Part shown: piece by piece, positions 1 to 64,000 of the stretch
How positions within the stretch are numbered: the first letter of the stretch is position 1
Layout of the letters: the number at the start of each line of letters is the position of its first letter
NCBI RefSeq assembly: GCF_000519325.1
Contig: NZ_KI912613.1
Coordinates: forward strand, 5,401,219 to 5,465,218
Source of the DNA: Patulibacter minatonensis DSM 18081
Lineage (GTDB): Bacteria > Actinomycetota > Thermoleophilia > Solirubrobacterales > Solirubrobacteraceae
Direction of reading: 5' to 3'
Length of the DNA: 64,000 nucleotides
Notes under the pieces: model-generated
Databases searched by the model: none
Told to the model about the DNA's origin: nothing
The model's input: the letters and a program-made list of their open reading frames with translations, nothing else
Program-made: the position numbers and the translations under genes

Positions 1-1462
1 CGTCCGCCGAGGTGTCGGACCGCCGGTCCGGGGCCGCGCCCGACGGGACGTCGTCCGCGGACGGCGCGTTCACCGCGCCGGGCGTGACGGGCACCGGCGC
101 GGTGTCGCGCGTCGGCGTGCCGGACCCGCGCGGCGGCGGCGTGGTGTTCGGGGTCGCCGTCGCGGGCGACTGGGACTTCGGGATCTCCGGCAGGACGGGC
201 AGCGTCGTCGCCGGAGCGTCGTCGTCCGGAGCCTGCGCCTTCGGGGCGATCGGGTCGCGCGTGGGCGCCGGCTGCCGCACGCCCGCCGCGGGGGCCGCGG
301 CCGGGGCCGGCAGCATCGAGAACCCGCCCAGCGCGGCCACGGGGCTCGCGCCCGGGAGCGTCACCTTCGCCGTCCCGCCGTCGGGCAGCGCGATCTTCAC
401 GAACGCCCGCCCGTCGGGACCGATCCGCAGGCCCGCGGCCTCGGCCGGCGTCGGGACGTCGGTCGGGGCGGGAGCCGGCTTCGGGGACGGGGCGACCCGG
501 GCCACGTACGCACCGCCGCTGCCCGCCGCGAGCACCGCGGCGCCGACGAGGACCTTCGCGCCCAGCACGCCGCCGGCGGCCTCGCCGGCGCCCGAGTGCT
601 CGATCGACAGGCGCCGCAGCAGCGGGAACGGGAGGAGGAGGGACGCGCGGCTGAGGACCGTGCGGTCGACGAGGCGGGAGTCGACGCCGGACTCGTGCGC
701 GTAGCGGCGGCAGGTGTCGCAGCCCTGGACGTGCCGGCCGACGCGGTGGCGGTCCCGGACGCCGAGGCGACCGCCGAGCGACGCGTCGCAGAGCGCGCGG
801 ACGGCGACGCAGCGCTGGCCGCTCTCGAGCTCGCGGTACGCCTGCCCGAGGGCGCGGCGCCCGCGGGCGAGCTGCCCCTCGACGACGGTGGGCGTGACCT
901 CGAGCCGTGCCGCGATCTCGGCGATCGAGCGGCCCTCGAGCTCGCGCTGGACGAGCACGGCGTGCTGGAGCTCGGGCAGGTCGTCGAACGCGAGGCGCAG
1001 CGTCGCGACGGCCTCACGGCCGTCGGTGGTGCGGGCCAGCGAGTCGTCGTCCGACAGCCGGTGGGCGTCGGCCGGGCGGAGGCGCTCGGGCGCGTCGAGG
1101 CTGACCTCGCCGCGACGCGTGGAGCCGCGCCACTGGTCGATGCACGCGCGGCGCGCGATCTCGCGCAACCACGCGCGGACGTGCTTGGGCTGCTGCTCGG
1201 GGGCGGCCCCGACGATCGCCCGCATCGCGCTGACGAAGACGTCCTGCACGACGTCCTCCGCGCGCCCGTGGTCGCGCAGCATCCGCGTGGCGTACGCCAG
1301 GACGTCGGTGCGATGGCGCTGGAAGAGGATCTCGAACGCGCGCTCGTCGCCGGCCGCCGCGAGGGTCACCAGGCTGGCGTCGGGCGTCGTCGTCGCCGTG
1401 AGGAACGGGTGACGGCGGGTGGCACCGGCTGAAGCCGGGCGCTGTGGGGCGGTGACGGACAT
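1..1462 (-). CDS. ECF-type RNA polymerase sigma factor with fused zinc-finger/transmembrane C-terminal extension (3' end outside window)
   Basis: Starts ATG at 1462 and is still open at the window edge (486 complete codons). Residues ~30-95 resemble sigma region 2 (RMLRDHGRAEDVVQDVF) and ~155-210 resemble region 4 with its helix-turn-helix (EGRSIAEIAARLEVTPTVVE). An HxxxCxxC group (HVQGCDTC, about residue 243) looks like an anti-sigma zf-HC2 finger. One hydrophobic segment follows at ~296-318, then a Pro/Ala/Thr-rich tail that runs out of the window. Sigma factor, anti-sigma-like finger and membrane anchor are therefore on one chain. Sigma-70 identity is clear; self-inhibition by the C-terminus is inference. 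Divergent from the Nif3 gene; own promoter at 1530-1558. Confidence 0.85.
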   Translation of the reverse strand, partial: MSVTAPQRPASAGATRRHPFLTATTTPDASLVTLAAAGDERAFEILFQRHRTDVLAYATRMLRDHGRAEDVVQDVFVSAMRAIVGAAPEQQPKHVRAWLREIARRACIDQWRGSTRRGEVSLDAPERLRPADAHRLSDDDSLARTTDGREAVATLRLAFDDLPELQHAVLVQRELEGRSIAEIAARLEVTPTVVEGQLARGRRALGQAYRELESGQRCVAVRALCDASLGGRLGVRDRHRVGRHVQGCDTCRRYAHESGVDSRLVDRTVLSRASLLLPFPLLRRLSIEHSGAGEAAGGVLGAKVLVGAAVLAAGSGGAYVARVAPSPKPAPAPTDVPTPAEAAGLRIGPDGRAFVKIALPDGGTAKVTLPGASPVAALGGFSMLPAPAAAPAAGVRQPAPTRDPIAPKAQAPDDDAPATTLPVLPEIPKSQSPATATPNTTPPPRGSGTPTRDTAPVPVTPGAVNAPSADDVPSGAAPDRRSDTSAD

Positions 1463-1529
1463 CGGGGAATGGCCTCGTGGTTCTGCGAGCGACGGTCACC
1501 CGGGGATCGGTGCCGACCGCGACGGAGCG

Positions 1530-1558
1530 ATGATAGACGCGCGGGCGGGCGCTGTCAC
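1530..1558 (-). promoter_or_regulatory. Promoter of the sigma factor gene
   Basis: On the minus strand a -35 GTGACA (1558-1553) and a -10 TATCAT (1535-1530) are separated by exactly 17 bp. The predicted start near 1523 gives a ~61-nt leader. This is the best housekeeping-type -35/-10 pair in the window, so the sigma gene appears to be read by the primary sigma factor. Confidence 0.6.
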
Positions 1559-1624
1559 GCACCGGCAACGGACGTCCGCGCCACGGCGGACCCCGGTCCG
1601 CCGTCGCGGGCCCGCGACGGGGTG

Positions 1625-1654
1625 CTGACCGGGGCCGTGGCCCCGTGGCACGAT
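1625..1654 (+). promoter_or_regulatory. Candidate promoter of the Nif3 gene
   Basis: CTGACC (1625-1630) and CACGAT (1649-1654) are 18 bp apart. The -10-like box ends 6 bp before the ATG at 1661, so the mRNA would begin at or next to the start codon. The -10 is imperfect. Confidence 0.4.
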
Positions 1655-1660
1655 GCGGCG

Positions 1661-2428
1661 ATGGCCCGCCTCGGCGATCTCCTCGACGACCTCGACGCGC
1701 TGCTGGCACCCGCGACCTTCCGGGACTTCTGCCCGAACGGCCTGCAGGTGCCGCACCCCGACGGCCCGGACGCCGAGATCGGCACGGTCGTGACCGCGGT
1801 CAGCGCCGACCTGGAGGCGCTGGAGGCGGCCGCGGACGCCGGCGCCGACCTCGTGCTCGTCCACCACGGGCTCTTCTGGGACGGCGACCCCCGCGCCCTG
1901 GACCCCGTCGCCGCCGCCCGGCTCCGGGTGCTCCTGGCGGGCGGGATCGCCCTCGCCGGCTACCACCTCCCGCTCGACGGCCACGCCGAGCTCGGGAACA
2001 ACGCGCTCCTCGCGGACGCGCTGGGCGCGACGTCCGAGCCGTGGGCGGGCTCCGGCTCCCCCGCGATCGGCGTGGTCGCCACGTGGGCGGATCCGATCCC
2101 GGTGGACGAGCTGGTCGCGCGGATCGCCGGGGTCACGCAGCCCGACCCGCTGCACTTCCCGGGCGGCCCGGACCGCGTCGGGCGGCTGGCGATCGTCTCG
2201 GGCGCCGCCGCCGGGATGCTCCCGAAGGTCGCGGCCGACGGCCTCGACGGGCTGCTCACGGGCGAGCCACGGGAGCAGACGCGCGGCCTGGCCCGCGAGC
2301 ACGGCGTCCACGCGATCTGCGCCGGCCACCACGCCACGGAGACCGGGGGTGTGCAGGCGCTCGGCGCGCGCCTGCAGGAGCGCTTCGGGATCACCCACCG
2401 GTTCGTCGACACGGGGAACCCGATCTGA
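1661..2428 (+). CDS. Nif3-like dinuclear metal centre hexameric protein (GTP cyclohydrolase I type 2 family)
   Basis: 255 residues. The family binds two metal ions per subunit and forms toroidal hexamers; its true substrate is not settled despite the GTP cyclohydrolase label. The signature metal ligands are visible: the His pair in LVLVHHG (68-69), Asp in YHLPLDGH (about 106), and the C-terminal GHHATETGGV (His 223-224, Glu 227). NGLQV near the N-terminus is also a family hallmark. The ATG at 1661 fits family length and sits 6 bp after a -10-like box; in-frame codons further upstream lie in the intergenic region. Confidence 0.9.
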   Translation: MARLGDLLDDLDALLAPATFRDFCPNGLQVPHPDGPDAEIGTVVTAVSADLEALEAAADAGADLVLVHHGLFWDGDPRALDPVAAARLRVLLAGGIALAGYHLPLDGHAELGNNALLADALGATSEPWAGSGSPAIGVVATWADPIPVDELVARIAGVTQPDPLHFPGGPDRVGRLAIVSGAAAGMLPKVAADGLDGLLTGEPREQTRGLAREHGVHAICAGHHATETGGVQALGARLQERFGITHRFVDTGNPI

Positions 2429-2536
2429 GTCCCTCGCGCGGCCCCGGCCGGGTGCGCGTCGCGGGTGTACGGCGCACCCTCCGGCGGGCGCTCGCACGGC
2501 CGTCCGAAAACGTCCCCGGCCTCCCGCTACCCGGCG

Positions 2537-2542
2537 TAGGAT
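2537..2542 (+). promoter_or_regulatory. Candidate -10 box of the acyl-CoA ligase gene
   Basis: TAGGAT at 2537-2542. A start near 2549 would give a ~60-nt leader with a weak purine-rich site (GGAAGAG) just before the ATG at 2610, so this gene appears leadered, unlike several neighbours. No clear -35. Confidence 0.4.
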
Positions 2543-2609
2543 CGGTGGCGGTCACCGTCCCCCGCCGCGCCGCCGGCGGTGGAGGGCCCACCCCAACGGA
2601 AGAGATCGC

Positions 2610-4412
2610 ATGAGCACGAGTTCCCCGACGCCGGCCGGCGTCTCCGTCGTCGGCGAGACGGTCGCCGACCTCGCGTTCCGCGCCGCGGACGCCTTCGGCG
2701 ATCACCCGTTCGCCAGGTACCAGACCGCCCCGGACCAGTGGGAGCTCCGCAGCTACCGGCAGCTCGCCGACGACGCCACCGCGTTCGGGCTGGGGCTGCT
2801 CGGACTCGGCCTCGAGCCGGGCGACCGCGTCTCGGTCCTCGGTGCCACCCGGCCGCTGTGGACGATCGCCCACCTCGGGATCGTCGCGACGGGTGCGGTC
2901 CACGTGTCGGTCTACCCGACGAACGCGCCGGAGGAGTGCGCCTGGGTCGTCGGCGACTCCGGCTCGCGCGGCATCGTCTGCGAGGACGCCGCCCAGGTGG
3001 CGAAGATCGCCGAGGTCCGCGACCAGCTGCCCGACCTCGAGTGGATCGTCGTCCTCGAGGGCGTGGCGCCGGGCGCGACGTCGCTCGACGAGCTGCGCGC
3101 GCTCGGCGCGGACCGCGACCCGCAGGAGCTCCGCGACCGCGCGGCCGCGGTGCGGCCCGAGGACCCGTACGTCTTCATGTACACGTCGGGGACGACCGGG
3201 AAGCCGAAGGGCTGCGTCCTCTCGCACGGGAACTACCGCTTCATCATCGGCGCGTCCGGCGAGCTGACGCCGATGAACGACGACGGCGCCGTCCTCTACC
3301 TCTTCCTGCCGCTCGCCCACGCCTTCGCGCTGCTGTTCCAGCTCTGCGCGCTCGACGGCGGCGCGACCATCGTCTACTGGGGCGGCGACCCGGCGCGGAT
3401 CGTCCCCGAGCTGACGCAGACGAACCCCACGGTCCTGCCGTCGGTCCCCCGGATCTTCGAGAAGATCTACACGCTCGCCGTCGGCACCAAGCCGCCCGAG
3501 GAGCAGGAGCAGATGCTCGGCGCCGCCCGGCTGGGCGTCCGGGTGCGCGAACTCCGGGAGCGCGGCGAGCCCGTGCCCGCCGAGCTGCAGGGACCGTTCG
3601 ACCAGGCCGAGGAGGCCCTCTACAAGAACGTCCGCGCGCTCTTCGGCGGCCGGCTCCAGCGCGCCGTCACCGGCGCCGCGCCGATCGCGAAGGAGATCCT
3701 CGAGTTCTTCTACGGCTGCGGCGTCCCCGTCATGGAGGGCTACGGCATGACCGAGACCGCCACCGGCGCCTCGGTGAACACGCCCGCCGACCATCGCTTC
3801 GGGTCCGTCGGCCGGCCGCTGCCGGGCGTCGAGGCCCGGATCGCCGACGACGGCGAGCTCCTGATCAAGGGCGGCAACGTCTTCCAGGGCTACCACGGCA
3901 TGGCCGACGCCTCGTTCGGGGCGATCACCGACGGCTGGCTGCACACCGGGGACCTCGGCTCGATCGACGAGGACGGCTACGTCTTCATCGTCGGGCGCAA
4001 GAAGGACATCATCATCACCGCGGGCGGCAAGAACCTGACGCCCGCGAACCTCGAGAACGACCTCAAGCGCTCGCCCTGGATCAGCCAGGCCGTGATGCAC
4101 GGCGACCGTCGCCCGTACCCCGTGGTCCTCGTGACGCTCGACGCGGAGACGATCGTGCCGTGGGCCGCCGCGAACGGCCTCCCGGACGACCTGGCGGAGC
4201 TCGCGGTGCACCCCCAGGTCGTCGCGATGATCCAGGCGGAGGTCGACGCCGCCAACGCGAAGCTCGCCCCCGTCGAGCAGGTGAAGAAGGTCCTCATCCT
4301 CGACCGCGACCTCACGCAGGAGACCGGTGAGCTGACGCCGACCCTGAAGGTCAAGCGGGCGGTCGTCAGCGAGCGGTTCAAGGACCAGCTCGACGCCCTC
4401 TACGGGGCCTGA
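2610..4412 (+). CDS. Long-chain fatty-acid--CoA ligase (AMP-binding family, FadD15-like)
   Basis: 600 residues, the normal length for bacterial long-chain acyl-CoA synthetases. It activates fatty acids with ATP and CoA through an acyl-adenylate. The P-loop-like signature YTSGTTGKPKG is at residues 191-201, the adenylate-binding GYGMTE at 377-382, and the hinge/CoA region TGDLGSIDEDGYVFIVGRKK starts at about 446, followed by GGKNLTP. All core motifs are intact. The start is the ATG at 2610 behind a short purine-rich stretch. Chain-length preference cannot be read from the sequence. Confidence 0.92.
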   Translation: MSTSSPTPAGVSVVGETVADLAFRAADAFGDHPFARYQTAPDQWELRSYRQLADDATAFGLGLLGLGLEPGDRVSVLGATRPLWTIAHLGIVATGAVHVSVYPTNAPEECAWVVGDSGSRGIVCEDAAQVAKIAEVRDQLPDLEWIVVLEGVAPGATSLDELRALGADRDPQELRDRAAAVRPEDPYVFMYTSGTTGKPKGCVLSHGNYRFIIGASGELTPMNDDGAVLYLFLPLAHAFALLFQLCALDGGATIVYWGGDPARIVPELTQTNPTVLPSVPRIFEKIYTLAVGTKPPEEQEQMLGAARLGVRVRELRERGEPVPAELQGPFDQAEEALYKNVRALFGGRLQRAVTGAAPIAKEILEFFYGCGVPVMEGYGMTETATGASVNTPADHRFGSVGRPLPGVEARIADDGELLIKGGNVFQGYHGMADASFGAITDGWLHTGDLGSIDEDGYVFIVGRKKDIIITAGGKNLTPANLENDLKRSPWISQAVMHGDRRPYPVVLVTLDAETIVPWAAANGLPDDLAELAVHPQVVAMIQAEVDAANAKLAPVEQVKKVLILDRDLTQETGELTPTLKVKRAVVSERFKDQLDALYGA

Positions 4413-4436
4413 GGCCCGTCCCACCCCGGCTAGGAT
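4409..4436 (+). promoter_or_regulatory. Promoter of the membrane protein-aminotransferase-cyclase unit
   Basis: TAGGAT at 4431-4436 with a weak -35-like CTGAGG 16 bp upstream. The -10 ends 7 bp before the GTG at 4444, placing the predicted transcript start on the start codon. The alternative ATG at 4435 lies inside the -10 box and so is an unlikely start. Confidence 0.5.
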
Positions 4437-4443
4437 GTCCCCC

Positions 4444-4908
4444 GTGCGCACCGACCCCACCGACAACGGCGGGCTGTTCATCGGCCGCCGTCCCGGCACC
4501 GCGCCGGTGCGGTACGGCCGGCTGCCGCAGCGCGGGTCGGCCCGCCGGGCGGCGTTCGACGCCGTGGCGGCCGCCACCCTCCTGGCCGTGATGGTGCTCC
4601 TGACCGCCGCCGTCTGGGGCCCGCTCCCGATCGCCGCCATGTGGATCGCCTCGCAGGTGGCGTCGTCGAACGTCGGGCTGTGGATCGCCGTCGCGTTCGC
4701 CCTGGTGCTGCTCTTCGTCTTCGGCGCCCTGTCGTTCCTGCGCAAGCTCGACCTCGCGTGGATCCTCGCGCGCCGCGCGTCGGGGGTCGACCAGCGCGAC
4801 GGCGTCCTCGGGCGGCTGTTCCTGATCACGACGATCGTCGTCGTCCCCTGCTTCACGGTGTGGCTGCTCTTCATCGGGGGCCTGCAGCCGACCGCCGGCG
4901 GGCTGTAG
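4444..4908 (+). CDS. Small three-helix membrane protein, unknown function
   Basis: 154 residues from the GTG at 4444. The N-terminus is hydrophilic and basic, followed by three hydrophobic segments: TLLAVMVLLTAAVWGPLPIA, IAVAFALVLLFVFGAL and LITTIVVVPCFTVWLLFIGG. No family motif is recognised. It is the first gene of a compact unit: the aminotransferase starts 4 bp after its stop, and the cyclase overlaps the aminotransferase. An ATG 9 bp upstream is rejected because it falls in the -10 box. Confidence 0.65.
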   Translation: MRTDPTDNGGLFIGRRPGTAPVRYGRLPQRGSARRAAFDAVAAATLLAVMVLLTAAVWGPLPIAAMWIASQVASSNVGLWIAVAFALVLLFVFGALSFLRKLDLAWILARRASGVDQRDGVLGRLFLITTIVVVPCFTVWLLFIGGLQPTAGGL

Positions 4909-4912
4909 CCGC

Positions 4913-6019
4913 GTGGGGTTCCTCCGCTACTACCGCCAGTTCGAGGGACTGACCGAGGAGGAGGTCAACCGCGGGCTCCGGGAGCGCGCGCAGGAGGAGC
5001 GCGGGAAGGCGCTGGCCCGGGTCGAGCCGCTGGACCTCGCTCGCACGACCTGGCACGAGCTGCCGCCCGCGGAGGTCGTCTCGGCGATCACCTTCCACGC
5101 CCGGAAGGGCCTGAACCGCTACGCCGAGGGTCGCGACCAGGAGCTGCGCGAGGCCCTGGCCGTCCGTCACGGCGTCGACGCGTCGCGGGTCGTGGTCGGT
5201 GAGGGCGCCGCCGGCCTCCTCACCCGCGCCGCCCACGAGCTGCTGGCGCCCGGCGACGAGGTCGTCGTCCCCTGGCCGGGCTACCCGCTCTATCCGCTGC
5301 TGGCCCGCGACACGGGCGCGACCGCGGTGCGCGTGGCCGGCCTCGACCCGGAGCTGCTGCTCGCCGCCGTCACCCCGCGGACCCGGATGATCGTGCTCGG
5401 CGGCCCCAACGACCCGACCGGCGAGCTCCTGCCCGCCCCGGTGCTGGCCGAGCTGCTCGCCCGGCTGCCCGACCACGTCGTCGTGGTGCTCGACGAGGCG
5501 CTCCGCGAGTTCGTCACCGCCGAGCCCGTCGACGCCGCGCTGCGCCTGACCGACCGGTTCGCCCGGCTCCTCGTCGTCCGGTCGTTCAGCAAGGCGTGGG
5601 GCCTCGCCGGCCTGCGCTGCGGGTACGCCGTGGCCGGTCCCGGCGGCCAGGACCTGCTGCGGCGCCTGGCGCCACGCCTCGGCTCGTCCGACCTCGCCCT
5701 CGCCGGCGCGCTCGCGGCCGTCCGCTCCGCCGACGACGTGCTCGCCCGCCGCGTCCGGGAGAACGACCGCGAGCGCCGGACCCTGACCGCCGACCTCGAG
5801 GAGCTCGGGCTCCTCGTGCACCCGTCGCAGTCCGCGACGCTCTGGGTCCGCTCCCCGGACCGCGGCGGCGGCGCCCTGCACGCCCACCTCGAGCGCAGCG
5901 GCGTCCTCGTCCAGTCCGGGCTCCCGCTGGGCGACGAGCACCACGTCCGGATCGCCGTCCGCGGCGGGACCGCCCGCCCGCGCCTGCTCCGCGCGCTCGG
6001 CCAGGGGACCGTTCGGTGA
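4913..6019 (+). CDS. PLP-dependent class I/II aminotransferase, HisC-like
   Basis: 368 residues, GTG start 4 bp after the preceding stop. Fold type I aminotransferase features are present: LNRYAEG near residue 65, the PLP-phosphate region, GPNDPTGELL (Asn pairing with the cofactor), VVLDEALREF (Asp contacting the pyridine nitrogen), and the Schiff-base lysine K227 in SFSKAWGLAGLRCGY. It resembles histidinol-phosphate aminotransferases, but there are no his genes nearby and DEALREF departs from the usual DEAY pattern, so the substrate is open. The end overlaps the next gene as GTGA. Confidence 0.82.
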   Translation: MGFLRYYRQFEGLTEEEVNRGLRERAQEERGKALARVEPLDLARTTWHELPPAEVVSAITFHARKGLNRYAEGRDQELREALAVRHGVDASRVVVGEGAAGLLTRAAHELLAPGDEVVVPWPGYPLYPLLARDTGATAVRVAGLDPELLLAAVTPRTRMIVLGGPNDPTGELLPAPVLAELLARLPDHVVVVLDEALREFVTAEPVDAALRLTDRFARLLVVRSFSKAWGLAGLRCGYAVAGPGGQDLLRRLAPRLGSSDLALAGALAAVRSADDVLARRVRENDRERRTLTADLEELGLLVHPSQSATLWVRSPDRGGGALHAHLERSGVLVQSGLPLGDEHHVRIAVRGGTARPRLLRALGQGTVR

Positions 6020-7200
6020 AGCCCGGCCGCTTCCCGGGGTGCACGCCGCCCGAGGACGAGCCCGTCGACGCGGACGCCCCCGACGCCGCGGAGGACGCGT
6101 CCCCGGCCGTCCCCACCGACCCGCTCTTCGACGGCCTGGAGGGGCAGGCGCTCGACGAGCGTCGCGCCTTCGTCGACGAGCTCCGGGCGGATGGCGTGCC
6201 CGACGAGGAGCTCGAGGCCGCCGCCCGGGCTGCCCGGCTCCCGCTCCTGCCCGTCCAGCGGGTGCTCCAGGGGACGCCGACCCTCCGCACGGCCGACCTC
6301 GTCGCGCGGACCGGCGTCGACCCCGAGCTCCTCGAGCGCGTCCTCCAGGCCGCGGGCGTCGCGCTCCCGGCGCACCGGGAGGCCGCCTGGGAGGAGCGCG
6401 ACCTCGCCCTCCCCCGCCTGATCGCCGCGCTCTCGGGACTCGGCATCGACGACGAGGCCCTCGTCGAGCTCGCCCGCACGCTGGGCGAGACCTCCGCCCG
6501 CGTCGGCGCGGCGGCCATCATCGGCCTGGGCTCGGGCCTCACCCGCGAGGGCGACACCGAGCGGGAGCTCTCGGCCCGGCTCGCCGCCGCGACGGTGCCC
6601 GTCAACGACCACCTCGCCGACACCCTCGGCGTCCTCGTGCGGACCCTCACGCTCGACCAGCTGACGGCGATCGAGCTCGACGCCGAGCAGATCGCGGACG
6701 GCAGGGTCGCGGGCGCCACCCCGATCGCAATCGGGTTCGCGGACGTCGTCGGCTTCACCCGCATGGGCGAGCAGCTCGGGGCCCAGCGCCTGCGCGACGT
6801 CGCCAAGCGCCTCGGCGAGCTCGGCGCCGAGGTCTCCGTCGGCGGGGTCCGCGTCGTCAAGACCATCGGCGACGCCGTGATGCTCGCGGGGCCGCGTCCC
6901 GCCGCGGTCGTCGAGTCGATGCTCGCCCTGCAGGAGGGCGTGCTCGCCGAGGACTTCCCCCGCATCCGCGCCGGCGTCGCGACGGGCGACGCCGTCCCCC
7001 GCGCCGGCGACTGGTTCGGCCCGCCGGTCAACCGCGCCGCGCGCGCCTGTGCCGCCGCACGGCCGGAGACCGTCCTCGCCGACGACCTCACCCGCGAGCG
7101 CGCGACCCAGGACGGTCTCGCCTGGAGCACTATCGGCCGGGTCCACCTGAAGGGGATGGGTCGGGTGCGACTGCACCGCGTGCGCCGCGCCACGCGCTAG
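6016..7200 (+). CDS. Soluble class III adenylate cyclase with N-terminal regulatory domain (Rv1264-like)
   Basis: 394 residues; the GTG start overlaps the aminotransferase stop (GTGA), indicating translational coupling. The C-terminal cyclase homology domain has both metal-binding aspartates (D243 in FADVVGFTRMG, D286 in KTIGDAVML), a lysine typical of ATP specificity (K282) and the transition-state Asn/Arg pair (N339, R343 in NRAARAC). Residues ~40-210 resemble the helical autoregulatory domain of mycobacterial Rv1264, which makes that enzyme pH-sensitive. No membrane segment. cAMP production is well supported by residues; pH regulation is inference. Confidence 0.85.
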   Translation: MKPGRFPGCTPPEDEPVDADAPDAAEDASPAVPTDPLFDGLEGQALDERRAFVDELRADGVPDEELEAAARAARLPLLPVQRVLQGTPTLRTADLVARTGVDPELLERVLQAAGVALPAHREAAWEERDLALPRLIAALSGLGIDDEALVELARTLGETSARVGAAAIIGLGSGLTREGDTERELSARLAAATVPVNDHLADTLGVLVRTLTLDQLTAIELDAEQIADGRVAGATPIAIGFADVVGFTRMGEQLGAQRLRDVAKRLGELGAEVSVGGVRVVKTIGDAVMLAGPRPAAVVESMLALQEGVLAEDFPRIRAGVATGDAVPRAGDWFGPPVNRAARACAAARPETVLADDLTRERATQDGLAWSTIGRVHLKGMGRVRLHRVRRATR

Positions 7201-7203
7201 CCT
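7198..7203 (+). promoter_or_regulatory. Candidate -10 box of the carboxypeptidase gene
   Basis: TAGCCT at 7198-7203 begins with the stop codon of the cyclase gene and ends 9 bp before the ATG at 7213. A start about 7 nt downstream would leave a leader of only a few nucleotides. Confidence 0.4.
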
Positions 7204-7212
7204 GCGCCCGCG

Positions 7213-8517
7213 ATGCCCGCCCCCCGTCCGACGCGCACGACCCTCACCTCGCTCGCCGTCGCCACGGCGGCGACGCTCGCCGTCGCCGCCCCGGCGGGCG
7301 CCGCGATGCCGTCGACGTCCGGGATCGGGTCACGCGCCGGCGTGGTCGTGATCGATCTGGGGACGGGGAGGACGCTGCTCAGCCGGGACGGCAACAGCCG
7401 GCGGATCCCCGCGTCGGTCACGAAGCTCTTCACCGTCGGCACGGCGCTCGAGCTCCTCGGCCCCGACTGGACGCCCAGGACGCGGGTGGTCGCCACCGGT
7501 CAGGCCGACGGGCGCACCTGGGACGGCGACCTCCATCTCGTCGGCGGCGGCGACCCGTCGCTGTCGACCGCGGCGCTGCGCGCCCTGGCCGCCCAGACGG
7601 TGCAGGCCCTGGGGGTCGACAAGCTCGGCGGGCGCCTGCGGGTCGACGCCACGACCTTCGACGACTGGCAGGGCGGCGCACGGACGGGGAAGGCCGCCGA
7701 CGGCGACATGGGCGGACGGATCGGGGCGATCAGCGTCGACCGCGGGGCACGCACGACGCTGCCGGCGAGTCGCGCCGGCAGCCTCTTCCGCACCGCCCTG
7801 CGGACCGCCGGCCTGACCGTCTCGGGCTCCGTCGTCCAGGACCGCACCGCGGCGCCGGCATCCGCCACGCCGATCGCGACGCACGAGGGCCCGACGCTCG
7901 CGCAGCTCGCCGCCAGCACCCTCGGCCCCTCGGACAACTACAACGCCGAGACGCTCCTGAAGGACCTCGCGTCGCGCGACGGCATCGAGGCCGCGTGCCG
8001 GGTCGCGGCGTCCCTGCCGGCGATCACGCCGCCGGAGACGCTCGTCCCCGAGCCCCCCGTGGCCGCCGAGTGCCACGCGAAGGCGATCGCCGCGCCGTCG
8101 GCGACGACCCGCTCCGGGAGCCTCGTCCTGCGCACCACCCTCCGGGGCGTCCTCGGCTCGACGCCGCACATCGTCGACGGGTCCGGCCTCACGCGCCAGA
8201 ACCGGGTCTCCCCCGCGCTCGTCGCGCGCCTGCTGCAGCGCCTGGACGCGGATCCGACGATCTCGCCGGTGCTCCGGGCCTCGCTCCCCCAGGCCGGGCG
8301 CTCGGGCACGCTCGCGGGCCGCATGCGCGGCACCGCCGCGGTCGGCCGCTGCGCCGCGAAGACCGGCACGATCAACGGCGTCTCCGGCCTCGCCGGGTTC
8401 TGCACCACCAAGCGCGGGCGCGAGGTCGCGTTCGCGATCCTCCAGAACGGCGGGAACGTCTCCTCCGCCCGCGCCTTCCAGGACCGCTTCGTCGCGCGCC
8501 TGGCGCAGTCGGGCTGA
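7213..8517 (+). CDS. dacB: D-alanyl-D-alanine carboxypeptidase/endopeptidase (PBP4 family)
   Basis: 434 residues with an N-terminal signal peptide (ALA-rich core at ~10-30, likely cut after AGAA). It acts outside the membrane, trimming or cutting peptidoglycan cross-links. All three penicillin-binding motifs are present: SVTK with the nucleophile S68, SDN at 240-242 and KTG at 383-385. The order and spacing match family S13, including the large insertion between the first two motifs. It ends in an intergenic region where the facing strand encodes a structured RNA and its terminator. Confidence 0.92.
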   Translation: MPAPRPTRTTLTSLAVATAATLAVAAPAGAAMPSTSGIGSRAGVVVIDLGTGRTLLSRDGNSRRIPASVTKLFTVGTALELLGPDWTPRTRVVATGQADGRTWDGDLHLVGGGDPSLSTAALRALAAQTVQALGVDKLGGRLRVDATTFDDWQGGARTGKAADGDMGGRIGAISVDRGARTTLPASRAGSLFRTALRTAGLTVSGSVVQDRTAAPASATPIATHEGPTLAQLAASTLGPSDNYNAETLLKDLASRDGIEAACRVAASLPAITPPETLVPEPPVAAECHAKAIAAPSATTRSGSLVLRTTLRGVLGSTPHIVDGSGLTRQNRVSPALVARLLQRLDADPTISPVLRASLPQAGRSGTLAGRMRGTAAVGRCAAKTGTINGVSGLAGFCTTKRGREVAFAILQNGGNVSSARAFQDRFVARLAQSG

Positions 8518-8543
8518 AACCGGGTGACCGGGACGCGACCGCC

Positions 8544-8580
8544 CCGAGAACGACGACGGGCGAGCCTTGCGACTCGCCCG
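8544..8580 (-). terminator. Intrinsic terminator of the minus-strand small RNA
   Basis: Perfect 8-bp stem (8580-8573 with 8564-8557) and an 8-nt loop, followed on the minus strand by TCGTCGTTCTCGG instead of a U-tract. The same tail follows hairpins at the ends of rplQ, rpsG and rpoC. The hairpin could also act on the converging carboxypeptidase transcript. Confidence 0.6.
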
Positions 8581-8740
8581 CCACCATCGACTACACCACC
8601 CCTACTTACTTAAACATCCCAGGACCTCGTGTCGAGCCTGGGCAGACTGACACTCGTAGCCCCTCAGGCAGTCCGCCGCAAGCGGCGCGTTACCGAGGTG
8701 GGTACCGAAGTACCCCAGCCACGTAGGCGGTGTGACGACC
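8550..8740 (-). ncRNA. Candidate structured small RNA (~190 nt), family unknown
   Basis: An ORF-less, AT-richer stretch between ligA and the facing carboxypeptidase. Read on the minus strand it folds into a closed multibranch: a long-range stem pairs 8735-8723 with 8605-8593. Inside are a hairpin with a C(UUCG)G tetraloop (8715-8710 with 8705-8700), one with a G(CUUG)C tetraloop (8687-8683 with 8678-8674), and a two-part hairpin (8642-8633 with 8629-8618, GU bulge). The stable tetraloops occur only in the minus-strand reading. It has its own extended -10 (8754-8746) and ends at a terminator. I see no tmRNA, SRP, RNase P or 6C signature; 6S RNA is not excluded. Confidence 0.55.
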
Positions 8741-8745
8741 TCACC

Positions 8746-8754
8746 ACCGTAGCA
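8746..8754 (-). promoter_or_regulatory. Extended -10 promoter of the small RNA
   Basis: TGC followed by TACGGT (8754-8746), directly downstream of the ligA hairpin. The predicted start near 8740 lies just before the long-range stem. No -35 is visible. The TGCTANNNT form is shared with the rpsL, fusA, rpoB and rpmJ promoters. Confidence 0.45.
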
Positions 8755-8759
8755 CTCCT

Positions 8760-8784
8760 CCGGGTCCGGCCGGGACGGACCCGG
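8760..8784 (-). terminator. Hairpin downstream of ligA
   Basis: Perfect 9-bp stem (8784-8776 with 8768-8760) and a 7-nt loop, 44 bp after the ligA stop. No U-rich tail; the small-RNA promoter follows at once. Likely the end of the ligA transcript. Confidence 0.45.
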
Positions 8785-8828
8785 ACGGGTCGCCGAGCGT
8801 ACGGCGTCGTGTGCGCCGGTCCCGCCGC

Positions 8829-11084
8829 TCAGTCGGCGGGCGACGACGCCGAGCCGCCGTCCGCGTCGTCGCCGGTGCCCGCCTCGTCCCCGTCCGACCC
8901 GGCGGGCTCGCCGTCCTCGTCCTCGGCGGGGGCGATCACCGACGGCCCCTCCGCCAGCAGGCGCTTGAGCCCCTCCTCGTCGAGCACCGGCACCTTCAGG
9001 CGCTCGGCCTTCTCGAGCTTCGAGCCCGCGGCCTCGCCGGCCACCAGGGCGCTCGTCTTCTTCGACACCGACGTCGTGACCCGGGCACCGACGGCGAGGA
9101 GCCGCTGGGTGGCGTCCTCGCGGGTCAGCGACGGCAGCGTGCCGGTGATGACGACCGTCAGTCCCTCGAGCAGCGTGGCGTTCTCGGCCCCGCCCTCGGA
9201 CTCCGGCACCTCGAGGTTCAGGCCGGCCTCCTTCAGCCGCGCGAAGACCGTCGCGACCGCCGGGTCCGCCAGGCGCTCGGCGATGATCCGCGCCATCTTC
9301 TCCCCGACGCCCGGGGTGTCGGCCAGCTGCTCGGCCGTCGCCCCCAGCAGCGCGTCGATGGTCCGGAAGCGGGCGGCGAGGTTGCGGCCCGTGATCTCGC
9401 CGACCTCCTCGATCCCGACGCCGAAGAGCACCCGCGCGAACGTGCGCTCCTTCGACGCCTCGATCGCGGCGATCGTGCGGTTCGCGGAGATCTCGCCGTA
9501 GCCCTCGAGCTCGAGCAGCTGCTCGGCGGTCAGCTCGTAGAGGTCCGCGGCGTTCGTGACGAGGCCCTTCTCGAGCAGCTGCCCGACCTGCTTCTCGCCG
9601 AGGCCCTCGATGTCCATCGCCTGCCGCCCGACGTAGTGGCGCAGGAGCTGCCACTGCTGCCCGGGGCAACCCCCGCGGTTCGGGCAGCGCGTGAAGACGG
9701 AGTCCTCCGGCTTCTCGGTCGGCGTGCCGCAGCGCGGGCACGTCGCGGGCGGCACCGGCTTCTCGCCGCGGTCCTCGCGCTCGGCCTGGTGCGGGGCCGG
9801 CGAGACGACCTGCGGGATCACGTCGCCCGCGCGGAGAACGATGACCTCGTCGCCGGGGCGGACGTCCTTGCGCTCGAGGTCCTCCTCGTTGTGGAGGGTC
9901 GCCTGCGAGACGGTGACGCCGGAGACGTTGACGGGCTCGAGCACTGCGTACGGGTGCAGGTCGCCGAACTTGCCGACGCTCCAGATCACGTCCTTCAGCA
10001 GCGTCGTCGCCGTGCGCGGCGGGAACTTCCACGCGATCGCCCACCGCGGGTCGCGCCCGACGGAGCCGAGGCGTCGCTGGAGCTCGAAGTCGTCGACCTT
10101 CAGCACGACGCCGTCGATCTCGAACGCGAGGCGGTCGCGCCGCTCGCCCCAGCCGAGGCAGGTCTTGACGGCGTCGTCGACCGTCGTGGCGACCGAGACG
10201 TCCTCGTTGACCGGGAACCCGCGGTCCTTGAGCCACTGCAGCGTCGCGCGGTGGCCGTCGACGCCCAGGACCTCGCCCACGCTGGCCGCGGTCCCGTCGG
10301 CGCCGTCGCGACCCTCGGAGGCCTCCTCGGCGGCGTCGCCGGCGGTCGCGGCGATCACCCCGACGCCGTAGGCCCAGAACGACAGCGGCCGCTCGCGAGC
10401 GGCCTTCGGGTCGAGCTGACGGATGGCGCCCGCGGCGGAGTTGCGCGGATTCATGAACGTCGAGAGGCCGGCGGCGGCGCGCTTCTCGTTGACCCGCTTG
10501 AAGTCCTCGAGCGCGATGTAGATCTCGCCGCGGACCTCGAGGACCGCGGGGGCGTCCTTCACGTGGAGCGGCACGTCGGGGATGGTCCGGACGTTGTGGG
10601 TGACGTCCTCGCCGATCTCGCCGTCGCCGCGGGTCGCGGCGCGGACGAGGAGCCCGTCCTCGTAGCGCAGGCTCATCGCGAGCCCGTCGACCTTCGGCTC
10701 GATGACGTACCGGAACGACGCGTCGGTGATGCCCTCGCGCGCCAGGTGGCTCGTCATCCGGTCGACCCAGCCCTGGAGCTCCTCGGCGCTCCGTGCGTTG
10801 GCCAGCGAGAGCATCGGCTGCTCGTGCTTGACCTTGACGAGCTTCTCCATCGGGGCGCCGCCGACGCGCTGCGTGGGCGAGTCCGGAAGGGCGAGCTCGG
10901 GGTGGTCGCGCTCGAGGCCCTCGAGCTCGGTGAAGAGCGCGTCGTAGTCGTCGTCGCCGATCTCCGGGTCGTCCTGCTCGTAGTAGCGGCGGCGGTGGTG
11001 CTCGACGATCTCGCGCAGCTCGGCGGCCCGCGCGGCGGGGTCGTCGGCCTTGGCGGTGGCGGTCTTGGCGGACTTCCGGGGCAC
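8829..11084 (-). CDS. ligA: NAD+-dependent DNA ligase LigA
   Basis: 751 residues. It seals nicks during replication and repair using NAD+. Domains run in the usual order: Ia (residues ~20-75, RRRYYEQDDPEIGDDDYD), adenylation domain with nucleophile K131 in EPKVDGLAMS, OB fold, a four-Cys zinc finger near 446-470 (CPRCGTP then CPNRGGCPGQ), helix-hairpin-helix repeats (GVGIEEVGEITG), and a BRCT domain at ~645-720. An acidic tail of ~30 residues follows. The GTG at 11084 is chosen because a TATCCT box ends 6 bp upstream, implying a leaderless mRNA; frame continues upstream only into intergenic and surE sequence. Confidence 0.93.
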   Translation of the reverse strand: MPRKSAKTATAKADDPAARAAELREIVEHHRRRYYEQDDPEIGDDDYDALFTELEGLERDHPELALPDSPTQRVGGAPMEKLVKVKHEQPMLSLANARSAEELQGWVDRMTSHLAREGITDASFRYVIEPKVDGLAMSLRYEDGLLVRAATRGDGEIGEDVTHNVRTIPDVPLHVKDAPAVLEVRGEIYIALEDFKRVNEKRAAAGLSTFMNPRNSAAGAIRQLDPKAARERPLSFWAYGVGVIAATAGDAAEEASEGRDGADGTAASVGEVLGVDGHRATLQWLKDRGFPVNEDVSVATTVDDAVKTCLGWGERRDRLAFEIDGVVLKVDDFELQRRLGSVGRDPRWAIAWKFPPRTATTLLKDVIWSVGKFGDLHPYAVLEPVNVSGVTVSQATLHNEEDLERKDVRPGDEVIVLRAGDVIPQVVSPAPHQAEREDRGEKPVPPATCPRCGTPTEKPEDSVFTRCPNRGGCPGQQWQLLRHYVGRQAMDIEGLGEKQVGQLLEKGLVTNAADLYELTAEQLLELEGYGEISANRTIAAIEASKERTFARVLFGVGIEEVGEITGRNLAARFRTIDALLGATAEQLADTPGVGEKMARIIAERLADPAVATVFARLKEAGLNLEVPESEGGAENATLLEGLTVVITGTLPSLTREDATQRLLAVGARVTTSVSKKTSALVAGEAAGSKLEKAERLKVPVLDEEGLKRLLAEGPSVIAPAEDEDGEPAGSDGDEAGTGDDADGGSASSPAD

Positions 11085-11090
11085 GCGCCG

Positions 11091-11096
11091 AGGATA
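11091..11096 (-). promoter_or_regulatory. -10 box of ligA
   Basis: TATCCT (11096-11091 on the minus strand) ends 6 bp before the ligA GTG, so the transcript should start at the start codon. Consistent with the leaderless pattern seen across the window. Confidence 0.5.
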
Positions 11097-11167
11097 CCCG
11101 CGGCCCTCCGCGCCGACGCGCCGGGACGGGACGCCCGCGGACGACCACCGTCCGCGACCCGCGGCGC

Positions 11168-12025
11168 CTAGTCCAGGAGCTCGCCGATGCGGTCGAGCAG
11201 GCCCTCGAAGCCGTGCCCGGCCAGCGGCGCGATCGCCGACTGGCGCGTGAGGTCCAGGTGCAGCGGGGTGATCGACACGTGGCCGGCGGCGACGGCGGCG
11301 AGGTCGGTGCCCGGGGTCGGCGCGAAGCCGTGCTCGGAGCCGTAGAGCCAGAAGCTGCGGCTGCCGTCCGCGTGGGTCTCGATCGGCTGCAGCTCGTCGC
11401 GGTAGTGCCGCTGCCCCAGGCGCGTGACCTCGACCGCCAGCGGCGTGCACCCGCTGCGGCTCTGCGGCACGTTGACGTTCAGGATCGTCCGGCGGGGCAG
11501 GGGGAGCTGCCCGTCGCGGCTGGTCACCCGCTCGACCTCGGCGACGATCCGGGCGGCGATCTCCGCCGCCACCCCGAAGTCCCAGGTGTCCTCGCGCCGG
11601 AGCGACCAGTCCCCGTGCGGCGAGGACATCGAGACGGCGACGCCGGGGATGTCGTGGACCACGGCCTCCAGGGCGGCGGCGACCGTCCCGGAGTACGTCA
11701 CGTCCTCCCCCATGTTCGCCCCGTGGTTGATCCCCGAGACGACGAGATCCGGCATCCAGCCGTCGATGATGCCGTGGGCGGCCAGGCGGACGCAGTCGGT
11801 CGGCGTCCCGTCGGTGGCGGTCCCCGTGCCGCCGTCGTCGAAGGTGATGTCGTGGACCCGCAGCGGCCGGCGGACCGTGATCGACCGGGCCATCGCCGAC
11901 CGGTTGCCGTCCGGGGCGACGACGCGCAGGTCGATGCCCTCGAGGCGGGCCAGCGCACGCCGCAGGGTCAGGAGCCCGTCGGCGTGGATCCCGTCGTCGT
12001 TGGTGAGGAGGACGCGCGTCGTCAT
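11168..12025 (-). CDS. surE: 5'/3'-nucleotidase SurE
   Basis: 285 residues. SurE removes phosphate from nucleoside monophosphates and is linked to stationary-phase survival. The family start LLTNDDGIHADG holds the metal-binding D10-D11, followed by APDGNRSAMARS (phosphate-binding Ser) and SGINHGANMG with the metal-binding Asn and Gly loop. The length is slightly above the usual ~250, with the extra residues mostly in inserts. A TACTCT box lies 9 bp before the ATG, so the leader would be nearly absent. Confidence 0.93.
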   Translation of the reverse strand: MTTRVLLTNDDGIHADGLLTLRRALARLEGIDLRVVAPDGNRSAMARSITVRRPLRVHDITFDDGGTGTATDGTPTDCVRLAAHGIIDGWMPDLVVSGINHGANMGEDVTYSGTVAAALEAVVHDIPGVAVSMSSPHGDWSLRREDTWDFGVAAEIAARIVAEVERVTSRDGQLPLPRRTILNVNVPQSRSGCTPLAVEVTRLGQRHYRDELQPIETHADGSRSFWLYGSEHGFAPTPGTDLAAVAAGHVSITPLHLDLTRQSAIAPLAGHGFEGLLDRIGELLD

Positions 12026-12034
12026 GCCGCTCCG

Positions 12035-12040
12035 AGAGTA
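12035..12040 (-). promoter_or_regulatory. -10 box of surE
   Basis: TACTCT at 12040-12035 (minus strand), 9 bp before the surE ATG. The same hexamer stands 10 bp before rpsL. Confidence 0.4.
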
Positions 12041-12137
12041 GTCCTGTCCGGGGCGCCCCGCCCCGGATCCGGACGCTCCGACGTCCGCACCGGGCGCCCA
12101 GCGTCGTCGGACTCCCGGGCGCGCTTCGCGCCCCCGA

Positions 12138-12183
12138 TGTCAAGGTCGCTTGACAACGGCCGATGTGTCAAGCACCCTTGACA
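12138..12183 (+). promoter_or_regulatory. Twin operator and promoter of the XRE regulator
   Basis: Two near-identical dyads of the form TGTCAAG-N4-CTTGACA lie at 12138-12155 and 12166-12183, centres 28 bp apart. The right arm of the first supplies a perfect -35 TTGACA (12150-12155); 17 bp later CACCCT (12173-12178), inside the second dyad, can serve as -10, putting the start next to the GTG at 12187. A repressor on both dyads would cover the whole promoter, the classic layout for autoregulation. Confidence 0.65.
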
Positions 12184-12186
12184 TCA

Positions 12187-12393
12187 GTGCGCAACGACGT
12201 CCGCCACCACCGCAGCACCGCGGGCCTCTCGCAGGCGGGGCTCGCGAAGGCGCTGGGCGTGTCGCGCCAGACCGTGATCGCCATCGAGCAGGGCCGGTAC
12301 CTGCCGTCCCTCCCCCTGGCGTTCGCCCTGGCCCGGCACTTCGACGTGCGGATCGAGGCGCTGTTCCATCCCGACCAGGAGGACCTGACATGA
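12187..12393 (+). CDS. Small XRE-family helix-turn-helix regulator
   Basis: 68 residues from the GTG at 12187, reading VRNDVRHHRSTAGLSQ, which matches the usual start of this compact family. The helix-turn-helix is LSQAGLAKALGVSRQTVIAI, followed by EQGRYLPSLPLAFALARHFDV, the typical second half. Family members are usually DNA-binding repressors coupled to a membrane protein. An ATG 24 bp upstream is rejected because it lies in the promoter/operator. The next gene overlaps the stop as ATGA. Confidence 0.85.
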   Translation: MRNDVRHHRSTAGLSQAGLAKALGVSRQTVIAIEQGRYLPSLPLAFALARHFDVRIEALFHPDQEDLT

Positions 12394-12851
12394 GCATCCG
12401 GCCGACCACGTCCACTACCGATACGCGTCCCGTCGCAGGGAGCCGCGCGGAGCGGGAGGCCACCCAGCGCTGGTGGCTCCTGTGGGTCTACGGACCCGCG
12501 ATGACCGTGCTCGGCGCCGGAGCCGTCGTGGCCGCAGGGACCGGTGACGGCGATTCGTTCTTCGGGACCGTCCTCGTCGGACTGATCGTCGGCAGCCTCT
12601 TCGGTGCTGTGTTCCGGTTCCGTGCCCAGCTCCGGCAGACGGGCGGGCTCGCGCAGGACGAGCGCGAGGAGACCTCGGCCATGCGGTCGATGGGCTACGG
12701 CTACTGCTTCGTCTACTTCGGCGTGCTCGCGTGGGCCGTGGCCTGGGTCGGCTTCGACGGCAGCGGGGCGCCCGAGCCGTTCTACGCGCTCGGAGCGCTC
12801 GCCGTGGCGTTCGCCCTCGGCCGGCTCTGCACCGCCCGCGAGGGCTACTGA
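12390..12851 (+). CDS. Four-helix membrane protein coupled to the XRE regulator
   Basis: 153 residues. The ATG overlaps the regulator's stop (ATGA) behind a good ribosome site (AGGAGGA). Four hydrophobic segments: WVYGPAMTVLGAGAVVAA, FGTVLVGLIVGSLFGAVF, YGYCFVYFGVLAWAVAWV and YALGALAVAFALGRLC. No enzymatic motif seen. Small XRE regulator plus integral membrane protein pairs are common in actinobacteria and Firmicutes, but their function is mostly unknown; the pairing suggests co-expression under the twin operator. Confidence 0.75.
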   Translation: MSIRPTTSTTDTRPVAGSRAEREATQRWWLLWVYGPAMTVLGAGAVVAAGTGDGDSFFGTVLVGLIVGSLFGAVFRFRAQLRQTGGLAQDEREETSAMRSMGYGYCFVYFGVLAWAVAWVGFDGSGAPEPFYALGALAVAFALGRLCTAREGY

Positions 12852-12966
12852 CGCCGCGCTCAGGCTGCCGGGCGGCGGAGCCCGTTCCGGCTCGCCCGGC
12901 TGCGGTGGACGGTGCGCGTCCGCTCGGCCCGGGAGACCTGCCGACCTCCAGCGGGTGCGTCTCCGG

Positions 12967-13764
12967 TCAGGGCGTCCCGCACGCCTCGGCCCACGGCGGA
13001 CCGCCCCAGCCCGGCGGCGGCAGCGCGTCCCCGCCCACCTCCTCCGGATAGCCGATCCCGGCGAGGTGCAGGCCCTGCGGCGGGAGCGTGACGCCCGCCT
13101 CGGCACGCGCGGCACCGCTGAGGAGCCGCAGGAAGTCCTCGAACGGACGGCGGCCGTTCCCGACCTCGATCATCGTGCCGACGAGGATCCGGTTCATGTG
13201 GCGCATGAACGCGTCGCCCGTGATCCAGAGGTCGAGCCACTCCCCTCGTCGCACCCATTCGGCGGCGCGGATCGTCCGGCGGAACAGCACGTGCTGCGTC
13301 TCCGTCGGGGTGAAGGCCGTGAAGTCGTGCGTGCCGACGATCGCCGCGGCGCACGCGCGGAGCAGGTCCTCGTCGAGCGGGTACGGCCACCACTGCGCGT
13401 GCCGCGAGGCGAACGGCGACGGCCGGCGCCGCGTGAAGAACCGGAAGCAGTACGTGCGGTCGGTCGCCATCCGCCGGGCGTCGAACGGCACGTCGAGCTC
13501 CAGCGCCGAGCGCACCGCGACGTCCCCGGGCAGGACGGCGTTCAGGCCGTAGAGGTCGGGGACCGGCCCCTGGTACGACGCGACCTGCGCCACGGCGTGG
13601 ACCCCGCGGTCGGTCCGCCCGGCGACGGTGAGGTCGACCTCCTCACGGAGGATCGTCCGCAGCGCGCGCGACAGCTCGCCGTGCACCGACCGGATCCCGG
13701 GCTGCTGCGCCCAACCCCAGAGGTCGGTGCCGTCGTACTCGATCTCCAGACGGACGTGGCTCAC
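12967..13764 (-). CDS. truA: tRNA pseudouridine synthase A
   Basis: 265 residues. It isomerises uridines 38-40 in tRNA anticodon arms. Family motifs: IEYDGTDLWGWAQQ at the N-terminus, catalytic D52 in AGRTDRGVHA, and RHMNRILVGTMIEVG in the C-terminal half. GTG start; a CAGGAT box lies 9 bp upstream, so it may be transcribed separately from rplQ, whose terminator lies between them. truA next to rplQ is a common actinobacterial arrangement. Confidence 0.93.
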   Translation of the reverse strand: MSHVRLEIEYDGTDLWGWAQQPGIRSVHGELSRALRTILREEVDLTVAGRTDRGVHAVAQVASYQGPVPDLYGLNAVLPGDVAVRSALELDVPFDARRMATDRTYCFRFFTRRRPSPFASRHAQWWPYPLDEDLLRACAAAIVGTHDFTAFTPTETQHVLFRRTIRAAEWVRRGEWLDLWITGDAFMRHMNRILVGTMIEVGNGRRPFEDFLRLLSGAARAEAGVTLPPQGLHLAGIGYPEEVGGDALPPPGWGGPPWAEACGTP

Positions 13765-13870
13765 CGGCGGACCATCCTGCCGGACGGCGGCGCCGGGCGC
13801 GGTTCGGTGCGTCGCGGCCGCCCCGCCCCAGGGACCACGCGCCGGCGCGCGACGGCGCCGGGCACGAGCC

Positions 13871-13905
13871 CGCGAACGACGACGGCCGCCCCGGAGGGCG
13901 GCCGT
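13871..13905 (-). terminator. Terminator of the rpoA-rplQ unit
   Basis: Perfect 10-bp GC stem (13905-13896 with 13891-13882), 4-nt loop, then CGTCGTTCGCG on the minus strand. It stands 61 bp after the rplQ stop and before truA. Same hairpin-plus-tail module as at 8544, 33478 and 36681. Confidence 0.65.
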
Positions 13906-13965
13906 GTCGGGTCGGCGGAGCGTGGGCTCCGCCGTCGGTGCGCCGCCGGAGCGGCGCGGAGCGCT

Positions 13966-14319
13966 CTAGACGAGCTCGATGAGGACCATCTCGGTGGCGT
14001 CGCTCTTCCGCGGCCCGAGCTTCAGGATGCGGGTGTAGCCGCCCGGACGCTCCGCGTAACGCGGGGCGATGTCCTCGATCAGCTTGTAGGCCGAGAACTT
14101 GTCCTGGCCGAGCTTCTGGAGCACCTGACGGCGAGCGTGGAGGTCGCCGCCCTTCGAGAGCGTGATGAGCTGCTCGATCTCGGGCTTCAGCGCCTTGGCC
14201 TTCGCCTCGGTCGTCTTGATCCGCTCGTGCTCGATGACCTCCTTGCAGAGGTTGCGGAGCAGGGCCTTGCGGTGCGCGCTGTCGCGGCTGAGCTTGTGGC
14301 GGTTCTTCTGGTGGCGCAT
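13966..14319 (-). CDS. rplQ: 50S ribosomal protein bL17
   Basis: 117 residues, normal length. It sits near the exit tunnel of the large subunit. The start [20 protein letters not shown] and the body ([20 protein letters not shown]) are diagnostic. Last gene of the alpha operon, 40 bp after rpoA, followed by a terminator. Confidence 0.97.
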
Positions 14320-14359
14320 CGTTCAGATCTTTCGTACGGGCTCGCCGGCGGGGCCGGGA

Positions 14360-15322
14360 CTACTCGTCGCGGAGGCCGTAGCCCCGCGCCGCGAGGGTCT
14401 CGACGACCTCGTCGATGGACTTCTTCCCGAAGTTCGGGATGGCGGCGAGCTCGGCCTCGGTCTTCGAGGTCAGGTCGCCAACGGTCTGGATCCCAGCCCG
14501 CTTGAGGCAGTTGTAGGAGCGGACGCCGAGCTCGAGCTCCTCGATCATCATCTCGTCGGTCGGATCGCCGTAGCCGTGATCGCCGACGAGGCCGTCCTCG
14601 AGCTCGCCACCGACCGAGGCGCGGAGCTCCTCGACGCGGTCCGGGTCGGTGAAGACCGCGAGCTGCTGGATCAGGATCTCGGAGGCCTCGCGCAGGGCCT
14701 CGCCCGGCTCGAGGGAGCCGTCGGTCTCGATGTCCAGCGTGAGCTGGTCGAAGTCGGTGCGCTGGCCGACGCGGGCCGGCTCGACGCGGTAGGCGACGCG
14801 CCGGATCGGCGAGAAGATGGAGTCGATCGGGATGACGCCGATCGGCTGGTCCGGGGTCTTGTTCTCGTCGGCGGAGCGGTAGCCGCGCCCCTGGCCGATG
14901 GTGAGGTAGACCTCGAGCTTCGTGCCGGCCTCGAGGGTCGCGATGTGCGCCTCGGGGTTCAGGATCTCGACGCCCGCGGGGAGGTCGATGTCCTTGGCCG
15001 TGATCTCGCCGGGGCCCTCGGCCACGAGCGGGGCCTCGACCTCGGTCGCGTCGGAGTGCATGCGGCACACGAGCGTCTTGAGGTTCAGGACGATGTCCGT
15101 GACGTCCTCGGCGACGCCCTCGAGCGTCGTGAACTCGTGGGCGACGCCCTCGATCCGGACGTTCGTGACGGCGGCGCCGGAGAGGAAGCTCAGCAGCACC
15201 CGGCGGAGCGAGTTGCCGAACGTGTAGCCGAAGCCGCGCTCGAGGGGCTCGATGGTGAACGTGCCACGGTTGTCCTCGACGGACTCGTGGGTGATTCGAG
15301 GGGTCTGGTAGTCGAGCATCAA
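14360..15322 (-). CDS. rpoA: DNA-directed RNA polymerase alpha subunit
   Basis: 320 residues. The N-terminal domain (~1-230) dimerises and nucleates polymerase assembly (FGYTFGNSLRRVLLSF); the C-terminal domain (~245-315) binds DNA and regulators (ELGVRSYNCLKRAGIQTVGD, then GKKSIDEVVE). A ribosome site AAGGA precedes the ATG. The gene usually directly before it, rpsD, is missing; a 240-bp gap with two hairpins takes its place. Confidence 0.97.
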   Translation of the reverse strand: MMLDYQTPRITHESVEDNRGTFTIEPLERGFGYTFGNSLRRVLLSFLSGAAVTNVRIEGVAHEFTTLEGVAEDVTDIVLNLKTLVCRMHSDATEVEAPLVAEGPGEITAKDIDLPAGVEILNPEAHIATLEAGTKLEVYLTIGQGRGYRSADENKTPDQPIGVIPIDSIFSPIRRVAYRVEPARVGQRTDFDQLTLDIETDGSLEPGEALREASEILIQQLAVFTDPDRVEELRASVGGELEDGLVGDHGYGDPTDEMMIEELELGVRSYNCLKRAGIQTVGDLTSKTEAELAAIPNFGKKSIDEVVETLAARGYGLRDE

Positions 15323-15470
15323 GGTCCTTGCTTCGTCGGAAGACGCGCGAGCGGGGGGCGGGTCCGATCGCGGTGCAGTGCGCGGTTGGGGCGTCGACCT
15401 CCCCTGCTGCGCGCTGCTGGGTGCTGCTCGGGGGCCGGCCCACCGGGGTGGGTCCGGGCTCCCCGCCGGC

Positions 15471-15538
15471 GGGAGCGACCTGGGTCGCTCCCACCAGGGC
15501 CGTCCGACCGTCGGGGCCCGGTCCTCGCGGGGACCGGG
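15471..15538 (-). other. Two strong hairpins in the rpsK-rpoA gap
   Basis: Stem 15471-15479 with 15484-15492 (9 bp, loop CTGG) and stem 15517-15524 with 15531-15538 (8 bp, 6-nt loop). They lie where rpsD normally sits. No ORF and no TCGTCGTTC tail. They may be an attenuator or an rpoA leader; no promoter is evident. Confidence 0.45.
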
Positions 15539-15562
15539 ACGCCGGGGCGGGCGGCCGAGGTG

Positions 15563-15958
15563 CTAGACGCGGCGCCGCTTCTTGGGGCGGCAGCCGTTGT
15601 GGGCCTGGGGGGTCACGTCGCGGACGGTCGTGATCTCCAGCCCCGCGGCCTGCAGGGAGCGGATCGCGGTGTCGCGTCCGGAGCCAGGGCCCTTGACGAA
15701 GACCTCGACCTTCTCCAGGCCCTGCTCGATGCCCTTGCGGGCGGCCGAGTCGGCCGTCACCTGCGCGGCGAAGGGGGTCGACTTGCGCGAGCCCTTGAAC
15801 CCGGCGCCGCCGGCGGACTCCCAGGCGATGACGTTCCCCTCCTTGTCGGTGAGGGAGACGATCGTGTTGTTGAAGCTCGTCTTGATGTGGGCCTGGCCGA
15901 CCGGGATGTTCTTCTTCGGCTTGCGGCGGCCGCGCGCGGGGCGCTTGGGTGCGGGCAT
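15563..15958 (-). CDS. rpsK: 30S ribosomal protein uS11
   Basis: 131 residues, normal length. Part of the 30S platform that cradles the mRNA Shine-Dalgarno helix. Recognised by [27 protein letters not shown] and the C-terminal [18 protein letters not shown]. Lies 21 bp after rpsM; the following rpsD expected in this operon is absent. Confidence 0.97.
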
Positions 15959-15979
15959 GGTCTTCGAAAGGCTCCGTTG

Positions 15980-16363
15980 CTACTTCTTGCCGGGCTTCTT
16001 CTTGCCGGCCGTCGGCATGCGCTTCGGGCCCTTGCGGGTCCGCGCGTTGGTCTTCGTCTTCTGCCCGCGGACGGGCAGGTTGCGGCGGTGACGGAGGCCG
16101 CGGTAGCAGCCGATCTCCATCAGGCGCTTCACGGACTGGTTCCGCTCGCGCCGGAGATCACCCTCGACGACGACCTCGTTGTCGATGTGCTCGCGGAGCT
16201 TCGACACCTGGTCCTCCGTCAGGTCGCGCACCTTGGTGTCGCGATCGATGCCGGTGGCGTCGAGGATGTCGTTGGCACCCGAACGGCCGATGCCGTAGAT
16301 GTAGGTGAGGCCAATCTCGATCCGCTTGTTCAGCGGGATGTTGATGCCGGAGATGCGTGCCAT
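15980..16363 (-). CDS. rpsM: 30S ribosomal protein uS13
   Basis: 127 residues. It lies in the 30S head and contacts the P-site tRNA and the large subunit. Diagnostic segments: [29 protein letters not shown]-type core ([20 protein letters not shown]) and a basic tail rich in Lys. Three bases separate it from rpmJ. Confidence 0.97.
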
Positions 16364-16366
16364 GAC

Positions 16367-16480
16367 TCAGCCCTGCCGCTGCTTGTGGCGGGGGTTCTGA
16401 CAGATCACGAGGACATTGCCGTTACGGCGGATGACCTTGCACTTCTCGCACATCGGCTTGACCGACGGTCGTACCTTCAT
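16367..16480 (-). CDS. rpmJ: 50S ribosomal protein bL36 (zinc-binding form)
   Basis: 37 residues, the family's normal size. Reads [19 protein letters not shown] then [18 protein letters not shown]. The C-x2-C, Cys and His ligands of the zinc-binding (C+) type are intact. First gene of the rpsM-rpsK run; infA, usually just upstream, is not present in the 211 bp between rpmJ and map. Confidence 0.95.
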
Positions 16481-16646
16481 GGTCCTCTTTCTCGGCTTCG
16501 CTCTTCAGTGGCCTGGCTCTGACGGTCGATGGACCCCCGCTACCAGTCACTGAGGCGTGGAACGCACAGAGGCGCGACACGCGCAGACTCGGCACGCTAC
16601 CAGACTTCACCCCGGGCACGTCGAACGGCACCCGAGCGGATCGCTG

Positions 16647-16655
16647 ACAGTAGCA
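16647..16655 (-). promoter_or_regulatory. Extended -10 promoter upstream of rpmJ
   Basis: TGC-TACTGT on the minus strand (16655-16647) in the map-rpmJ gap. It implies a ~160-nt leader before the rpmJ ATG. Same TGCTANNNT form as at rpsL, fusA, rpoB and the small RNA. Confidence 0.4.
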
Positions 16656-16691
16656 GCACGGGCCCCGTGGGGCCTCCCGCCTCCCCCGCCG

Positions 16692-17462
16692 TCACCAGCG
16701 GGCGTCGCCGCCCCACGGCGTCAGGACCCGCGGCCCGTCCTCCCCGACGGCGACGGTGACCTCCGCGTGGGTGGCCCGCGCGCCGTCGACGGTGAACACC
16801 GACCAGCCGTCCCCCGCCATCCTGATCGCCGGTCGCCCCAGCGTGAGCATCGGCTCGACGGCGATCGTCAGACCGGGCCGGAGGTGGATGCCCTGCCCGG
16901 GCCGGCCCACGTTCGGGACCGGTGGCTCCTCGTGCAGCCGGCGACCGACGCCGTGGCCGATCAGGGACGGGAAGACGGCGACGCCCATCGCCTCCGCCCG
17001 GCGCTGGACCGCGGCCCCGACGTCCCCGGTCATGTTCCCGGGGCGACAGGCGGCGACGGCGTCGACCAGCGCGGCCTCCCCCGCGGCGACGAGGCGCCGG
17101 TCGTCGTCGGTGCCCTCCCCCACGAGGACCGTCCGGGCGGCGTCGGTCACCCAGCCGTCGTAGGTGACGCCGACGTCCATCGACAGCAGGTCGCCGTCCG
17201 CGAGCGGTCGCGGCCCGGGGATGCCGTGGACGACGAGGTCGTTCGGCGACGCGCAGATCGCCCCGGGGAAGCCCCGGTACCCGAGGAACGACGGGGTCCC
17301 GCCGGCCGCGCGGATCAGCTCCCGGGCGAGGGCGTCGAGGTCGCTCGTGGTCACGCCGACGGCCACGGCGGCCGCGAGCGCGTCGAGCACCCCGGCGAGG
17401 ATCGCCCCGGACGCCGCCATGGCGTCGACCTCGTGCGGGGCCTTGAGGCGCGGAGGGCCCAT
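16692..17462 (-). CDS. map: Type I methionine aminopeptidase
   Basis: 256 residues. It removes the N-terminal Met from nascent proteins. All five metal ligands can be placed: Asp in SMDVGVTYDGW and VTDAART, His in IGHGVGRRLHEEP, Glu in IAVEPML and in THAEVTV. The substrate-site His is in NDLVVHGIPG. No N-terminal extension of the actinobacterial SH3-binding type. The adk-secY-map grouping is standard for the spc operon end. Confidence 0.95.
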   Translation of the reverse strand: MGPPRLKAPHEVDAMAASGAILAGVLDALAAAVAVGVTTSDLDALARELIRAAGGTPSFLGYRGFPGAICASPNDLVVHGIPGPRPLADGDLLSMDVGVTYDGWVTDAARTVLVGEGTDDDRRLVAAGEAALVDAVAACRPGNMTGDVGAAVQRRAEAMGVAVFPSLIGHGVGRRLHEEPPVPNVGRPGQGIHLRPGLTIAVEPMLTLGRPAIRMAGDGWSVFTVDGARATHAEVTVAVGEDGPRVLTPWGGDARW

Positions 17463-17550
17463 CGGTCGACGGTCCGGCCGGTCGGTGGACCGGCGCGCGG
17501 AGGGCCTGTCCCTGGAAGGGGCGGAGTCCGCCCCCTCTCGGGGAGAGGTC

Positions 17551-18222
17551 CTAGATCGCGCCCTCGAGCCGGAGGGACGAGACGGTCTTCCGCAGCTGCG
17601 CCTCGACCTCTTCCGGCGCGGCGGTGCCGTCGAACCGGTGCAGCAGGCCCTGGGCCTCGTAGAAGGCCACCAGCGGCTCGGTCTGCTCGTGGTAGACCGC
17701 GAGACGCTTGCGGATCGTCTCCGGCTTGTCGTCGTCGCGCTGGATCAGGTCGGACCCGTCGTCGTCGGCCTTGCCGGGCACCTTCGGCGGGTCGTGCTCG
17801 AGGTGGTAGATCCGGCCGGACTGCGACACCCGGCGCCCCGAGAGCCGTCGGACGATGTCCTCGTCCGGGACGTCGATCAGGAGCACGCCGCTGATGTCGC
17901 GGCCGAGCTCACCGAGCGCCTCGCCGAGGGCCTCGCCCTGGGCGACGTTGCGCGGGAAACCGTCGAGCACGAAGCCCTCGGCGGCCTCCTCGGAACGCAC
18001 GCGCTCGAGGATCAGGCCGATGACGAGCTCGTCGGGGACGAGGTCGCCCGCGTCCATGAACGCCTTCGCCTGGACACCGAGGTCGGTGCCCTCCTTGACC
18101 GCCGCGCGCAGGATGTTGCCGGTGACGACGTACTCGAGCGTCTCCTTCGACGTGAGGCGCTCGCCCTGCGTGCCCTTGCCGGCGCCCGGGGGGCCCAGGA
18201 GGATCAGGTTCAGCTCAGCCAT
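17551..18222 (-). CDS. adk: Adenylate kinase
   Basis: 223 residues, the long-LID form. It catalyses ATP + AMP to 2 ADP. P-loop GPPGAGKGT at residues 10-18, AMP-binding TGNILRAAV, GFPRNVAQG, and LID segment RRVSQSGRIYH followed by DPPKVPGK. The LID lacks the four cysteines of zinc-type enzymes. It follows secY by 45 bp. The 88 bp to map contain a small hairpin (17518-17534). Confidence 0.96.
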   Translation of the reverse strand: MAELNLILLGPPGAGKGTQGERLTSKETLEYVVTGNILRAAVKEGTDLGVQAKAFMDAGDLVPDELVIGLILERVRSEEAAEGFVLDGFPRNVAQGEALGEALGELGRDISGVLLIDVPDEDIVRRLSGRRVSQSGRIYHLEHDPPKVPGKADDDGSDLIQRDDDKPETIRKRLAVYHEQTEPLVAFYEAQGLLHRFDGTAAPEEVEAQLRKTVSSLRLEGAI

Positions 18223-18267
18223 CGGTGCGTCCTTCGTGCGGGTCGGTCGGGAAGAGGGGCGCGGGCA

Positions 18268-19548
18268 TCACTTCAGGAAGCCCTCGTAGTTGCGCATCAT
18301 CAGCTGGGCCTCGAGCTGCTTGACGGTGTCGAGCGCCACGCCCACGACGATCAGGATCGACGTGCCGCCGAAGGCGAAGCCCTGGGTGGACGATCCGAAC
18401 GCCTTGCTGAACAGGATGGTCGGCACCGCGGCCACGGCCGCGAGGTACAGCGCACCCGGGAAGGTGAGCCGGGCGAGCACGCGGTCGAGGAACTCGGCCG
18501 TCGGCCTGCCCGGTCTGACGCCGGGGATGAAGCCGCCGTACTTCTTCAGGTTGTCCGCCTGCTCCACCGGGTTGAACGTGACCGCGGTGTAGAAGTACGT
18601 GAACAGGATGATGAAGACGGATTCGGCCGCGATGTAGCCCCATGTTCCGGGGAGCACCGCGTTCTGGACCGCGTTGTCCTGCGTGCCGGTGATGACCTGG
18701 GCGATCGTCGGCGGGATCGACAGGATCGACGCCGCGAAGATGACCGGGATCACGTTGGCCATGTTGACCTTGAGCGGCAGGTAGGTCTGCCCGCCGCCGC
18801 TCATGCGGCGGCCGATCACCCGTTTGGCGTACTGGATCGGGATCCGTCGCTGGCCTTCCTGGACGAACACCACGGCCGCGATGACGCCGAGGATGATCAC
18901 CGGGAGCAGGACCTTGAAGACGGGGTCGCCGCTGTTCCACCACGCGCTCACGCCGCTCGGGAGCCGGCTGACGATCGAGGCGAAGATCATCAGCGACATG
19001 CCGTTGCCCACGCCGCGCTGCGTGATCAGCTCACCGAGCCACATGACGATCATCGCGCCGCACGTCAGGGACGCCGCGATCAGCACGAGCTTGCCGATGT
19101 TGAAGTTCTCGATCAGCGGGCTGCCGGTGTCGATGCTCCGGAACAGCGTGACGTAGGCGAAGGACTGGCCGAGCGCGAGGAAGACGGTCAGGTAGCGCGT
19201 GTACTGCGTGATCCGCTGCTGCCCGATCTCGCCCTCCTGCTTGAGCTTCTCGAGCGCGGGGACGACGACCTGCAGGAGCTGCAGGACGATCGACGCGGTG
19301 ATGAACGGCATGATGCCGAGCGCGAACACCGCGATCTGGCTGAGCGCGCCGCCGGAGAACACGTTGAGGAGCTGCAGCGCGCCGCCCTGGAACTGCGCGG
19401 AGTCCTGCAGGTTGTTCACGGCCTCGCGCGAGACGCCCGGGACCGGGATCTGCGCACCGATCCGGTAGAGCGCGAGCAGGAAGAGGGTGATGCCCAGCTT
19501 CTTGCGGATCTCCGGGACGGTGAGCGCGCCGGTAAGGATGCGGATCAT
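18268..19548 (-). CDS. secY: Protein translocase channel subunit SecY
   Basis: 426 residues with ten predicted membrane segments. It forms the SecYEG pore for export and membrane insertion; SecE is encoded at 53.7 kb. Recognised by IPVPGVS near the N-terminus, the plug region, and the cytoplasmic loop AKRVIGRRMSGGGQTYLPLK that contacts SecA and the ribosome. Starts 175 bp after rplO, with a hairpin and a possible own promoter in between. Confidence 0.96.
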   Translation of the reverse strand: MIRILTGALTVPEIRKKLGITLFLLALYRIGAQIPVPGVSREAVNNLQDSAQFQGGALQLLNVFSGGALSQIAVFALGIMPFITASIVLQLLQVVVPALEKLKQEGEIGQQRITQYTRYLTVFLALGQSFAYVTLFRSIDTGSPLIENFNIGKLVLIAASLTCGAMIVMWLGELITQRGVGNGMSLMIFASIVSRLPSGVSAWWNSGDPVFKVLLPVIILGVIAAVVFVQEGQRRIPIQYAKRVIGRRMSGGGQTYLPLKVNMANVIPVIFAASILSIPPTIAQVITGTQDNAVQNAVLPGTWGYIAAESVFIILFTYFYTAVTFNPVEQADNLKKYGGFIPGVRPGRPTAEFLDRVLARLTFPGALYLAAVAAVPTILFSKAFGSSTQGFAFGGTSILIVVGVALDTVKQLEAQLMMRNYEGFLK

Positions 19549-19605
19549 CGGGCTCGCAGTGGGAAGTCAGGCGGGGCGAAGAACGACACGCGCGGGGAAC
19601 GGACG

Positions 19606-19627
19606 GCGCGGGCCTCGTGGCCCGCGC
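19606..19627 (-). terminator. Hairpin between rplO and secY
   Basis: Perfect 9-bp stem (19627-19619 with 19614-19606), loop ACGA on the minus strand, followed by CGTCCGTTCCCC. The tail resembles the one after rplL. It could end or attenuate the rplO transcript before secY. Confidence 0.4.
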
Positions 19628-19639
19628 GGGTGCTGCTGG

Positions 19640-19645
19640 ATCCTA
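19640..19645 (-). promoter_or_regulatory. Possible -10 box for secY
   Basis: TAGGAT on the minus strand (19645-19640). It lies upstream of the hairpin, so a transcript from here would carry that hairpin near its 5' end, ~85 nt before secY. No -35. Confidence 0.3.
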
Positions 19646-19723
19646 CGGGGCCGTGACGCGAAACGCCTCGGCACCGGCTTGCAGGGGGGTCGCCGCGCAC
19701 GACGACCCTCCCGCAGGTGCCAC

Positions 19724-20224
19724 TCAGCCCTCGACGACCACCGCGGTGCCGCCGGCGGACTCGATCGCCTCGCGGGCGGCAGCGCTGAAGCCGTGGGCGT
19801 GGACCGTGAGCGACACGGAGAGCTGCTCCCCGCGCGCCAGGACCTTCACCGGCACGTCCTTGCGCTGGCCGAGACCCTTGGCCTTGAGGGCCTCGAGGGT
19901 GACCTCGGCGCCGGCCTCGAACCGCTCGGCGATGTCGTCCAGGTTCACCGGCTGCGTCTCCGTGCGGAAGCGCTCGAACGGCATGGACGTCTTCTTGTTC
20001 GGGCCGCGCTGCTTGCCCATCCGGGTCTGGATCGGCGTCTGGCCGCCCTCGAACCGCGTGCGGTCCTTAGAGCCGGAACGCGAGCCCGCGCCCTTGTGGC
20101 CCCGGCCGGACGTCTTGCCCGTGCCGCTGCCGTGACCGCGGCCGACGCGCTTGCGCGGCTTGCGGCTGCCCTCGGCGGGCTGCAGGTTGTGCAGCCCGAC
20201 GATCTCGGTGCTGTCGGAGCTCAT
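19724..20224 (-). CDS. rplO: 50S ribosomal protein uL15
   Basis: 166 residues, slightly longer than usual. Recognised by LQPAEGSRKPRKRVGRGHGS, GTGKTSGRGHKGAGSRSG and FEGGQTPIQTRMGKQRG. Last gene of the dense ribosomal run; its ATG overlaps the rpmD stop. Confidence 0.96.
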   Translation of the reverse strand: MSSDSTEIVGLHNLQPAEGSRKPRKRVGRGHGSGTGKTSGRGHKGAGSRSGSKDRTRFEGGQTPIQTRMGKQRGPNKKTSMPFERFRTETQPVNLDDIAERFEAGAEVTLEALKAKGLGQRKDVPVKVLARGEQLSVSLTVHAHGFSAAAREAIESAGGTAVVVEG

Positions 20225-20402
20225 GCGGACTCCTCCTCGATGCGGACGAGGTGCCGGACCGCGTGGAGCGCACCGCGCGCCTGCGGGGTGTCCTGCACCT
20301 CGACGGTGTGACCGATGCGGCGCAGGCCCAGGGTCCGCAGCGTGTCGCGCTGCGCCTGGTTGCTGCCGATCTTCGACTTGAACTGCGTGGCCTTGATGGT
20401 GC

Positions 20403-20406
<4 letters not shown>
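20221..20406 (-). CDS. rpmD: 50S ribosomal protein uL30
   Basis: 61 residues, normal length. [20 protein letters not shown] and [16 protein letters not shown] are typical. Overlaps both neighbours by 4 bp, so translation is likely coupled. Confidence 0.95.
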
Positions 20407-20981
<575 letters not shown>

Positions 20982-20995
20982 GGGTTCAGTGGCTC

Positions 20996-21361
20996 CTAGA
21001 CGGTGAGCCCGCCCTCGCGGACCGCTTCAGCGAACGCCTTGACGCGCCCGTGGTACTGGTAGCCGCCGCGGTCGAACACGACCGTGTCGATGCCGGCGGC
21101 CTTCGTGCGCTCGGCGAGCGTCTTGCCCAGGGCGACGGCCTGGTCGGCCTTGTTGAGGCCCTTGAACTCGTCCTCGGTCCAGCTGACGGAGGCCAGCGTG
21201 TGACCGCTGCCGTCGTTGGCCAGATCGTCGATGACCTGCGCGAAGATGCCCTTGTTGCTGCGGAACACGGCGACGCGGGGCCGCTCGGCGGTGCCGGAGA
21301 CCTTCGCTCGCACGCGGCGCCGGCGCTTGAGCCGGCGCGCTTCCTTGGTGACGACGCTCAT
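20996..21361 (-). CDS. rplR: 50S ribosomal protein uL18
   Basis: 121 residues. It binds 5S rRNA. Basic N-terminus ([20 protein letters not shown]), then [18 protein letters not shown] and [20 protein letters not shown]. The ATG overlaps the rplF stop by 4 bp. Confidence 0.96.
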
Positions 21362-21891
21362 GCGCGCTTACCGACCTTCCGGACGACGTACTCGCCCTCG
21401 TAACGGATGCCCTTGCCCTTGTAGGGCTCCGGCGGCCGCTTCTTGCGGATCTTGGCCGCGGTCTCGCCGACGAGCTGCTTGTTCGTGCCCTTGACGATCA
21501 CGCGGGTGGGCTGCGGGACCTCGAACTCGATGCCCTCGGGGGCCTCGACCGAGACGGGGTGCGAGAAGCCGAGCGCCAGGTCCAGGGTCGAGCCCTTGAG
21601 CGACGCGCGGTAGCCGACGCCCTGGATCTCCAGCGTCTTGCTGAAGCCCGAGGTGACGCCCTCGACCATGTTCGCGATCAGGCTGCGGCTCAGACCGTGC
21701 AGAGCCCGGTGCGGGCCCCGGTCGGTCGGGCGCGTGACGACGATCTCGGTCCCCTCCTGGGTGACCGTGATGTCGCGGTGGATCTGCTCGGCGAGCTGAC
21801 CCTTGGGGCCCTTGACCGTGACGGTCCCGGGCTGGATGGTGATGTCGACGCCGGTGGGAACCGGGATCGGCTTGCGTCCAATGCGGCTCAT
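21358..21891 (-). CDS. rplF: 50S ribosomal protein uL6
   Basis: 177 residues from the ATG at 21891 ([16 protein letters not shown]), the universal family start; an in-frame ATG 33 bp upstream lies inside rpsH and is rejected. [26 protein letters not shown] and the C-terminal [19 protein letters not shown] confirm it. It sits near the factor-binding site. Confidence 0.96.
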
Positions 21892-21895
21892 GCGA

Positions 21896-22300
21896 TTACC
21901 ACACCTCGGCCCAGACCTCGCCACCGACGCCGGCCTTCTTGGCGTCGTGGCCGGTCATGATGCCGCTCGAGGTCGAAACGATCATGGTACCGAGGCCGCC
22001 GAGCGACTTCGGGACCTGGCCTGCGCCGACGTAGTGGCGCTGGCCGGGACGAGAGACGCGACGCAGGCCGGTGATGGCCGAGCGACGGTCGTTCGTGTAC
22101 TTCAGGGTGATCGTCAGCAGCTCGCCCGGGTGCTCCGTGGCGGGCGCGACGCTGACGTCGGAGATGTAGCCCTGCTCCTTGAGGATGCGGGCGATCTCGG
22201 CCTTGCTGCCCGACGAGGGCAGGACCACCGTGCGGTGCGCGGCCGTGATGGCGTTGCGGATCCGCGTGAGCAGGTCCGCGATGGGATCAGTCGTCGACAT
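21896..22300 (-). CDS. rpsH: 30S ribosomal protein uS8
   Basis: 134 residues. It binds central-domain 16S rRNA; in E. coli it also represses the spc operon. [31 protein letters not shown] and [20 protein letters not shown] are diagnostic. Confidence 0.97.
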
Positions 22301-22303
22301 GCG

Positions 22304-22489
22304 TTACCAGCTGCTCTTCGTCATGCCGGGGATGTAGCCCTTGTGGGCGTGCTCGCGCAGGCAGATGCGGCAGATGCCGAACTTCTTGTACACCGAGCGC
22401 GAGCGGCCGCAGCTGCGGCACCGGGTGTACTCGCGGGTCTGGTACTTCTGGGGGCGCGCCTGGCGGACGCGCTGAGAGGTCTTCGCCAT
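22304..22489 (-). CDS. rpsN: 30S ribosomal protein uS14, zinc-binding (type Z)
   Basis: 61 residues, the short zinc form. Two CxxC pairs (CRSCG and CRICL) hold a zinc ion. [10 protein letters not shown] is the typical C-terminus. Actinobacteria often keep a second zinc-free copy elsewhere; none is in this window. Confidence 0.96.
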
Positions 22490-22492
22490 GGG

Positions 22493-23107
22493 TCAGCTCC
22501 CCTGGGTGGTGGACGGATCGACGGGAGCGGGAGCGCCGGCGGGGCGCTTCCCCTCACGGGAGAACGGGAAGCCGAGCTCGGCGAGCAGGGCGAACGCCTC
22601 GCCGTCGGTGGGAGCCGACGTCGTGATGGTGATGTCGAGGCCGCGGATCTGGTCGATCGCGTCGTAGTCGATCTCGGGGAAGATGATCTGCTCGCGCACG
22701 CCCAGGGAGTAGTTGCCCCGGCCGTCGAAGCTCGTCGTCTTCAGGCCCCGGAAGTCACGGACGCGCGGGAGCGCGATCGCGACGAGGCGCTCGACGAACT
22801 CGTACATGCGCTCGCCGCGCAGCGTGACCGCCGCACCGACCGGCATGCCGTCGCGCAGCTTGAAGCCGGCGATCGACTTGCGGGCGCGGCGCACGTTCGG
22901 CTGCTGCCCGGCGATCGCGGCGAGCTGCTCGACAGCCGCCGCGAACTGCTTGTTGTCCTGCTTCGCCTCGCCGAGACCCATGTTCAGGGTCACCTTCTCG
23001 AGATGCGGGACCTGCATCACGGAGGTGTAGTCGCCGGCCTCGAAGAGGCGGGGACGGATCTCGTCGAGGTAGCGCGTCTTCAGTCGCGCGGTCGTGGTCG
23101 CACTCAT
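22493..23107 (-). CDS. rplE: 50S ribosomal protein uL5
   Basis: 204 residues. It binds 5S rRNA and contacts the P-site t[41 protein letters not shown] and the [20 protein letters not shown] block are diagnostic. C-terminus is ~15 residues longer than usual, Pro-rich. Confidence 0.96.
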
Positions 23108-23117
23108 GCGGACTACC

Positions 23118-23453
23118 TCAGTCGATCTGCTGGCCGGACCGCTTGGCGACGCGCACGGCGCGGCCGTCGTCGGTCCGGGTCACGCCCACACGGGTGGGCT
23201 GGTTGGTCTTCGGGTCCACGAGCATCACGTTGGAGACGTGGATCGGACCCTCCTGCTCGACGACGCCGCCCTGGGAGGCGGGCGTGCCGGGCAGCGCGGA
23301 CGGGTTCGGACGCTGGTGCCGCTTGACGATGTTCACGCCCTCGACCACGACGCGCTCACGCGACGGGTCGACGGAGATCACGGTGCCGGTGCGGCCGCGG
23401 TCCTTGCCGCTGATGACGACGACCTGGTCGTCGCGACGGATGCGAAGCGCCAT
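23118..23453 (-). CDS. rplX: 50S ribosomal protein uL24
   Basis: 111 residues. An assembly initiator near the tunnel exit. The KOW motif is [32 protein letters not shown] and [20 protein letters not shown] follow. Confidence 0.96.
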
Positions 23454-23456
23454 GGC

Positions 23457-23825
23457 TTACAGCACCTCCGGGGCGAGCGACACGATCTTCATGAACGAGC
23501 GGTCGCGCAGCTCGCGCGCCACCGGTCCGAAGATGCGCGTGCCGCGCGGGTTGTTGTTCGCGTCGATGATGACCGCGGCGTTCTCGTCGAAGGCGATGTA
23601 CGTGCCGTCCTCGCGACCGAACTCCTTGCGGGTCCGGACGACGACGGCCTTGACGACCTCGCCCTTCTTGACGGTGCCGTTCGGCGTGGCGGCCTTCACG
23701 GTCGCCGTGATCGTGTCGCCCACGCGGGCGTAGCGCCGGCGGGAGCCGCCGTGCACGCGGATGGTGAGGATCTCGCGGGCGCCGGTGTTGTCGGCGACCT
23801 TGAGTCGGGACTCGTTCTGGATCAC
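23457..23825 (-). CDS. rplN: 50S ribosomal protein uL14
   Basis: 122 residues, exact family length. [36 protein letters not shown] and [17 protein letters not shown] are diagnostic. It lies at the subunit interface. Overlaps rpsQ by 4 bp. Confidence 0.97.
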
Positions 23826-24397
23826 TTGGCACGCTCCACGATCTCGGCGAGCGTCCAGCGCTTCGTACGCGAGAGCGGACGCGACGACTCGATGCGGACG
23901 GTGTCGCCCTCACCCGCGTCGTTCTGCTCGTCGTGCGCGTACAGCTTCGTCGTGTGACGCACGATCTTCTTGTACTTCGGGTGCCGCTTGGAGTGGTCGA
24001 TCCGCACGGCGAGCGTCTTGTCGCCCTTCGCGGAGACGACGACGCCCTGGCGGACCTGCTTGCGGCCGGGCTCGTGCTCGGGCTTCGGCGTGCCGCGGTC
24101 GGTGCCGGCCTCGGCGCCGAGCTTCGCGGCCTGCTTCTCCCGCTCCTGCTTGCGGCGACGCGTGCGGGCGGCGGCCTTCTGCTTGCGCAGCGCCTTCCGC
24201 TCCTCGGCCTTCTCCTCGATGGACTTCGACGCGTTCGTCGTGGTCCCCGAGCGCTGGCGGTGCCAGGCGCGCTTCTGGACGGGCGACAGCGACGCGTCGG
24301 GACCGGCCGGCGCCTCGGGCGCGGCCTCGGTCTCGGCCGTGTCGGTCTCGACGGCGTCGGTCGGCTCTTCGGTGATGTTCTCGTTCTCGTCAGCCAT
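23822..24397 (-). CDS. rpsQ: 30S ribosomal protein uS17 with ~105-residue N-terminal extension
   Basis: 191 residues, against ~85 in most bacteria. The S17 domain occupies residues ~110-191 ([51 protein letters not shown]). The extension begins acidic ([20 protein letters not shown]), then turns strongly basic and probably helical around [20 protein letters not shown]. The ATG at 24397 sits right after the rpmC stop, and no good internal start precedes the conserved domain, so the extension looks real. Function of the extension is unknown. Confidence 0.93.
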
Positions 24398-24402
24398 GGG
24401 GC

Positions 24403-24606
24403 TCAGCCGTTCTCGACGTCGATGCCGCGCTGGCGGGCGATGGTGATCGCCCGGGCCAGCTCGCGGCGCGTTGCGCGCAGCGCGGCGGTGTTCTCGAGCT
24501 CGCCGGTCGCCTGCTGGAAGCGCAGACCGAAGAGCTCCTTCCTGAAGGCGGTGATCTGCTCGACGATCTTCTGATCGTCGAGGTCACGCAGCTCCTGCGT
24601 ACGCAT
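24403..24606 (-). CDS. rpmC: 50S ribosomal protein uL29
   Basis: 67 residues. [36 protein letters not shown] and RRELARAITIARQRG are typical. It lies near the tunnel exit, at the SRP/trigger-factor docking site. Its ATG overlaps the rplP stop (TGATG). Confidence 0.95.
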   Translation of the reverse strand: MRTQELRDLDDQKIVEQITAFRKELFGLRFQQATGELENTAALRATRRELARAITIARQRGIDVENG

Positions 24607-25019
24607 CAGTCGTCCTCCGCCGTGACGAACTTGGTCCGCACGGGCAACTTGTGGGCCGCCAGGCGGATGGCCTCGCGCGCCAGCTCCTCCGGCACGCCCG
24701 AGACCTCGAACATGACGCGGCCGGGCTTCACGACGGCGACCCAGCCCTCGGGCGAGCCCTTGCCGGAACCCATGCGGGTCTCGGCCGGCTTCTTCGTGAC
24801 GGACTTGTCCGGGAAGATGTTGATCCAGACCTTGCCGCCACGCTTCATCTTGCGGTTCATGGCGATACGGGCCGCCTCGATCTGGCGGTTGGTGATCCAA
24901 CCGGCCTCGAGGGTCTTCAGGCCGAACTCACCGAACTGCACGTGGTTCTGGCCGCGCGACAGGCCGCGCTTGCGACCACGGTGGACCTTGCGGTGCTTGG
25001 TGCGCTTCGGGGACAGCAT
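24606..25019 (-). CDS. rplP: 50S ribosomal protein uL16
   Basis: 137 residues. [39 protein letters not shown] and [20 protein letters not shown] are diagnostic. It contacts A-site tRNA. One-base overlaps with rpsC and rpmC. Confidence 0.97.
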
Positions 25020-25864
25020 CAGCGGCCTCCCTGCGGGCCGCGCCCGCGCCCACCGGCGCCGCCGGGACCGCCCGGACCGCGTCCGCCGCCGCCTTGGCCC
25101 CCACGACCACCACGGTCGCCGCCGCCGAAGCCGCCGCGTCCGCCGCCGCCGTCACGACCGCCACGTCCGCCACCGCGACCGCCGCGGTCCTGCGTGCTCG
25201 GGCCGTCGATGTCGGTCAGGTCGGAGCCGCCGTAGCCCTCCGGCATGATCTCGCCCTTGTTGACCCAGACCTTCACGCCGATGCGACCGAACGTCGTCTT
25301 GGCCTCGAAGAAGCCGTAGTCGATGTCCGCACGCATGGTGTGCAGCGGCACACGGCCGTCCTGGTAGGACTCCGTGTTGCTCATCTCACGTCCGCCGAGG
25401 CGGCCGGAGACCTGGATCTTGCAGCCCTTGGCGCCGGAGCGCATGGCGCTCGTGAGGGCGCGCTTCATCGCGCGGCGGAACGCCACGCGGTTCTGCAGCT
25501 GCTCCGCGACGGACTGCGCGACGAGCTTGGCGTCGAGCTCCGGCCGGCGGACCTCGAGGATGTTGACCTTGACCTGCTTCTTGGTGATGCGGTGCAGGTC
25601 CTTCCGCAGCGCATCGACCTCGACACCGGACTTGCCGATGACGACGCCGGGACGAGCGGTCCGGATGGACACCTCGACCTCGTTCTTGTTCTTCCGGATC
25701 GCGATGTCGGAGAGCCCGGCGTGCGCCAGCTTGCCCTCGATGTGATCACGGATCTGCCGGTCCTCGTGGAGGAAATCGGCGGTGTTCTGCGCGCTGAACC
25801 AGTGGGACTTCCAGTCGTGGATGTACCCCACGCGCATCGACTCGGGATGGACCTTCTGTCCCAT
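25019..25864 (-). CDS. rpsC: 30S ribosomal protein uS3 with Gly/Arg-rich C-terminal tail
   Basis: 281 residues; the conserved part ends near residue 220. KH domain: [21 protein letters not shown]-terminal domain: [20 protein letters not shown] and [15 protein letters not shown]. Residues ~226-281 are almost only Gly, Arg, Asp and Pro, with repeated RGG units ([18 protein letters not shown]), like the low-complexity tails of eukaryotic RNA-binding proteins. uS3 lines the mRNA entry tunnel and its C-terminus faces solvent, so the tail would project there. The tail's role is inference. Confidence 0.95.
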
Positions 25865-26514
25865 CAGCCTTGCTCCTTCGGCGTGAGCGACACGGTCAGG
25901 TGACTGGTGCGCTTGTTGATCCGGTACGCACGACCCTGGGCACGCGGCTGGAACCGCTTGAGCGTGGGGCCGTCGTCGGCGGTGATGCTCTTGATGACGA
26001 GGTCGTCACCGATGAGATCGTGGTTGTTCTCCGCGTTCGCGATCGCGGACTCGAGCACCTTGCTCCAGTCCTGCGCCGCCGAGCGGGTGCTGTGCTGCAG
26101 GATCGCGCGGGCCGTCTCGACGTCCTTGCCGCGGACGAGGTCCGCGATCAGGCGCGCCTTGCGGGGCGTCGTGCGCACGTACTTCGCGACGGCACGGACC
26201 ACGGGGGCCTCGCCGGCGGGCTGGCTGCGCCGCGCCCGGCGGGCGTCGGCACGGGCGCCGCCGCGGACCTGGGTGACCGGCGCAGCGTGGCTGTGCTCGT
26301 GGTCGCCCTCGTCGTGCGAGTGGCCGTGGTCCTCGGACGCGTCGTCCTCGGCCTCGTCGGCGTCGACGTCCGCAGCCTCCGCCGTGACGTCCTCGGACGT
26401 CTCGGTGGCAGCTTCCTCAGCCTTCGGCGTCGTCTCCTCGACCTCGGGGGTCTCGGGCGTCACCTGGGCCTGCGGCTCGTCGGTGGTGTCGTTCTGGGGG
26501 GTCTCGTCAGCCAT
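25864..26514 (-). CDS. rplV: 50S ribosomal protein uL22 with acidic, His-rich N-terminal extension
   Basis: 216 residues, about 100 more than usual. The L22 domain is residues ~105-216 ([55 protein letters not shown]). The extension is Glu/Asp/Thr-rich up to ~62, then carries [17 protein letters not shown] (six His among acids), then an Arg/Ala-rich linker. That segment resembles metal-binding loops of zinc transporters and metallochaperones. ATG at 26514 directly follows the rpsS stop. A zinc-binding role is inference. Confidence 0.93.
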
Positions 26515-26518
26515 CTGC

Positions 26519-26791
26519 TCAGCGCCTCTTGGCGGTGTCGCCGTGACCGCGGTAGGTCCGCGTGGGCGCGAACTCGCCCAGCTTGTGACCGACCATCGAC
26601 TCCGAGACGAAGACCGGAACGTGCTTCCGGCCGTCGTGCACGGCGATCGTGTGACCGACGAACTCCGGGAAGATCGTCGAAGCCCGCGACCAGGTCTTGA
26701 TCAGCTTCTTGTCGTTGGAGGCGTTCATGGACTCGATGCGCGTCATCAGACGCTCCTCGACCCACGGCCCCTTCTTGCTCGAGCGACTCAC
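26519..26791 (-). CDS. rpsS: 30S ribosomal protein uS19
   Basis: 90 residues. [40 protein letters not shown] and the C-terminal [18 protein letters not shown] are diagnostic. It lies in the 30S head with uS13. Confidence 0.97.
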
Positions 26792-26793
26792 GG

Positions 26794-27639
26794 CTACTTC
26801 CTCTTGCCCTTGCCACGACGGCGCGCGCGCACGATGTAGCGGTCCGAGGGCTTGTTCTTCTTACGGGTGCGGTACCCCAGCGTGGGAACGCCCCACGGGG
26901 TGACCGGGTGACGGCCCGGGGTCGTCGACCCCTCGCCGCCGCCGTGCGGGTGATCGACCGGGTTCATGGCCGTACCACGCGTCTGCGGGCGGACGCCCAT
27001 GTGGCGCTTGCGCCCGGCGTTGCCGACGGAGATGTTCTGGTGCTCGGCGTTGCCGACCGAACCGATCGTGGCGCGGCAGGCGTCCATGACCAGGCGCATC
27101 TCGCCGGACGGCAGGCGCAGGGTCGCCATGCCCTGGTCCTTCGCCATCAGCTGGATGACCGTGCCGGCGGAGCGGCCGAGCTGGCCGCCCTTGTTCGGCT
27201 GGAGCTCCACGTTGTGGATCACCGTGCCGGCCGGGATGTCCTTCAGGGCGAGCGCGTTGCCCGTCTTGATGTCGGAGCCGGGGCCGGACTGGACCATCGT
27301 GCCGACCGTCAGGCCACGCGGGGCCAGGATGTACGACTTCACGCCGTCCACGTAGTGGAGGAGCGCGATGTACGCGGTGCGGTTCGGGTCGTACTCGATC
27401 GCGGCGACGCGGGCGGGGATGCCGTCGCGCGTGCGCTTGAAGTCGATCTTCCGGTACAGGCGCTTGGCGCCGCCGCCGCGGTGGCGGGACGTCTTGCGAC
27501 CGTTGTTGTTGCGACCACCGGACTTCGTCAGACCCTCGACGAGCGAGCGCTCGGGCGTGGTCTTCGTGATCTCGGCGAAGTCCGCGTACGTCGCGAACCG
27601 CTGACCGGGGGTCGTGGGCTTGGGCTTGCGAATGGCCAT
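26794..27639 (-). CDS. rplB: 50S ribosomal protein uL2
   Basis: 281 residues. Required for subunit association and peptidyl-transferase assembly. [27 protein letters not shown]-type loop ([16 protein letters not shown]) and the C-terminal [18 protein letters not shown] with the conserved His are all present. Confidence 0.97.
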
Positions 27640-27642
27640 GGG

Positions 27643-27942
27643 TTACTCCTCGATCCCCTGGAGGGAGGCGAAGATCGGGATCTCCTGCCCCTCCCCGACC
27701 TGGACGATGGCCTTCTTCCAGGAGCGCGTCCGGCCGGAGGTGGTCCCACGGCGCTTCGGCTTGCTCTTGACGGTCGACGTGCGGACCTCGAGCACGTTGA
27801 CGTCGAAGAGCTCCTCGACGGCCGCGCGGATCTGCGTCTTGTGGGCGTCCGGGTGGACCCGGAACGTGTACTTGCCGACGGTGGCGAGCACGTAGCTCTT
27901 CTCACTGACGACGGGACGGATGATGACCTGGGTCGCGTCCAT
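27643..27942 (-). CDS. rplW: 50S ribosomal protein uL23
   Basis: 99 residues from the ATG at 27942 ([20 protein letters not shown]). A longer in-frame reading exists but overlaps rplD and is Pro/Ala junk. [20 protein letters not shown] and [20 protein letters not shown] are typical. It is the docking site for trigger factor and SRP. Confidence 0.95.
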
Positions 27943-27943
27943 G

Positions 27944-28606
27944 TCAGGCCTCCGTTGCGGTGGTCGTGGCGGTGCTGCCGTCGCCGCTAGCGCGCTCGAC
28001 GAGCTCACCCACGGCACCCGCGGTCAGCAGGAGCCGGCGGGCGCCGACGACGTCCGCGACGCCGACGGCGTCGGCCGAGAGGACCGTCACCTTCGGCAGG
28101 TTGCGGAACGACAGGCCGACGTTGTCCTCGCCGGCGGCGAGGACGAGCAGGGTGCGGCCCTTGTCGAGGCCGTCGATGTTCCAGCCGGCCAGGGTCTTCG
28201 CGGCGCCCTTGGTGGAGGGCGTGTCGAAGCCGGCACCGGCGTCGAGGCCGGCGACGGAGCCGCGGAGCGCCTGCAGCGACAGCGCGCTGCGGAGCGCGGC
28301 GCGCTTCTCCTTGCGGTTCACCTTGAACGTGAAGTGGCGCGGCTGCGGTCCGAAGACCGTGCCGCCGCCCGTCCAGATCGGCGAGCGCGAGGAGCCGGCG
28401 CGGGCACGGCCCGTGCCCTTCTGGCGCCACGGCTTGGCGCCGCCGCCGGAGACCTGGCCGCGCGTCTTCGAGGACGACGTGCCCTGACGGCGCGCGTTCA
28501 GCTCGTGACGGACGTTCTGGTGGACGAGCGGCCCGTTGAACTCGACGCCGAAGACGGCATCGTCGAGCTGCAGGGTGCCGCCGCCGAGGATCGGTGCATC
28601 AGCCAT
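27944..28606 (-). CDS. rplD: 50S ribosomal protein uL4
   Basis: 220 residues. [37 protein letters not shown] and [20 protein letters not shown] form the tunnel loop and core. In E. coli L4 represses the S10 operon; no homologous leader was recognised here. Confidence 0.96.
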
Positions 28607-29216
28607 CGGTCCGGACCTCCACGAGGCCGTTCTTCGCGCCCGGGACGGAGCCGCGGACGATCAGCAGGTTGTCGTCGGTGTCGACGCGCACGACCGTTAG
28701 GCCGCGCTGCGTCACGCGCTCCGCGCCCATGTGGCCGGGACCGCGGATGCCCTTGAACACGCGGGCCGGCCATGCGGCGGCGCCGATCGAGCCCGGGGCG
28801 CGGGTGTTGTGCGAGCCGTGGGTCACGGGACCACGGGCGAAGCCGTGGCGCTTGACCGTGCCCTGGAAGCCCTTGCCCTTCGAGGTGCCGGCGACGCGGA
28901 TCTTCTGACCCGCCTCGAAGGCCTCCACCGTGACGTTCTGGCCGACCTCGACGTCGATGTCGACGTCGCGGAACTCGACCAGGTGACGGTGGGGACCGAC
29001 GCCGGCCTTCTTCAGGTGCCCGAGCTCGGGCTTGCTGAGGTGCTTCTCCTTCGTGGCGCCGAAGGCGAGCTGGACGGCGTCGTAGCCGTCGCGCTCGGCG
29101 GTCCGGCGACCCGTGACGGGGCACGGGCCGGCCTCGAGCACGGTGACGCGCTCGACGGTGCCGTCCTCCAGGAACAGCTGGGTCATGCCCAGCTTCTTGG
29201 CGAGAATCGCGGCCAT
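28599..29216 (-). CDS. rplC: 50S ribosomal protein uL3
   Basis: 205 residues from the ATG at 29216 ([15 protein letters not shown]), preceded 5 nt upstream by GGGGTGA, which also contains the rpsJ stop. A GTG at 29225 overlapping the rpsJ stop is an alternative adding three residues. [31 protein letters not shown] and GHMGAERVT are diagnostic. Overlaps rplD by 8 bp. Confidence 0.95.
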
Positions 29217-29221
29217 CTGGG

Positions 29222-29548
29222 TCACCCCGCCAGTCGGATCTCGATGTCGACGCCCGCGGGGAGGTGGTCGAGACGCTGGAGCGAATCGACCGTCTTCGGG
29301 GTCGGCTGGTGGATGTCGATCAGGCGCTTGTGCGTACGGATCTCGAAGTGCTCGCGCGAATCCTTGTCCTTGAACGGGGACCGGATCACGCAGTAGACGT
29401 TCTTCTCCGTCGGGAGCGGCACGGGACCGGAGACGCTCGCGCCGGTGCGCTGCGCGGTCTCGACGATCTCCTTGGCCGCCGACTCGATGGCCGACGTGTC
29501 GTAGGCCTTGAGGCGGATGCGGATCTTGTTTTGTGTGGCGGCTGCCAT
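29222..29548 (-). CDS. rpsJ: 30S ribosomal protein uS10
   Basis: 108 residues. [40 protein letters not shown] and [20 protein letters not shown] are diagnostic. It also acts as NusE in antitermination with NusG. First gene of the S10 operon; the 210 bp upstream hold two hairpins and no clear promoter. Confidence 0.97.
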
Positions 29549-29679
29549 CGGGGCTCTCTGCTGTCCGTTCCGTCTGATGACTGGAGGAAGATCTGGGCTG
29601 GGTACTGCCGGGGCTGTGGAGCCCCTCCGTCCGCGTGCGGGAGGCGCACGACGGCCGGCCCAGCGGGGTGGCACCGCAC

Positions 29680-29735
29680 CCGCGGACCAGGTGTCCGCGG
29701 GCGGGGCCGTGAGGGCGGAGCGGCCGGAGCCGCTC
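29680..29735 (-). other. Two hairpins in the tuf-rpsJ gap
   Basis: Stem 29718-29724 with 29729-29735 (7 bp, loop CGGA) and stem 29680-29687 with 29693-29700 (8 bp, 5-nt loop). Neither has the TCGTCGTTC tail found after true gene ends. They may attenuate read-through from tuf or shape the rpsJ leader. Confidence 0.4.
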
Positions 29736-29758
29736 ACGCCGTCGGGGTGCTGCTGGTA

Positions 29759-30943
29759 CTAGGCGATGACCTCGGCGACGACGCCGGAGCCGACCGTGCG
29801 GCCACCCTCGCGGATGGCGAAGCGCAGGCCCTGGTCCATGGCGATCGGCTGGATCAGCTCGATCTCCATCTGGACGTTGTCGCCCGGCATGACCATCTCC
29901 GTGCCCTCGGGCAGGTTGGCGACGCCCGTCACGTCCGTCGTGCGGAAATAGAACTGCGGGCGGTAGCCGGAGAAGAACGGCGTGTGACGGCCACCCTCCT
30001 CCTTCTTGAGGATGTAGACCTCGGCCTTGAACTTCGTGTGCGGCGTGATCGAGCCCGGCTTGCAGAGGACCTGCCCGCGCTCGATGTCCTCGCGCTTCGT
30101 GCCGCGGAGGAGCAGACCGGCGTTGTCGCCGGCCTCGCCGCGGTCGAGCTGCTTCTTGAACATCTCGACGCCGGTGACCGTGGTCTTGGTCTTCTCGCGG
30201 ATGCCCACGATCTCGACCTCGTCACCGATGGTGATGATGCCCTGCTCGATGCGGCCCGTGGCCACCGTGCCGCGACCCGTGATCGAGAAGACGTCCTCGA
30301 CCGGCATCAGGAACGGCTTGTCCAGGACGCGGACGGGCTCCGGGATGTAGGTGTCGAGCTGCTCGGCGAGCTCGAGGATCTTGCCCTCGTACTCGGCGTC
30401 GCCCTCGAGCGCCTTCAGCGCCGAACCCGTGACGAACGGGATGTCGTCGCCCGGGAAGTCGTACTCGTTGAGCAGGTCGCGGACCTCGACCTCGACGAGC
30501 TCGAGGAGCTCCTCGTCGTCGACCATGTCGGCCTTGTTGAGGAACACGACGATGTACGGCACGCCGACCTGCTTCGCGAGCAGGATGTGCTCACGCGTCT
30601 GCGGCATCGGGCCGTCGGCGGCGGACACGACCAGGATCGCGCCGTCCATCTGGGCGGCACCCGTGATCATGTTCTTCACGTAGTCGGCGTGCCCGGGGCA
30701 GTCGACGTGCGCGTAGTGCCGGTTCGCGGTCTCGTACTCGACGTGCGAGGTGGAGATCGTGATGCCGCGCTCCTTCTCCTCCGGAGCGTTGTCGATCTCC
30801 GCGAACGACCGGGCATCGCCGCCGCCGGCCTTGGCCAGCACGGTGGTGATCGCCGCCGTCAGCGTCGTCTTGCCATGGTCGATGTGACCGATGGTGCCCA
30901 CGTTGACGTGGGGCTTACCGCGCTCGAACTTCTCCTTCGCCAC
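29759..30943 (-). CDS. tuf: Translation elongation factor Tu
   Basis: 394 residues. It delivers aminoacyl-tRNA to the A site with GTP. G1 [11 protein letters not shown], switch-I GITIS, G3 [14 protein letters not shown]4 [13 protein letters not shown], then domains 2 and 3 ([28 protein letters not shown]). GTG start with AGGAG 6 nt upstream. It follows fusA by 116 bp, which contains a 10-bp hairpin (30998-31007 with 31027-31036). Confidence 0.98.
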
Positions 30944-30997
30944 TGGGCGCTCCTAAGTCTTGTTCTTCGATGGGGTCGGTGCCGACGTTCGCCGGCT

Positions 30998-31036
30998 CCG
31001 GCTCTGGGCGAACCCGTGAAGGGTAGCCAGAGCCGG
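30998..31036 (-). other. Hairpin in the fusA-tuf gap
   Basis: 10-bp perfect stem (30998-31007 with 31027-31036) enclosing a smaller ACCC/GGGT pairing. No terminator-like tail. Possible processing or attenuation site that sets the fusA:tuf ratio (inference). Confidence 0.35.
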
Positions 31037-31059
31037 GGTGTTCATGCGGTGCGGTGGGA

Positions 31060-33147
<2,088 letters not shown>

Positions 33148-33347
33148 GAAAGAGCTTCCGAGGTACGCAGACGACTTTGGGGAGGCAAGGACCGAGGTCT
33201 CCGCGCTGAAGGCTCGTCGGCGGGGGGACCGGGGTCCCACAGCCGTCAGGCCTGCGGAGGAACTGCACGATCCCAACGATGCGGGACCGGGGGTGCCACC
33301 GATCGCCAGCGCTCGACGCGCGGGCTCCAGACGGGCAGCGACGGAGG

Positions 33348-33356
33348 ACTATAGCA
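33348..33356 (-). promoter_or_regulatory. Extended -10 promoter of fusA
   Basis: TGC-TATAGT (33356-33348 on the minus strand), the closest match to TATAAT in the window. Start predicted near 33341. The -35 region (TTCCGT) is poor, as expected for an extended -10. Confidence 0.55.
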
Positions 33357-33477
33357 GCGTCCTCCGAGGAACGGAACCCGCCTCCGGCGCGCATCGACGA
33401 CGGGCGTTTCGCCCGCGTGGAGCGTGGGTTCCGCGAGCCGGGCACCGTGGTGCGGGAGACCCCGCCGCCGGCCCCCC

Positions 33478-33509
33478 GAGAACGACGAAAGGCGCCTCGC
33501 GGCGCCCTT
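33478..33509 (-). terminator. Terminator of rpsL-rpsG
   Basis: Stem GGCGCC (33506-33501 with 33496-33491) with an AAG/CTT extension and a tetraloop, followed on the minus strand by TTTCGTCGTTCTCGG. It lies ~150 bp after rpsG and before the fusA promoter. Member of the recurrent hairpin-plus-TCGTCGTTC set. Confidence 0.6.
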
Positions 33510-33658
33510 CAGGTTGCTCGTCCGACCCCGTCGGTTGCGTGCGAGGTGTGCGCACGTCGAGCAGGTCGGCTCCGGTGAGGTGAGAGCTGGACGCCAGTCC
33601 TGCCGAACCCATCGGGGCCGAGATGCGAAGCGCGTGCGTGCGCCTCGCGCGTGACCGA

Positions 33659-34129
33659 CTACCAGCGGTAGTGGGCGAAGGCCTTGTTGGCCTGCGCCAT
33701 GCGGAAGATGTCGTCCTTCTTCTTGTACGCGCCGCCCTGCTGCTTCTGGGCCTCGATCAGCTCGTTCGCGAGACGCGAGGCCATCGAGCGCTCGCGGCGG
33801 CTGCGCGCCGCCTCGACGAGCCAGCGGATGGCGAGCGTGCGGGAGCGACGGGCGGGAACCTCGACCGGCACCTGGTAGGTGGCGCCACCGACGCGGCGGG
33901 AGCGGACCTCGAGCTGCGGGGTGAGGGCCTTGATGGACTCCTCGAGCTGCTCGACGGGGTCACCGCCGGTCTTCTCGGCGAGGATCGCGAGGGCGTCGTA
34001 GACGATGCCCTCGGCGGTCGACTTCTTGCCGTCGAGCATGACCTTGTTGACGACCTGGTGGACCAGCCGCGAGCGATGGACGGCGTCCGGCTCGAGCGTG
34101 CGGGTCACAGCACTGGAACGGCGTGCCAT
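33659..34129 (-). CDS. rpsG: 30S ribosomal protein uS7
   Basis: 156 residues, exact family length. It nucleates 30S head assembly. VNKVMLDGKKSTAEGIVYDA, VGGATYQVPVEVPARRSRTL and the C-terminal KKKDDIFRMAQANKAFAHYR W block are diagnostic. Lies 3 bp after rpsL. Confidence 0.97.
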   Translation of the reverse strand: MARRSSAVTRTLEPDAVHRSRLVHQVVNKVMLDGKKSTAEGIVYDALAILAEKTGGDPVEQLEESIKALTPQLEVRSRRVGGATYQVPVEVPARRSRTLAIRWLVEAARSRRERSMASRLANELIEAQKQQGGAYKKKDDIFRMAQANKAFAHYRW

Positions 34130-34132
34130 GGG

Positions 34133-34534
34133 TTACTTCTTCCCCTTCTTGACGCCGTACCGCGAGCGCGACTGCTTGCGGTCGTTGACGCCGGCGGCGT
34201 CGTGCGAACCCCGCACGACCTTGTACCGCACGCCCGGGAGATCCTTCACGCGGCCACCACGGACCAGCACGACGGAGTGCTCCTGCAGGTTGTGACCCTC
34301 ACCCGGGATGTACGCCGTGACCTCGATGCCCGAGGAGATACGGACACGGGCGACCTTGCGGAGCGCCGAGTTCGGCTTCTTCGGGGTCGTCGTGTAGACG
34401 CGAGTGCAGACGCCGCGGCGCTGGGGCGCGGCGACCTTCTTCTTGCGCCCCGGTCCGGACTTGAGGCCGGGAGTGGAGAGCTTCTTCGCCTTGGGCTTGC
34501 GCCCCTTGCGGACGAGCTGACTGGTCGTGGGCAT
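34133..34534 (-). CDS. rpsL: 30S ribosomal protein uS12
   Basis: 133 residues from the ATG at 34534 ([13 protein letters not shown]). It monitors codon-anticodon pairing at the decoding centre. [17 protein letters not shown] and [17 protein letters not shown] keep the wild-type lysines linked to streptomycin sensitivity (Lys 43 and 88 in E. coli numbering). A TGCTACTCT promoter ends 10 bp before the ATG; a further TATGGT at 34638-34643 could give a longer leader. Confidence 0.97.
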
Positions 34535-34544
34535 GCGACGAGGG

Positions 34545-34553
34545 AGAGTAGCA
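34545..34553 (-). promoter_or_regulatory. Extended -10 promoter of rpsL
   Basis: TGC-TACTCT (34553-34545 on the minus strand), 10 bp before the rpsL ATG. The transcript would have a leader of only ~3 nt. A second possible -10, TATGGT, is at 34643-34638. Confidence 0.45.
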
Positions 34554-34694
34554 ACGCCCGTCGGGAAACGAGTCCCGGTCCGTCGGGCGTCGCGACGCCC
34601 CGTGGGCCGCCCGGTCGTGCGCGTGCCCGTCCGCCGCACCATACCGCTCCGGCGGCACCGTCACAGGGTCGATCCCGGAGCACCGTCTACGGCC

Positions 34695-34702
34695 TATAGG
34701 CT
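34695..34702 (+). promoter_or_regulatory. -10 box of the alpha/beta hydrolase gene
   Basis: TATAGGCT at 34695-34702 can be read as TATAGG or TAGGCT. It ends 6 bp before the ATG at 34709, so the mRNA should be leaderless. Divergent from the rpsL promoter region. Confidence 0.45.
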
Positions 34703-34708
34703 CGGGCC

Positions 34709-35479
34709 ATGTTGGCCCATGACCGCGTCGGCGACGGTCCGCCGCTCGTCCTCCTGCACTTCCTCGGTGGGCACCGGAACGTCTGGCAGCCGCTCCTCCC
34801 CCTCCTCGAGGGCCGCACGGTCGTCGCGATCGACCTGCCCGGCTTCGGCGAGAGCCGTCCCCTGGCCGGTTCACCCACGCTGGCCCGGCTGACCGACGCC
34901 GTCGCCGGCACGATCGCCGAGCTCGGGCTGGAGCGCCCGGCGGTGGCCGGGATCTCCCTCGGCGGCGGGATCGCGATCGAGCTCGCGCGCGCCGGCAGCG
35001 TGTCGTCGGCGGTCGCGATCTCCCCGATCGGGTTCGCGACGCTGCCCGAGATGGCGTTCGCGAAGGCGAGCCTCCGGGCCACGCACGCCGCGAGCCGCGC
35101 GATCGCGGGGCAGGTCGACCGCCTCGCGCCGCAGGCGACGCTCCGCGCGGCCCTCGGCGCGCAGATGTTCGCCAAGCCGTGGGCGGTGCCCGCGGAGGAC
35201 GCCGCCGGCCTGGTGCGGAGCATGGCGCACAGCCCGGGGACGCTGCCGGTCCTCCGGGCGGCGATGGGCCAGGAGATCCAGGGCGGCGGCACCGTCGCGC
35301 CCGTGACGGTCGCCTGGGGGCAGCGCGATGCGCTCCTCCTCCCCCGTCAGGGTCGTCGTGCGGTCCAGCGGCTGTCCTTCGCCCAGCTCGTGCCGCTCGC
35401 CGGCTGCGGGCACGTCCCGCTCTGGGACGACCCGGAGAAGGTCGCCGACACGATCCTCACCGGCACCTCGCGGGGCTGA
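34709..35479 (+). CDS. Alpha/beta-fold hydrolase
   Basis: 256 residues. Oxyanion region VLLHFLGGHRNVW, nucleophile elbow GISLGG with S83, acid likely the Asp in AWGQRDALLLP, and the catalytic His in GCGHVPLWDDP near residue 236. The complete triad supports an active esterase/hydrolase or lyase; the substrate cannot be inferred. It is the only plus-strand gene in the 13-54 kb translation cluster, between rpsL and the DMT protein. Confidence 0.85.
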   Translation: MLAHDRVGDGPPLVLLHFLGGHRNVWQPLLPLLEGRTVVAIDLPGFGESRPLAGSPTLARLTDAVAGTIAELGLERPAVAGISLGGGIAIELARAGSVSSAVAISPIGFATLPEMAFAKASLRATHAASRAIAGQVDRLAPQATLRAALGAQMFAKPWAVPAEDAAGLVRSMAHSPGTLPVLRAAMGQEIQGGGTVAPVTVAWGQRDALLLPRQGRRAVQRLSFAQLVPLAGCGHVPLWDDPEKVADTILTGTSRG

Positions 35480-35570
35480 GGCCCCGGAGCGACCGGGCCG
35501 CTCCGTCGAGGGGCGCCGGCGTGCGGGAGGCCCGGGGGCCGCGTCGACCGGCTCCGCGCCCGGGCCGGGC

Positions 35571-36449
35571 TCAGGCGGCGGCGCCGACCGGCCCGCCACC
35601 GGACGAGGCCGCCCGGGGTGCCGGCAGCAGCGCGGCCGCGAGGATGACCATCAGGAACGCGACCGACTGGACGACGATCCCGATCGTGTCGGTGGCGATG
35701 GGGTCCCCGAAGACGACGAAGCCGCCCAGGATGCCGACGACGTTGGCGCCGGTCGCGGTGATCGCGATGACCTCGACGGCCCCGCCCTCCTGCAGCGAGC
35801 GCGCGGAGATGTAGTACGCGAGGACCGACGCGACGATCGCGACGAAGATCCACGGGGTGATGATGCTGCCGCCGGCGCCCATGACGCCCGTGGTGGCCTT
35901 CACGGCGACGTTGCAGACGCCGAAGAGGAGGCCGGCCGCCGCGCCCATCAGCGGCCCGCGCAGGTGGGCGCCGCGCTCGTGCTGGCCGCCCAGGATCATC
36001 AGCGCGCCGACGGTCAGGAGGACGCCCTCGAAGAGCGCGAGCCCGAGGACCCGGAAGTTGCTGTTGGCGGAGTCCACGCCCGGCATCGCCACGACGAGCA
36101 TCGCGAGGCCGATGCCGGTGAGGATCAGCCCCATCCACTGCCGTCTGCCGACCGTCATCCCGAAGACGCGGTCGGCGAGCACCGCCACGAGCACGATGCC
36201 GCCGGCGAGGACGACCTGGACCACCGACATCGGCGCGACGGCGATGGCCGCGGTGTGGAACGCCCACCCGACCGCGCCGACGAGCATGCCCGCCGCGAAC
36301 CAGCGCGACTTCCAGAGGGCGAGGCCCGTCTTGATGGGATGCCGGGCATCGACGGCCGGGGCCTCGTTGGCACCGCGGTGCTTGTAGAGGAACCCCAGGT
36401 TGGCGGCGAGCGCGCTGAGGAGGGCGAGGACGATTCCGAGTTGGAGCAT
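35571..36449 (-). CDS. DMT-superfamily (EamA/NIPA-like) membrane protein
   Basis: 292 residues with about nine hydrophobic helices, the two-fold repeat architecture of drug/metabolite transporters: N-terminal half to LGLALFEGVLL, second half from GAAAGLLFGVCNVAV. The start MLQLGIVLALLSALAANLGF and the GFLYKHRGA loop resemble the NIPA-like group that in eukaryotes moves magnesium. The cargo here is unknown. The ~100 bp upstream contain a GC-rich structured segment (see the 36450-36765 entry). Confidence 0.75.
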   Translation of the reverse strand: MLQLGIVLALLSALAANLGFLYKHRGANEAPAVDARHPIKTGLALWKSRWFAAGMLVGAVGWAFHTAAIAVAPMSVVQVVLAGGIVLVAVLADRVFGMTVGRRQWMGLILTGIGLAMLVVAMPGVDSANSNFRVLGLALFEGVLLTVGALMILGGQHERGAHLRGPLMGAAAGLLFGVCNVAVKATTGVMGAGGSIITPWIFVAIVASVLAYYISARSLQEGGAVEVIAITATGANVVGILGGFVVFGDPIATDTIGIVVQSVAFLMVILAAALLPAPRAASSGGGPVGAAA

Positions 36450-36765
36450 CGATGCAGAACGGGTGATCCGGGGAGCCGGGCCCGGGCGGGCCCTGTCCCA
36501 CGTATCGGCGGGTTCGTGGCTTCACCGTAGCGACCTCACCTAAGGATGCGACCCGGTTCGTCGGAGATGTCGGTGAGTCGGTTCGCCACCGTGGCAGATC
36601 GCCCATGACACGTGACGATCGTCCGGTTCCATGGGCCGGTCGTCCCACTCGATCACCCGTTGAGTCACAGTCGCGGGCGGTCCCCGAACGACGACGCCCC
36701 GGCCGAGGGCCGGGGCGTCGGTGTCGCGGTGCGACGGGCGGGCCGACGGACGCCGGCCCGCGGGC
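36450..36765 (-). other. rpoC-DMT intergenic region (316 bp): terminator and structured leader
   Basis: Minus-strand order: rpoC terminator (36681-36720), ~130 bp without signal, then a candidate leader RNA at 36542-36455. The leader has a TACGGT box (36529-36524), a CCACG/CGTGG hairpin near 36515-36492, and a GGGCCC/GGGCCC hairpin near 36480-36495. The 5' part UUAGGUGAGGUC faintly resembles the start of the ykoK magnesium riboswitch, but the box could equally be the promoter. No ORF. Confidence 0.4.
36681..36720 (-). terminator. Terminator of rpoB-rpoC
   Basis: Perfect 13-bp stem (36720-36708 with 36704-36692), 3-nt loop, then TCGTTCGGGG on the minus strand, 46 bp after the rpoC stop. The strongest member of the terminator set. 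Confidence 0.7.
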
Positions 36766-41031
<4,266 letters not shown>

Positions 41032-41156
41032 GGTGGGTGAGTTCCCTGATCGTGTGCTTGGCGGGGCGGGGGTCGGCGTGGCCGCTCCGCCGGGTCCCGG
41101 TCCCGGCCGCTCGGTGGCGGTCGGGACCGGGGCTCGGCGGGCCGGCCGTGCCGGTC

Positions 41157-44762
<3,606 letters not shown>

Positions 44763-45045
44763 GGCGGGCGACTCCTCGGGGGTGTCGGTGTGTCGGGCGA
44801 GGATTCGCACCCGGACCGCGCCTACGTCCAGCAGACGCGCGGATACGAACACATGAAAATTAGCACACGGGAACAAAGACCCCGTGGCGAGGGCGGTCGA
44901 CGGTCACGGACCCCGTCCTGCAGACCCGCGTATGTGGCGCGGGATCCGATGGGAGGACGGCTACGACTATCGGTCGACGGTCTGAACTATACGCGACCCG
45001 CGGGCGCCGCGGTGACCGGCGCCCCCGGGGTGCTGCGGCGGACGG
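44763..45045 (-). other. rpoB leader and upstream gap (283 bp)
   Basis: Contains the rpoB extended -10 at 44857-44865 and, below it, an ~88-nt leader up to the TTG start. Around 44850-44880 the composition is unusually AT-rich for this genome. No ORF or terminator is seen between the small L12-like gene (stop at 45046) and the promoter. Confidence 0.5.
44857..44865 (-). promoter_or_regulatory. Extended -10 promoter of rpoB
   Basis: TGC-TAATTT (44865-44857 on the minus strand) inside the most AT-rich patch of the region. Start predicted near 44850. No -35. Confidence 0.5.
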
Positions 45046-45321
45046 TCAGTCCGCGTGCGACGCGAAGCCGCCGAGCTGCTCGATCGCATCGCGGGCCTCG
45101 GACTCCGACGCCCCCGTGATCTCGCGGTAGCGCCGCATCGCACTCATCGGCCGGCCGGACGCGATCAGCTCCTGCACCTCGGCCGCCGGGTCGTCGTCCT
45201 CCCGCGCGGACCGGCGGGCCGTCGGCTCGTCCCCGATCTCCTCGAGCCTCGACTCGAGCGCACGGATGCGGCGCAGCAGGCTGCTTCGAGACGGAGGGGC
45301 AGGGGACTTCTGGATCGCCAT
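45046..45321 (-). CDS. Small protein with L7/L12 C-terminal-domain-like half
   Basis: 91 residues. The N-terminal half is basic then probably coiled coil (SLLRRIRALESRLEEIG). The C-terminal half, VQELIASGRPMSAMRRYREI then TGASESEARDAIEQ, follows the pattern of the L7/L12 C-terminal domain, whose rplL version here reads [18 protein letters not shown]. Similar small proteins occur in actinobacteria and their role is not established. It sits directly upstream of rpoB. A possible -10 TACCGT is at 45374-45379. Confidence 0.7.
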   Translation of the reverse strand: MAIQKSPAPPSRSSLLRRIRALESRLEEIGDEPTARRSAREDDDPAAEVQELIASGRPMSAMRRYREITGASESEARDAIEQLGGFASHAD

Positions 45322-45473
45322 TGAGGGCTCCGGCGTGGGGTTGCGAGGGCGGACGACGAGGGGTCGTCCTTCGACGGTACCCCGCCCCCACCCCGTCGCG
45401 CAAGCGGGATGTGACTGCCGTCCGCACCCGCCGGGGCGGACCTGATGCTCCCCTCAGCCGGCCTTGAGGCCGT

Positions 45474-45513
45474 CCTCAGGACGACGACGGGCCCCGTCCT
45501 ACGACGGGGCCCG
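45474..45513 (-). terminator. Terminator of the DUF11 surface protein gene
   Basis: Perfect 11-bp stem (45513-45503 with 45498-45488), 4-nt loop, then TCGTCGTCCTGAGG on the minus strand, 53 bp after the stop at 45566. Confidence 0.65.
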
Positions 45514-45565
45514 AGGGACCGCTCCGGTGCGTCACGGACCCGGAGGCCCACGACGGACGCCCGGT

Positions 45566-48500
45566 TCAGCGGATGCTGATGCGGACCGTCTTCTTGACGG
45601 TCGTGCCCTTGCCCGTGGTGATCACGAGCTGGGCCTTCGCGACGCGCCCCAGGCGCAACGCCTTCGCGCCCTTGCCCTTCGCCGACAGCCTGACCGTGGT
45701 CTTCTTCCCGGCCTTGAGCTTCAGGGTCCCGGTCGCGAGGACCGAGCCCTTCTTGATCGTGGCGCTCGCCTTGACCGGACCGAGCGCCACCAGCTTCGCC
45801 GTGCCCGTGCAGGCGACGGAGCAGCTGACCGGGACCGCGACCGAGGCCTTGGTCGTCGTGCCGGAGACCCGGAGCGACGTGGCCAGGACCGCGGCGCGCG
45901 GGGCGGTCGTCGGCGGGGCGGCGACGTCCGGAGCCGCGGCGCTCGGGGCCGGCGCGACCGGCGTCGCCGGAGCGACGGGGCGCGGGGCCACGGGCGTGGG
46001 GGTCGGCGCCGGCGTCACGGTGCCGGTGTCCCCCGAGGCGTTGGTCGCGGTGAACGTCGCCGAGGCCGTGTCGTCCGCCGTCGTGGCGTCCTGCGTGCTC
46101 GTCTTCACCGACGCGGTGTTGACGACGTTCGCGAACCCGAGCTCGCCGCCCGTGCGGATGCCGAGGCAGAGGAGCGACACGTTCGCCGTGAGGTCCTGGC
46201 CGGTCGTGTTCTGGAAGCCGAAGACGCGGACCTGCGGCTGGGGGTCGTTCCCCGCCGAGGTCAGGCCCGGGGGCACCAGGCTGCCGCCGACGATGCCCTT
46301 GCCGGACTGGCAGTCGAGCGTCTTCGTCGTCTTCGTGCTGCCGGTCTGGTTCGCCGGGACGACGATCGTGTCGTTCAGCTGCGTGAACTGCAGGTCATGG
46401 ACGTGGCCGTTGACGGCGCCGGTGGTGGTCGAGAGGCACCGGACCGAGAACGTACCGCTGTCCGCCTCCGTGGTGTCGACGGTGAACTTCCAGCCCGTCT
46501 GGCCGTCGCGCTGCGAGCCGCTGACCCGTGCCGATCCGCCGTTGACGAACGTGAAGCTCGGGGCGACGGCCACGCGACCGGTGCCGCAGGCCAGGACGAC
46601 CTCGGTCCGGCCGGCCGCGAGCTGCCGCGTCGCGGTCACCGGGGCGGAGACCAGCAGCGGGTGGGTGTGGCCGCCGGAGCTGGCCGTCGTGGTCTTCAGG
46701 CAGACGACCGTGACCTTCAGCGTTCCTTGGCCGATCGTGTCGTTGTCGACGATCGCCGTCCAGCCCGTACCGTCGACTGTCGCGCGGCTCGCGCGGACAT
46801 GGAGATCACCGAGGTTGCCCGTGCCCTGATCGACGTGCTCCAGACGTGCGCTGCCGTCCGTCGCGAAGTAGCCCGGATCGCAGGTGACCGTGCCGGCCTG
46901 AGCCGTGTTCGCGGACTTCGGCTGGATCGCGACGTCGACCTCCTTCTTCTGGACGTCGAGGTCCTGCGTCGCGTTCGCGTCGAAGCTGCCCGCCAGCGGC
47001 GAGACCTGGACGCGGACCGCGACGCTGCGGCTGCTGCCCGCGGCGATGTCGCCGACCGCGCAGGTGACCTTGCCGGAGGAGAACGTGCACGGCGCGTCGG
47101 CCGAGACGAACGTCGTGCCCGCCGGGATCACGTCGTCGATGACGACGTCCTGGGCGGCGGCCGGTCCGGCGTTCGAGGCCTTCAGCGTGTAGGTGACGGT
47201 GTCACCGGGCTTCGCGTTGGCGCTCGACGCCGACTTCGTGATCGAGAGGCCGGCGACGCGGACCACGGGGACCTGCAGCGCGGCCGTGTCGTTCGACGGG
47301 TCGGTGTCGTTGACCGTCGTGACCCTCGCCGACGAGTCGATCGTCGCTCCGGGGTTGGAGCCGACCTTCACGACGATGTCCCGCGTCGTCGACTTTCCGC
47401 TGCCGAGGTCCGAGGTCGAGAGGTCGCAGACGACCGTCTGCGCCGCCGCGTCGTAGGTGCAACCGCTCGGTGCGCTGACGAACGTCGTGCCCGCCGGGAT
47501 CGCGACGGTGACCTTCGGGTTCTGCGGAGACGCCGGGCCGTTGTTCTTGACGGTGGCCGTGAGCGTCAGGGTGTCGCCGGCGCTCGTCGAGCCGGGATTC
47601 GACGCGAGCGTCACGCCCAGGTCGACGGCCGAGACGACCGGGGTGCTCGTGGTCGCGCTGTTGTCGTCGACGTTCGCGTCCTGCTCGAGGCTCGTGGCCG
47701 TCGCGATCGTCGAGACGGACGCGGGCGGGTTGGTGCTGTCGACCTTCAGCGGGATGTTCAGCGTCGGGACCGAGGCGCCCGGCGCGATCGTCCCGAGGGT
47801 GCAGGTGATCGTCCGGCCGTCGACCGACAGCGTGCAGCCGTTCGGCAGCTGACCGTCGACCGACGTGCCGGCCGGGACCGGGAACGCGAGCGTGCTGCCG
47901 GTCGCCGGCGATCCGCCGGTGTTCTTGACGTCGACCTGCCAGGTGTACGTGTTCCCGGCCTGCAGGGTGGTCGGGGTGGGCGTCCCGGCGATCGCGTTCG
48001 TCACCACGAGATCGACAGGCTTCACCGTCACCGTCTGGTCGCCGGTGTTGTTGGCGGACGACGGGTCCGGCTCGTTGCCCGTGACCGCAGCCGTGTTCTT
48101 GATCGGCTTGCCGGCGGTACCGACGGCCGGCTTCGCGGTGATCGTCAGCGCCTTGGTGTCACCGGCGGCGAGGGCGCCGACGGTGCACGAGATCGTGCTG
48201 GTGCCGGTGCAGCCGGAAGATGAGGAGACGAAGGTCAGGCCGGCCGGCAGCGTGTCGGTGACGACCGAGCCCGTGGAGTCCGACGTGCCGTTGTTCTTCA
48301 CCGTCAGCGTGTAGACGACGTTCTCGCCGACGGCCGGTGCAGTGGTCGGGGTCGACTTCGTGATCGAGAGGTCGGCCTGGCTGCCCGCCGGGGCGTTGTC
48401 GGTACCGACGTTGTTCGTCGGGTTGCCGTCGCCACCGCCGGCGACCGTCGCCGAGTTGACGACCGGCGTGGGGGCGCTGGCCGCGATCTGCGTGTGGAGC

Positions 48501-50341
48501 GTGATGAGGCTCGAGCCGCCAACGGCCAGTGCCGTCGTGCGGGTGCAGGTGACGGTCTTGGAGGAGTTCGTGATCGAGCACGTCCAGCCGGTGGCCGCGT
48601 CGACGCTCGTCGCCGTCACGCCCGCGGGCAGGGTGTCGGTGACCGAGTACTGCCCCTGGGTGGGCGCGTCGCCGATGTTCTTCACGGTGAGGACGTAGTC
48701 GTGCGGCTGGCCGCGCGTGATGGGCCCCTGGCCGACCTTCGTGATCGTGAGGTCGGGCGACTGGACCGTCGCCGTGGCGTCGGACTGCGCCGTCAGCGGG
48801 GTGCCGAGGCTCGAGGAGGCGAAACTGGCCGTCGCGACGTTCTTGATGTCGGTGTCGGAGGCGATCGCGGGGCTCGGGCCCCCGACCTTGACGTCGAAGG
48901 TCACCGTGTAGGTGCCGCCTGCGGGGACGGTGCCGCCGCTCGTGCCGGTGGAGCCGGTGCCGAGGCGGGCCACGACACGGTTGCCGGTCGCGTCGAACTC
49001 GCCGCGGTCCGCGTCGACGGCATCGGTGGGCGTCACCGTCGCGGCGCCGCCGGTCGCCGGGGAGATCCGCAGCGTTCCCGGCACGTACGTCGTGTTCGCC
49101 GGGATCGGGTCGCGGAGGACGAAGCTCGCGGCGCCGTCCTGCCCCGAGTTCGTGCCCTCGATCGTGTAGCGCAGCGTGTCGCCCTGCTCGACGAGGCCGC
49201 CGTTGACGTCTTCGACCTTCTTGGTCTGATCGACCTTCGGCGCGTAGAGCTCGGTCGCGAAGGTGACGACGCCCGGGGCGTAGACGTCACCCGACGTCGT
49301 GAGTCCGATGGTGGCCGACGTCGCGTTGTTGGGCAGGATGCCGTCGGCCTTGAGGATCGACTGCTCGATGCCCAGGTTGTTCGGGTAGTTCGGGTCCGTC
49401 GCGGTCCGCAGCACGCCGTCGCGGCTGCTGCGGGAGTTGAAGAAGTTGGTGGCCGGGTGCTGGGCGTCGCTCAGGATCGTGCCGTTGAGCGAGGCGCTGT
49501 CGCCGACGATGCCGGCGTCGCCCTCGTACGCGACGAAGCCGACGCGCGTCTTGACCGCGCCCGCCGGCGGCGTCAGGAAGCCGGAGACCGGGATCGTGCC
49601 GCCCTGGGTGCCGCTGATCGACTTGATGCCGTCGAAGACGGTCAGGTTCCGGGCGGGCTGGGACGTGTCGCGGTACGCGATCACGAGCGACCAGCCCGCG
49701 AGCTTGTCGCCGCCGAGCGCCGCCTGCACGTCGGCCACGGTGTAGACGCCCGACCCTCCCGCCTGGACCCGGGACGTGACGTCGACGAAGCCCTGGTAGA
49801 TGCTGTCGGAGGCACCGGCGGTCCCGCCGTCGTCGAGGGTCGTCGCCGTGAGGGGGACGTACGCGCTGGAGGTCGGCGCCTTGAACTTCACCGTCCCGCG
49901 CTGGGCGAACCCGGTTGCCCCTCCTGCCCGACCACCCCAGTAGAGCCCCGCGAAGAGGACGGTGCTCCCCGTCGGGATGGTGACCGTCGCCCGACTCGAG
50001 TTGAACGTCGACGGGTCTCCGTCGACGTCGACGTACTGCATGCTGTACGCGTTGTTCTGGTTCATGGAGTCCGACGTCGTGGTGACGCCGGACCGCTGGG
50101 CGGCCGTGCAGCCGGCCGCCGACGTCGGACACGTCATCAGCGTGTTGCCGAAGATGTCGATGTCGCCGGTGTCGTTCACCGAGAACCGTGGTGCGAAGTT
50201 GCGGTCCGCCGCGTTCGCCGCCGGGACCGCGGCGAGGCCGAGGACCACGAGGGCCCCCAGCAGCGCGGCGAGGAGCGCCGGCGTCCGGCGGATCCTCGGG
50301 GCGGATGAGCGCAGGGAAGCGACAGGTGACGCAGTCGTCAT
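45566..50341 (-). CDS. Large secreted DUF11-repeat surface protein
   Basis: 1591 residues with a Sec signal peptide (hydrophobic core at ~22-42, ending AANA). The N-terminal ~330 residues form one domain (FAPRFSVNDTGDIDIFGNTL). Six DUF11-type repeats then begin at about residues 367, 527, 654, 775, 905 and 1027, each with a TKSxxx..VTYTLTVKN..G.A and ..DxIPAGTTFVS pattern. A Cys-paired middle region follows, then a Pro/Ala linker and a basic beta-rich C-terminal domain. There is no LPXTG or obvious anchor. The ATG at 50341 is 7 bp after a TAGCGT box. Likely an adhesin or envelope protein; lodged between rplL and rpoB. Confidence 0.82.
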   Translation of the reverse strand: MTTASPVASLRSSAPRIRRTPALLAALLGALVVLGLAAVPAANAADRNFAPRFSVNDTGDIDIFGNTLMTCPTSAAGCTAAQRSGVTTTSDSMNQNNAYSMQYVDVDGDPSTFNSSRATVTIPTGSTVLFAGLYWGGRAGGATGFAQRGTVKFKAPTSSAYVPLTATTLDDGGTAGASDSIYQGFVDVTSRVQAGGSGVYTVADVQAALGGDKLAGWSLVIAYRDTSQPARNLTVFDGIKSISGTQGGTIPVSGFLTPPAGAVKTRVGFVAYEGDAGIVGDSASLNGTILSDAQHPATNFFNSRSSRDGVLRTATDPNYPNNLGIEQSILKADGILPNNATSATIGLTTSGDVYAPGVVTFATELYAPKVDQTKKVEDVNGGLVEQGDTLRYTIEGTNSGQDGAASFVLRDPIPANTTYVPGTLRISPATGGAATVTPTDAVDADRGEFDATGNRVVARLGTGSTGTSGGTVPAGGTYTVTFDVKVGGPSPAIASDTDIKNVATASFASSSLGTPLTAQSDATATVQSPDLTITKVGQGPITRGQPHDYVLTVKNIGDAPTQGQYSVTDTLPAGVTATSVDAATGWTCSITNSSKTVTCTRTTALAVGGSSLITLHTQIAASAPTPVVNSATVAGGGDGNPTNNVGTDNAPAGSQADLSITKSTPTTAPAVGENVVYTLTVKNNGTSDSTGSVVTDTLPAGLTFVSSSSGCTGTSTISCTVGALAAGDTKALTITAKPAVGTAGKPIKNTAAVTGNEPDPSSANNTGDQTVTVKPVDLVVTNAIAGTPTPTTLQAGNTYTWQVDVKNTGGSPATGSTLAFPVPAGTSVDGQLPNGCTLSVDGRTITCTLGTIAPGASVPTLNIPLKVDSTNPPASVSTIATATSLEQDANVDDNSATTSTPVVSAVDLGVTLASNPGSTSAGDTLTLTATVKNNGPASPQNPKVTVAIPAGTTFVSAPSGCTYDAAAQTVVCDLSTSDLGSGKSTTRDIVVKVGSNPGATIDSSARVTTVNDTDPSNDTAALQVPVVRVAGLSITKSASSANAKPGDTVTYTLKASNAGPAAAQDVVIDDVIPAGTTFVSADAPCTFSSGKVTCAVGDIAAGSSRSVAVRVQVSPLAGSFDANATQDLDVQKKEVDVAIQPKSANTAQAGTVTCDPGYFATDGSARLEHVDQGTGNLGDLHVRASRATVDGTGWTAIVDNDTIGQGTLKVTVVCLKTTTASSGGHTHPLLVSAPVTATRQLAAGRTEVVLACGTGRVAVAPSFTFVNGGSARVSGSQRDGQTGWKFTVDTTEADSGTFSVRCLSTTTGAVNGHVHDLQFTQLNDTIVVPANQTGSTKTTKTLDCQSGKGIVGGSLVPPGLTSAGNDPQPQVRVFGFQNTTGQDLTANVSLLCLGIRTGGELGFANVVNTASVKTSTQDATTADDTASATFTATNASGDTGTVTPAPTPTPVAPRPVAPATPVAPAPSAAAPDVAAPPTTAPRAAVLATSLRVSGTTTKASVAVPVSCSVACTGTAKLVALGPVKASATIKKGSVLATGTLKLKAGKKTTVRLSAKGKGAKALRLGRVAKAQLVITTGKGTTVKKTVRISIR

Positions 50342-50348
50342 GGCGGGC

Positions 50349-50382
50349 ACGCTAGGTCGGGGTCGTATCGAGTTCGTATCGA
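50349..50382 (-). promoter_or_regulatory. Promoter and twin direct repeat of the DUF11 gene
   Basis: TAGCGT (50354-50349, minus strand) ends 7 bp before the ATG. Two exact copies of TCGATACGA (minus-strand reading) lie at 50363-50371 and 50374-50382, 11 bp apart, i.e. one helical turn, overlapping where a -35 would be. This looks like a tandem regulator site rather than a housekeeping -35. Confidence 0.5.
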
Positions 50383-50727
50383 ACGCCCTCCGCGACGGTG
50401 TCGGGCGGGCATCGACGGACGCGGGCTGAGGACCCACGATCGACGGGGCGAGAGCGTACACGGGGAAATCGCCCTCCACCACGGGAATCACCCCGGCCGC
50501 CCGGATCTCACCCTGCCCGGATCACGAGGTCCGGCCGATGTCCAGTGGCGGCGGACGCATGAGCCGGTCGCTCGGTCATCGGTCCACGCCGCGCCGCCGT
50601 GGGGGTCACCACGGGCGGACTGCGCGGCGTGTGGCCGCGACCGGCCCGTGCGTCCCGGCGCCGGGACGCCGATCCGCCTGCCGCCGCGGGCGCCGCGGGA
50701 CCACCGCCGCGCCGGCCCACGGCGCCC

Positions 50728-50764
50728 CCGGGAACGCGAACGGGCCGCTCGAGGAGCGGCCCGT
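50728..50764 (-). terminator. Terminator of the rplK-rplL operon
   Basis: 11-bp stem (50764-50754 with 50750-50740), 3-nt loop, then TCGCGTTCCCGG on the minus strand, ~60 bp after rplL. Variant tail of the TCGTCGTTC type. Confidence 0.6.
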
Positions 50765-50824
50765 GGGCGTGTGGCGCGGCGGCGGGCCGCCGCGCCGGGT
50801 GCGCAGCCTCGTGGCTGCGCGGTG

Positions 50825-51199
50825 CTACTTGAGGGTGACGGTCGCGCCGGCCTCTTCGAGCTCGGCCTTCAGCTTCTCGGCCTCGTCCTTGTCCAGGCCC
50901 TCCTTGACGGCGCCCGGGGCCTCGTCGACGACGGCCTTGGCCTCCTTCAGGCCCAGGCCGGTGGCGGCGCGGACGACCTTGATGACGCCGATCTTCTTGT
51001 CGCCGGCGGCCTCGAGGATGACGTCGAAGGAGCTCTGCTCCTCGGCGGCGGGGGCGTCGCCGCCACCACCGGCGGGGGCGGCGGCGGCGACGGCGGTCGC
51101 CGACACGCCGAACTCCTCTTCGAGCGCCTTGATGCGCTCAGCCAGCTCGAGCACGGTGATGCTCTTGAGCTCGTCGATCCAGTCCTGCGTGGTAGCCAT
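50825..51199 (-). CDS. rplL: 50S ribosomal protein bL12 (L7/L12)
   Basis: 124 residues. N-terminal dimerisation helices ([20 protein letters not shown]), Ala/Gly hinge, and C-terminal domain ([40 protein letters not shown]). It forms the stalk that recruits and stimulates translation GTPases. Confidence 0.97.
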
Positions 51200-51252
51200 G
51201 TTGGTTCTCCTGTGTGCGATTCGGGTGGGTCTGGCGGGTTGCTGCGGCGTGG

Positions 51253-51936
51253 TTACGCCGACGCACCCGACTCGTCTGCGGCCTCGGCGGCCGCGTCGTT
51301 CTCGGCGGCGGGGACGTCGTCCCCGGTCGCCGTGTCCTCTGCCTCGGCCGGAGCCGGGGCGTCCTCAGTCGGAGCGGAGGCCGCGGGCGCATCGCCCGAC
51401 GGGATCTCGCCCGACTCCTTCTTGGCCTGCACCTCGCCGAGCGCGATCGCGAGACCGCCGACGAGACCGCCGAGGCTCCGGGCGAGGCCCGTGATCGGCG
51501 ACGCGACGAGCCCGACGAGCTGGCCGTACAGGGCCTGGCGCGACGGGAGCTTGGCGATGGCCTGGATCTCGTCCGGGGCCAGCTGCTTGCCGTCCAGGAC
51601 GCCGCCCTTGAAGGCGGGCAGGTCGTCGTTGTCCTTGGCGAAGGTGGTGATCGCCTTCGCCGCGGCGGCGACGTCGCCCTTGACGTACGTCAGGGCGGTC
51701 GGGCCGGCGAGGAAGTCGCGGAGCGGCTCGGCGGACTCGCCGACCTCGGCGATCGCGCGACCCGTCAGCGTGTTCTTCGCGACGACGAGCGTGGCGTCGG
51801 CGTCGCGGAGCGACCCGCGCAGCTCGGCCGCCTGCGTGACGGTGAGGCCACGGTAGTCGACGACGAGCACGGCCTGCGACTCGTTGATGTTCTCGACGAT
51901 CTCTGCGACCGCCGCTGTCTTCTGTTCCCGGTTCAT
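51253..51936 (-). CDS. rplJ: 50S ribosomal protein uL10 with acidic C-terminal tail
   Basis: 227 residues versus ~170 usually. N-terminal rRNA-binding domain ([36 protein letters not shown]) and helix alpha-8 that binds L12 dimers. Residues ~170-227 are an Ala/Asp/Glu/Pro-rich disordered tail. The 87-nt gap to rplA looks like an autoregulatory L10 leader. Confidence 0.95.
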
Positions 51937-52023
51937 GAGCCTCCTGTCCCGGACTTCCGGCCGTCAGGTGACGGCCAGCCGAGGGTCTTCGGGGGCGACG
52001 AGGGTGGTGGAGCGGGGTTGCGG
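51937..52023 (-). promoter_or_regulatory. Candidate L10 leader (autogenous regulation of rplJ-rplL)
   Basis: Minus-strand RNA upstream of rplJ contains CCCGAAGACCCUCGGCUGG, close to the conserved AAGAC-type kink of known L10 leaders, followed by a strong hairpin (51976-51969 with 51966-51959) and an AGGAGG ribosome site before the ATG. In E. coli and B. subtilis the L10-L12 complex binds such a leader. Assignment is by position and motif only. Confidence 0.45.
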
Positions 52024-52749
52024 CTAGGCCGCGACCGCAACACCCTCCTCGACGCTGACACGTGCGCTGGCCTGGTCGATCTTCACGCCCGGGCCCATGG
52101 TCGAGGCCACGGTCACGGTGCGGATGTAGCGACCCTTGGCGGCCGACGGCTTCGCCTTGTTGATCTCGTCCAGGACCGCGACGAGGTTCTCGACGAGCTG
52201 CTCGGTCGGGAAGGACGCCTTGCCGATCGTGAGGTGCACGATCGCGGTGCGGTCCGTGCGGTACTCGACCTTGCCGGCCTTCGACTCCGAGACGGCCTTG
52301 GCGACGTCCATCGTCACCGTGCCGACCTTCGGGTTCGGCATCTTGCCCTGCGGGCCGAGGACCCGGCCGAGACGACCGACGAGCGGCATCTGGTCGGGGG
52401 TGGCGACGACGACGTCGAAGTCGGAGAAGCCCTCCTCGATGCGCTTGGCCAGATCGTCGGTGCCGACGAAGTCCGCACCGGCGGCCTCGGCCTCGGCGGC
52501 CTTCGGGCCGGCGGCGAAGACGGCGACCGTGACGGACTTGCCCAGGCCGTTGGGGAGCGCGATGGTGCCGCGCAGCTGCTCGTCCGCGTGACGGACGTTC
52601 AGGCCGGTGCGGATGTGCACCTCGACGGACTCGTCGAACGACGCGCGGGAGACCTGCTTCACGAGGGCGAGCGCCTCGGTGGCGTCGTACTCCTTCGTGC
52701 GGTCGACCTTGGCGCGGGCCGCGACGAACTTCCTACCGTGCTTCGGCAT
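52024..52749 (-). CDS. rplA: 50S ribosomal protein uL1
   Basis: 241 residues. [34 protein letters not shown] and [20 protein letters not shown] are diagnostic. It forms the mobile L1 stalk at the E site and in many bacteria represses its own operon. One-base overlap with rplK. Confidence 0.97.
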
Positions 52750-53174
52750 CAGGCCTCTACCTCCACGCCCATCGAGCGGGCGGTGCCGGCGATGATCTTC
52801 TTCGCGGCGTCGATGTCGTTGGCGTTCAGGTCGGAGAGCTTCTTCTCCGCGATCGCCGTCAGCTGGTCGGCGGTGAGCTTGCCGACCTTGTTGATGTGGG
52901 GCTCGCCCGACCCCTTCTGCAGGTTGATGGCCTGCTTGATCAGGATGGCCGCCGGCGGGTTCTTGGTGACGAAGGTGAACGAGCGGTCCTCGTACACCGT
53001 GATCACCACGGGGATGATCGTGCCGGCGTCCTGCTGCGTGGCGGCGTTGAACGCCTTGCAGAACTCCATGATGTTCAGGCCGTGCTGACCAAGCGCGGGG
53101 CCGACGGGCGGGGCCGGGGAGGCCTGGCCGCCTACGGCCTGCAGCTTGATCTGGGTGAGAACTTTCTTCGCCAT
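52749..53174 (-). CDS. rplK: 50S ribosomal protein uL11
   Basis: 141 residues. [36 protein letters not shown] and the C-terminal [18 protein letters not shown] are diagnostic. It forms the GTPase-associated centre and is needed for RelA activation and thiopeptide sensitivity. 1 bp after nusG. Confidence 0.97.
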
Positions 53175-53175
53175 C

Positions 53176-53700
53176 TCAGATCTTCTTCACTTGATCGAAG
53201 CCCACCTCGACCGGGGTCTCCCGGCCGAAGATGGACACAAGAACCTTGAGCTTGCCGGCGTCCGGGGAGACCTCTGCGATCTCCCCCGAGAAGTCGGAAA
53301 GCGGGCCGGCGACGACCTTGACGGATTCGCCGACGGTGAACTGTGCGCGCGCCTGCGCCTTGGTGGGCTGCTGCGAGCGCTTCAGGAGGCGATCGATCTC
53401 CTCCTGGGTCAGCGGGATCGGCTCATCGCCGGCTCCCACGAACCCGGTGACGCCCGGGGTGCCCTTCACGAGCTGCCACGAGTCGTCCGTGAGGTCCATC
53501 TGGACCAGCACGTACCCCGGCATCGTCCGCTTCTCGGACGTCACCTTCACGTTGTCCTTGACCTCCGTCACCGACTCCGTCGGGACGACGATCTGGCGCA
53601 CGGCACGGCGCTGCCCGAGCGTGATCAGGCGATGCTCGAGCTTCTGCTTCACCTTGGCTTCGTGCCCGGAGAAGGTGTTGACGACGTACCAGCGATACAT
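53176..53700 (-). CDS. nusG: Transcription termination/antitermination protein NusG
   Basis: 174 residues. NGN domain ([51 protein letters not shown]) and a C-terminal KOW domain ([20 protein letters not shown]). It links RNA polymerase to Rho or to the ribosome. Shorter than many actinobacterial NusG proteins, which carry a long acidic N-terminus missing here. Confidence 0.96.
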
Positions 53701-53726
53701 GAGAGAGGGTGCGATGCGGCCTGCGA

Positions 53727-54026
53727 CTAGATGACGAGGTCGACGAGCTCGGAGGCGACCTTGTCGACACCACCGAGGAACGCCCCGGCGAGTGCGACGA
53801 AGACGATCACGACGCCGGTGCCCTGGGCGACCTGCGCGCGGTCCGGCCAGCGGACGCGCTGCAGCTCGGCCCAGGAGGCCTTCAGGAACCCGGGGAACCG
53901 GCGGATGCCGCCCGAGGTCCGGACGACGTCCTGCTTCTCCGACGACGGCGCGCCACCTGCGGCTCCTGCCCCTGCGGGGGAGGTGCTCAGGCGGGGGCGC
54001 TCGTTGTCGTGGTCCTCAACTGCCAT
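53727..54026 (-). CDS. secE: Protein translocase subunit SecE
   Basis: 99 residues with a single membrane helix near 70-92 (GTGVVIVFVALAGAFLGGVD) and the conserved amphipathic stretch FLKASWAELQRVRWPDRAQV just before it. The N-terminal ~50 residues are hydrophilic. It clamps SecY in the translocon. Confidence 0.93.
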   Translation of the reverse strand: MAVEDHDNERPRLSTSPAGAGAAGGAPSSEKQDVVRTSGGIRRFPGFLKASWAELQRVRWPDRAQVAQGTGVVIVFVALAGAFLGGVDKVASELVDLVI

Positions 54027-54062
54027 GGGGCGTGTCTCGTGCGAGTCGAGCGGTCAGGCCGC

Positions 54063-54227
54063 CTACCGCGTCTCCTTGTGGGAGGTGTGGGCCCGGCACC
54101 ACTTGCAGTACTTGCTGATGGTCAGCCGGTCGGGCGTGTTGCGCTTGTTCTTCTTGGTCTGGTAGTTCCGTCGCTTGCACGTCTCGCAGGCGAGAGTGGC
54201 TGCGACGCGAACATCTCCGCGGGCCAT
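54063..54227 (-). CDS. rpmG: 50S ribosomal protein bL33 (zinc-binding form)
   Basis: 54 residues. Reads [20 protein letters not shown] then [20 protein letters not shown] and [14 protein letters not shown]. Both CxxC pairs are intact, so it is the zinc-binding (C+) type. First gene of the secE-nusG-rplK run. A TATTCT box at 54328-54323 (minus) may be its -10, giving a ~90-nt leader. Confidence 0.95.
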
Positions 54228-54322
54228 GTGGGCTCCCGTACGCGATGCGAGTCGAAGGCTTCCAGGCAGACCGCGAGGTCGCCCGGACGAAACGGACCTA
54301 CGCGAGGCAGGTCCGGCGGGGG

Positions 54323-54328
54323 AGAATA
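54323..54328 (-). promoter_or_regulatory. Possible -10 box of rpmG-secE-nusG
   Basis: TATTCT on the minus strand (54328-54323), preceded by CGC rather than TGC; ~90-nt leader to the rpmG ATG. The gap of 130 bp to the transglutaminase gene contains no tRNA. Confidence 0.35.
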
Positions 54329-54357
54329 GCGAACGACGCTCCGGGCCGTCCCCCGCC

Positions 54358-55230
54358 CTACGCCCTCGGGCTCGGCTGGGCCTCCAGCCTGGTCATCGTG
54401 ACCTTCACGCCGGGCTCGGCCATCGCCTGTCCGCGGTAGACCCCGCGGACCGGCGGGACGTCCTGGTAGAAGCGCCCGTGACCGATCTTGACGTGCCGCG
54501 CGCCGGCGAGCACGCCGTTGGTGGGGTCCGCGCCGACCCACACCGGGTCCTCGCTGCCGCTGCCGGGCAGGAGGGCCTCGACCCACGCGTGGGTCTCGAC
54601 CTCCATCGAGTCGTCGCCCCCCTCGGGGTCCGAGGCCCACAGGTAGCCGGACACGTACCGCGCCGCGATCCCGTGGGCGCGCAGCAGCACCGTGCCCAGG
54701 TGCGCGAAGTCCTGGCAGACGCCGCCGCCCTGGTCCAGCAGGTCGTCGACGGTCGACCCGACGAACGTCGCCTGGGTGTCGTAGACGAAGCGGTCGCGGA
54801 GGAGCTCGGTGGTGAGCCGCAGGGTCGCCAGCGGCGACGTGGCCCGCGTCAGGTCCACGAGCTCCGCGGTCCGCTCGGGCCGGGGCTCCTGGCCGGTCGG
54901 CAGCAGGAACTCGCCGGCCACCGTCTCGTAGGCGGTCGTCCGCAGCGCGTCCCACTCGGCCTCCGGCGGCTCGTCCGGCTCGGTCGTCGTGACCCGGGCG
55001 CGGACCTCGATCGAGAGGTGGTCGTGGGGCCGGTCGATGCCGAACTCCACGACCTCCGCGCCGAAGTAGTCGACGTAGCGGTGCAGGCGGGTCTCCGGGT
55101 CCGTGCGGACGTGGAACTCGTCGCAGCGCTGGACCGGGGTGGTGGCGGGACGGGCCCGGATCGCGTTGAGGTTGTCGATCACCTCCCCGTCGTAGCGGTA
55201 CTCGGTGACGTAGTCGATGCCGAAATGCAC
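54358..55230 (-). CDS. Transglutaminase-like cysteine hydrolase
   Basis: 290 residues from a GTG behind GGAG. An N-terminal beta-rich domain ([20 protein letters not shown]) precedes the papain-like transglutaminase core. Catalytic triad: Cys in [10 protein letters not shown] (~171), His in VETHAWVEA (~213), Asp in GADPTNG (~231). Bacterial members are mostly proteases or peptide-bond enzymes. Third gene of the ATP-grasp/alpha-E/transglutaminase unit, 32 bp after the alpha-E gene. Confidence 0.88.
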
Positions 55231-55262
55231 GGTGGTGGTCTCCGTCGTCGTCGCTGGTCGCC

Positions 55263-56225
55263 CTAGGCGACGCTGAAGGCGGTGGGTCGGAGGGCTCCGG
55301 AGAAGTAGCGCTCGGAGATGTCGCGGTCGACCGCGTCGAGCTCGCCCTGCACGACGACCGACTGCTCGACGAGCACGTTGCGGTCGGCGAAGGCGAGGCT
55401 CCGGCGGTGGAAGTCGAGGTCGGCGGCCAGGCGCGAGAGGCGCAGGACCGGCGGGCTGTGGCGGGAGGCGACGTCCGCCTGGTCCAGGGCCTCGAGCACC
55501 GCGGAGACGTGGGCCGCCACCGCATTGGGGTAGTCGCGCTCGAAGAGCAGGAACCGGGCGACGTGCGGGGTGTCCGGCGGACCGGCGGCGCCGCGGCGGA
55601 AGGCCTGCTCGCCGCCGACGGCACGCAGCAGGGCGTGCGCCTGGCCGTCGCTCTCGCCGTCGTCGCCCGTCCGCTGCCCGCCGGCCGGGAGGACCACGCG
55701 GAGCATGCGCAGGAGGACGCTGGCGCCCTCGAGGCGCTCGCCGGCCGCGAGGAACGCGCTGGCCTCGTCGCGGAGCATCGTGCGGCCCACGAGGCCCCAG
55801 AAGAGCGTGCAGCGCTCCCGCACGGCGCGGAAGGCGACCGACGGGTCGTGGAGCAGCGCGTCGGGCGACACGGCGAGGAGCTCCAGGGAGAGCGAGTTGA
55901 TGGCCTCCCACATGTCCTGCGGGACGACGTCGCGCAAGGCCTTGGCGCTCTCGCGGGCGCGGCGGACGCAGGCGACCACGGAGGCGTCCTGCGTCGGGTC
56001 GAGCATCAGGCGCTGGAGGGCGTCGCCCGCCTGCACGCGGCGGCCGTCCCACTCGGCGCCCATGATCGCCATGACCGGGCCCCAGGAGAGATTGACGCCG
56101 ACGGGGTCGTCGGGCCGGCCCTGGAGGTCGGCGGCGAAGACCCCCTCGAGCATGCGCGCGGTGTGCTCGGCGCGCGAGACGTAGCGGCCGAGCCAGTAGA
56201 GCTCGTGGCCGATCCGGGCGAGCAT
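55263..56225 (-). CDS. Alpha-E domain protein
   Basis: 320 residues, almost all helical. The N-terminus MLARIGHELYWLGRYVSRAE is the family hallmark, and SLSLELLAVSPDALLHDPSV, with a central acidic motif, follows. The alpha-E family has no proven activity; it consistently accompanies a circularly permuted ATP-grasp and a transglutaminase. Its ATG overlaps the ATP-grasp stop by one base (TGATG). Confidence 0.87.
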   Translation of the reverse strand: MLARIGHELYWLGRYVSRAEHTARMLEGVFAADLQGRPDDPVGVNLSWGPVMAIMGAEWDGRRVQAGDALQRLMLDPTQDASVVACVRRARESAKALRDVVPQDMWEAINSLSLELLAVSPDALLHDPSVAFRAVRERCTLFWGLVGRTMLRDEASAFLAAGERLEGASVLLRMLRVVLPAGGQRTGDDGESDGQAHALLRAVGGEQAFRRGAAGPPDTPHVARFLLFERDYPNAVAAHVSAVLEALDQADVASRHSPPVLRLSRLAADLDFHRRSLAFADRNVLVEQSVVVQGELDAVDRDISERYFSGALRPTAFSVA

Positions 56226-57829
56226 CAGACGTCCTCCCCTTCCGTGATGTCGCGGGTCTGCTGCTGCTGCTGGCTCTGGCCGACCCAGGCGCTGTCCCAG
56301 CGGACCTCGGGCAGCGACGGCAGCAGGCGCTCGCCCTGCGCGGGGGCGTCCGCGGCCTCCGGGTCCGGCTCGGGCGAATCCGACTCGAGCACCCAGGTGT
56401 CCTTGGACCCGCCGCCCATCGACGAGTTGACGAGCATCGAACCCGGGGTCATCGCCACGCGGGTCAGGCCGCCGGGGATCACGCGGATCGACTCGCCGAA
56501 GACCGCGAACGGCCGCAGGTCGACGTGGCGGGGCGAGAGGCTGCCGTCCTCGAGGACCGTCGGGACCGTCGAGAGCTTCACGACCTCCTGGCCGATCCAC
56601 TTGGCCGGGTTGACCATCACGTCCTTGCGGAGCTGGTCGAGCTCGGCCTTCGTGGCGTGCGGCCCGATCACGACGCCCTTGCCGCCCGACTCGCTGGTCG
56701 GCTTGACGACGAGCTCGTCGAGGTGGTCCATGACGTGCGCGAGGTCGTCGGGGCGGTCCATCCGGTACGTCGGGACGTTCTGGAGGATCGGTTCCTCCCC
56801 CAGGTAGAACCGGATCATGTCCGGGACGTAGGGGTAGATCGCCTTGTCGTCGGCGACGCCGGTGCCGAAGGCGTTGGCGACCGCGACGGTGCCCGCGCGG
56901 TACGCGCGCAGGAGGCCCGGGACGCCGATCACGGAGTCCGGGCGGAAGTCGAGCGGGTCGCAGAACTCGTCGTCGAGGCGGCGGTAGATCGCGTGGACGC
57001 GCTCGAGCCCGCGGGTCGTCCGCATGTAACAGACGTCGCCGCGCACGACGAGGTCGGAGGCCTGGACGAGCTCGACGCCCATCTGGTGCGCGAGGAACGC
57101 GTGCTCGAAGTACGCCGGGTTCAGCGGGCCCGGGGTCCAGACCACGACCGTGGCCTCGCCCTCGTCGGCCGGCGCGACCGCGCGCAGGGCCTCGAGCAGG
57201 ACCTGGGGGTAGTGGTCGACCGGCCGGACGCGGTAGCCCGAGAACAGGCGCGGCGCCAGGCGGGTCATCGCCTGCCGGTTGGCGAGGACGTACGAGATGC
57301 CCGACGGCGTGCGGACGTTGTCCTCGAGGACCCGCCACGTGCCGTCGGCGTCGCGGACGAGGTCGAGGCCCGCGATGTGGGTGTAGACGCCGCCCGGGGG
57401 CCGGACGCCGTCGACCTGGCGGGCGAAGTGCGAGCGCGAGACGATCAGGCGCCACGGGACGATGCCCTCGCGGACGATCTCGCGCCCGTGGTAGACGTCG
57501 TCGATGAACTGGTTCAGCGCGCGGATGCGCTGGGCGAGCCCGCGCTTGATCACGGACCAGTCGTCGGCGTCGATGACGCGGGGCACGAGGTCGAGCGGGA
57601 ACGGGCGGTCGACGGCCTGGCCGTCCGGGCCGATCGTGTCGAACGTGATGCCCGCCTGGATGAAGTTCGCGTCGCGGCGCCGGCCGAGCGCCGCGAGCTG
57701 CTCGGGCTCCAGGGAGCCCACGGCCTCCATCAGCTGGGTCAGGTGGTCGCGGGGGGCCCCGGAGGCCGTCACGGCCTCGTCGTAGATCCCCTCCGGGCCT
57801 TCGTACGACAGGGTCGGTCCGTTCGGCAT
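56225..57829 (-). CDS. Circularly permuted ATP-grasp protein (type 2)
   Basis: 534 residues from the ATG at 57829; the GTG at 57841 overlaps a TAGTGT -10 box (57843-57838) and is rejected, making the mRNA leaderless. Features of the family: VPRVIDADDWSVIKRGLAQR, the acidic-plus-Asn metal site in WRVLEDNVRTPSGISYVLAN, and the nucleotide-binding PTSESGGKGVVIGPHATKAE. Such proteins are predicted amide-bond ligases working on peptides or amino groups (comparative-genomic prediction in the literature). The C-terminal tail has a short Gln run. First gene of the three-gene unit. Confidence 0.88.
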   Translation of the reverse strand: MPNGPTLSYEGPEGIYDEAVTASGAPRDHLTQLMEAVGSLEPEQLAALGRRRDANFIQAGITFDTIGPDGQAVDRPFPLDLVPRVIDADDWSVIKRGLAQRIRALNQFIDDVYHGREIVREGIVPWRLIVSRSHFARQVDGVRPPGGVYTHIAGLDLVRDADGTWRVLEDNVRTPSGISYVLANRQAMTRLAPRLFSGYRVRPVDHYPQVLLEALRAVAPADEGEATVVVWTPGPLNPAYFEHAFLAHQMGVELVQASDLVVRGDVCYMRTTRGLERVHAIYRRLDDEFCDPLDFRPDSVIGVPGLLRAYRAGTVAVANAFGTGVADDKAIYPYVPDMIRFYLGEEPILQNVPTYRMDRPDDLAHVMDHLDELVVKPTSESGGKGVVIGPHATKAELDQLRKDVMVNPAKWIGQEVVKLSTVPTVLEDGSLSPRHVDLRPFAVFGESIRVIPGGLTRVAMTPGSMLVNSSMGGGSKDTWVLESDSPEPDPEAADAPAQGERLLPSLPEVRWDSAWVGQSQQQQQTRDITEGEDV

Positions 57830-57837
57830 CGACCCCG

Positions 57838-57843
57838 ACACTA
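57838..57843 (-). promoter_or_regulatory. -10 box of the ATP-grasp operon
   Basis: TAGTGT (57843-57838, minus strand), 8 bp before the ATG at 57829. Predicts a leaderless transcript and decides the start codon. Confidence 0.45.
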
Positions 57844-57965
57844 ACGGGCTTCCGGGCCGGGGCGGTTGCGCCGGGAGGCCAGCCGCGACCGGGGCGGCTG
57901 CGACGCCGGGAGCACCGGCCGGGGCCCCGAATGGGGTGTCTCCGCGGCGGGTAGAGAGGACGGAC

Positions 57966-59591
57966 TCAATCGTCCGTCGGCACCATCACGACCGTCTCCT
58001 CCGACCGGCCGCGGAGCGTCTCGTCGTGATCGCGACGCCAGCGGGCGCGCTCGGCGGCCGACGCCCGGTCGACGAGGCGTCCCGCCGCGACGGTCATGGC
58101 GGCGGTGTCCTTCGCCACCTCCGTCAGCCGGGCGGCCTCGTTGATCGGGTCGCCGATCACCGTGTACTCGAGGCGCTGCTCGGTCCCGATGTAGCCGGCG
58201 ACCGCGACGCCGCCGCTGACGCCGACGCCCGCGCGGAGCTCGGGGACCTCGTCGCGGAGCCTGCGGGCGAGCTCGCGGGCCGCGCGGAGGGCGCGGTCGG
58301 GGGCGTCGTCCTGGGCGACCGGGGCGCCGAAGACGACGAGCGCGGCGTCGCCCTGGAACTTGTTGACCCAGCCCCCGTGGTCGGCGACGGTGCCGACGAC
58401 GACGGCGAAGAAGCGGTTCAGGGCCGACACGACCTCGTCGGGCGCGCGCTCGGCGGCCAGGGTCGTCGAGCCGACGATGTCGACGAACAGCGCGCAGACC
58501 TCGCGCGACTCGCCTCCGAGTCGGACCTCCTGCTGCAGCGCGGCGCGGGCGACGTCCTCCCCCACGTGCCGGCCGAAGAGGTCGCGCAGGCGGGCGCGGT
58601 CCTGCAGGTCGGTGGCCATGCGGTTGAAGCCGTCCTGCAGCCGGCCGAGGTCGCTGGCGTCGTAGACCGGGATCCTGACGTCGAGATCACCGCGCCGCAC
58701 CTGCTCCATGCCGCGCCGGACGGTGCGGGTCGGATCCGCCACGGCACGGGCGGCGAGGAGCTCGACGGCGAGCCCGAAGACGAGCGCGACGCCGCCGAGG
58801 ACGATCATCGCGAGCGCCATGCGGCCGGTCGTGACGCCCCGGGAGTCGACGGTGGCCAGCACCCCGATGATCACGACACCGAGGACCGGCGCGCCGGTGG
58901 CCGTCGCCCAGCCCAGCAGCTGCCGGCGCGTGATCCCCGGCAGGACGGCCTGGTCGAGCCCGCCGGCCTGCAGTGCGATCGCCGCGACCGGCCGGAGCAG
59001 CCGCTCGGTGACGAGGTAGCCGAACGCCGCCATCGTCATCCCGGTCATGAGCGTGACGAGGAAGACGCGGAGCGCCAGGAGCGCCGTGGTCGGGCCGTCC
59101 GCGTCGGACTGCCAGACGTTGAAGAGCGTGAACAGCACCGCCGCGAGCGCCCAGGCCGACCCCAGCATCACGAGCACGCGGACCGGGGCGCGCAGCAGCT
59201 GCCGGATCTCGTGCTCCTTCGGATCGCGGTCCAGTTGGATCCAGCGGTTGACCGAGCCCATCGCGCGGTTCGACCACCAGAGCACCCACGGGATCACCAC
59301 GAGGAGGAAGCCCAGGAGGAACCACGCGTTGCCGCCCAGGGCGTCGCGCGCGGCGTCCGTCGCCCTGCCGGGGACCACGAAGACGATCAGGAGCATCGTG
59401 ATGCCCGCCGACACGAAGTTCGCGATCAGGAGGACCACGACCAGGACCAGGTGCATGACCCGGACGACGAAGCCGTCGCTCGAGACGACCCGGCGAAGGA
59501 TCGCGGTCAGCCCGCGCAGGCGCCGGGACGTGAAGCCGTGCGGCGCGAGGTCCTCGGGCCCCGGGTCCCGGGGCGGCGTCGGGTCAGGCAC
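57966..59591 (-). CDS. Membrane-bound class III adenylate cyclase with HAMP domain
   Basis: 541 residues, GTG start. Six predicted membrane helices (about 45-265), a HAMP linker (RAVADPTRTVRRGMEQVRRG near 280, then VYDASDLGRLQDGFNRMATD), and a cyclase homology domain at ~350-525. Metal aspartates are D371 (LFVDIVGST) and D415 (KFQGDAALV); the transition-state Asn/Arg lie in GDPINEAARL. The arrangement matches the mycobacterial Rv1318c/Rv3645 group. It is the second cyclase in the window, but membrane-bound. Confidence 0.88.
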   Translation of the reverse strand: MPDPTPPRDPGPEDLAPHGFTSRRLRGLTAILRRVVSSDGFVVRVMHLVLVVVLLIANFVSAGITMLLIVFVVPGRATDAARDALGGNAWFLLGFLLVVIPWVLWWSNRAMGSVNRWIQLDRDPKEHEIRQLLRAPVRVLVMLGSAWALAAVLFTLFNVWQSDADGPTTALLALRVFLVTLMTGMTMAAFGYLVTERLLRPVAAIALQAGGLDQAVLPGITRRQLLGWATATGAPVLGVVIIGVLATVDSRGVTTGRMALAMIVLGGVALVFGLAVELLAARAVADPTRTVRRGMEQVRRGDLDVRIPVYDASDLGRLQDGFNRMATDLQDRARLRDLFGRHVGEDVARAALQQEVRLGGESREVCALFVDIVGSTTLAAERAPDEVVSALNRFFAVVVGTVADHGGWVNKFQGDAALVVFGAPVAQDDAPDRALRAARELARRLRDEVPELRAGVGVSGGVAVAGYIGTEQRLEYTVIGDPINEAARLTEVAKDTAAMTVAAGRLVDRASAAERARWRRDHDETLRGRSEETVVMVPTDD

Positions 59592-59708
59592 GCGGAGCCC
59601 CGTGGGGAGTTGGGCGGGACCCGCGCATGGCGCGGACCCTACCGGCGGTCCGTCCCGCCGCGGACGACGCCGGACCGACGGGCGCCCGCCGGCCCGGCCG
59701 AGCGACCG

Positions 59709-61172
59709 TCACTGCAGGGCCGAGGTCAGCCGCGCGAGGTTGTCGACGACCTTCGACACCGGGTTCCTGGCGAGGTGCGCGTCGAGCGTCAGCTCGGTGC
59801 TGACGCTCCGGTAGTGGTCCTCGACGGCACGCACCTCGTCGGTGAACGTCCGGCCGCTGACGAGCACCGAGAGCTCCATGTTCAGGCCGAAGGACCGCAT
59901 GTCCATGTTGCTCGACCCGATCACCGCGACCTCCTCGTCGATCGTCAGGTGCTTGGCGTGGAGGATGTACGGCGCCGGGTACTGATGGATGCGGACGCCC
60001 GCCCGCAGCAGGGCCTCGTAGTAGGACCGCTGGGCGTGGAAGACGAGGGGTTGGTCGCCGATCTCCGACACGAAGAGCTCGACGTCCACGCCGCGCTGGG
60101 CGGCGGTCGTGACGGCCTCGAGCAGCGACTCGTCGGGCACGAAGTACGGGCTCGTGATCGAGATGCGGCGGGCGGCGTTGTAGAGGAGCGCGTTGAAGAG
60201 CTTGAGGTTGTTCTCGCCGTCGAACCCCGGGCCGCTCGGGACGACCTGGCACTCGAGCGACGTCAGCGCCTCGCGCGGGTCGACCGGGCCGATCTCGCCC
60301 TCCAGCGCCTCGTCCGTCTCGCTGAACCAGTCCGTGATGAAGAGCGCGTTGACGCCGCCGACGATCGGCCCCTCGAAGCGGACCATGAGCTCCTGCCACC
60401 GGAGGCCGCGGCGCTTGTTGGCCCGCTTGTCGTAGCTGCGGTCGATGAGGTTCTGGGAGCCGACGAACGCGACGTCGCCGTCGACGACCAGGAGCTTGCG
60501 GTGGTTGCGCAGGTCCGGCCGCTGGTAGCGGAGGCGGTAGGGCTGGACCGGCAGCATCGGGTGCCACTCGACGCCGATCCGGCGCAGGTGGCGCAGCGTG
60601 CGGCGGTATCTCGGGGTGCGCAGCGAGCCGATGTGGTCGAAGAGGACCTTGACCGACACGCCGCGCTCCACCGCGGCCTCCATCGCGTCGAAGAACGGGG
60701 CCGTCGCCCTGTCCGAGGAGAGGATGTAGAACTCGCAATGGACATAGGTCGTCGCCGCGCCGATCGCCGCCGTCATCGCGGCCAGCGACTCCTCGTAGTC
60801 CTCGATCAGGTGGGCGTGGTTGCCCGTCACGAGCGGCATCGCACCGAGGTTGCGGTTCAGGTGCACCACCGACTGCAGCCACGGCGGGCCGGGATCGTCC
60901 TCCGGCACGTCCTCCATGCCCTTCGTGCGCTCGAGGATCATCCGGTTGACCTCGCGCTGCTTCCGGCGCCGGTGCTCGGGGAGCTTCGGGTTGCCGATCA
61001 GCAGGAACGCGATCACCCCGAGGTACGGGATGAGGAAGATCGCCATCAACCACGCCATCGCCGACGCCGGACGGCGGTTGACGGGGACGACGACGATCGC
61101 GACCAGCCGCACCGCGAGCCCGATCAGGTCGAGCGCGAGGGTGCTGTGGAGGAGGAGGTACGGGAGGTCCAC
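59709..61172 (-). CDS. cls: Cardiolipin synthase-type phospholipase D protein
   Basis: 487 residues. Two N-terminal membrane helices (to ~60), then two HKD motifs: HRKLLVVDGDVAFVG near 222 and HAKHLTIDEEVAVIG near 404, each ending in GSQN/GSSN. Length and arrangement are those of bacterial Cls, which joins two phosphatidylglycerols, though actinobacteria often use a different CDP-type enzyme, so another phosphatidyltransfer is possible. GTG start 6 bp after TAGCGT. Confidence 0.88.
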   Translation of the reverse strand: MDLPYLLLHSTLALDLIGLAVRLVAIVVVPVNRRPASAMAWLMAIFLIPYLGVIAFLLIGNPKLPEHRRRKQREVNRMILERTKGMEDVPEDDPGPPWLQSVVHLNRNLGAMPLVTGNHAHLIEDYEESLAAMTAAIGAATTYVHCEFYILSSDRATAPFFDAMEAAVERGVSVKVLFDHIGSLRTPRYRRTLRHLRRIGVEWHPMLPVQPYRLRYQRPDLRNHRKLLVVDGDVAFVGSQNLIDRSYDKRANKRRGLRWQELMVRFEGPIVGGVNALFITDWFSETDEALEGEIGPVDPREALTSLECQVVPSGPGFDGENNLKLFNALLYNAARRISITSPYFVPDESLLEAVTTAAQRGVDVELFVSEIGDQPLVFHAQRSYYEALLRAGVRIHQYPAPYILHAKHLTIDEEVAVIGSSNMDMRSFGLNMELSVLVSGRTFTDEVRAVEDHYRSVSTELTLDAHLARNPVSKVVDNLARLTSALQ

Positions 61173-61178
61173 GGCGCC

Positions 61179-61184
61179 ACGCTA
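61179..61184 (-). promoter_or_regulatory. -10 box of cls
   Basis: TAGCGT (61184-61179, minus strand), 6 bp before the GTG at 61172; identical hexamer to the DUF11 gene. Predicts a leaderless mRNA. Confidence 0.45.
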
Positions 61185-61288
61185 CCGGCGGGGTGCCGCG
61201 AAGCACGCCGCCGGACGCGCGCGCCCGGCGCGCGTACGGCGCAGGCCGGACCCAGCGCGGACGGGCCGTGCCACGGGCCGGTCCAGGA

Positions 61289-62137
61289 TCAGTGCGCGGG
61301 GGTCTCGCCCGGGTCCGCGGCGAGCGGTGCGCCGTGGCCGACCGGGCCGCAGGAGTGCACGCCGCCGTCCACGTGCAGGATCTCGCCGGAGATCGCGCGG
61401 GCCAGCGGGGAGAGCAGGAACAGCACCGCGTCGGCGGTCGGCGTCGGGTCGGCGCCGTCCCAGCCGAGCGGGGCGGCCTCGTCCCAGCCGTCGGCCAGGA
61501 GCGAGAAGCCCGGGATGCCGCGCGCGGCGATCGTGCCGAGCGGGCCGGCGGAGACGAGGTTCGAGCGGACGCCCTGCGGTCCGGCGTACCGCGCGAGGTA
61601 GCGCGACGTGGCCTCGAGCGCCGCCTTCGCGACGCCCATCCAGTCGTAGATCGGCCAGGCGACCTGCGCGTCGAAGTCGAGGCCGACGACGGAGCCGCCG
61701 TGCTCCGACTTCGAGAGCGCCGGCAGGAGCGCTGCCGCGAGGGCCTTCAGCGAGTACGCCGAGGTCTCGAACGCGATCTTCGCGCTCTCCGGCGGGGTCT
61801 CGAGGAAGTTGCCGCCGAGGGCGTCGGACGGGGCGAACGCGATCGCGTGCAGCACGCCGTCGAGGCGGCCGTCCCAGCGGTCGTCGATCTCCTTCGCCAC
61901 GGCCGCGAGGTCCTCGGGCTCGTTGACGTCGAGCTCGAGGACGTCGACCGGGGTCGGCAGCGCCTTCGCGGCGCGGTCCGTCAGGCGCTTGGGCCGGCCG
62001 AAGCCGGTGAGGAGCACCTCGGCGCCGGCCTCCTGTGCACGCGCGGCGACGTGCCAGGCGATGGAGTCCTTCGTGATCACACCGGTGATCAGCAGGCGAC
62101 GGCCGGCCAGCAGGCCGGAGGGCACGGGAACGGTCAC
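61289..62137 (-). CDS. fabI: Enoyl-[acyl-carrier-protein] reductase (NADH), FabI/InhA type
   Basis: 282 residues from a GTG preceded by GAGGA. It reduces the enoyl-ACP double bond in each elongation cycle. NADH fold start (GRRLLITGVITKDSIAWHVA), the catalytic pair Y-x6-K in YDWMGVAKAALEATSRYLA (~160), and C-terminal HVDGGVHSCG. The spacing is the InhA/FabI short form, target of triclosan and isoniazid-type drugs. Third gene after fabF and the carboxylase; a large hairpin separates it from the carboxylase. Confidence 0.92.
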   Translation of the reverse strand: MTVPVPSGLLAGRRLLITGVITKDSIAWHVAARAQEAGAEVLLTGFGRPKRLTDRAAKALPTPVDVLELDVNEPEDLAAVAKEIDDRWDGRLDGVLHAIAFAPSDALGGNFLETPPESAKIAFETSAYSLKALAAALLPALSKSEHGGSVVGLDFDAQVAWPIYDWMGVAKAALEATSRYLARYAGPQGVRSNLVSAGPLGTIAARGIPGFSLLADGWDEAAPLGWDGADPTPTADAVLFLLSPLARAISGEILHVDGGVHSCGPVGHGAPLAADPGETPAH

Positions 62138-62176
62138 GGACGGGTCCTCGGGGTCGTGGGGATGGGGTGCCGTCCC

Positions 62177-62214
62177 GCCCGCGGCCCGCCCGCGGACGGG
62201 CGGGCTCCGCGGGC
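62177..62214 (-). other. Long hairpin between the carboxylase gene and fabI
   Basis: A 16-bp GC stem: 62177-62184 with 62207-62214 and 62185-62192 with 62197-62204, with a 2-nt bulge and loop CGGA. No TCGTCGTTC tail. It lies between the stop at 62229 and the fabI start, so it may attenuate or stabilise the operon mRNA. Confidence 0.5.
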
Positions 62215-62228
62215 GCGGGGCGGGATGC

Positions 62229-63740
62229 TCAGATCGGCAGGTTGCGGGCGCGGTGCTCGCGCGCCGACGGGCGGCGCAGCGAGCCGAGCGCCCACACGAG
62301 GCGGTCGCGCGTGGCGGCGGGGTCGATGACCTCGTCGACGATGCCCAGCTGCGCGGCCCCCTCGGCGGTGAGGTGCTCCTCGGCGTACTCGGCGCCCAGG
62401 CGCTTCTTCTCGGCGAGCGGGTCGTCCGCCGCGGCGATCTTCCGGCGCTCGATGATGCCGACGGCCTGCTCGGGACCCATGACGCCGATCTGGGCGGAGG
62501 GCCACGCGAGGACGAGGGTCGCACCGAGAGCGCGGGAGTTCATCGCGATCTGCGCGCCGCCGAAGGCCTTGCGCAGGACGATCGTGACCTTCGGGACGTC
62601 GGCCTCGGCGAACGCGTGCACGAGCTTGGCGCCGTGGCGGATGACCGCCCCGGACTCCTGCTCGCTCCCGGGCATGAAGCCGGGGGTGTCGACGAGCACC
62701 GCCAGCGGCACCCCGAAGAGGTGGCACCAGCGGACGAAGCGCGCGGCCTTCTGGCCGGACTCGGCGTCAAGCGTGCCGGCCATGACCTTCGGCTGGTTGG
62801 CGACGATGCCGACCGTGCGGCCGTCGATGCGGGCCAGCGCCGTGACGACGCTCGGGGCCCACGCCTCGGAGATTTCGAGGATCCGCCCGCCGTCGACGAC
62901 GGCGCGGGCGACGTCGCGGACGTCGTAGCCGCGGCGCTGCTCGGCCGGGACGTGGATCGACGGGTCGAACGCCGGGGCCGGGACGGGGCGGGCCCGCGGG
63001 GGCTCCTCGCCCGACCGCTGCGGCAGGTGGCCGAGCAGCTCGCGCGTGACGCGGACCGCGTCGTCGTCGTCCTCCGCCACGAGGTGGCAGACGCCGTTCT
63101 TCTTCTGGACGTCGGGACCGCCGAGGTCCTCGGCCGTGACGTCCTCGCCCGTGACCTCGCGGACGACGCCCGGGCCGGTCAGGAACATCCGCGCGCGGCG
63201 GGTCATGATCGTGATGTCGGTGAGCGCCGGGGCGTACGCGCCGCCGCCCGCGCAGGTGCCGCAGACGACGGAGATCAGCGGCACCTGGCCGGAGAGGCGC
63301 GTCAGCGCGGCGAAGATGCGGCCGTAGCCGGCCAGGGCCTCGAGGCCCTCCTGCAGGCGGGCGCCCGCGGAGGAGATGAAGCCGACGACGGGCATGCCGG
63401 CGTCGCCCGCCATCTCGAGCAGGCGGACGATCGTGTCCGCGTGGCGCGCGCCGAGGCTGCCGCCCAGGAGGGCGGGGTCCTCGGAGAACGCGGCGACCGG
63501 GCGGCCGCCGATGGTGCCGACGCCGGCGAGGACGCCGTCACCGGGGGTCGCGCGGTCGCCGAGCGTCGGCGAGAGCACCGCGGTGCGCATCAGGCGCAGC
63601 GAGCCCGGGTCGCAGAGCGTCTCCAGGCGCTGCAGGGGCGTCAGCTCGCCCTGGCCCGGGGCCGCCGCGGCGGACTTCACCGGGGTGGCGGGGCTGGACG
63701 GGACCTGACGTGTCGATGCGGTCGCGGTGCGGGGGGTCAT
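62229..63740 (-). CDS. accD: Acyl-CoA carboxylase beta (carboxyltransferase) subunit
   Basis: 503 residues. It transfers carboxyl from biotin to acetyl- or propionyl-CoA, supplying malonyl-CoA. The N-terminal crotonase half carries GFISSAGARLQEGLEALAGY and CGTCAGGGAYAPALTD; the C-terminal half carries VDTPGFMPGSEQESGAVIRH and KAFGGAQIAMNSRALGAT, both oxyanion-hole regions. No zinc finger, so actinobacterial AccD/PccB type. The ATG overlaps the fabF stop (ATGA). The biotinylated alpha chain is not in the window. Confidence 0.9.
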   Translation of the reverse strand: MTPRTATASTRQVPSSPATPVKSAAAAPGQGELTPLQRLETLCDPGSLRLMRTAVLSPTLGDRATPGDGVLAGVGTIGGRPVAAFSEDPALLGGSLGARHADTIVRLLEMAGDAGMPVVGFISSAGARLQEGLEALAGYGRIFAALTRLSGQVPLISVVCGTCAGGGAYAPALTDITIMTRRARMFLTGPGVVREVTGEDVTAEDLGGPDVQKKNGVCHLVAEDDDDAVRVTRELLGHLPQRSGEEPPRARPVPAPAFDPSIHVPAEQRRGYDVRDVARAVVDGGRILEISEAWAPSVVTALARIDGRTVGIVANQPKVMAGTLDAESGQKAARFVRWCHLFGVPLAVLVDTPGFMPGSEQESGAVIRHGAKLVHAFAEADVPKVTIVLRKAFGGAQIAMNSRALGATLVLAWPSAQIGVMGPEQAVGIIERRKIAAADDPLAEKKRLGAEYAEEHLTAEGAAQLGIVDEVIDPAATRDRLVWALGSLRRPSAREHRARNLPI

Positions 63741-64000
63741 GCGGCGCCTCCTAGGACGATGCAGGCGTTGTGGCCGCCGAACCCGAAGGAGGTCGACAGC
63801 GCGTGAGGGGCCCTGCCCGGCGTCTCGCGCAGCGGCGTCGGCTTCCCGATCACGTGGAGCAGGTCGAGCTCCGGATCGGGGACGTCGAGGTTGAGCGTCG
63901 GCGGGGCGACGCGGTCCCGGAGGGCCAGGACCGTGGCGACGGCCTCGATCGCCCCTGCGGCGCCGAGGGAGTGCCCGATCGCCGACTTGAGGCTGGAGAT
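63737..64000 (-). CDS. fabF: Beta-ketoacyl-ACP synthase II, C-terminal part (5' end outside window)
   Basis: Only the last 87 residues are present; the gene continues past 64000. SSLKSAIGHSLGAAGAIEAV holds the conserved Lys and catalytic His of KAS enzymes, and SFGFGGHNACIVL is the standard C-terminus. Upstream member of the fabF-accD-fabI run, overlapping accD by 4 bp. Confidence 0.9.
   Translation of the reverse strand: MSSLKSAIGHSLGAAGAIEAVATVLALRDRVAPPTLNLDVPDPELDLLHVIGKPTPLRETPGRAPHALSTSFGFGGHNACIVLGGAA

What the first reader, a model, noticed from the sequence alone, without database searches (positions are those of the whole stretch)
8550..8740. A structured, apparently undescribed small RNA on the minus strand between ligA and dacB
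The stretch has no plausible ORF and is clearly AT-richer than its surroundings. On the minus strand it folds into a multibranch: a long-range closing stem (8735-8723 with 8605-8593, ~11 pairs), a C(UUCG)G hairpin, a G(CUUG)C hairpin and a two-part hairpin with complementary arms 8642-8633/8629-8618. It starts just after an extended -10 and ends at a hairpin with the genome's terminator tail. None of the diagnostic sequences of tmRNA, SRP RNA, RNase P RNA or 6C RNA is visible; a multibranch also differs from rod-like 6S RNA.
Basis: partly seen in the sequence, partly recalled or inferred. Interest (0 to 1): 0.78.

Follow-up and report, generated by a model that had tools for sequence, protein, structure and literature searches.

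The report
New pseudoknotted small RNA in Solirubrobacterales
Between two unrelated genes of a soil bacterium lies a gene for a folded RNA, with a knot-like core kept across dozens of related species, that matches no family in the public RNA library; its job is unknown but can now be tested.

Summary
Minus strand ~8740-8550 encodes a free-standing structured RNA. Relatives occur once per genome in at least 75 genomes of the same family (Patulibacter, Conexibacter, Paraconexibacter, Svornostia, many MAGs); a strict motif scan of 84,980 species genomes hit only this clade (56 records, one apparently misnamed). Covariation is strong: 38 of 45 pairs change compensatorily over 71 sequences, against 10-16 with slid partners. 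A TANNNT -10 box sits 9-12 nt before the RNA in 82 of 86 copies, and a GC-rich hairpin follows 82 of 84. Flanking genes change between genera and the downstream gene is usually on the other strand, so this is no leader or riboswitch but a trans-acting RNA. Some species keep only a ~105-nt version, which marks the core. No Rfam family matches; 6S is not detectable; RNase P and SRP RNAs lie elsewhere. Most likely it binds a protein; RNA polymerase is the leading, unproven candidate, because this phylum replaces 6S with lineage-specific RNAs (Ms1, CoRP). Some near-complete relatives lack it, so it is probably dispensable. Expression is untested.

The parts
8548..8740 (-). Inferred transcript of the RNA gene (about 190 nt, 5' end near 8740, 3' end near 8550)
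   Evidence: conserved core starts at 8740 next to a conserved -10 box and ends in a conserved hairpin; model match window 8740-8586; no transcript data
8746..8751 (-). -10 box TACGGT (extended: TGC before it)
   Evidence: TANNNT 9-12 nt upstream of the core in 82 of 86 homologs, 3.5% in shuffles; no conserved -35
8726..8738 (-). P1 5' strand (8738-8736 and 8732-8726)
   Evidence: pairs with 8600-8587; all 7 pairs of the main P1 helix change on both sides somewhere, 100% of cells paired in 71 sequences
8587..8600 (-). P1 3' strand (8600-8594 and 8589-8587)
   Evidence: as above
8717..8723 (-). P2 5' strand
   Evidence: pairs with 8661-8655; 7 of 7 pairs with compensatory change, 98.8% paired
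8655..8661 (-). P2 3' strand
   Evidence: as above
8700..8715 (-). P2a hairpin GGGUAC-UUCG-GUACCC
   Evidence: 6 of 6 pairs with compensatory change; absent in the compact form
8662..8698 (-). P2b stem (8698-8693/8667-8662) carrying P2c hairpin (8687-8674, CUUG loop)
   Evidence: 5 of 6 and 5 of 6 pairs with compensatory change; absent in the compact form
8629..8653 (-). Pseudoknot stem PK1: GUGUC 8653-8649 with GACAC 8633-8629
   Evidence: GUGUC/GACAC, GUGUU/AACAC and GUGUG/CACAC in relatives; 74 of 82 sequences can pair 5 bp or more, shuffles mean 17, max 30
8618..8642 (-). Pseudoknot stem PK2: CCCAGG 8642-8637 with CCUGGG 8623-8618
   Evidence: A-U replaced by C-G (CCCCGG/CCGGGG) in six sequences of two genera; 98.5% of cells paired
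8601..8617 (-). Single-stranded A-rich linker AUGUUUAAGUAAGUAGG between PK2 and P1
   Evidence: unpaired in the consensus; GACGUAGUAGUUCAG or similar in most other genera
8552..8585 (-). Terminator hairpin with GCAA loop
   Evidence: fold; GC-rich hairpin after the core in 82 of 84 homologs with a weak T tail, mean 2.7 T in 12 nt

Best explanation
A free-standing gene for a structured, trans-acting non-coding RNA of about 190 nt (about 105-nt core in compact relatives). Own promoter and own terminator: inferred from comparison. Fold of closing stem P1, arm P2 with an optional three-way junction, and an H-type pseudoknot: supported by covariation. It most likely works as a folded RNA that docks on a protein through the pseudoknot, whose stems are almost invariant in sequence, rather than by antisense pairing (inferred, about 0.55). 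The first candidate partner is RNA polymerase, as for 6S, Ms1 and CoRP RNA (about 0.2).
For: Covariation: 19 of 45 pairs on a MAFFT alignment of 9 sequences; 38 of 45 on 71 sequences, score 0.379 against 0.151 shuffled and at most 0.065 slid. Pseudoknot counted. One copy per genome in nearly all carriers; exact-pattern search hits 59 of 399 class genomes, one each, all in one family, with no hits of the reversed control; 56 records among 84,980 species, all from this clade. Conserved -10 box and terminator hairpin. Neighbours differ between genera: ligA/dacB, lepA-like/murJ, YceI, aldo-keto reductase, sigma factor, Bax1-I. Downstream gene on the other strand in 50 of 82. No shared ORF. Compact forms keep P1, a P2 hairpin, pseudoknot and linker. 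Lineage-specific RNAP-binding RNAs in Actinobacteria: PMC9130861, PMC11077062.
Against: No transcript or partner has been shown. Fourteen family members of 90% or more completeness gave no match with the pseudoknot-level model (that search held no positive control), so the RNA is probably not universal even in its family, unlike a core housekeeping RNA. Nothing in the sequence points to RNA polymerase; the fold is not the rod with a central bubble of 6S and Ms1.
Confidence: 0.55

Rival explanations
1. A base-pairing small RNA: the exposed A-rich linker or a pseudoknot loop pairs with target mRNAs and changes their translation, and the fold is a scaffold that stabilises it.
For: Single copy with inferred own promoter and terminator, intergenic, clade-restricted and patchy, as many antisense sRNAs are. 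The linker is unpaired.
Against: The most conserved sequence lies in the pseudoknot stems, not in an exposed seed. The linker differs between genera (AUGUUUAAGUAAGUAGG in the window, GACGUAGUAGUUCAG in many others, GGCUCGUAUGAAGUCAG in compact forms). Covariation throughout the fold is more than most antisense sRNAs show (general knowledge).
Confidence: 0.2
2. A cis-acting element (riboswitch, leader or 3' UTR element) of a neighbouring gene.
For: In all eight Patulibacter loci it lies downstream of ligA on the same strand.
Against: Neighbours change between genera; the downstream gene is on the opposite strand in 50 of 82 loci and the upstream gene in 40 of 84; a -10 box sits just before the RNA and a hairpin just after it.
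Confidence: 0.04
3. A highly diverged 6S or Ms1 RNA, i.e. a true homolog whose sequence no longer matches.
For: Similar length to 6S; no 6S hit above cut-off in six genomes of the family, so the niche may be open; Ms1 is known to diverge beyond sequence similarity (PMC9130861).
Against: RF00013 does not match. The covariation-supported fold is a three-way junction plus pseudoknot, not a rod with a central bubble. The Ms1 neighbours reported in PMC9130861 (HAD hydrolase, oxidoreductase and others) do not flank the window locus.
Confidence: 0.06
4. A small self-cleaving or otherwise catalytic RNA, since compact pseudoknots are typical of ribozymes.
For: Compact H-type pseudoknot with near-invariant residues.
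Against: No Rfam ribozyme matches. Single copy, intergenic, with inferred promoter and terminator, whereas most small ribozymes are dispersed or embedded in other transcripts (general knowledge).
Confidence: 0.04

Closest known systems
Ms1 RNA (Mycobacterium, Streptomyces; PMC4191392, PMC9130861)
   Same: Free-standing structured RNA of Actinobacteria in genomes without a detectable 6S RNA; conserved within a lineage.
   Different: Ms1 is ~230-300 nt, 6S-like with a central bubble, and flanked by characteristic genes; this RNA is ~190 nt, junction plus pseudoknot, with changing neighbours. Binding to RNA polymerase untested.
CoRP RNA (Corynebacterium; PMC11077062)
   Same: Lineage-restricted actinobacterial RNA with no homologs outside its clade.
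   Different: CoRP is 516 nt, lies between tRNA genes and is cleaved in two; the window has no tRNA gene and the RNA is far shorter.
6S RNA (Rfam RF00013)
   Same: Similar length, intergenic, single copy.
   Different: No Rfam match; multibranch and pseudoknot instead of a rod with a central bubble.
Orphan structured RNA classes found by comparative genomics (for example PMC2864571, PMC11109978)
   Same: Covariation-supported, lineage-limited, stand-alone RNA of unknown function.
   Different: None of the Rfam 15 families, where many such classes are collected, matches this one; the main text of PMC11109978 names no Solirubrobacterales.

Membership tests
6S RNA (RF00013) | Match to the Rfam covariance model | tested here: not met
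   No match in window and none in G000 even at E up to 10
6S RNA (RF00013) | Long rod with a central single-stranded bubble | tested here: not met
   Covariation supports P1, P2, three-way junction and pseudoknot
6S RNA (RF00013) | Binds sigma70-RNAP holoenzyme and templates pRNA | not testable with these tools
   needs RIP-seq and in vitro transcription
Ms1 RNA | Flanking genes of the Ms1 type (HAD hydrolase, oxidoreductase and others; PMC9130861) | tested here: not met
   ligA and dacB in the window; other genes in the other genera sampled
Ms1 RNA | Binds RNA polymerase core | not testable with these tools
   needs RIP-seq
CoRP RNA | ~516 nt between tRNA genes | tested here: not met
   ~190 nt, no tRNA in the window
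RNase P RNA, SRP RNA | Would have to be the genome's only copy | tested here: not met
   Both found elsewhere in G000 (3405533-3405863 and 2884881-2884977)
tmRNA | ARAGORN or Rfam tmRNA match | tested here: not met
Riboswitch or cis-regulatory leader | Conserved position in front of a same-strand gene | tested here: not met
Trans-acting structured non-coding RNA | Free-standing unit, structure kept by compensatory change, synteny independent | tested here: met
Trans-acting structured non-coding RNA | Transcript of the predicted size and strand | not testable with these tools
   no transcriptome available here

The most novel reading that the evidence does not exclude
A new class of RNA-polymerase-binding (or comparably general machine-binding) regulatory RNA with a pseudoknot core, the Solirubrobacterales counterpart of 6S, Ms1 and CoRP, evolved independently of them.
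Probability: 0.2. Interest if true: 0.78.

Novelty: new variant of a known kind. Interest (0 to 1): 0.62.

Why it matters
It adds a well-supported RNA family with a conserved pseudoknot, in a deep and poorly studied soil lineage where 6S RNA is not detectable. Named carriers include Patulibacter medicamentivorans, P. americanus, Conexibacter arvalis, Svornostia abyssi and Paraconexibacter antarcticus, so expression, structure and partner can be tested directly. If it binds RNA polymerase, it would be another independent invention of a 6S-like function. The compact form shows which part is the core.

Tried and rejected
Known Rfam family: rejected (one search gave only weak matches below the curators' cut-offs, none on the RNA). 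Missing housekeeping RNA: RNase P and SRP RNA are elsewhere in the genome. Riboswitch or leader: rejected by synteny. Small protein: the longest ORFs differ in length and position between homologs. Wider distribution in the phylum: the two weak hits L108 and L109 lack the pseudoknot sequences, and L113 is a chance hit as well. Fourteen high-completeness family members without a hit, and 24 genomes outside the family, were searched with a pseudoknot-level model and gave nothing, though that search held no positive control. Literature searches for a published RNA in this clade found nothing. A MAFFT alignment of the joined core misplaced P1 between long and compact forms, so it was not used for counting. 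The first alignment mixed strands and was discarded. A pair count on A3 failed on a string-length error and was not repeated; RNAalifold's own counts on A3 are used instead.

Full report
Observation. The gap between dacB (7213-8517, +; Peptidase_S13) and ligA (stop at 8829, -) is 311 bp. The stretch 8550-8740 has GC 0.644 against 0.74-0.77 in its flanks. The minus strand folds better than all 200 dinucleotide shuffles (z -3.82), the plus strand only weakly (z -1.61). No Rfam 15 family reaches its threshold anywhere in the window, and a permissive search of the locus gives one chance microRNA match outside the RNA.

Relatives. A DNA search of 61 genomes found the locus in all eight genomes of the genus and in one other genus; contig lengths tie genus g1 to Patulibacter (contigs of 34,780 and 400,993 bases are P. 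medicamentivorans and P. americanus). A covariance model from nine sequences (A3, R1) matched 86 of 232 genomes of the order, about 75 of them strongly, nearly always once per genome and only in one family. A refined model (R2) over 399 genomes of the class and 396 of the phylum again found only that family; the two weak phylum hits lack the conserved core. The exact pattern GAGTGT-CCAGG-GTCCTGGG with variable gaps occurs in 59 of 399 class genomes, once each, all in the family, while the reversed control pattern occurs nowhere. A stricter pattern over 84,980 species genomes hit 56 records: Patulibacter, Conexibacter, Paraconexibacter, Svornostia, MAGs labelled Solirubrobacterales, Solirubrobacteraceae or unspecified actinomycetes, and one MAG labelled Bifidobacterium breve whose contig length equals that of G017:C19, a member of the family.

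Structure. On a MAFFT alignment of nine sequences RNAalifold finds 45 pairs, 19 with compensatory change. On 71 sequences aligned to the model, 38 of 45 pairs change on both sides, 93.8% of cells pair, and the covariation score is 0.379 against 0.151 after shuffling and 0.024-0.065 after sliding partners; that alignment is fitted to the structure, so the slid and shuffled controls and the independent nine-sequence result should be read together. The window's predicted hairpin CCCAGG-CUCG-ACA-CGAG-GU-CCUGGG is not the family structure: its inner arm reaches 4 bp in only 7 of 74 sequences and its inner pairs form in about 40% of cells (helices 8-9). Instead GUGUC (8653-8649) pairs with GACAC (8633-8629) across CCCAGG (8642-8637)/CCUGGG (8623-8618), an H-type pseudoknot. 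The first stem appears as GUGUC/GACAC, GUGUU/AACAC and GUGUG/CACAC; the second as CCCAGG/CCUGGG and CCCCGG/CCGGGG. 74 of 82 sequences can form the first stem with at least 5 bp, against a mean of 17 (maximum 30) in shuffles. On a MAFFT alignment the two stems together have 15 doubly changed cells against 2.2 shuffled, although the number of pairs with such changes (2) is not above shuffles, because the stems are nearly invariant. In the window's genus both the nested hairpin and the pseudoknot are possible and exclude each other; whether it switches is open.

Two forms. Most relatives carry the 150-175-nt form with a three-way junction (P2a, P2b, P2c). Others (L092-L102, L106, L107, L110, L111) replace the junction by a short hairpin, giving about 105 nt, but keep P1, P2, the pseudoknot (less regular in L097, L101, L107 and L111), the linker and, with rare exceptions, the -10 box and terminator. 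The pseudoknot with its two supporting stems is therefore the likely core.

Gene anatomy. TANNNT begins 9-12 nt before the core in 82 of 86 copies (84 of 86 within the wider -16 to -9 range; 3.5% in shuffles); there is no conserved -35. A GC-rich hairpin follows in 82 of 84. Generic consensus scans miss both in this GC-rich genome. The flanking genes are ligA and, in six of eight, dacB in the window's genus, a lepA-like gene and murJ in another, and YceI, aldo-keto reductase, sigma-70 or Bax1-I genes in others (the name lepA is my reading of the EF-Tu-type GTPase). The downstream gene is on the opposite strand in 50 of 82 loci. No ORF is shared. These facts together mean a trans-acting RNA gene.

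Function. RNase P RNA and SRP RNA are present elsewhere and 6S is not detectable in six family members. In Actinobacteria 6S is replaced by lineage-specific RNAs that bind RNA polymerase: Ms1 (PMC9130861) and CoRP (PMC11077062). By analogy, and because the invariant part is a folded pseudoknot rather than an exposed seed, docking on a protein is favoured over antisense pairing (about 0.55 against 0.2), with RNA polymerase as the first partner to test (about 0.2). This step is inference. Fourteen family members of 90% or more completeness gave no hit with the pseudoknot-level model, so the RNA is probably dispensable; that search included no positive control, and some diverged copies may have been missed.

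Verdict. A real, well-supported and apparently undescribed RNA family. Undescribed here means: not in Rfam 15 and not found in the papers that could be searched.

Noticed in passing
window 8642-8618: In all Patulibacter sequences CUCGACACGAG is invariant and would form a nested hairpin that excludes the pseudoknot stem GUGUC/GACAC; a possible genus-specific switch.
   Followed up: partly
L119 (CAMCUD010000019.1): A MAG labelled Bifidobacterium breve carries this RNA; its contig length equals that of G017:C19 in the Solirubrobacterales family, so the name looks wrong.
   Followed up: no
L049:2966-3184: One homolog (G142) has an insertion of roughly 55 nt between the 3' strand of the first pseudoknot stem and the 3' strand of the second.
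   Followed up: no
L093 and L094 (G144): A genome with two copies, both of the compact form, on different contigs; the assembly has 7% contamination.
   Followed up: no
L032:400-1458: In one genus (g9) the gene downstream of the RNA encodes a sigma-70 family factor with regions 1.2 to 4.
   Followed up: no
L030:1033-1096 and L034:1822-1885: Weak matches to the Rfam family AsrC, far below its cut-off; the L034 match lies inside a lepA-like gene, so probably similarity of the coding sequence.
   Followed up: no
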